This document shows positions 1-35,947 of a DNA stretch of 35,947 nt, one piece after another. The stretch is from assembly GCA_029979305.1 (NCBI GenBank), contig JAPOHV010000004.1, positions 1 through 35,947 on the forward strand, in the 5' to 3' direction. Source of the stretch: Mycobacteriaceae bacterium. Its GTDB lineage: Bacteria; Actinomycetota; Actinomycetes; Mycobacteriales; Mycobacteriaceae. Numbering within the stretch: position 1 is the stretch's first letter; every line of letters starts with the position of its first letter. The translations under genes were made by a program, and so were the position numbers. A model generated the notes under the pieces. It ran no database searches. It saw nothing but the letters and a program-made list of their open reading frames with translations, and was not told where the DNA came from.

Positions 1-639
1 CAGCGGCACCTGCTGCCGCTACCCGGCGGACTGGACCCGGTGGTCGCGGCGCCGCTGACCGACGCCGGGCTGACGCCGTACCACGCGATCCGCCGATCCT
101 GGCCCAAGCTCACCCCGGACGCCACCTGCGTGCTGATCGGTGTGGGTGGCCTCGGGCACATCGCGGTGCAGATCGCGCGGGCCACCACCGCGGCCCAGGT
201 GATCGCCGTCGACGTCAAACCCGAGGCGCTGGAATTGGCCCGCAACGTCGGCGCCCACCACGCGGTACTGTCCAACGACTCGGCGGCCGCGGTGGTGCGC
301 GAGCTGACCGGCGGACGCGGGGCCGACGTCGTGGTCGACTTCGTCGGCGCCACAGCGACTCTCGACCTGGCCCGGGCAGTGGCCCGCACCATGGCCGACG
401 TCACCATCGTCGGCATCGGCGGTGGCGAGGTTCCGCTGGGCTTCTTCTCCCAGCCCTACGAGGTGAGCATCGCGACCACCTACTGGGGCAGCCGGCCGGA
501 ACTGGCCGAACTGCTGGCGCTGGCGGCCGGCGGTCAGATCACCGCGGAGAGTTCCGTCTACTCACTGGACCACGGGGCTCAGGCATATGCCGATCTGCAT
601 GCCGGCAAGGTCACCGGTCGGGCCGTGGTGGTTCCCTAG
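1..639 (+). CDS. Zinc-type/MDR NAD(P)-dependent alcohol dehydrogenase, C-terminal part (5' end outside window)
   Basis: Frame 1 is open from base 1 through stop at 637-639. The Rossmann motif 'VLIGVGGLGHIAVQIARA' and MDR C-terminal layout are recognisable. Confidence 0.9.
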   Translation, partial: QRHLLPLPGGLDPVVAAPLTDAGLTPYHAIRRSWPKLTPDATCVLIGVGGLGHIAVQIARATTAAQVIAVDVKPEALELARNVGAHHAVLSNDSAAAVVRELTGGRGADVVVDFVGATATLDLARAVARTMADVTIVGIGGGEVPLGFFSQPYEVSIATTYWGSRPELAELLALAAGGQITAESSVYSLDHGAQAYADLHAGKVTGRAVVVP

Positions 640-690
640 GGACGGCACGACCGCTGGGTCCACACCACATGAGCGGTGATTTCCCGTCGG

Positions 691-728
691 TTGACCCCAT
701 TTGCCGGCTAAGTTACCCCGGCGAGTCC
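691..728 (+). promoter_or_regulatory. Possible promoter/5' region of the acyl-CoA dehydrogenase gene
   Basis: TTGACC (691-696) and TAAGTT/TTACCC (709-718) lie just upstream of ATG 729. Spacing is not ideal, so this is tentative. Confidence 0.2.
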
Positions 729-2063
729 ATGGTTGCGCCGGGGTCGATCAAACCGTTGACTGTCCCCATGTGGGATTTCGAGACCGACCCGGAGTACCAG
801 GAGAAGCTCGACTGGGTCGAGACGTTCATGCGCGACGAACTCGAACCGCTGGACCACGCTCCGCTGGACCCGTACGACAATAAGAACCCCGAACTGATGC
901 GGGTGCTGCGCCCGCTGCAACAGAAGGTCAAGAACCACGGTCTGTGGGCGGCGCACCTCAGCCCGGAGTTGGGCGGCCAGGGCTACGGCCAGGTCAAGCT
1001 GGCGCTGCTCAACGAGATCGTCGGCCGGTCCCGCTGGGCGCCAGCCGTTTTCGGATCTCAGGCCCCCGATTCGGGCAACGCCGAGATCATCGCGCTGTTC
1101 GGTACCGAGGAGCAGAAGGAGCGATACCTGCAGCCGCTGCTGGACGGTGAGATCTCGTCGTGCTACTCGATGACGGAGCCGCAGGGCGGCTCGGATCCGG
1201 GCCTGTTCACCACCCGCGCGGTGCGCGACGGCGACGACTGGGTGATCAACGGCGAGAAATGGTTCTCCTCCAACGCCCGCTTCGCGTCGTTCTACATCGT
1301 GATGGCGGTGACCAACCCCGAAGCCCGCACCCACCAGAAGATGTCGCTGTTCATCGTGCCCGCCGAGACGCCGGGCATCGAGATCGTCCGCAACGTCGGC
1401 GTCGGCGGCGAGTCCTCGGCACACGCCTCGCACGGCTATGTGCGCTACACCGACGTTCGGGTGCCCGGCGACCATGTGCTCGGCGGCGAGGGGCAGGCGT
1501 TCGCGATCGCCCAGACCCGGTTGGGCGGCGGCCGGGTGCACCACGCCATGCGGACGATCGCCCTGGCGCGCAAGGCTTTCGACATGATGTGCGAGCGGGC
1601 GGTGTCGCGGCAGACCCGGCTCGGTCCGCTGGGCGACTTCCAGATGACGCAGGAGAAGGTCGCTGACAGCTGGATCCAGATCGAGCAGTTCCGGCTGCTG
1701 GTGCTGCGCACCGCGTGGAAGATCGACCGGTATCACGACTACCAGAAGGTGCGCCGGGACATCGCGGCGGTGAAAGTGGCCATGCCGGGGGTGCTGCACG
1801 ACGTGGTTATGCGGGCCATGCAGTTGCACGGCTCACTGGGGGTGTCCGACGAAATGCCGTTCGTCAAGATGCTGGTGGCCGCACAGTCGCTGGCGATCGC
1901 CGACGGTCCCACCGAGGTGCACAAGCTGACCGTGGCCCGGCGCACCCTCAAGGAGTACGAGCCCGTTGAGGGATTGTTCCCATCCGGACACCTGCCCACC
2001 CGCAAGGCCGCCGCGCAGGCACGGCTGGCCGAGTTACTCGAACACGAGGTCGCCGAGCACTGA
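729..2063 (+). CDS. Acyl-CoA dehydrogenase family protein (FadE-like)
   Basis: Long ORF with 'CYSMTEPQGGSDPG', 'INGEKWFSSNA', 'QLHGSLGVSDEMPF' and 'ADGPTEVHK', typical of acyl-CoA dehydrogenases. ATG 729 is preferred over the ORF-track start at 669 because the extra 20 aa do not look family-like. Confidence 0.93.
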   Translation: MVAPGSIKPLTVPMWDFETDPEYQEKLDWVETFMRDELEPLDHAPLDPYDNKNPELMRVLRPLQQKVKNHGLWAAHLSPELGGQGYGQVKLALLNEIVGRSRWAPAVFGSQAPDSGNAEIIALFGTEEQKERYLQPLLDGEISSCYSMTEPQGGSDPGLFTTRAVRDGDDWVINGEKWFSSNARFASFYIVMAVTNPEARTHQKMSLFIVPAETPGIEIVRNVGVGGESSAHASHGYVRYTDVRVPGDHVLGGEGQAFAIAQTRLGGGRVHHAMRTIALARKAFDMMCERAVSRQTRLGPLGDFQMTQEKVADSWIQIEQFRLLVLRTAWKIDRYHDYQKVRRDIAAVKVAMPGVLHDVVMRAMQLHGSLGVSDEMPFVKMLVAAQSLAIADGPTEVHKLTVARRTLKEYEPVEGLFPSGHLPTRKAAAQARLAELLEHEVAEH

Positions 2064-2888
2064 TCAGCCGTCGGCGGTCCGCGCCACCGCCTGCCCCTCG
2101 TGCACCATCGTCGCCACCCGTCGGCCGTCGCCGCCGAACAGTCCCGCGGTCATGACCCCCCGGCCGCGACCCGCCGCCGGCGATCGCGACTCGAGCAGGT
2201 TCCACTCGTCGGCGCGGATCGGCGCGTGGAACCAGGTCGATGAGTCAGTGGTGGCGGCGTGGTGGCTGCGGTCTGTCATCGAATGACCGTGCACCGCCAG
2301 CACCGGGTCGACGCCGTAGATGTCGGTCACGTACACCGCCAGGCAGGCGTGCAGCACCGGGTCGTCGGGCAGCGGGGCGGTGACCCGCCACCACAGCCGG
2401 CGTACGAACTCGCCGTCGATCCGGGTGTCCCGGACGCGAACGTCGACCTCGCCGGGCGGCAGTGCCGGTGCCGGGCCGATCGGTCCGGTGCGCGGCAGTA
2501 GCCCGGGATCCTCGGCCACTCTGCGCTCGGCGTGCTGCGGACCGCCGGCCGGGACGGCGAAGAGTGCGGTAGCGGTGACCAGCAGCCGATCCCCCTGGCG
2601 GCCGAGAACCCGGCGCGAGGACGAACTGCGTCCGTCGTGAGTGCGTTCCACCGTGTAGCGGGCCGCTTCACCGGCGTCCCCGCCGCGCAGAAACTGCACG
2701 TGCAGGGCCGTCGGCGTGCGGTCCGCCGGCACTGTGCGGCATGCGGCGGCCAACGCCTGGGCGGCCAGCCGCCCGCCGTAGGCGCGCTTGCCCGCCGGCC
2801 CGCCGGCCGCACCGGTGAAGGCGTCGGCGTCCTCAGCGGTCAGGTCGACGAGCCCGGCCAGGGTGCCCCCCGTCACGCGCCCAGCCAT
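2064..2888 (-). CDS. Acyl-CoA thioesterase, TesB-like (double hotdog)
   Basis: 274-aa ORF with 'GPAGKRAYGGRLAAQALAAACRTVP', 'LHVQFLRGGD' and 'THDGRSSSSRRV'. Overlaps the upstream CoA-transferase stop by 16 bp. Confidence 0.85.
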   Translation of the reverse strand: MAGRVTGGTLAGLVDLTAEDADAFTGAAGGPAGKRAYGGRLAAQALAAACRTVPADRTPTALHVQFLRGGDAGEAARYTVERTHDGRSSSSRRVLGRQGDRLLVTATALFAVPAGGPQHAERRVAEDPGLLPRTGPIGPAPALPPGEVDVRVRDTRIDGEFVRRLWWRVTAPLPDDPVLHACLAVYVTDIYGVDPVLAVHGHSMTDRSHHAATTDSSTWFHAPIRADEWNLLESRSPAAGRGRGVMTAGLFGGDGRRVATMVHEGQAVARTADG

Positions 2889-4027
2889 TCGGCCACGACC
2901 GCGTCGTTGTGCTCACCGAGAACCGGAGCGGCCGCCGCCGGGGTGTGCAGGCCATCGACCGCTATCGGCAGGCCGGGTGCCAGATAGGTTCCGATTCGCG
3001 GTTGGTCAAGCGGTGTGAACAACGGGTTGTGCTGCACGCGTGGGCTTTCCACTACCTCGGCGAAGCTCTGGTAGCGGTCCCACAGCACTGAGCTCGCCGA
3101 CAGAGCGGCGGTGACCTGCTCGGCGGTGTGCGACCCGAACCAGTCGGCGAACAGCCCGTCGAGCGCATCGCGGTGCCGGTAGCGCTGCCCCTCGTCGGTG
3201 AAGTCGGCGCCGAGGGTGTCGGCAAGCGCTGCAACGGCTTCGGTGGTTGCGGTCAGTTCGGTCAGATCGCGGAAATGCCTGGCGGTCAGCGCCACCACCA
3301 TGAACGACTGCCCGTCGGCACTGGTGAAGTCCCGGCCGTACTGGCCGAAGATCGCGTTGCCCAGCCGCGGGCGCTGCTCGCCGGTGACCATCACCTCGGT
3401 CAGGAACCCCAGGTTGGCCGCGGTGGCCAGCGCGACGTCATCCAGCGGCAGCCGGATGCTGCTGCCCTGACCGGTTGCGTCGCGGCGGCGCAGCGCTGCC
3501 AGCACGGCCAGCGCGGCGTAAAGCCCGCAGCTGACATCCCAGGCCGGCATCACGTGGTTGACCGGTCGGTCGTGGCCGGCCGGGCCGGTGACCATCGGGA
3601 ACCCGGTGGCGGCGTTGACGGTGTAGTCGACTCCGGTCGACCCGTCGCCGCGGCCCACCACCTCCAGGTGGACGAGGTCGGGGCGCTGAGCGCTCAAAGC
3701 CTCCCAAGAAAGCCATTGCCGCCCTGCGGCATTGGTGATGAAAACCCCGGCAGCCTCGATCAGCCGCGACACCAGCCGCCGGCCCTCCGGGCTGTGCAGG
3801 TCGACCTCCATCGACCGTTTGCCTTTGTTCAGGCCGGCCCAGTAGATGCTCGCGCCCGACTCGGCGAGTGGCCAGCGGTGGTAGTCGGCGGCTCCGCCGG
3901 GCGGGTCGATCCGGACCACGTCCGCTCCCAGTTGCGCCAGCGTCATACCCGCCAGCGGCACCGCGACGAAGCTGGAGATCTCGACGATCCGCACGCCCGA
4001 CAGCGGGCGCTCCGGGGTGGGGGTCAC
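2873..4027 (-). CDS. CaiB/BaiF family CoA-transferase
   Basis: 'PLSGVRIVEISSFVAVPLAGMTLAQLGADVVRIDPPGG' N-terminus and 'NKGKRSMEVDLHSPEG' are diagnostic of type III CoA-transferases. Confidence 0.93.
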   Translation of the reverse strand: MTPTPERPLSGVRIVEISSFVAVPLAGMTLAQLGADVVRIDPPGGAADYHRWPLAESGASIYWAGLNKGKRSMEVDLHSPEGRRLVSRLIEAAGVFITNAAGRQWLSWEALSAQRPDLVHLEVVGRGDGSTGVDYTVNAATGFPMVTGPAGHDRPVNHVMPAWDVSCGLYAALAVLAALRRRDATGQGSSIRLPLDDVALATAANLGFLTEVMVTGEQRPRLGNAIFGQYGRDFTSADGQSFMVVALTARHFRDLTELTATTEAVAALADTLGADFTDEGQRYRHRDALDGLFADWFGSHTAEQVTAALSASSVLWDRYQSFAEVVESPRVQHNPLFTPLDQPRIGTYLAPGLPIAVDGLHTPAAAAPVLGEHNDAVVAEWLGA

Positions 4028-4061
4028 CCGTTGAGTATGGCGGTGCCCGCGGGCCTGGCGA

Positions 4062-4400
4062 TCACTGGTTGACCGCGAACGGAACCCCGAGGCAGACCAG
4101 GAACAGCAGCAGCAGGAACCAGCCGGCGGCCTGCCAGATCGGCCAGACGCCTTCGGCCTTCCAGACCTGATAGGTGCGGATGAAGGCCCCGATACCGCCG
4201 CCGAACAGAATGCCCGGAACCAGAATCCCGGCGATCAGTGACCGCCAGACGACGGTGCAGGCGAAGGCCACGCCGGCCAGCGCGATCACCGAGACGACGT
4301 AGGTGACCGCCGCCCGCACCATCGCCGGATCGTGCCAACGCTTCTCGACGTCGTTGATCGACCCCTGGTCGGGGTGATCGGGTCCGCGTTCGGTGGTCAT
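4062..4400 (-). CDS. Small integral membrane protein (hypothetical, ~112 aa)
   Basis: From ATG at 4400: 'MTTERGPDHPDQGSINDVEKRWHDPAMVRAAVTYVVSVIALAGVAFACTVVWRSLIAGILVPGILFGGGIGAFIR...', with several hydrophobic helices. The longer ORF-track start at 4691 runs antisense through the divergent phosphoesterase. Confidence 0.75.
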   Translation of the reverse strand: MTTERGPDHPDQGSINDVEKRWHDPAMVRAAVTYVVSVIALAGVAFACTVVWRSLIAGILVPGILFGGGIGAFIRTYQVWKAEGVWPIWQAAGWFLLLLFLVCLGVPFAVNQ

Positions 4401-4437
4401 GATGGCCTCTCCTTCCAGGCTAGACGTACGGTGACGC

Positions 4438-4929
4438 ATGCGCATCGTGCTGATGTCGGATACCCACCTACCGCAGCGCGCCCGCGACCTACCGGCGCGG
4501 TTGTGGGCCGAGGTGGCCGATGCGGACGTGGTGATCCACGCCGGGGACTGGGTGCACGTCGACCTGCTCGACGAACTCGGGGATCGTTCGGCCCGACTTG
4601 TCGGCTGCTGGGGCAACAACGACGGCCCGGCGTTGCGGGCCCGGCTGCCGGAGCGCGCCGACGTGACGCTGGCCGGGGTGAGATTCAGCATCGTCCACGA
4701 GACCGGCGCCGCCAGCGGCCGCGAGGCGCGGATGGCCGCTGGCTATCCCGACACCGACGTGCTGGTGTTCGGCCACAGCCACATCCCATGGGACAGCACC
4801 GCCGGATCCGGTCTGCGGCTGCTCAATCCGGGCTCCCCGACCGACCGGCGCCGTCAGCCGTTCCACACCTTCATGACCGCGGTGGCCGAGGACGGCGCGC
4901 TGCGGGACGTCACGCTGCACCGGGTGTGA
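4438..4929 (+). CDS. YfcE/MJ0936-type metallophosphoesterase
   Basis: 'MRIVLMSDTHLP', 'VVIHAGDWV', 'GNNDGPAL' and 'VFGHSHIP' motifs of calcineurin-like phosphoesterases. Confidence 0.93.
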   Translation: MRIVLMSDTHLPQRARDLPARLWAEVADADVVIHAGDWVHVDLLDELGDRSARLVGCWGNNDGPALRARLPERADVTLAGVRFSIVHETGAASGREARMAAGYPDTDVLVFGHSHIPWDSTAGSGLRLLNPGSPTDRRRQPFHTFMTAVAEDGALRDVTLHRV

Positions 4930-4939
4930 CGGGGCCCGG

Positions 4940-6679
4940 TCAGCCGGCGCGCAGCCGGCGGGCCAGCCCGGTCGCCCGGACTGCGCGGCGGCCGACCGCG
5001 GCGCGCAGCTGGTCGGCGGTGCCGATGACCCTGACCTTGTCCCGTGCCCGGGTGACGGCGGTGTAGAGCAGTTCGCGGGTGAGCAACCGGGAGTCCTCCG
5101 TCGGCAGCAGTACGGTGACCTCGGTGGCCTGGCTGCCCTGACTCTTGTGGATCGTCATCGCGTGCATGGTCTCGATGTCGGACAGCCGGCCAGTGGCGAG
5201 TTCCACCGGCCCGCCGGCGCCCGCCATCACCGCGCGCAGCCCGCCGTCGCGCACGACCGCCACCCCGGTGTCCCCGTTGTAGAGACCCAGTCCGTAGTCA
5301 TTGGCGGTGACCAGCACCGGGCGGCCGGGATACCAGGCCGCCCACAGCGGCATGTCGGTCTGCTCGGCCAGCCACCGTTCGATCTGGCGATTCCAGTACG
5401 CCACCCCGTAGGGACCGCGGCGGTGGGCGCACAGCATCCGATGCTGATCCAGCGTCCGCAGCGCCTGGTCGGCATCCCCGAGCACGGCGGCCTCCCGCAG
5501 CTGCAGAGCCTGCGGCACAACGACTTTCCGCAGCACACCCGCGACGTCACCACCGCCTCGCACCCATTCGATGTGATCCCCGCCCGCGGCAAGCACCTCG
5601 ACGGCGGTGTCGGCGTCGCCGTCGCGGATGGCACTCGCCAGCGCACCGATGGAAGCCCCGAACCGATGCGAGGTCGCCAGCCGCGCGACCGGGGAGTCCG
5701 GGACCGTCTCGAGGCCCTCCACCATGTCGGCGAGCACCGCGCCGGCGTCCACCGAGGCGAGCTGGTCGGGGTCGCCCACCAGCACCAGCCGGGACTCCGG
5801 CCTGACCGCCTCCAACAGCCGCGCCATCATCGTCAGCGACACCATCGAGGTCTCGTCGATGACGATGACGTCGTGGGGAAGCCGGTTGTCGCGGTTGTGC
5901 CGGAACCGCGACCTGGTGTCGGGGCGGCTGCCCAGCAGCCGGTGCAGAGTGGTGGCGCTCAATTGCGGGAGCCGGGCCCGGTCGGCGGGATCGAGCCGGG
6001 CGACCTCGGCCTGAACCGCCTCGAGCAGGCGGGCCGCCGCCTTGCCGGTCGGTGCGGCGAGGGCGATCCGCGGTGACGGCCGGCCGTCGAGTTGGGCCTG
6101 CTCGGCCAGCAGTGCCAGCAGCCGCGCGACCGTCGTCGTCTTGCCGGTGCCCGGACCACCGGTGAGCACCGTCAGCGCACGCGACAGCGCGACCTCGGCC
6201 GCGGCGCGCTGTTCGGCGAAGCTGTCCGGGAAGAGCCTCCGGACGTCGGGTGCCGACCCCGAGCGGCGCGCGGCCGTCAGCGCCACGACGTCGTCGGCCA
6301 CCCGGCACTCCTCGATCCAGTAACGGTCCAGATAGAGCAGGCCACCGTCGAGGTGCAGCACCGGCGGATCGGCGGCCAGCACGCTGCGCGAGACGGCGGC
6401 CAGCCACTCCCCTGGGTCGGGCCAGGACAGTTCGGGCTGCCCGATCTGACCGGCGACGGCGCCGAGATCCAGGCAGACCGACCCGCCGCGCACGGCCCTG
6501 ACCACGAACGCGACGGCGAGCGCGACCAGCTCGTCGGACTCCTTGGCCAGCCCGCAGAGCCGTTGCGCGACAAGCACATCAGACGCCTCCAGGACACCGG
6601 CGTCGTTGAATGCCCGCAGCGGCCCGGTGGCCGAGACGCTGCGGCGCCAGTCGGCGTCGTCGGTGGTCATGGTGGTCAT
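4940..6679 (-). CDS. recD: Exodeoxyribonuclease V subunit alpha (RecD)
   Basis: Walker A 'LTGGPGTGKTTTVARLLALLAEQ', 'VIVIDETSMVS', 'LVGDPDQLASVDAGAVLAD' and the C-terminal 'AMTIHKSQGSQ...ELLYTAVTRARDKV' are RecD-type SF1 helicase motifs. ATG 6679 overlaps the TGA of the recB 3' fragment (ATGA). Confidence 0.95.
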   Translation of the reverse strand: MTTMTTDDADWRRSVSATGPLRAFNDAGVLEASDVLVAQRLCGLAKESDELVALAVAFVVRAVRGGSVCLDLGAVAGQIGQPELSWPDPGEWLAAVSRSVLAADPPVLHLDGGLLYLDRYWIEECRVADDVVALTAARRSGSAPDVRRLFPDSFAEQRAAAEVALSRALTVLTGGPGTGKTTTVARLLALLAEQAQLDGRPSPRIALAAPTGKAAARLLEAVQAEVARLDPADRARLPQLSATTLHRLLGSRPDTRSRFRHNRDNRLPHDVIVIDETSMVSLTMMARLLEAVRPESRLVLVGDPDQLASVDAGAVLADMVEGLETVPDSPVARLATSHRFGASIGALASAIRDGDADTAVEVLAAGGDHIEWVRGGGDVAGVLRKVVVPQALQLREAAVLGDADQALRTLDQHRMLCAHRRGPYGVAYWNRQIERWLAEQTDMPLWAAWYPGRPVLVTANDYGLGLYNGDTGVAVVRDGGLRAVMAGAGGPVELATGRLSDIETMHAMTIHKSQGSQATEVTVLLPTEDSRLLTRELLYTAVTRARDKVRVIGTADQLRAAVGRRAVRATGLARRLRAG

Positions 6680-6942
6680 GCGGCCGCCTCGTGACCGTCG
6701 AGCAGGTCGGACAGTTCGGTCACCAGCGCGGCCGGCGGCTGCCAGCCGAACACGCCGGCCGGGTGCCCGGCTGTCAGCGGGGTGGCCGGACCGCACATTC
6801 CGCGGACGAACAGGTACAGCACCCCGCCGAGATGCCGCGACGGGTGGTAGCCCGGCAGCCGCCAGCGCAGGAAACGATGCAGCACAACGCTGTACAGCAG
6901 GGCCTGCAGCGGGTAGTCGGAGTGCAGCATGGCCTCTGCCAT
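6676..6942 (-). pseudogene. recB: Distal recB segment: last ~88 aa of the RecB nuclease domain, separated from the main recB ORF by an in-frame TAG
   Basis: 'MAEAMLHSDYPLQALLYSVVLHRFLRWRLPGYHPSRHLGGVLYLFVRGMCGPATPL...' is the characteristic RecB C-terminus with the QxxxY motif. It lies in the same frame as ORF 6952-9981, with TAG at 6954-6952 and only three further codons (CCC GCC CGG) before ATG 6942. Confidence 0.85.
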
Positions 6943-6951
6943 CCGGGCGGG

Positions 6952-9900
6952 CTAGTAGTCGGCTGCGGTCAGCGGCCGGTCGGCTTCGCCGAGCCAGTTC
7001 GTCTTGTAGTCGGCGACCAGATAGCGGTGGCCGTCGCCGGCGGGGACGCGCAGCACCACGTCGAGGGAGCCGCTGAGGTACCCGCGCAGCGACTGGCGAC
7101 CCAGTGAGGCGTCGGTGAGCCGGTCGACGTAGCTCGCCAGCGGGTCGCCGGGCGGCAGATGCCGGGCAAGCAGCCGGCCGACGTCGGCCAGCCGGACCTC
7201 GGGGGCGGCGCTACGCAGGTCCCCGCCGGCGAGCGGAAACTCGAACTCCAGCTCGCACAACCGATCCGCCAGGGCGATCCGTCGCAGCGTGAGGTCGCCC
7301 GCCAGCGGTCCCAGCGGGGTGTCGTGCATCGGGATCAGCGCCGCGGCCAGGTCGGCGGCGGGAACGTCGACCGGCCACCACACCGAGTGCTTGACGATCC
7401 GGGCCGTCAGTTCGGCGAGCAGGTCCGGGGCCAGCGGGTCGGCGTCCTCCAGCACCGCGTGCACCAGGGTGCCGAACTTGGCGCCGGTGGGCAGCTCGGC
7501 CATCGGCGAGGGGAGGTCGGCCCCCACTTCGGCGGCGGTGCTCAGCGGGATGTCGGCGACCTCGTCGTCGAGTCCGACGACCTCCGGTTCGCTGCTGACC
7601 CCGACGCTCTGCTGGGCCGCGCGCACCAGCCCCGAGTACGAGGTGCGCCGCCAGCTGGTGTCGATGGCCCGATGGAAGTGCCGCGCGGCGAGGCCGCTGG
7701 GCTCCGGACCCGGCGGGATGGCGGCGACAGCCGCGATGTGCGCCTCCTCGACCACCGGGCCGCCGGCCTCCTGCCACTCGCGGAAACGCTCGCGGGCCTC
7801 GACGTCGGTGACGGTCTTGGTCGCGCACTGGTCGGGGATGGCGGTCTCGCCCGGCCGGCGGTCACGCAGCAGCCTGGACAGCCCGCCGTTGGGTTCGTCG
7901 CGCGACGGCGCCCACCACGTCACCACCTGGGCCTGCGCCCGCGTCATGGCCACATACATCAACCGGCTGTCGTCGCCGGCGGCCTCGCGGCGACCGAGCA
8001 CCGAGGCGTCGAGGTAGCCGGCACTGCCCTTGCCGCCGATGTGCAGGCAGCGGGTACCGCCGTCGTGGAACAGGATCTCGTCGCGCTGCTGGACGTTGCG
8101 GTTGAACGCGAAGGGCAGGTAGACGATCGGGTACTGCAGGCCCTTGCTGCCGTGGACCGTCATCACCTGAACGGCCGCTGCGTCCCGGTCGAGGCGTTTG
8201 TTGTGCTCGACCTCGCTGCCGCGCTCCCCGCGGCGGTCCCGCAGCCAGTCCCGCAGGGCGGGCAGCGTCAAATGCTCGCGGTGGGAGGCCTCCTGCAGTA
8301 GCTGGGTGACATGGGTGATGTCGGTCATGTACCGCTCGCCGTCGCGGTGGGACAGCGTGCGGTCTGCCATCCCACTGAGGCGTGCGGCCTCGAACACCGC
8401 GGCCACCCCGCAGGATCGGGCGTGGTCGGCCCATTCCCTGATGGTCTCGGCGACGCTGTCGGTGAGCGAGTCGCCCTGGGAGGCAAGGTCTTCGGCGGTG
8501 CATCCGAAGAAGGCCGTGGTGGCCGCGGCCCGGACGATGCCGGATCGGTGCGGCTGGTCGAATGCCTCCAGCATCGCCAGCCAGTCGTCGCAGGCCTCCG
8601 AGGTGAACACGTCGGAGTCCCCGGTGTAGACGACCGGGATGCCGGCGTCGGTCAGTGCCGAGAAGCAGGCCCTGGCGTCCTTGCGCTTCTCGACGATCAC
8701 CGCGATGTCGCCGGCCCGGATCCGCTCGCCGTCGAAGGTCGCCGGACTGGCGAGCAGCGCGGCGATATCAGCCGCCAGATCCCGGCCGATGTAGGACCGC
8801 AGGTCGTCGATGCCGATCATCTTGTCGCCGCTCTTGCCGAACGTCTCCCGCGATACCACCCGCAGCCGGAACGGGTCACAGGACGGGGCCCCGGCCAGCC
8901 GGCTGCCCTTGTGGTGGGCGTCGACGTCGCGCACCTCGATGCGGGGGTCGCCCAGGCGGGTGCCGCGCAATACGGCCTGCAGGCGCTCGACCAGGGCGGC
9001 GTCGCTGCGCCAGTTGGTTCCCATGGTCTGCTTGTCGCCGGCCGAACCGGCGGCGTCGAGGTAGGTGTGGATGTCCCCGCCGCGGAAGGCGTAGATCGCC
9101 TGCTTGGGGTCACCGATGAGAACCAGGGTCGACGCCCCGGCGAAGGCCTGGTTGATCACCCGCCACTGCACCGGGTCGGTGTCCTGGAACTCGTCGACCA
9201 TGACGATCGGCCAGCGCCGGCTCATCCGGCCCCGGGCCGGGGCGTCGTCGGCCGCCAGGGCGTCGGCGAGGCGGGTCAGCAGGTCGTCGTAACCGAGGAT
9301 GCCCTGTCGGCGCTTGCGGATCTCGATCTCCGCCCGCACGGCCCCGGCGAACTCCAGGCACACCGCGGCATAGCCGTCGGCATCGGCGAGTACCGGCCGC
9401 AACTCGGTGGACGGGTTGCTGACCACCTCGCGGGCGATCTTGAGCGCCTTCTTGTAGGCCAGCAGCGGCTCGTCCTTGTCGCTGCCGAACCGGGCCAGGT
9501 ACAGGTCGTCGACGATCTCGACCACCAACTCGTCGAGGCTCTCCACCAGCTGCACGCCGGAGTCGCTGTCCCCGGCCACCCCCAGCGAGTCCAGCACCAG
9601 CCGGCAGAACTGGTGGATGGTGGCGATGGTGGCGGAGTCGAACCCCGCCAGCGCGTCACCGAGCCGCTCCCGCCGCGCCGCCAGTTCCTCCGGCGTGCCG
9701 GCCAGCAGGTGGCGCACCAGCTCGTTCTCACCGGCGGTGTCGGGCTTACCGAAGGCCGCCAGCGCCTCGGAGATCTGCCGCCGCACGCGGTCCCGCAGTT
9801 CCTGGGTGGCGGCCCGGCTGAAGGTGATCAGCAGCATCTGATCAAGGCCCGCAACACCTTCGGCGATGTAGCGGGTGACAAGACCGGCCAGCGCGAAGGT

Positions 9901-9981
9901 CTTGCCGGTGCCGGCGCTGGCCTCCAGCACGGTGGTGGAACCCGGTTCGGGAAGCGGTCCGAGCAGGTTGAAGGTCGTCAT
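6952..9981 (-). CDS. recB: Exodeoxyribonuclease V subunit beta (RecB), truncated by an in-frame amber codon; ~1009 aa as read
   Basis: 'VLEASAGTGKTFALAGLVTRYIAEG', 'VMVDEFQDTDPVQWRVI', 'LVLIGDPKQAIYAFRGGDIHTY', 'VMTVHGSKGLQYPIVYLPF' and 'DVVLRV...YLVADYKTNWLG' are UvrD/RecB helicase plus nuclease motifs. ATG 9981 overlaps the recC TGA. Confidence 0.95.
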   Translation of the reverse strand: MTTFNLLGPLPEPGSTTVLEASAGTGKTFALAGLVTRYIAEGVAGLDQMLLITFSRAATQELRDRVRRQISEALAAFGKPDTAGENELVRHLLAGTPEELAARRERLGDALAGFDSATIATIHQFCRLVLDSLGVAGDSDSGVQLVESLDELVVEIVDDLYLARFGSDKDEPLLAYKKALKIAREVVSNPSTELRPVLADADGYAAVCLEFAGAVRAEIEIRKRRQGILGYDDLLTRLADALAADDAPARGRMSRRWPIVMVDEFQDTDPVQWRVINQAFAGASTLVLIGDPKQAIYAFRGGDIHTYLDAAGSAGDKQTMGTNWRSDAALVERLQAVLRGTRLGDPRIEVRDVDAHHKGSRLAGAPSCDPFRLRVVSRETFGKSGDKMIGIDDLRSYIGRDLAADIAALLASPATFDGERIRAGDIAVIVEKRKDARACFSALTDAGIPVVYTGDSDVFTSEACDDWLAMLEAFDQPHRSGIVRAAATTAFFGCTAEDLASQGDSLTDSVAETIREWADHARSCGVAAVFEAARLSGMADRTLSHRDGERYMTDITHVTQLLQEASHREHLTLPALRDWLRDRRGERGSEVEHNKRLDRDAAAVQVMTVHGSKGLQYPIVYLPFAFNRNVQQRDEILFHDGGTRCLHIGGKGSAGYLDASVLGRREAAGDDSRLMYVAMTRAQAQVVTWWAPSRDEPNGGLSRLLRDRRPGETAIPDQCATKTVTDVEARERFREWQEAGGPVVEEAHIAAVAAIPPGPEPSGLAARHFHRAIDTSWRRTSYSGLVRAAQQSVGVSSEPEVVGLDDEVADIPLSTAAEVGADLPSPMAELPTGAKFGTLVHAVLEDADPLAPDLLAELTARIVKHSVWWPVDVPAADLAAALIPMHDTPLGPLAGDLTLRRIALADRLCELEFEFPLAGGDLRSAAPEVRLADVGRLLARHLPPGDPLASYVDRLTDASLGRQSLRGYLSGSLDVVLRVPAGDGHRYLVADYKTNWLGEADRPLTAADY

Positions 9982-12900
9982 CGGCCCCCCTGCAGGGCGC
10001 GCAGCACGGGCAGCCACAGCCGTGCCGCGTAGGCGCCCAGCCGGGTGTTCTCACCGGGATGCTCCTCACCCGGGCGGACCGGCTCCATCAGAACCGACAA
10101 CGGCGCGCCGGACCGCCACGCCCGGGCATGCGGAGGGTGTTTGTCCTCGCCGTCGAAGTTGTCGTTGGAGCGCCAGGGGAATCCGGCCGCGTATTCCGGG
10201 TTGCCGCCGTCGATCCGCGCCTGGGCCCAGGCATAGGACGTCTTGAGTGGCAGCGGGATCGGCTCCCGGCGGCCGGCGTCGTAGATCTTCACCAGGTCGC
10301 CCAACATCTCGATCGCGGGGACGGCGGGCAGACCGATGGTCTCGCGGCGGGTGCCCTCGCCCTTGGGCCGGCGGCCGATGCACACCGCCGACCAATCCCG
10401 GCCGGGATCGTGGGCGGCCAACGCCAGCAACGGGATCCACGCGGCGAGCAGATGCTTGCCGCCAAGCTTGGAGTAGGTCACCTCGACCAGGCGGTCGCCG
10501 AAGACCGGCGACACGGTGCCGGTGAGGCGCCGCCCCGAGCCGAGGTCGATGTCGACATCGACGGCGTGCGCCGGGGCGGATCGCAGGCCGGCGGCCTCCG
10601 CCGCCAGTCGGGCGGCCTGATCCCGGATCTTGCGGGCGGTGCGCCAGCCGATCTGGCCGGGGGGCAGTGTGCCGCGGCACCACTCCACGTTGAGCGCCCG
10701 CTCCGGGCTCATCCCGCCGACCATGTCGGCGAGCATGCGGTCGCCGACGGTCCATTCCTCCAATGCGTTGATGTCGACCGGGATCGCGTCCTCGACCCCC
10801 TCGACATCGCTGGGCAGGGTGTAGTCGAGGGCCCGGAAGAAACCCTTCACCGGGTCCCTGAAGAAGGCCGCCAGATCCGCCAGCGAGATGTCGGCGGGCG
10901 GGGGCGGCGGCAACGGGGCGGCGGCGAATCGCGGCCGTTCGTCACGCCGGTGCTGCGCGGCGCGGGCGGCGCGCAGCACCGTCGCATCGAAGGTGAAGGG
11001 CGTATCCGGGGCGGCCTTGATCACCGCCCCGGGTTCGACGTTTCGAATGTCGAAGGGCTGCAGTGGATGCCGGGTCAGGATGTCACCGCGGACGGTGCTC
11101 TCGGTGGTCGCGTCGAGAGCGTCGAGCAACTCCGCGAGCGGCACCGCCGGCGGCCGGCTGTCGCCGGTGTACTCGTTGGCGCCGGTATAGGTGATCACCA
11201 GGGTCTCGGTGGCGGCGCACACCGCGTCGAGCAGCAACTGACGGTCCTCCGAGCGGACGTCGCGTTCGCCGGTGCGCGGTTCGCGGGCCAGCGCGTCGTC
11301 GCCGTCGGCGGCCCCGGTGCGCGGGAACACGGTGTCGTCGAGCCCGACCAGGCACACCACCCGGTGCGGCACCGACCGCATCGGCACCATGGTGCACACC
11401 GTCAGGGTGCCGGTGCGGAAATTGGCCCGGGTGGGACGCCCCGCGAGGTGGCGGTTGAGCAGCTGCTGGATGTCGGGCAGCCGCAGCGGGATGCCCCCGC
11501 GGGAGCCGGCCCGGGACAGCACGTCGTTGAACTCCCGTTCCAGTTGGCTGAGCTGCCAACCGTCCTCGTCGTCGACCCGGGTCAGGAGTTTGACCCCGTC
11601 GACGACGGAGCACAGCCAGTCACGCAGCGGGCGGACGCCGGTGAGCGACTCCACCACCCGCTGCAGGCGGTCGACGAACTCGCCGAGCCGGCCGGCCAGG
11701 TCCACCCTGTTGCTGCCGACGTCGTCGAGCGGGAGAGTGGCGTCGATCCAGGCCTGCGAATCGTCCGACAGCGCCACCCCGGCCAAGATCCGGTCCAGCC
11801 CGAAACGCCAGGTGTGATGAACGAAGCTGAGCCCGTACGGCTTTCGGTGTTCCCTGTCGAAGCCCCACCGGATGTTGGACTCCCGCACCCAGTCGGTGAT
11901 GTCGTCCAGGTCGTCGTCGGTGAGGCCGAAGCGGGCTCGTACCGGCTCGGCCTGTACCAGGTTCAGGACCTGACTGGCGGTGACCCGGCTGCCCGCCAGG
12001 GTGAGCAACTGGGAGGCAACCGCGAGCAGCGGGTTGGTCTGCACCAGCGACCGGTCGGCGAGCCGCACCCGGAGCCGGTGGGCGGGGTGTGCGTCCGGAA
12101 CCACCTCGCCGAGACCGAAGTCCGCCGCGATCAGTGGGGCGTAGGTCTCGATGTCGGGGCACATCACCAGGATGTCGCGGGGCTCCAGGGTCTCGTCGTC
12201 GGCCAGCAGGCCCAGCAGAACCTCGCGCAGCACGTCGACCTGCCGGGCCGGGCCGTGGCAGCTGTGCACCTGTACTGAGCGGTCGCCGGCGCGCAGCGAA
12301 CGGCCCTGCGGCCGAACGGCATCGGCGGCGATGTCGGCCTGCAGCCAGCCCAGCAGGGTGTCGGGGTGGGTGCCGGACGGTAGATGCTCGTCGGTGGCCG
12401 TGTCGTCGGGCAGGCTCCGCTGCAGATCACGCAGATCACGGCCCAGGGTGGCCAGCAGCGGGTGGGCGACGCGGCGGTGGCTGGTGTCGTCGCGTCGCGC
12501 GATGACGCCGTGCAGACCGGTCAGCGAATCCCACAGCCGGGCACTGGGGTGCGGCAGCCACAGATGCACCTCGTGGTGGGCGGCGAGCGCGTCGAGCAGT
12601 TCGATGTCGGTGACGGCCAGCCTGGTGTAGCCGAACAGCGAGACTCGCTCCGGCAGATCGCAGCCCGATTCCTCAAGCTGGACAACGGTTTTGGCGTGCC
12701 GGATGTGCGGAGGGTCGATGGCCATCAGCTCGACCAGGCGCCGCCAGAGTTCGGGCTGCCAGGCCAGGTCCTCGGCGAGTCCGTCGTCCTGGCGGGCCAG
12801 CCAGCCGGCCGGCAGGCCCGGGCGCTGCCGGGCGTAGGAGGCGAACAACCCGGCCAACCGGCGGGCCACCGCGTAGCGGCGGGCCTGGCGCAACTCGCGC

Positions 12901-13274
12901 TCCTCGCCGTCGGTGAAGTGCCCGAGGTGGGTGGCCAGGGTGCGGCACCACGGATCGTCCAGGTGCGTGTCGATGACCTCCAGCAGCGGCCAGGTCATGG
13001 CATCGGGCGACCAGGGGTCGTCGTCGCGGGTGCCGGCGATCTCAGCGATCAGCGACGCCGGCGAGCGGAACGCCACCCCGGCACACACTCCATCGGCATG
13101 CGAACCACGGCCCAGCACGTGGGACAGCCGCTGGGACAGCCACCGCTCCACCCCGCGGGCGGGGACGACGACGAGATCCTCGGCGAACGGATCGGGCGGC
13201 GGCGTGGCCAGCAGCTTCCCCAACCCGTCCGCGAGGATGTCGGTGCGTTCCGCGCGGTGTACATGCAAGGCCAT
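9978..13274 (-). CDS. recC: Exodeoxyribonuclease V subunit gamma (RecC)
   Basis: ~1098 aa from ATG 13274: 'MALHVHRAERTDILADGLGKLLATPPPDPFAEDLVVVPARGVERWLSQRLSHVLG'. Also 'RDILVMCPDIETYAPLI' and 'HRVVCLVGLDDTVFPR'. First gene of recC-recB-recD. The ORF-track extension to 14207 is antisense to the hydrolase-OsmC gene. Confidence 0.94.
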   Translation of the reverse strand: MALHVHRAERTDILADGLGKLLATPPPDPFAEDLVVVPARGVERWLSQRLSHVLGRGSHADGVCAGVAFRSPASLIAEIAGTRDDDPWSPDAMTWPLLEVIDTHLDDPWCRTLATHLGHFTDGEERELRQARRYAVARRLAGLFASYARQRPGLPAGWLARQDDGLAEDLAWQPELWRRLVELMAIDPPHIRHAKTVVQLEESGCDLPERVSLFGYTRLAVTDIELLDALAAHHEVHLWLPHPSARLWDSLTGLHGVIARRDDTSHRRVAHPLLATLGRDLRDLQRSLPDDTATDEHLPSGTHPDTLLGWLQADIAADAVRPQGRSLRAGDRSVQVHSCHGPARQVDVLREVLLGLLADDETLEPRDILVMCPDIETYAPLIAADFGLGEVVPDAHPAHRLRVRLADRSLVQTNPLLAVASQLLTLAGSRVTASQVLNLVQAEPVRARFGLTDDDLDDITDWVRESNIRWGFDREHRKPYGLSFVHHTWRFGLDRILAGVALSDDSQAWIDATLPLDDVGSNRVDLAGRLGEFVDRLQRVVESLTGVRPLRDWLCSVVDGVKLLTRVDDEDGWQLSQLEREFNDVLSRAGSRGGIPLRLPDIQQLLNRHLAGRPTRANFRTGTLTVCTMVPMRSVPHRVVCLVGLDDTVFPRTGAADGDDALAREPRTGERDVRSEDRQLLLDAVCAATETLVITYTGANEYTGDSRPPAVPLAELLDALDATTESTVRGDILTRHPLQPFDIRNVEPGAVIKAAPDTPFTFDATVLRAARAAQHRRDERPRFAAAPLPPPPPADISLADLAAFFRDPVKGFFRALDYTLPSDVEGVEDAIPVDINALEEWTVGDRMLADMVGGMSPERALNVEWCRGTLPPGQIGWRTARKIRDQAARLAAEAAGLRSAPAHAVDVDIDLGSGRRLTGTVSPVFGDRLVEVTYSKLGGKHLLAAWIPLLALAAHDPGRDWSAVCIGRRPKGEGTRRETIGLPAVPAIEMLGDLVKIYDAGRREPIPLPLKTSYAWAQARIDGGNPEYAAGFPWRSNDNFDGEDKHPPHARAWRSGAPLSVLMEPVRPGEEHPGENTRLGAYAARLWLPVLRALQGGR

Positions 13275-13349
13275 CGGGCACCACCGTAGACCGGCCCTCC
13301 GACAGCTCCGGGTCATTAGACTCGGGTCCTCATCACCCGGGAGGCACCG

Positions 13350-14567
13350 ATGCCGGCCGAACGTTTCGATTTCCGCAACGCCCAGGGTCACCAGCTGACC
13401 GGCTTGCTGGAGTCGCCCGGCCGCGAGCCGGCCGGCTACGCGCTGTTCGCACACTGCTTCACCTGCAGCAAGGACAGCCGCGCGGCCAAACGTATCGCCG
13501 ACGCGCTGGCCGCCCGCGGCATCGCGGTGCTGCGCTTCGACTTCACCGGCCTGGGCGCCAGCGAGGGCGACTTCGCCAATACCGACTTCTCCTCGAACGT
13601 CGCCGACCTGGTCGCCGCTGCCGATCAGCTGCGCCGGGTCCGCCGGGCGCCGGCGCTGTTGATCGGACACAGCCTGGGCGGGGCCGCGGTGCTGGCGGCG
13701 GCCGGGCGCATTCCCGAAGCCTCGGCGGTAGCGACCATCGCCGCCCCGTCGGACCCCGGCCACGTCACCAACCTCTTCGGCGACCGGCTGGCCGAGATCC
13801 GCGCCTGCGGCGAGGGTGAGGTGACCCTCGGCGGGCGACCGTTCCGCATCCGCCGCGAATTCCTCGACGACGTGGCGGAGCAGACCCTGCTGGCCGACAT
13901 CGCCGGGCTGGGCAAGGCGCTGCTGGTGCTGCACTCGCCCACCGACCAGGTGGTGTCGATCGACAGCGCGAGTGCGATCTTCACCGCCGCCCGGCATCCC
14001 AAGAGCTTCGTCTCCCTCGACGACGCCGACCACCTGCTGGCCCGGCGGCGCGACGCGGTCTACGCCGCCGAGGTGATCGCGGCGTGGGCCGCCCGCTACC
14101 TGCCGTCCGCCGAGCCCGAACCGGACACCGACGCCGGGCCGCGGACGGTTCGGGTCGCCGAGACCGGGGTGGGTACGTTCCAGCAGACGGTCACGGTGGG
14201 CCCGCACCGGCTGCTGGCCGACGAGCCGGTCGAGGCCGGCGGCCTGGACACCGGGCCGTCACCGTACGACCTGCTACTGGCCGCGCTGGGCGCGTGCACG
14301 TCGATGACGCTGCGGCTCTATGCCGACCGCAAGGGCATTGCGCTGCAACGTGTCTCGGTTGAGCTGTCGCACAGCAAGATTCACGCCGCCGATTGCGCGA
14401 CCTGCGAGACCGCGACCGGAAAGGTGGACCGGATAGACCGGGTGATCACCCTCGACGGCGACGTCGACGAGGCGGTGCTGGACCGGATGCTGGAGATCGC
14501 CGACCGCTGCCCGGTGCACCGCACCCTGACCTCCGAGATCGAGATCAGGACGTCCAGATCCCGGTGA
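13350..14567 (+). CDS. Bifunctional alpha/beta hydrolase-OsmC family protein
   Basis: N-terminal alpha/beta hydrolase ('ALFAHCFTCSKDSRAAKRIADALAARGIAVLRFDFTGLGASEG', nucleophile 'GHSLGGAAVL') fused to an OsmC domain ('SPYDLLLAALGACTSMTLRLYADRKGI', 'RCPVHRTL'). Confidence 0.93.
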   Translation: MPAERFDFRNAQGHQLTGLLESPGREPAGYALFAHCFTCSKDSRAAKRIADALAARGIAVLRFDFTGLGASEGDFANTDFSSNVADLVAAADQLRRVRRAPALLIGHSLGGAAVLAAAGRIPEASAVATIAAPSDPGHVTNLFGDRLAEIRACGEGEVTLGGRPFRIRREFLDDVAEQTLLADIAGLGKALLVLHSPTDQVVSIDSASAIFTAARHPKSFVSLDDADHLLARRRDAVYAAEVIAAWAARYLPSAEPEPDTDAGPRTVRVAETGVGTFQQTVTVGPHRLLADEPVEAGGLDTGPSPYDLLLAALGACTSMTLRLYADRKGIALQRVSVELSHSKIHAADCATCETATGKVDRIDRVITLDGDVDEAVLDRMLEIADRCPVHRTLTSEIEIRTSRSR

Positions 14568-14617
14568 TCGGCGTGGCTGCGGCCGCCTGGCCAGTCTTGG
14601 CCGGGCCGAAGATCACC
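14563..14617. terminator. Possible bidirectional terminator / nested inverted repeat between convergent genes
   Basis: Outer arms GGTGATC (14563-14569) and GATCACC (14611-14617) with an inner TGGCCagtcttGGCC hairpin, spanning the gap between convergent stop codons. No clear T-tract. Confidence 0.35.
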
Positions 14618-15770
14618 CCAACATCCGGGCGATGGCCCGCAGTGGGATGTGCAACCAGCCCGGCCGGTGCCGCGCCTCGTAGCCGGCCTCGTACACCGCC
14701 TTGTCCAGTTCGTAGCCGGTGAGCACCTCGGCATGGCGCGCCGGGTCGATACCGGAGACCGCTGTATACCCCGCGCGGAACGCCGCCTGCATGCTCGAGC
14801 ACCAATGCGGCGAACCCTGCGCATAGTCGAACGACCGCAGCATCCCCGCGACGTCGCGCAGCGGCGAATCCGGTTGGCGCCGAGCGTCGTAGGGCTGTCC
14901 GGGCTCGCCCTCGAAGTCGATCAGCAGCCAGCGCCGCGGTGTTCTCAGCACCTGCCCGAGATGCAGGTCGCCGTGGACGCGCTGGACGGTGATCGGCTCG
15001 GCGGCCAGCCGCGAGTAGCGCTCCTCGATGGCGGGCGCGAACCGGCCCAGATCCGGCGCGGCTTTGACTGCAGCCGCCAGCCGCCGGCGCATCCGGTCCA
15101 CCGGCACCACCGCTGTCCTGGTGCCCAGCAGCCGGGCCAGGTCGGCGTGCACCGCCGCCACCGCCGAGCCGAGCCGGAAGGCGTCGCCGGCAAAGTCGGT
15201 GCGCTCGTCGCGGGCCGCCGCGGTGGCCAGGTCCCAGCCGGCCGCGGCGTCCGCGGCGAAAGCGGCCACCATGCCCAGCGGCCACGGCCGGCCGTCGTCG
15301 TCAACCATCTCGAAGGACCCGAGCAGCCGCGCGACGTGCGGATTGCCGGCGCGGCCCAGCACCCGGTTGAGCTCGATGTCGGGGTTGACCCCTGCTGAGA
15401 TGCGACGGAACAGTTTGAGCACCGCCTGCCGGCCGAACACCACCGACGTGTTGCTCTGCTCGGCGGAGAGCACCCGCACATCGGCGCCGGACGGCAGCCT
15501 CGCCCCCGGTTCGCGTGCGAACCGGACCGGTCCGCAGACGGCGTCGGCCCCGATCAGGGCCAGCAGCACCCGGGCCGAGCGCTCATCCAGATCCGACGGC
15601 GTCAGCACCTGGTAGCGCTCGGCAGGACCGTCGCCGTAGCCGGCGTCCAGCAGTGCGATACCCACCGCGTCACGCAACGGCAGCGTGTCATGGACGCGCA
15701 GCGAGGTGAGCACCCTGTCGCGCCCGGCATACCAGCGCTGCCGCGGAAGCCAGTCGGCCCACGCGATCAT
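14613..15770 (-). CDS. Maltokinase-like (aminoglycoside phosphotransferase fold) sugar kinase, Mak/Pep2 family
   Basis: '[19 protein letters not shown]', '[53 protein letters not shown]' and '[20 protein letters not shown]' are typical of mycobacterial maltokinase. Confidence 0.85.
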
Positions 15771-15786
15771 GGGGTGTCTCCCGCCG

Positions 15787-16755
15787 TCAGCGAACCCGCA
15801 GCACGACCTTGCCCCTGGCGGTTCGGTTCTCCAGGGAGGCCACCGCGGCGGCAGCCTGCTCGAGCGGGTAGACCTCCGGTTGCGGCGCGGCCAGCCGCCC
15901 CGACTCCAGCAGCTCCGACAGCCCCTGCCACTGCTGCGCCAGCGCGTCGGGATGGCGCAGCGCCCAGGCACCCCAGCCGACCCCGACGACGTCGATGTTG
16001 TTGAGCAGCAACCGGTTCACCTTGACGGTCGGGATCTCGCCGCCGGTGAAGCCGACCACCAGCAGCCGGCCTGCCGGGGCCAGTGAGCGCAGCGAGTCGG
16101 TGAACCTGTCACCGCCGACCGGGTCCATCACGATATCGACGCCACGGCCTGCGGTGAGTTCGGCGACCGCGTCCTTGAAACCCTCCGCCAGGACGACGTC
16201 GGTGGCGCCGGCGGCACGGGCGACGTCGGCCTTCGCCTCGGTACTGACCACCGCGATCACCCGGGAGGCTCCCAGCGCCGGGGCCAACCGCAGGGTGGAG
16301 GTGCCGATGCCACCGGCTGCCCCGTGCACCAGCACGGTCTCCCCCGCCGCCAGCCGGCCCCGGGTGGTCAGCGCGAAGTACACCGTCAGGTCGTTGAACA
16401 GCAGGCCGGCGCCGGCTTCGAAGCTGACGTTGTCCGGCAGCGGGAACACGCGGTCGGCGCCCAGCACCGCGGTCTCGGCCATCGCACCGCCGATCATCGT
16501 CAGGCCGACCACCCGGTCGCCCGGCTTCACCGCGGCCCCCGCCGGCGCCGAGCGGACCACGCCCGCCAGTTCGGCGCCCAGGGTGAACGGCAGTTCGGGA
16601 CGGTACTGGTAGAGGCCGCGGGTCAACAGCGCGTCGGGGAAGGCCACCCCGGCGGCGTGTACCTCGACCACCACGCCGTCGCCGTCGGGTTCGTCGATCT
16701 CGGTGAGCTGCACCGACTCGGGGCCACCCAGCGCGGTGACCCTGACGGCGCGCAT
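15787..16755 (-). CDS. NADPH:quinone oxidoreductase family protein (MDR superfamily)
   Basis: '[41 protein letters not shown]' and '[23 protein letters not shown]' are typical of the QOR family. The start overlaps the GreA-like stop. Confidence 0.92.
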
Positions 16756-17234
16756 CAGGGCTGCTCGATGGCCAGCAGCTTGACCTGCAACTCCCCCCGC
16801 GGGGTTCGGTAGGTGATGGTCTCGCCGGCCTTGCGCCCGAACAGTGCCAGTCCCAGCGGGCTGTCGGCGGTCAAGGTGGTGTCCTCCTCGCCGGCCGGGG
16901 TCTCCTCGATGAAGTTCACCACCCGCATCTCGATGTCCTTCTTATCGTCGGGGAACCGCAGTTTCACCCGGGTGCCGTTGGGCAGCTGGCCCGGCACCTG
17001 TGGATTACCCCCGGCCAGCAGCCAGGTCACCCGGCTGATCTGCTCCTCGACGCCGGCGAGGTCGTCGGCGCGCTGCAGTGCGTCGGCGGCGTCGCCGCGG
17101 TCCCCCACCGTCTCGGCGTCACCCTGCAGATCGGCGCGCAACTGGTCCCGGCGCCGGCGCAGGTCGGCCAGTTCGGCCTCCAGCCGTTCCCGCTCCTGCT
17201 CGGCGAAGTCCTTGGTTGATGAGTCCTGAGCCAT
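16755..17234 (-). CDS. GreA/GreB-family (Gfh-like) transcription elongation factor homologue
   Basis: From ATG 17234: N-terminal coiled coil ('EQERERLEAELADLRRRRDQLRADLQ...ADALQRADDLAGVEEQISRV') and GreA/B C-terminal FKBP-like part ('LTADSPLGLALFGRKAGETITYRTPRGELQVKLLAIE'). Confidence 0.85.
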   Translation of the reverse strand: MAQDSSTKDFAEQERERLEAELADLRRRRDQLRADLQGDAETVGDRGDAADALQRADDLAGVEEQISRVTWLLAGGNPQVPGQLPNGTRVKLRFPDDKKDIEMRVVNFIEETPAGEEDTTLTADSPLGLALFGRKAGETITYRTPRGELQVKLLAIEQP

Positions 17235-17334
17235 GCACGACAAGGTACCGCCGACGTCAAGCCGGCCGGCCACCGGAGCGGCTGTGGTGGCGCAACGGTG
17301 AATCCCAGGTGAACGGAGGGTGTCGTCGCCGATA

Positions 17335-19002
17335 ATGACCGCCATGCAGGTCCTCGCGGCGATCATCGTCGTCGTCACACTGGCCGTGATCGTCAGCGGC
17401 CGGGCGCCGGCCGTGCTGTGCCTGATCTGCGCGCTGGTCGTGGCCGGGTTCGCCGGCATCGCCAAGCCCTCCGAGTTGTTCGCCGGGCTGAGCAACGGCG
17501 GCGTCATCACCATCGCGGCCATGCTGGTGATCGCCAAGGGCGTCTTCTACACCGGGGTGGTCTCGCGGGTCACCTACCGGCTGCTGGCCGGGGCGGACTC
17601 GGTCCGCCAGACGCTGGCCCGGCTGATACCCCCGGTCGGGGTGCTGTCCGGGCTGATCAACACCACACCGATCATGGCGATGCTGATCCCGGCCACCAAG
17701 GAACTCGAGCAGCAGTCCGGCATCCCGGCCCGCGGGGTGCTGCTGCCGATCGCCCACGCCACCACGCTGGCCGGCTCGGCCACTCTGATCGGCACCAGTT
17801 CGAACCTGCTGATCGCCGGGATCGCCAAACCGCTCGGGGTGAACCTGGCGATGTTCTCCTTCGTGCCGGTGGCCGTGCCGGTGGCACTGGCCGGGTGGGC
17901 CGTGCTGCTGCTGACCGCGCCGCTGCTGGTGCGAGAGAAACCCGAAGCCACATCGCTGGAACTGGCCTGGCGAGCCGAGATCCCGCTGTCGGACGTGGCC
18001 AACAGCATCGGCCGCAGCCCCGGCGAGCTGGGCATCGCCAAGACACCGGAATTCGAACTGATCAAGGTCAAGCGCCCGGGCGAGAAGGTGCCCACCGACA
18101 CCCGTCTGGAAGCCGGCGACGTCCTGATCTACCGCGCCACCGAGGACGGGGTGCGGATGCTGTGGGGCAGCCCGCGGTTCGGCCTGGCCCGCCAGGACCT
18201 GTTCCTGGTGTCGGTATCCGCCGACGAACCCACCGCGCTGCAGGAACTCGAGGAGGACGAGGACATCATGGTGGTGGCCGCCCAGACCACCAAGGCGCTG
18301 AGCAAGGCCGAGGCCAAGCCCGGCGAGATGTGCCTGGTGTCCGCCCCGTCGGCCGAGGTGCTCGCCGACCACCCGCTGGTGGGACTGTGGCAGAAGGTGG
18401 CCGGCAAGGCGCCGCAGACCGGTAAGACGACCATCGCCATGCTGATCCTGCTGGCCGTCATCGTGGCGGGATCGTTCGGACTGGCGCCGGTGGAGCTCAT
18501 CGCGACGGCCGGGGCGACCCTGATGGTGCTCACCCGGGTGCTGACTCCGCGTTCGGCGGCCCGCGCCCTGAACTGGAACATCCTGGCGATCATCGCCGGC
18601 TCGATCGGCCTGGGCACGATCGTGGTGAAAAGCGGTCTGGGCGAGACCATTTCGAACGAGATCGTCAAACTCTCCGGAGGGCAGGCCGTCCTGGTGGCGC
18701 TGGTCTTCGCCGTGGTGACGACGCTGGTGACCAACGTGGTGACCAACGCGGCGGCGGCCGCCATCCTGACCCCGGTGGCGGTGACGGTGGCCAACGACGC
18801 CGGGCTGAATGCGGCGGTCCTGCTCACCCTGATCGGCACCTGCATCTCGCTGACGTTCCTCAACCCGATCGCTCACCAGACCAACCTGATGGTGATGGGA
18901 CCGGGCGGCTATTCGACGAAGACCTTCGTGAGGTTCGGCATCCCGGTGACGATCGTGGCGCTGGCCGTCGCGGTCTTCATGGGACAGCTGCTGCTCAAGT
19001 AG
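17335..19002 (+). CDS. SLC13/DASS-type permease with internal RCK_C (TrkA-C)-like domain
   Basis: Multi-helix protein with 'LINTTPIMAMLIP' and 'SNLLIAGIAKPLGVNLAMF', plus an internal soluble segment 'FELIKVKRPGEKVPTDTRLEAGDVLIYRATEDGVRML' resembling TrkA-C. Start at 17320 (GTG) or 17335 (ATG). Confidence 0.85.
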   Translation: MTAMQVLAAIIVVVTLAVIVSGRAPAVLCLICALVVAGFAGIAKPSELFAGLSNGGVITIAAMLVIAKGVFYTGVVSRVTYRLLAGADSVRQTLARLIPPVGVLSGLINTTPIMAMLIPATKELEQQSGIPARGVLLPIAHATTLAGSATLIGTSSNLLIAGIAKPLGVNLAMFSFVPVAVPVALAGWAVLLLTAPLLVREKPEATSLELAWRAEIPLSDVANSIGRSPGELGIAKTPEFELIKVKRPGEKVPTDTRLEAGDVLIYRATEDGVRMLWGSPRFGLARQDLFLVSVSADEPTALQELEEDEDIMVVAAQTTKALSKAEAKPGEMCLVSAPSAEVLADHPLVGLWQKVAGKAPQTGKTTIAMLILLAVIVAGSFGLAPVELIATAGATLMVLTRVLTPRSAARALNWNILAIIAGSIGLGTIVVKSGLGETISNEIVKLSGGQAVLVALVFAVVTTLVTNVVTNAAAAAILTPVAVTVANDAGLNAAVLLTLIGTCISLTFLNPIAHQTNLMVMGPGGYSTKTFVRFGIPVTIVALAVAVFMGQLLLK

Positions 19003-19006
19003 CGGT

Positions 19007-19855
19007 ATGGTCGACCCCGTGGCCTCCCGCGACCACGGCGACCCGGGCGACGCCCCGACCATGCCGCCGCCGCTGACCGAGATCGCCGATGCGGCAAGGC
19101 CGTCGGCGGCCGAGGAGGCGCGCACCATCGCCGCGTCCACCAACACCGCCACGCTGGCCAGCCTGACCGCCACCGGTGATCCGTGGGCATCGTTCGTCAC
19201 CTACGGTCTGCTCGAGACGGGGCCCCACGGCGGAGCACCGGTGCTGTGCGTGTCGCATCTGGCCGAGCACGGCCGTAACCTCGCCCGCGATCCGAGGGCA
19301 AGCCTGTCGGTGGTCGCCCCGGGCGCCGAGGCCGACCCGCTGGCGAGCCCGCGGATCACCCTGGCCGGGGTGGTGGAGCGGCCGGCCGGCGCCGCACTCG
19401 AGGCCGCCCGTGCCGCGCACGTCGCTGCCGTCCCGGCGGCCAAGTACTACATCGACTACACCGACTTCTCGGTGTGGGTTCTCAAGGTGCAACGCGTCCG
19501 CTGGGTGGGCGGTTACGGCCGGATGGACTCGGCGAGCGCCGCCGACTACGCCGCGGCCACGCCCGACCCCCTCGTGACGGTGGCCGCCGGCGCGATCGAG
19601 CACCTCAACGCCGACCACGCCGCCGGACTGGCGGAGATGGCCCGCGCGCTGGGCGGCTATCCGGACACCGAATCCGCGGTCTGTACCGGCGTGGACAGAT
19701 ACGGCCTCGACCTGAAGGTGACCACGCCCCGTGGGCAGGCCTACACAAGGGTCGGCTTCGGCCGCGCGCTCAGTTCGGCTGACGAGTTGCGTTCGGCGGC
19801 AGCAGATCTGGTCCACCGAGCACGCGCCGCAGGAACGCCACCTGGTCGATCTTGA
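19007..19855 (+). CDS. DUF2470 / HugZ-like pyridoxamine 5'-phosphate oxidase-fold protein
   Basis: 'SAAEEARTIAASTNTATLASLTATGDPWASFVTYGLLETG', 'HGRNLARDPRASLSVV' and C-terminal 'IEHLNADHAAGLAEMARALGG' (DUF2470 signature). Confidence 0.87.
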   Translation: MVDPVASRDHGDPGDAPTMPPPLTEIADAARPSAAEEARTIAASTNTATLASLTATGDPWASFVTYGLLETGPHGGAPVLCVSHLAEHGRNLARDPRASLSVVAPGAEADPLASPRITLAGVVERPAGAALEAARAAHVAAVPAAKYYIDYTDFSVWVLKVQRVRWVGGYGRMDSASAADYAAATPDPLVTVAAGAIEHLNADHAAGLAEMARALGGYPDTESAVCTGVDRYGLDLKVTTPRGQAYTRVGFGRALSSADELRSAAADLVHRARAAGTPPGRS

Positions 19856-20690
19856 CCTGCGGGTCGGTGTAGATCGAGAAGTGGTCATAGGGGTAGCGGA
19901 TCAGTTCGCCGTGCGGTGCCAGGCGGGCAGCCCTGACCGTCGACTCCGCAGGGGTCGTCGTGTCAGCGTCGCAGACGCAGAAAAGCACCGGCATCGCCAG
20001 CCGCGCTGCCAGCCGCACCGGCCGGAACAACGGCATGGCTAACATCACCCGGGCGGCGATCTCGTTGCGCCACAACGACTCCGGAGGCACGATCGCGCTG
20101 AACCCTGACTGCGCGTCCGGCGCGGTCATGGCGGCGAAGGTTCCGGGCGGCCCTACCGCCGGGATCGTCGTCGGCGGCCGCCCCCGCAGCGCACCAGCCT
20201 GATCGCGCACCGCGGCGACAACCGCGCGGATCAGATTCGCGGGCGGCATCCGCCGGATCACCGGCACGCTGTCGGTGTACGGCGCCTGGGAGATCACCGC
20301 GGCGATCCGCGGATCGGCGGCCGCCACGGCGATCACGTGACCCCCGCTGAACGACGACCCCCACAGCACGATCCGGTCGGGGTCGACACCCTCGGCCCGG
20401 CGGGCCCAGTCGATGACGGCGCGGTAGTCGTCCTGCTGACGGCCGATGTCGAGCAGCTGGCGGGGCCGGCCGGTTGAGGCCCCGAAATGCCGGTAATCGA
20501 ACAGCAGCACCGCGTATCCGGCGTCGCGGAAAGCCTCGGCGTAGCCCGGTAGCGCATCGTCGCGAGTTCCCGAGAAACCGTGCGCCATCACCACGCACGG
20601 CACCGGCACACCGGTGTCGGGCCGGTACAGATAGGCGGCGAGTTGCTCACCGTGGGAGGGAATGCGCACCTCGACGCGCTCGCCGGCCAT
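19770..20690 (-). CDS. Alpha/beta hydrolase (dienelactone hydrolase/peptidase-like)
   Basis: From ATG 20690: 'CVVMAHGFSGTRDDALPGYAEAFRDAGYAVLLFDYRHFGAS' and nucleophile 'LWGSSFSGGHVI'. The 3' end overlaps the convergent CDS by 86 bp. Confidence 0.9.
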   Translation of the reverse strand: MAGERVEVRIPSHGEQLAAYLYRPDTGVPVPCVVMAHGFSGTRDDALPGYAEAFRDAGYAVLLFDYRHFGASTGRPRQLLDIGRQQDDYRAVIDWARRAEGVDPDRIVLWGSSFSGGHVIAVAAADPRIAAVISQAPYTDSVPVIRRMPPANLIRAVVAAVRDQAGALRGRPPTTIPAVGPPGTFAAMTAPDAQSGFSAIVPPESLWRNEIAARVMLAMPLFRPVRLAARLAMPVLFCVCDADTTTPAESTVRAARLAPHGELIRYPYDHFSIYTDPQVKIDQVAFLRRVLGGPDLLPPNATRQPN

Positions 20691-20717
20691 AGTTGCCAAC
20701 CTAGTACCCTCGGGATC

Positions 20718-20951
20718 ATGACTACTGCGACTCACGAGCGGCAAACCGTGGCCGAACTGGCCGGTGAACGGGATTGGCAGCGCCGGGAGGGCAGTGACGG
20801 ACGCAGCGACAGTTACTACCGCGGCACCGTCCGTATCCGCGCGGTGTGGGCGGGCGACGACGCGCTGAGCGGCGCCACGCTGTTCCACGACGAGATGTAC
20901 GAGTCCTACACCCGCGAACCGGCGACGCTGCGCGCCTGGTTCAAACGCTAA
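20718..20951 (+). CDS. Small conserved-type hypothetical protein (~77 aa)
   Basis: ATG 20718, 'MTTATHERQTVAELAGERDWQRREGSDGRSDSYYRGTVRIRAVWAGDDALSGATLFHDEMYESYTREPATLRAWFKR'. Fits between the divergent hydrolase and the convergent LLM gene. Product unknown. Confidence 0.65.
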   Translation: MTTATHERQTVAELAGERDWQRREGSDGRSDSYYRGTVRIRAVWAGDDALSGATLFHDEMYESYTREPATLRAWFKR

Positions 20952-21856
20952 AGCCCCAAAACACCGGCGAGTTGCCGCAGCGACGGCCGCGGATCCCAGT
21001 CGTGGGTGCCGTCGCCGAGAACCTGCACCACCACGTGGTCGGCGCCGGCGTCGAGGTGGGCGGTGACCCGGGCCGCGGCCTGGTCGACGGTTCCCATTCC
21101 GACGACGCCGTGCGCCAACCGCTCCGAACCGCCGCGCACGAAGTCCGCCTCGTCGAAGCCCTGTCGCAGCCAGGAGTTGCGGTAGTTCGGCAGCCCGGTG
21201 TAGATCTCCAGGTGCACATGCGCCCGGCGCATCTGCTCGGCGTCGTCGCCGCCGACGACCACCGCCTGTTCGGAGACGATCCATCGGTCCGGGCCCAGGA
21301 TCTGGCGGGTGGTCGCGGTGTGGGCCGGTGTGACCAGGTAGGGATGCGCACCGTCGGCATGGCTGCCGGACAGCTCGATCATCTTGGGGCCCAGCGCCGC
21401 CAGTAGCCGGGTGGGCCGGCCGGCACCCGGTTCGACGACGGCCGGAAGGGCTGCCATCCGGTCCAGATAGGCCCTCATGGTGGCCAGCGGTTTGACGTAG
21501 GTGCCGCCGAGCATGTTCTGCACCAGCGGTCCGTGGCTCACCCCCAGCCCCAGCACGAAGCGGCCGGGGTACAGCGCGGTCAGCGTGCGCCCGCCACCCT
21601 CCATGGCGGCGGCGACGCGGGCGTGGATGTTGGCGATACCGGTTCCCACGACCAGCCTGTCGGTGGCCGCAAGAAAGGCCGCCGACTCCACCATGCAGTC
21701 CTTGAGGCCGACCTCGGGGATGAACAGCGAGCCGTACCCCATCGCCTCGATGTCGCGGGCCACCTCCTGCGCGGCGGCCATCGGCCAGGTGTCGCTGGCC
21801 CACCACACGCCGATACGGGACGGAAAGTCGATGCGGGCCTTGGCAGAAGCGGTCAT
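20948..21856 (-). CDS. LLM-class (F420-dependent-like) oxidoreductase
   Basis: 'RIGVWWASDTWPMAAAQEVARDIEAMGYGSLFIPEV', 'VVGTGIANIHARVAAAMEGGGRTLTALYPGRFVLGLGVSH', typical of mycobacterial LLM/TIGR03620-like proteins. Confidence 0.9.
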   Translation of the reverse strand: MTASAKARIDFPSRIGVWWASDTWPMAAAQEVARDIEAMGYGSLFIPEVGLKDCMVESAAFLAATDRLVVGTGIANIHARVAAAMEGGGRTLTALYPGRFVLGLGVSHGPLVQNMLGGTYVKPLATMRAYLDRMAALPAVVEPGAGRPTRLLAALGPKMIELSGSHADGAHPYLVTPAHTATTRQILGPDRWIVSEQAVVVGGDDAEQMRRAHVHLEIYTGLPNYRNSWLRQGFDEADFVRGGSERLAHGVVGMGTVDQAAARVTAHLDAGADHVVVQVLGDGTHDWDPRPSLRQLAGVLGL

Positions 21857-21896
21857 CCGACGATTCAATCACCCGCGCCTTTGGCAGACTGTCGCC

Positions 21897-23552
21897 ATGA
21901 CCAGCAATCCCGCCAACTTCGACCTGTCGTCCGTCTTCCGGACCGTCGCACAGACAATCCCGGACAAACAGGTCCTGATCTGGCGGGACCGCCGGTTCAG
22001 CTACGCGCAGATGGACGCCCGCATCGACGGGGTCGCGCACTATCTGGCCGCCAGCGGGCTGGGTTGCCATGTCGAACGCGACCGGGTGCCCAATCACCAG
22101 TCCGGCCAGGACCACATGGGCCTGTACCTGCGCAACGGCAACGAGTACCTCGAAGCGATGGTGGCCGGCTACCGCGCCCGCGTCGCGCCGTTCAACGTCA
22201 ACTTCCGCTACGTCGAGGAGGAACTGCTCTACCTGCTGGCCGATGCCAAGGCCCGCGCCCTGGTCTACGCCGCCGAGTTCGCCCCGAACGTGCAATCAAT
22301 CCGCGGCCGACTGCCCGAACTGAAGGTGCTCATCCAGGTCGCCGACGACTCCGGCAACGAACTGCTGCCCGACGCCGTGGACTACGAGTCCATCGTCGGC
22401 ACACCGGTGCCGGCGACCGGTATGCCGGAGCCCAGCGGTGACGACCTCTACATCCTCTACACCGGCGGCACGACCGGTATGCCCAAGGGCGTGCTGTGGC
22501 GTCAGCATGACATCTTCATGTCCGCGATGGGCGGCCGGCCGTTCATGGCCGGCGGCCAGCCGCTGCACTCCTACGAGGATCTGGCCGCGCAGGTTCGCGC
22601 GCAGGGCGGTTTCCGTTCGATGCTGCTGATACCGCCGCTGATGCACGGCGCCGCCCAGTGGGGTGTGTTCAACACCATCAGCACGGGCGGCTGGATCGCG
22701 CTGCCCGACGACGTCAAGCACCTCGATGCCGATGCGGTGCTGCGGCTGGTGGAACGCGAACGGGTGCTGGGCATCCCGGTTGTCGGCGACGCGATGGCGC
22801 GCCCGCTGGTCGACGCCATCGAGACGGGCGACTACGACCTGTCCAGCCTGATGGCGATCACCAACGGCGGTGCACCGCTGTCGCCGACGGTGCGCGACAG
22901 GCTGTTGGCCGCGCTGCCGAGCCTGATGATCATGGACGCGGTCGGGGCCTCGGAGTCCGGCGCGCAGATGACGACCATCGCGACCAAGGGTGCCGAGACC
23001 GCGGCAGCGACCTTCACACCGCTGGACGACACCACCGTGGTGTCGGCCGACCTCAGCCGGGTGCTGCAACCGGGCGACGAGCAGGGCTGGCTGGCCCGCC
23101 GGGTCTACGTCCCGCTGGGATACCTCGGCGACGCGGAGAAGACGGCGCGAACCTTCCCCACCATCGACGGGGTGCGATGGTCGATCCCCGGCGACCGGGC
23201 GCGGCTGCTACCCGATGGGCGCATCGAACTGCTCGGCCGCGACTCGGTGACGATCAACTCCGGCGGGGAGAAGATCTTCGCCGAGGAGGTGGAGCGCGCA
23301 GTAGCCAGCCACCCGGCCGTCTATGACGTGACCGTCGCCGGGCGGCCGTCGGATCGCTGGGGCAACGAGGTGGTCGCAATCGTGCAGTTCGCCGAGGGCA
23401 AGTCGGCGACCGACGAGGAACTGGCCGAGGCGTGCAAGCCCCACATAGCCCAATACAAGATCCCCAAGGCTTTCATCCGGGTCGACAAGGTGGTGCGCTC
23501 CCCCGCCGGGAAGGCCGACTACCGCTGGGCCAAGTCGGTGGCGGCTGGTTAG
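21897..23552 (+). CDS. Acyl-CoA synthetase (FadD-like, class I adenylate-forming)
   Basis: 'LYILYTGGTTGMPKGVLWRQHD' (A3), 'GDRARLLPDGRIELLGRDSVTINSGGEKIFAEEVE' (A8) and the C-terminal 'RSPAGKADYRWAK' lysine motif. Start at ATG 21897. Confidence 0.95.
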   Translation: MTSNPANFDLSSVFRTVAQTIPDKQVLIWRDRRFSYAQMDARIDGVAHYLAASGLGCHVERDRVPNHQSGQDHMGLYLRNGNEYLEAMVAGYRARVAPFNVNFRYVEEELLYLLADAKARALVYAAEFAPNVQSIRGRLPELKVLIQVADDSGNELLPDAVDYESIVGTPVPATGMPEPSGDDLYILYTGGTTGMPKGVLWRQHDIFMSAMGGRPFMAGGQPLHSYEDLAAQVRAQGGFRSMLLIPPLMHGAAQWGVFNTISTGGWIALPDDVKHLDADAVLRLVERERVLGIPVVGDAMARPLVDAIETGDYDLSSLMAITNGGAPLSPTVRDRLLAALPSLMIMDAVGASESGAQMTTIATKGAETAAATFTPLDDTTVVSADLSRVLQPGDEQGWLARRVYVPLGYLGDAEKTARTFPTIDGVRWSIPGDRARLLPDGRIELLGRDSVTINSGGEKIFAEEVERAVASHPAVYDVTVAGRPSDRWGNEVVAIVQFAEGKSATDEELAEACKPHIAQYKIPKAFIRVDKVVRSPAGKADYRWAKSVAAG

Positions 23553-23558
23553 ACCTCT

Positions 23559-23630
23559 CATCGAGAGTGCGTTCAGATCGAGATTTCCTCCGAAAACACC
23601 GAACAACCCGATCTCGGCGCACTTTCGGCG
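23559..23630. repeat. Long imperfect inverted repeat in the fadD-tetR intergenic region
   Basis: Left arm 23559-23584 (CATCGAGAGTGCGTTCAGATCGAGAT) and right arm 23605-23630 (AACCCGATCTCGGCGCACTTTCGGCG). The reverse complement of the right arm matches 18 of 26 positions of the left, with a 20-nt spacer. Confidence 0.6.
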
Positions 23631-23669
23631 TTAAGCCACACTGCCGACGCATGAGTCGACCCTTCGGGC

Positions 23670-23685
23670 TATGTATGGTTACATA
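23670..23685. promoter_or_regulatory. Perfect palindrome TATGTA-TGGT-TACATA, candidate TetR operator / autoregulatory site
   Basis: Read directly. The 6-bp arms are perfect inverted repeats ending 5 bp before the tetR ATG at 23691. Confidence 0.55.
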
Positions 23686-23690
23686 CTTAG

Positions 23691-24263
23691 ATGGCAGGGC
23701 ATCGGGCACGCATGGTCACCTCGGCAGCACTGCTGATCAGGGAGCGCGGCGCACGCCCGACGGCGATCGGCGACGTCCTGGCGCACAGCGGCGCTCCACG
23801 CGGATCGGCGTATCACTACTTCCCCGGCGGGCGCACCCAACTGCTCTGTGAGGCGGTCGATTACGCGGCCGACTTTGTGGCTGAGGCCATCGGCGGCGCC
23901 CGCACCGGCGTGCAGATGCTCGACACCGCGGTGCGGTTCTACCGGCAGGGCCTGCTGGACAGCGACTACCGGGCAGGCTGCCCGGTGCTGGCCGTCGCGG
24001 TGGAGGCCGGCGACCCCGACGCCGGGCGCGAGCCGGTCGAGCGTGCCGCGGCCGCGTTCGACCGCTGGCGGGATCTGATCGCGCACCGCCTGATCGCCGA
24101 CGGCGTCCCGCGCAAGCAGTCCGACGAATTGGCCGCGCTGGTGATCGCCGCTCTGGAGGGCGCCCTGGTGCTCTGCCGTGCAGGCCGTGACGTCGCGCCG
24201 TTGGATGCGGTGCACCGGCAACTGCGGGTCCTGCTGAAGACCGCTACCGAGAGGAAGCCCTGA
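23691..24263 (+). CDS. TetR/AcrR family transcriptional regulator
   Basis: 'RARMVTSAALLIRERGARPTAIGDVLAHSGAPRGSAYHYFPGGRTQLLCEAVDYA' is a typical TetR HTH. Confidence 0.93.
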   Translation: MAGHRARMVTSAALLIRERGARPTAIGDVLAHSGAPRGSAYHYFPGGRTQLLCEAVDYAADFVAEAIGGARTGVQMLDTAVRFYRQGLLDSDYRAGCPVLAVAVEAGDPDAGREPVERAAAAFDRWRDLIAHRLIADGVPRKQSDELAALVIAALEGALVLCRAGRDVAPLDAVHRQLRVLLKTATERKP

Positions 24264-24264
24264 G

Positions 24265-26475
<2,211 letters not shown>

Positions 26476-26502
26476 GATCCGCCGCCGAATAACATCGGCA
26501 CC

Positions 26503-28053
26503 GTGCAATCGCCGTGGGGTGACGAGGTGGCCAACGGAAGCTACGCCGGCCATCCCGGTCTGCTCTACCGGCAGCGTCCCCGCACCTTCGCCGAGCTGCT
26601 TTTCGGAGTCGACCGCTGGGCTGAGCGCACTTTCCTGGTCCAGGGTGATCGACGCATCACCTTCGGCGAATTCTTCACTGCGGTTTCGATGGCACGAGAA
26701 CGGTTGGAGCCGTTCGGAATTCAGCCCGGCGACCGGGTGGTGCTGCTGGCCTACAACAGTCCCGACTGGGTGCTTGCGCTGTGGGCGATCTGGTCGCTGG
26801 GCGCGGTGCCGGTACTCGGCAACCGGTGGTGGAGCGAGCGCGAGGCCGAGCATTCGATCAGCCTTGTCGCGCCGAGGGCGATCGTCACCGACGTCCCCGA
26901 TACCGCCGGGTTGGACATCGCCGTGCTGCGGGAATGCTTCACCGATGCCTCCTCCGGGGTGCCCGTCGTGGCGGGGCCGGCCGACGAGGAGAGTCCCGCG
27001 GTGGTCCTGTTCACCTCCGGCAGCACCGGTATGCCCAAGGCCGTCGAGCTGCCGTTCCGGTCGGTGGTGGCCAACCAGCAGAACGTACTCGCGCGGGCCA
27101 GACAACTACCGCACCTGATCCCCGCCGAAGGACCCCAGCCCGTCAACCTGATCTCGACGCCGCTGTTCCACATCGGCGCCTTCGCCACGCTGATCACCCA
27201 GACCATCACCGGCGGGCGAATCGTCTTCAACGCCGGGCGCTTCGACCCGGGGCAGGTCCTGGGGCTGATCGAATCCGAACGCATCGAACGGTGGGGCGCA
27301 GTGCCCACCATGGCGGCCCGCCTGCTCGAACACCCCGGCTTCGACGACCACGACCTGTCCAGCCTGCGTTCGTTCCCGTTGGGCGGGGCGCCGGTTCCGC
27401 CGGTTCTGCTTGAGCGGCTGGCCCGACGGCTGCCCCAGCTGCAGAGCCGCGGCATGGTCAACACCTGGGGCATGACCGAAGGGGGCGGGTTCTTCACCCT
27501 GGCCGCCAGCGCCGATCTGGAGCGATACCCCAAGACGGTCGGCCGGCCGCTGCCGACCGTGGAGTTGCGAATCGGCGACCCCGACTCCGGCGGCAAGGGC
27601 GAGATCCTGGTCCGCAGCCCCACCGTGATGCTGGGTTACCTCGGTGTCGACGACGGCACCCTGGGCGCCGACGGCTGGCTGCGCAGCGGGGATCTCGGGC
27701 ACATCAACGCCGACGGCTACCTGTTCATCGACGGCCGCAGCAAGGACATGGTGATCCGCGGCGGGGAGAACATCGCCTGCCCGCACGTGGAGGCGGCGCT
27801 GATGCGCCACCCGGACGTGGTGGAGGCCGCAGTGATCGGACTGCCGCACCCGGATCTGGGTGAGGAACTCGCCGCCGTCGTGGTACATCGGCCCGGCGGG
27901 CGGGCGCCCACCGAGGAGGAACTAGCTGAGCACATGGCCAACGAGGTGGCCTACTTCGCGATCCCCACCCGGTGGAAGATCCGCGACGAGCCGCTGCCCA
28001 CCATCGGCACCGAGAAGCTGAATAAGAAGAGTCTGGCCGCGGAATTCGACTGA
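26503..28053 (+). CDS. Acyl-CoA synthetase / AMP-dependent ligase (class I adenylate-forming)
   Basis: GTG start. 'VVLFTSGSTGMPKAVELPF', 'NTWGMTEGGGF', 'GDLGHINADGYLFIDGRSKDMVIRGGENIACPHVEAALMRHPDVVEAAVIGLPHPDLGEELAAVVV'. Confidence 0.95.
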   Translation: MQSPWGDEVANGSYAGHPGLLYRQRPRTFAELLFGVDRWAERTFLVQGDRRITFGEFFTAVSMARERLEPFGIQPGDRVVLLAYNSPDWVLALWAIWSLGAVPVLGNRWWSEREAEHSISLVAPRAIVTDVPDTAGLDIAVLRECFTDASSGVPVVAGPADEESPAVVLFTSGSTGMPKAVELPFRSVVANQQNVLARARQLPHLIPAEGPQPVNLISTPLFHIGAFATLITQTITGGRIVFNAGRFDPGQVLGLIESERIERWGAVPTMAARLLEHPGFDDHDLSSLRSFPLGGAPVPPVLLERLARRLPQLQSRGMVNTWGMTEGGGFFTLAASADLERYPKTVGRPLPTVELRIGDPDSGGKGEILVRSPTVMLGYLGVDDGTLGADGWLRSGDLGHINADGYLFIDGRSKDMVIRGGENIACPHVEAALMRHPDVVEAAVIGLPHPDLGEELAAVVVHRPGGRAPTEEELAEHMANEVAYFAIPTRWKIRDEPLPTIGTEKLNKKSLAAEFD

Positions 28054-28064
28054 GCCCCAAAAGA

Positions 28065-28102
28065 ATTACGCCGGCGGGCGTAGGGGCACCCACCGGCGTA
28101 AT
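28065..28102. terminator. Bidirectional stem-loop terminator between convergent genes
   Basis: ATTACGCCGGCGGG (28065-28078), 10-nt loop, CCCACCGGCGTAAT (28089-28102); 13 of 14 positions complementary. Lies between the acyl-CoA synthetase stop (28053) and the convergent secreted-protein stop (28120). Confidence 0.75.
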
Positions 28103-28119
28103 CCGATTTACTGCGTTGA

Positions 28120-28374
28120 CTACTTGAAGACGTCCGCCCCCGGGTAGCAGCGCTTCAGTCCGTCACTCTGGAACCAGCACTGGGAGTTGTTGGGGTCAGG
28201 TTCAGCCCACGGTCCGGGCGCGTTCACCAAGCAGACGCCGCCATGCGGGCTATAGCCCTGGGCGCAGCCGTCGGCAGCGTTTGCCGAGGGGGCGGCGGCG
28301 AAGCCCAGAGCCAGCGCGCCGGCCGCGACGATGGTGGTGAGAAGTCCTGCCCGCTTTGTCGCTTTCGTGGTCAT
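28120..28374 (-). CDS. Small secreted Cys-containing protein (84 aa, Sec signal peptide)
   Basis: 'MTTKATKRAGLLTTIVAAGALALGFAAAPSANA|ADGCAQGYSPHGGVCLVNAPGPWAEPDPNNSQCWFQSDGLKRCYPGADVFK': basic N-terminus, hydrophobic core, AxA site, four Cys in the mature part. AGGAAGAAG lies upstream of ATG. Confidence 0.85.
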   Translation of the reverse strand: MTTKATKRAGLLTTIVAAGALALGFAAAPSANAADGCAQGYSPHGGVCLVNAPGPWAEPDPNNSQCWFQSDGLKRCYPGADVFK

Positions 28375-28524
28375 CGTTGGAAACTTCTTCCTGTCGCCGG
28401 ATCCCTCCTGATGGGGAACCCGTTACAGATCGAGCCTGCGCCGGGGCACCACCACCCGACGTCCACCGATCGGACGTTGCTTCGGCGGATACCGTTGTCC
28501 CCCGATCGGATGACGCCGCCGCTG

Positions 28525-29763
28525 TTACAGCGGCCGGTGCGTCTCGTACATCCGAACCGCGACGACGACGGCCGAGGCGGCGGTGATCGCCGCGGCCACC
28601 CACACCGCCGCACGCAAGCCCCACAGATCGGCGGCCACCCCCCCGACCACCGCGCCCACGGCGTACCCGCTGTCACGCCAGAGCCGATAGACACCCACCG
28701 ACCTCGCCCGCCACAGTGGATGTGCGACGTCACCGATCACCGCCAGCAGGGTCGGGTACACCATCGCCGTACCGGCTCCCAGTAGCGCGCCGGCAAGCAG
28801 CCAGCCGCCGAAACTCCCGCCGGCCGCGACCAGTCCGAGCGCAACGGCCTGGGTGAGCATGCCGGCGGTGATCAGGTGTTTGCGCCCCCAACGGTCCGAC
28901 AGCGCACCGGTGAGAATCTGCGCGGCGCCCCACACCGCGGGATAGACCGCGACCAGCAGCCCGATCCGATCGACGGCCAGGCCGGCCCCGGCGAACAACA
29001 GCGGGAACAGCCCCCAGGAAAGGCCGAAGTTCATGTTGTTCACCAGGCCCGCCTGGCTGGCAGAGGACAGCGCTGGTTCGCTGAAGCTGGTGCGCCGGAG
29101 GATTTCCCGGTTAGACAGCCGTGCTTCGGAGGTATCCGCGGGGGGCCGGCCGGCGGCCTCCAATCGGGCGTAGTCGCGGGTCTCGCGGACGGTCGTCACC
29201 GACAATCCCAGCCCGATGAGGGCGTAACTCAGCCCGAGCAGAAACGGCGCCGGTCGCAGGCCGTGATGGGCGGCCAGGTATCCGGCCAGCCACGCCGTCA
29301 GCGCCACCGCACCGTAGCCGGCCGCCTCGTTGAGACCCATCGCCAGACCGCGCCGGCGAGGGCCCACCAGGTCGATCTTCATCACGACCGTTGTCGACCA
29401 GGTCAGTCCCTGGCTGACACCGAGCAGCACGTTGGCCGCCACCACCCAACCCCAGGACGGCGCCCAGATCAACAGCAGCGGCACCGGGATCGCGACCAGC
29501 CAACCGGCCACCAGAACCGGCTTGCGGCCGAACCGATCCGACCAGGTGCCGGCGAGATAGTTGGTGAGCGCCTTAGTGATCCCGAACGCGAACACATACG
29601 TCAGCAGGACGGTGTATCCGCGCAGGTGGAACGTCGACTCCGCCAGCAACGGCAGCACCGTCTGCTCCTGGCCGACCATCCCGCCGACGAGCGCGTTGAC
29701 GGCAACCAGCAGGCTGAACTGAAAGAGGTTGGCGCGCAGTCCCAGTCGCAACTCGGCAGCCAT
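28525..29763 (-). CDS. Major facilitator superfamily transporter
   Basis: ~12 hydrophobic segments. 'LAGTWSDRFGRKPVLVAGWL' and 'LTGALSDRWGRKHLITAGML' are the two MFS motif-A copies. Confidence 0.93.
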   Translation of the reverse strand: MAAELRLGLRANLFQFSLLVAVNALVGGMVGQEQTVLPLLAESTFHLRGYTVLLTYVFAFGITKALTNYLAGTWSDRFGRKPVLVAGWLVAIPVPLLLIWAPSWGWVVAANVLLGVSQGLTWSTTVVMKIDLVGPRRRGLAMGLNEAAGYGAVALTAWLAGYLAAHHGLRPAPFLLGLSYALIGLGLSVTTVRETRDYARLEAAGRPPADTSEARLSNREILRRTSFSEPALSSASQAGLVNNMNFGLSWGLFPLLFAGAGLAVDRIGLLVAVYPAVWGAAQILTGALSDRWGRKHLITAGMLTQAVALGLVAAGGSFGGWLLAGALLGAGTAMVYPTLLAVIGDVAHPLWRARSVGVYRLWRDSGYAVGAVVGGVAADLWGLRAAVWVAAAITAASAVVVAVRMYETHRPL

Positions 29764-29766
29764 CCG

Positions 29767-30984
29767 TCAGCGGCGAGCGAAGGCGGGTGCGCGCTCGGGG
29801 CGGACACCGACGCCGATCACCCGGGCCGGGACGGCAGCCAGCCATGGGAGCCGGCGCAGCAGCTCGACGAAAGCCGCGGGCGGCTCCGGGTCGGCCCCGG
29901 CCAGCACCGGCTGGACTATCCGGCGGTGCATTGCCCGCTGCAGACCCTGAGTGATCGCCGCCGGCGGGAGGCGGCGGCGGCGCACCGCGGCGAGGTGTTC
30001 TTCGGTGAGAATGCGTCGGCGCAGCGGTTCGGCCAGCAGCGTCGCGGCGCCGACGGCGTCCTGGACGGCGAGGTTGATGCCGACCCCTCCCATCGGCGAC
30101 ATCGCATGCGCGGCATCGCCGATGCACAACAGTCCGTCGGAATGCCAGCGCTTGAGCCGGTTGAGTTTCACGTCGAGAAGTTTCACGTCGTCCCAGGACG
30201 TCAGCTTCGAGGTGTCGGCCTCGGGCGCCATGGCGGCCACCTCGTCGAGCAACATCTGCAGCCCGCGCGCCCGCAACCGTGCGTCGCCGCCCTTGGGAAT
30301 CAGATAGGCGATCTGGAAGTAGCCCTCACGGGGAATCATGATCAGGACCTTGCCCGGCGCGGTGCGCGGGATCAGCGAGTACTCGGCCTCGGCGTCGCGC
30401 GGCAGCCGGAACCACCAGACGTCGAACGGCACCGGCCACTCCCGCACCCGGAGACCGGAGTCCCGGCGCACCGTTGAAGTGCGGCCGTCGCAGGCGACGG
30501 TCAGATCCGCGGTCAGCTCTCCGGCGCCGGCGGGAGATGTGTAGCGAACCCCGGTGATGCGGTCCCGGTCGCGGAGCAACCCGGTGACCTCGTGCTGCAT
30601 CCGCAGGGTGAAGGTCGGTTCGGCAGCGGCGGCCTCGGCGAGCAGGTTGAGCAGGTCCCACTGCGGCACCATCGCGATGTAGGGGTGCGGCTGGTGCAGT
30701 CGGTGGAAGTCGACCAGTGTGACGTCCCGCCCGCCCGCCTCGATTCCCAGCCGGTCGATCCTGCTGTGCGGCAAGGCTTCGAAACGATCCCACAGCCCGA
30801 GGTCGTCGAGCAGCTGCAGCGTGCTGGGATGCACTGTGTCGCCGCGGAAGTCGCGAAGGAAGTCGGCGTGTTTCTCCAGCAGGGTGACTGCGACCCCGGC
30901 GCGGGCGAGCAGCAGGCCCAGCACCATCCCGGCGGGACCGCCGCCAACGATCGCGCATGTCGTCTTGTCCGCCATGGTCGTCAC
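29767..30984 (-). CDS. FAD-dependent monooxygenase (UbiH/PHBH-like)
   Basis: 'CAIVGGGPAGMVLGLLLARAGVAVTLLEKH' (GxGxxG), 'VACDGRTSTVRRDSGL' (DG motif) and 'LLCIGDAAHAMSPMGGVGINLAVQDAVGAATLLAEPL' (GD motif). GTG start overlaps the kup stop. Confidence 0.93.
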   Translation of the reverse strand: MTTMADKTTCAIVGGGPAGMVLGLLLARAGVAVTLLEKHADFLRDFRGDTVHPSTLQLLDDLGLWDRFEALPHSRIDRLGIEAGGRDVTLVDFHRLHQPHPYIAMVPQWDLLNLLAEAAAAEPTFTLRMQHEVTGLLRDRDRITGVRYTSPAGAGELTADLTVACDGRTSTVRRDSGLRVREWPVPFDVWWFRLPRDAEAEYSLIPRTAPGKVLIMIPREGYFQIAYLIPKGGDARLRARGLQMLLDEVAAMAPEADTSKLTSWDDVKLLDVKLNRLKRWHSDGLLCIGDAAHAMSPMGGVGINLAVQDAVGAATLLAEPLRRRILTEEHLAAVRRRRLPPAAITQGLQRAMHRRIVQPVLAGADPEPPAAFVELLRRLPWLAAVPARVIGVGVRPERAPAFARR

Positions 30985-32891
30985 ACCTCAATCCGCGAGC
31001 CGATGATGACCGTCCGGTCGAGAGGCAGACCGAAATAGTCGGCATCCGAAGTCAACCGTGCGATCGCGATGAACAGCCGCTTGCGCCACATTGCCATGGT
31101 GTGGGCCGGTCCGGCGCTGACGTCGACCTTGGACAGAAAGTACGACGCGCCGTCGACGTCGACCGGGCATTCGGTGGTCTGGCTGGGATCGACCAGTCGC
31201 AGCGCAGCCGGGACGTCGGGCTGCTCCATGTAGCCGAAGCGGGCCTCGACGGCGATGATGCCGTCGTCTGGGTAACCGAGGTCGTCGACGGTCACCCGTT
31301 CGGAATCCGGCACCCGGGGAACCGGTGAGGTGTCCACCGACACGACGACCACGTGCTCCGGCAGCGCACCGATACGGTCGGCGTTGGCGCGCATCGACAG
31401 CGGCGTTGCCGCCCCGGCGCGGTTGAGGAACACGGCCGTACCCGGCAGGCGGGTCAGCGCCAGGGTGCCCTCGGCCAGACCGCGGACGAAGTCCCGCAGC
31501 GGCCCGGTAGCCCGCTCCCGGGCCTGCACCGCCAACTGGTGGCCGGTCTGCCAGGTGGTCATGACGGTGAACACCAGCAGTCCGATCAGCAGCGGCAGCC
31601 ACGCCCCGTGCAGCAGCTTGGTCAGGTTGGCGGAGAAGAAGAACAGATCGACGGCGAGCAGCGCTCCCCCGCCGAATACGATGACAACCAACGGGATCCG
31701 CCAGCGGACGTGCGCGACATAGAGGAAGAGCAGGGTCGTGATGGTGATGGTTCCGGTGACCGCCATCCCGTAGGCGTATCCCAGGGCGGCCGAACTGCGG
31801 AAGGCGAAGACCAGGACGATCACCGCGACCGCCAGCATGCCGTTGATCCACGGCACGTAGATCTGACCGATCGCGGACTCCGAGGTGTAGGTGATCCGCA
31901 TCTTGGGCAGGTAGCCGATCTGGGCCGCCTGGGACGCCAGCGAGTACGCCCCGGTGATCACCGCCTGGGAGGCGATCACGGTGGCCACCGTCGACAGCAC
32001 GATCAGCGGGATCTGCGCCCAGGACGGTGCCAGCAGGAAAAACGGTGCGTCTGCCACGCTGTCGTCGTCGAGCAGCAGCGCACCCTGCCCGGCGTAGTTG
32101 AGCACCAGTGCCGGCAACACCAGACCGAACCAGGCCGACGTGATCGGCGCCCGGCCGAAGTGGCCCATGTCGGCGTAGAGGGCTTCGGCACCGGTGACGG
32201 CCAGCACCACGGCGGCCAGCGCGAAGAAGGCGATCTCGAAGTGGCCGGTTATGAACTCCCATGCGTAGACCGGGGAAAGCGCTCCCAAGATCTGCGGGTG
32301 GACCATGATGCCGCGTGCCCCGCAGAGGCCGATCGCGACGAACCAGAGCACCATCACGGGGCCGAAAAACCTGCCGACCCTGGCTGTACCGTGCCGCTGA
32401 ATCGCGAACAGCGCCAACAGGATTACCACCGTGATCGGGATGACGAAATCGGCGAGCTTGGGGTCGACGATCTTCAGGCCCTCGACGGCGGACAGCACGG
32501 AGATCGCCGGGGTGATCATGCTGTCGCCGAAGAACAGCGCCGCACCGAGGATCCCGACCGTCGACAAGGCCGCGACAAGGCGTGGGTGGCCGCTCCGTCC
32601 CAGCCGGCGTACCAGCGTGATCAGCGCCATCACCCCGCCCTCGCCGTCGTTGTCGGCGCGCATCACGAGGGTGACGTAAGTCAGGCTGACGACGATCATC
32701 ACCGACCAGAAAACCAGCGACACCGCGCCGTAGATGTTGGGCCGGCTGATCGGTACCGGGTGGGGATCGCCGGGATTGAATACGGTCTGCAGGGTGTAGA
32801 TGGGGCTGGTGCCGATGTCGCCGAAAACCACCCCGAGCGCACCGATCACTAGTCCGGCGTGCAACGGCCGCTCTGCGGGGTTGCTCGACAC
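30981..32891 (-). CDS. kup: KUP/HAK/KT-family potassium uptake protein
   Basis: 'ALGVVFGDIGTSPIYTLQTVF', 'NDGEGGVMALITLV', 'FFGDSMITPAISVLSAVEGLKI' and 'NYAGQGALLL' are KUP hallmarks. Confidence 0.95.
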   Translation of the reverse strand: MSSNPAERPLHAGLVIGALGVVFGDIGTSPIYTLQTVFNPGDPHPVPISRPNIYGAVSLVFWSVMIVVSLTYVTLVMRADNDGEGGVMALITLVRRLGRSGHPRLVAALSTVGILGAALFFGDSMITPAISVLSAVEGLKIVDPKLADFVIPITVVILLALFAIQRHGTARVGRFFGPVMVLWFVAIGLCGARGIMVHPQILGALSPVYAWEFITGHFEIAFFALAAVVLAVTGAEALYADMGHFGRAPITSAWFGLVLPALVLNYAGQGALLLDDDSVADAPFFLLAPSWAQIPLIVLSTVATVIASQAVITGAYSLASQAAQIGYLPKMRITYTSESAIGQIYVPWINGMLAVAVIVLVFAFRSSAALGYAYGMAVTGTITITTLLFLYVAHVRWRIPLVVIVFGGGALLAVDLFFFSANLTKLLHGAWLPLLIGLLVFTVMTTWQTGHQLAVQARERATGPLRDFVRGLAEGTLALTRLPGTAVFLNRAGAATPLSMRANADRIGALPEHVVVVSVDTSPVPRVPDSERVTVDDLGYPDDGIIAVEARFGYMEQPDVPAALRLVDPSQTTECPVDVDGASYFLSKVDVSAGPAHTMAMWRKRLFIAIARLTSDADYFGLPLDRTVIIGSRIEV

Positions 32892-32989
32892 CGCCGGATA
32901 CTAACTCCGCCGGACATCTGGCGCATTTCCGGTGCGGTCGGCGGTCGGGACTCTTAGATTTCCCCTATCAGCGTCGATGGGAGTACGAG

Positions 32990-33448
32990 GTGCGCGCTGT
33001 CCTACCGGGTGCGGTCGCCGCCGCGCTCATCCCGGCGGCGGTTGCGCTGGCTCCGGTGGCCCATGCCGGCCTGATGGCCGGCCACTACAACGCCATCATC
33101 GAGGGCCGCTATGACTTCCACACCTGGATCTTCACCTTCACCTCGTGCAACCCGCCCGACAGCGTTGCGGTGTGCGCCAACGTCTCGGCCAACCCGATGC
33201 CGATCGCGAAGGCGTTCCAGTGGTACGCCCAGGCCCACCAGGCCGGGGGCACCTACACCATGACTGTCGACGTTCCCGACGGATTGCGCTGCGGCGACGT
33301 CTATTACGGACCGGTGATCCCGACCCGCGACGTCTACACCTGGGACGCGGTGACGCTGCGGGGGACCCTTCAGTCGTCGTTCGAGACCGGCTGCGACAAC
33401 GCGCCGGGCGGAACCTTCAGCTACCCGTTCAGCCTGGTGCGGCTGTAG
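32990..33448 (+). CDS. Secreted hypothetical protein (mycobacterial, Cys-containing)
   Basis: GTG start. Signal peptide 'MRAVLPGAVAAALIPAAVALAPVAHA', then 'HTWIFTFTSCNPPDSVAVCANVSANPMPIAKAFQWYAQAHQAGGTYTMTVDVPDGLRCGDVYYGPVIP', resembling exported mycobacterial hypotheticals. Confidence 0.8.
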   Translation: MRAVLPGAVAAALIPAAVALAPVAHAGLMAGHYNAIIEGRYDFHTWIFTFTSCNPPDSVAVCANVSANPMPIAKAFQWYAQAHQAGGTYTMTVDVPDGLRCGDVYYGPVIPTRDVYTWDAVTLRGTLQSSFETGCDNAPGGTFSYPFSLVRL

Positions 33449-33449
33449 C

Positions 33450-34292
33450 TCAGCCGAGCAGCGGGGCCAGCGTGGCGGTCCGCGCGGCGATCAGAATCCC
33501 GAACAGGATCAGCAGACCAATGCAGACTCCGGCCGCAACCGTCGTGCGGTGTGCGCGCGGCGCGTACACCAACGCCGCGGCCACCAGGCTGCCGGTGATC
33601 AGGCCGCCGAGGTGGCCCTGCCAGCTGATGCCCGGCACGGAGAACGTCAGCACCAGGTTGATCGCGATCAGGCCGACCACCCACCGCACGTCGAGGTTGA
33701 GTCGCTTCGAGGCGACGAAGGTCGCGCCGAACAACCCGAACACCGCGCCGGAGGCTCCGACGGTCGGGGCGTTGACCGCCGAGAAGAGGTAGACCAGAAC
33801 CGATCCGCCGAGCGCGCTCAGCCCGTACAGCACCGCAAAGCGAACCCGGCCGAGGTGGCGTTCCAACGGCGGGCCCAACACGTACAGGGCGTACATGTTG
33901 AACAGCAGATGCAACAGCCCGTAATGGGCGAAGGCCGACGTGAACAGCCGGTAGTAACCGCCGGCGGCGACGAACAGCGGGACCAGCGCGAGCCGGTAGA
34001 CCACCGTCGACGAACTCAGCTGCACCAGGAAGACCGCGACGTTCATGGCGATCAGCGCGTAGCTGACCAGCGGAGCCCCGACGCGGATCAGCCCGCCGCG
34101 CACCGGCTGCGGAACGCTCTGCGCGGCCGCCGCCACGCAGTCCACGCACTGCTGGCCCACCGCCGCGCTGCGCATGCACTCCGGGCAGACCGGCCGGCCG
34201 CACCGGGTGCAGGCGATGTAGGTCTGCCGGTCCGGGTGCCGATAGCAGGTCGGTGTTCCGGCCGGGGTCTGCGGCGGGTACGGGAAGGTCAT
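33450..34292 (-). CDS. Rhomboid family intramembrane serine protease with N-terminal Cys/His zinc-binding segment
   Basis: From ATG 34292: N-terminal 'CYRHPDRQTYIACTRCGRPVCPECMRSAAVGQQCVDCV' (B-box-like) then the rhomboid core 'NMYALYVLGPPLERHLG', 'GASGAVFGLFGA' (GxSG) and 'GHLGGLITG'. Confidence 0.94.
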   Translation of the reverse strand: MTFPYPPQTPAGTPTCYRHPDRQTYIACTRCGRPVCPECMRSAAVGQQCVDCVAAAAQSVPQPVRGGLIRVGAPLVSYALIAMNVAVFLVQLSSSTVVYRLALVPLFVAAGGYYRLFTSAFAHYGLLHLLFNMYALYVLGPPLERHLGRVRFAVLYGLSALGGSVLVYLFSAVNAPTVGASGAVFGLFGATFVASKRLNLDVRWVVGLIAINLVLTFSVPGISWQGHLGGLITGSLVAAALVYAPRAHRTTVAAGVCIGLLILFGILIAARTATLAPLLG

Positions 34293-34629
34293 GGCATGGC
34301 GCCCATCCTGTTGCGTGCGGAGGTGCCCGCTAACGATAGTCAATCAGGAGTCCGGTCCCACAGGGCGACTGTTCTGCGGAATCAGTTGCTCTCGGCGTCA
34401 TTCGAACCTGAAAAGCTGTTGGATCTCCCTGCCTACGGCTCGAAAAATCCAGTTTGAGCCGTTTGAATACCGATTACCGCGCACCTCTGGTGGCGCGACG
34501 GATTCCGTACTAGATTCCCTTTCAGGTTGAGTCAACAGCCGCCCGGGGTTCATGGTTTCCTGGGTTTCCCTCGACAGTTTCGCCGCGAATTCCAAGCGGG
34601 TTTGCGGATTCCAGACATCGGAGGCCGCC

Positions 34630-35055
34630 ATGCTTGTCGCCGACAACGTGACACCGCTCCCCATCGCCGGCAGCCGGACCGACCCGGTCCGGGCCCGCGA
34701 ACTCAGCGCGACCGCGATCCTGGTCGCCGCTTTCGGCGCGGTCGATGCCGCCAACGCCGGCGAGGTCAGCGGCCGCATCGAAGCGCACCTGACCGGCTAC
34801 CGGCAGCTGGTACTGGACTTCTCCCGGCTCGACTTCTTCGGTACCGCCGGCTACTCGGTACTGCACCGGGTGCACGCCCGGTGCCGGTGGGCCGGGGTGG
34901 ACTGGGTGCTGGTCCCCGGACCCGAGGTGCAGCGGCTGCTGCGGGTCTGCGACCCCGACGGGACGCTGCCCACCGCTGCCAACATCGTCTCGGCCGTCGC
35001 AACCCTGGCCCGCAACCACGGCACCGCGCTGCGCCGCCGGACCGCCCACCGCTGA
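34630..35055 (+). CDS. STAS-domain protein (anti-sigma factor antagonist-like)
   Basis: 'RQLVLDFSRLDFFGTAGYSVLHRVHARCRWAGVDWVLVPGPEVQRLLRVCDPDGTLPTA' has STAS topology. ATG 34630 follows GGAGG; an ATG at 34552 is also possible. Confidence 0.8.
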   Translation: MLVADNVTPLPIAGSRTDPVRARELSATAILVAAFGAVDAANAGEVSGRIEAHLTGYRQLVLDFSRLDFFGTAGYSVLHRVHARCRWAGVDWVLVPGPEVQRLLRVCDPDGTLPTAANIVSAVATLARNHGTALRRRTAHR

Positions 35056-35100
35056 GCCGGACCGGCTGACATACTCCCCTCAGACACGAGGGAGGGTTCG

Positions 35101-35742
35101 TTGACGACACCGGGCCGGCAGTTCAACGCCGCCGTCACGCGCTTCTGGAGCGTCGCCGCGCCGCTCTATGACCTGCCTTTTCTGCAGCGCTGGGTCTACC
35201 GGCCGGCACAGGACGAGGTGGTAGCGAAGCTGCGGGCCGCCGGATCCCAGCGGGTGGCCGACATCGCCTGCGGGACAGGCATTCTCGCCGCGCGGATCCA
35301 GAGCGAGCTTCGCCCGCCCGAGGTGTACGGGGTGGACATGTCCGACGGGATGCTCGAGCAGGCCAGGGCACGCTCGCCGGAGGTCCGTTGGATGAAGGGA
35401 CCCGCCGAACGGCTTCCATTCGAGGACGGCTCGCTGGATGCCGTGGTCACGACCTCGGCTTTCCACTTCTTCGACCAGCCGGCGGCGATGCGGGAGTTCA
35501 ACCGCGTCCTGGCGCCCGGGGGGCTGGTGGCGGTGGCCACCATCACTCCCCCGCTGCCCAAAGTGCTGGACCGGTTCGCGGCCGGCAACTCCACGGTCAT
35601 GCACAGCCCGACGCCGGCCGAGATGCGAAAGCTGTTCGCCGGGGCCGGGTTCGAGATCACCGACCAGCGGCCGGTCGACCGGCCGGTGTGGACGCGCATG
35701 GTGTGGGACCTGATCACCGTCGGCGCCAAACCCACCCACTGA
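35101..35742 (+). CDS. Class I SAM-dependent methyltransferase
   Basis: TTG start after GAGGGAGG. 'VADIACGTGILAARIQSELRPPEVYGVDMSDGMLEQARAR' (motif I), 'LDAVVTTSAFHFFDQPAAMREFNRVLAPGGLVAVATI'. Confidence 0.92.
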   Translation: MTTPGRQFNAAVTRFWSVAAPLYDLPFLQRWVYRPAQDEVVAKLRAAGSQRVADIACGTGILAARIQSELRPPEVYGVDMSDGMLEQARARSPEVRWMKGPAERLPFEDGSLDAVVTTSAFHFFDQPAAMREFNRVLAPGGLVAVATITPPLPKVLDRFAAGNSTVMHSPTPAEMRKLFAGAGFEITDQRPVDRPVWTRMVWDLITVGAKPTH

Positions 35743-35753
35743 GAGGACGGCCG

Positions 35754-35947
35754 ATGCCTGTACAACTGCTCGCGCCCAGCATCGAGGTGGGCCTGGTGAC
35801 CACCAACCGCGACGCGATGGTCGCGTTCTACGAGGGTCTGCTGGGCCTTGCCCACCAGGGCGACCTGGATTTCCCGGGCGGGTCGATGAAGCGCTACGCC
35901 GTCGGAGCCAACGTCGTTCTCAAGCTCGTCAGCTACGACCAGCCGCC
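35754..35947 (+). CDS. VOC/glyoxalase-fold family protein, N-terminal part (runs off window)
   Basis: 'MPVQLLAPSIEVGLVTTNRDAMVAFYEGLLGLAHQGDLDFPGGSMKRYAVGANVVLKLVSYDQPP' is open to the window end and has a typical VOC N-terminus. Confidence 0.85.
   Translation, partial: MPVQLLAPSIEVGLVTTNRDAMVAFYEGLLGLAHQGDLDFPGGSMKRYAVGANVVLKLVSYDQP

Follow-up and report, generated by a model that had tools for sequence, protein, structure and literature searches.

In Escherichia coli, the RecB nuclease domain can be deleted (residues 930-1180; RecB-delta-Nuc CD), and the resulting complex still binds DNA ends and is amenable to purification. What remains without this domain is a helicase that is impaired in initiating unwinding (PMC13101046). 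The point substitution D1080A abolishes both nuclease activity and RecA loading (PMC2828478). In Pseudomonas syringae, a RecB protein lacking most of the nuclease domain still supports repair of UV damage (PMC2828478). Mycobacteria divide the labour: RecA-dependent recombination relies mainly on the AdnAB helicase, and RecBCD serves single-strand annealing (PMC8151990).

The stretch of DNA analysed here (the window, 35,947 nucleotides) is contig 233 of the draft genome of an uncultured Mycobacterium (2.61 Mb in 249 contigs, 72% complete, 3.5% contamination). Its recB gene is interrupted by one in-frame TAG. The preferred explanation, given a probability of about one half, is that a single nonsense substitution arose very recently in one lineage or strain of mycobacteria.

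The interrupted recB gene and its neighbours

The recB frame (6676..9981, minus strand) runs from an ATG at 9979-9981 to a TGA at 6676-6678, and comprises 1101 codons with one internal TAG; translating 9984-6679 on that strand likewise yields a frame that is open save for one internal stop. Around this stop the minus strand reads GAC TAC TAG CCC GCC CGG ATG, with the TAG at 6954-6952 and the ATG at 6942-6940. The TAG is codon 1010, and costs RecB its last 92 codons. The part before it (6955..9981, minus strand) specifies 1009 residues: a complete helicase; the linker; and the beginning of the nuclease domain, including D991 and K993. This part alone scores 747.5 bits against RecB family TIGR00609 (cut-off 696), and contains both the UvrD-helicase (PF00580) and UvrD_C (PF13361) domains. 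The part after the TAG (6679..6951, minus strand) continues in the same frame for 91 codons, remains constrained, and carries the QxxxY motif (Q1026 and Y1030). The two parts match consecutive stretches of TIGR00609, up to position 1094 and then 1100-1175 of 1175. A helicase-nuclease frame of 1101 codons, conserved on both sides of the TAG, rules out coincidence. The in-frame TAG inside recB is thus confirmed as a true reading of the sequence.

Alignment with structure 1w36_B places the TAG at the position of E. coli RecB residue T1094, after K1082 and before Q1110 and Y1114. D991 and K993 are equivalent to E. coli D1080 and K1082, and Q1026 and Y1030 to Q1110 and Y1114. An earlier note on this DNA had placed a TAG at 6952-6954 between the DxK and QxxxY motifs, with a complete helicase and the start of the nuclease upstream and a normal carboxyl terminus downstream, up to the recD overlap. 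Frame translation, the structural alignment and the TIGR00609 matches bear out both statements. Under the standard code the chain stops before QxxxY, and a complete nuclease domain (D, DxK, and QxxxY) is not contained in one polypeptide.

The flanking genes are intact, and provide the operon setting expected for RecB. On one side, recD (4940..6679, minus strand) is full length at 579 residues (TIGR01447, 1-597 of 597); its ATG (6677-6679) overlaps the recB TGA in the sequence ATGA. On the other, full-length recC (TIGR01450, 1-1061 of 1063) starts near 13270, inside an open frame at 9978..14207 on the minus strand. A second, intact copy is rejected, as the draft genome yielded a single recB match. 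(A plus-strand open frame of 405 residues, at 13350-14567, looks by eye like a fusion of an alpha/beta hydrolase and an OsmC-like domain.)

Relatives, constraint and the age of the stop

RecB matches from 40 relatives, recovered with the carboxyl-terminal 128 residues as query, contain no internal stop; the sole other stop listed in that search lies in a weak secondary match in genome G022. Internal stops are likewise absent from the other full-length RecB genes, about 150 among the matches listed from the 397 Mycobacterium genomes searched (lower-scoring matches lie outside that list). The earlier note had proposed aligning RecB with its relatives. In that alignment every relative, at more than 100 loci, has a sense codon at the site (D, T, G, S, A, E, Q, or H), and the TAG is private to this genome, the one genome by which its species is represented in the comparison. 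The column ranks among the 3% most variable of RecB. Thus, the relatives examined have intact copies, and the position itself is not critical. A search of viral contigs for the same DNA found no match.

Loss of RecBCD appears to be recurrent in the genus. About 35 of the 397 genomes (counted from the table) have no match of RecB strength, and these include 11 single-contig genomes that are 99-100% complete. The complete genomes without RecB indicate that recB loss is tolerated in Mycobacterium.

The relatives themselves deserve brief comment. The close relatives by RecB include small-genome metagenome assemblies, several of them named for lakes. One close-relative group (G000, G024, G342, G218, G135, and G151) comprises assemblies of 2.5-3.2 Mb with completeness of 72-97%, suggesting small-genome mycobacteria. 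Two records titled 'Bifidobacterium breve' MAG (L032 and L053; CAMDFY010000060.1 and CAMCWJ010000187.1) contain mycobacterial recB, so that the titles look wrong; the carboxyl-terminal part of the gene in these records is 83-84% identical to that of the window.

Codons downstream of the TAG show no sign of decay. In comparisons with the eight closest relatives, dN/dS is not raised after the TAG (0.09-0.17, versus 0.15-0.29 before it). All 53 of the columns that are invariant in 29 relatives are retained. Lineage-specific changes, in columns conserved among the four closest relatives, number 2 of 72 after the TAG versus 31 of 666 before it. The marks of a decaying pseudogene were sought in the gene, and neither relaxed constraint after the TAG nor any disruption beyond the one stop was found; the undecayed sequence rules out an old pseudogene. 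If the codons after the TAG evolved neutrally, they can have been free of constraint for no more than about 4-8% of the terminal branch leading to the window, a rough bound that rests on an assumed branch dS of 0.25-0.45. The TAG, if real, would therefore be younger than roughly that fraction of the branch. The absence of decay means that the TAG is very young, or is not real, or that the downstream part is still used.

Mutation, error and recoding compared

A TAG private to one genome, with undecayed sequence beyond it, favours either an error or a very recent mutation. The earlier note had listed sequencing error, recent nonsense mutation, readthrough, and a split subunit made by reinitiation. 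This was the right set, and the first two of its members are favoured, but positive evidence for the other two did not emerge. Overall, its interpretation is partly supported.

The nonsense substitution explains a TAG that is unambiguous in the sequence; that is missing from the 40 relatives found with the carboxyl-terminal query, the more than 100 aligned loci, and the roughly 150 full-length RecB genes listed; that is followed by codons constrained as in intact relatives; and that falls in a gene whose loss the genus tolerates. Nevertheless, a base error, or the call of a minor strain, in a fragmented draft would look identical, and the species is known here from one genome. It is quite plausible, if somewhat short of an even chance, that the TAG is an artefact of assembly or base calling, such that the organism has a sense codon at the site and an intact RecB. 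The fragmentation, incompleteness and contamination of the draft fit this explanation, as do the undecayed sequence past the TAG and the lack of a TAG in all relatives examined. Moreover, 2.4% of single substitutions in recB yield a stop, and an assembly of this size is expected to contain about 0.06 to 5.6 false stops for consensus errors of 1e-6 to 1e-4. At 1e-5 the expectation is about 0.6, which weighs against the nonsense substitution.

The quality of the same assembly bears on both explanations. A comparison of 800 kb of the genome against reference proteins from relatives took in about 98 kb of conserved coding sequence. Within these 98 kb, a mid-gene stop occurs in recB alone, and frameshifts were not found. 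The remaining flagged stops, judged from alignments, fall at the ends of genes, ahead of the real starts, or in antisense frames that are spurious. A generally poor assembly is thereby ruled out. The lack of a second interruption speaks for the nonsense substitution and against a high rate of base error, as does, against an artefact, the position of the TAG away from the contig end. A very high error rate is thus unlikely, although a single error is still compatible with these data.

Unlikely, by comparison, is a functional arrangement: a leaky or two-piece RecB, still able to assemble, that is produced through readthrough of the TAG or through restart at the ATG that follows 9 nt later. The part after the TAG is indeed still constrained, but recency alone predicts the lack of decay equally well. 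The TAG falls in a highly variable column that accepts many residues, yet it is confined to one genome: readthrough or recoding would be expected to show as a stop conserved at this site in relatives, and none of the other genomes examined has one. The in-frame ATG (6940..6942, minus strand) begins 9 nt past the TAG, and restart there is physically possible. Its Met is ancestral, however, being present in 18 of 29 relatives, so this codon was not gained for restart. RNA folding past the TAG is average (z = 0.11), with no structure beyond chance, which rules out programmed readthrough via RNA structure. TAG is an ordinary terminator in this genome: among 55 conserved genes that end where their counterparts in relatives end, 11 use it, which rules out a change in the genetic code. 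A scan of the window and the first 50 contigs retrieved from the genome revealed no suppressor tRNA. The chance-level folding, the ordinary use of TAG, and the ancestral Met count against readthrough or a reinitiated split subunit as the earlier note had raised them. Such a RecB is required by none of the findings, and retains a small remainder of probability. The fuller proposal, that a mycobacterial lineage makes a leaky or two-piece RecB by readthrough or restart at a tolerant position in the nuclease domain, such that most RecBCD would be a nuclease-free helicase and a small part complete, is more doubtful again.

The division of labour between AdnAB and RecBCD in mycobacteria (PMC8151990) suggests a further explanation: selected loss of the RecB nuclease with retention of the helicase, tolerated, along the lines argued in the earlier note, since AdnAB performs the main end resection. 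The truncation does remove parts of the nuclease only. Nevertheless, the TAG shows no sign of fixation or of age, and selected loss is very improbable. The AdnAB genes themselves offer evidence neither way. The PDDEXK_1 domain, AdnA, and AdnB were sought in the 72%-complete assembly and not found, whereas PDDEXK_1 or AdnAB is present in most close relatives. The assembly also lacks the channel gene that adjoins AdnA in a close relative, containing only paralogues at 26-27% identity. Since this usual neighbour is missing too, the AdnAB locus probably lies in an assembly gap. (One relative, the 89%-complete G135, has an intact RecB and no PDDEXK_1 match; its AdnAB may be absent or unassembled.)

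A predicted truncated RecB and its known counterparts

If the nonsense substitution is real, translation would halt at recB codon 1010. Both helicase domains would be preserved in the product, as would the initial portion of the nuclease domain with the two catalytic residues of DxK. The QxxxY helix would be lost, along with the final core strands of the nuclease fold. Such a truncated RecB is predicted to be devoid of nuclease activity and probably also of a RecA-loading surface, which would turn RecBCD into a helicase or lead to its loss. Translation of recD is normally coupled to that of recB through the ATGA overlap. It may drop as a consequence of the TAG, or be rescued by restart at the downstream ATG.

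At present the case amounts to a single base, as yet unconfirmed, in a single draft genome, and without read support a TAG in recB is an ordinary case. If real, it would be a natural separation-of-function allele, and could probe why mycobacterial RecBCD needs its nuclease. It also shows how private stops can be screened: against relatives; by decay past the stop; and by the rate of interruptions in the same assembly.

In several respects the locus resembles described examples. Bacterial pseudogenes of recent origin that carry one premature stop show the same combination of a lone stop, otherwise constrained sequence and occurrence in one genome, and nothing sets this case apart from them. As a member of the TIGR00609 family (the beta subunit of RecBCD, or exonuclease V), the window RecB shares domain order and motifs, as well as the recC-recB-recD gene order with its ATGA overlap; its identity to the closest mycobacterial relative among the matches listed is about 83%. 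Unlike the family, it has one internal TAG, at codon 1010. Like E. coli RecB-delta-Nuc CD, the window RecB would lose its nuclease and keep its helicase domains. The E. coli construct lacks the whole nuclease domain, whereas the window RecB would be cut within that domain and left with an incomplete fold. The P. syringae truncation is a plasmid-made deletion, unlike a natural nonsense codon, and demonstrates that a nuclease-less RecBCD can stay proficient in UV-damage repair in some species.
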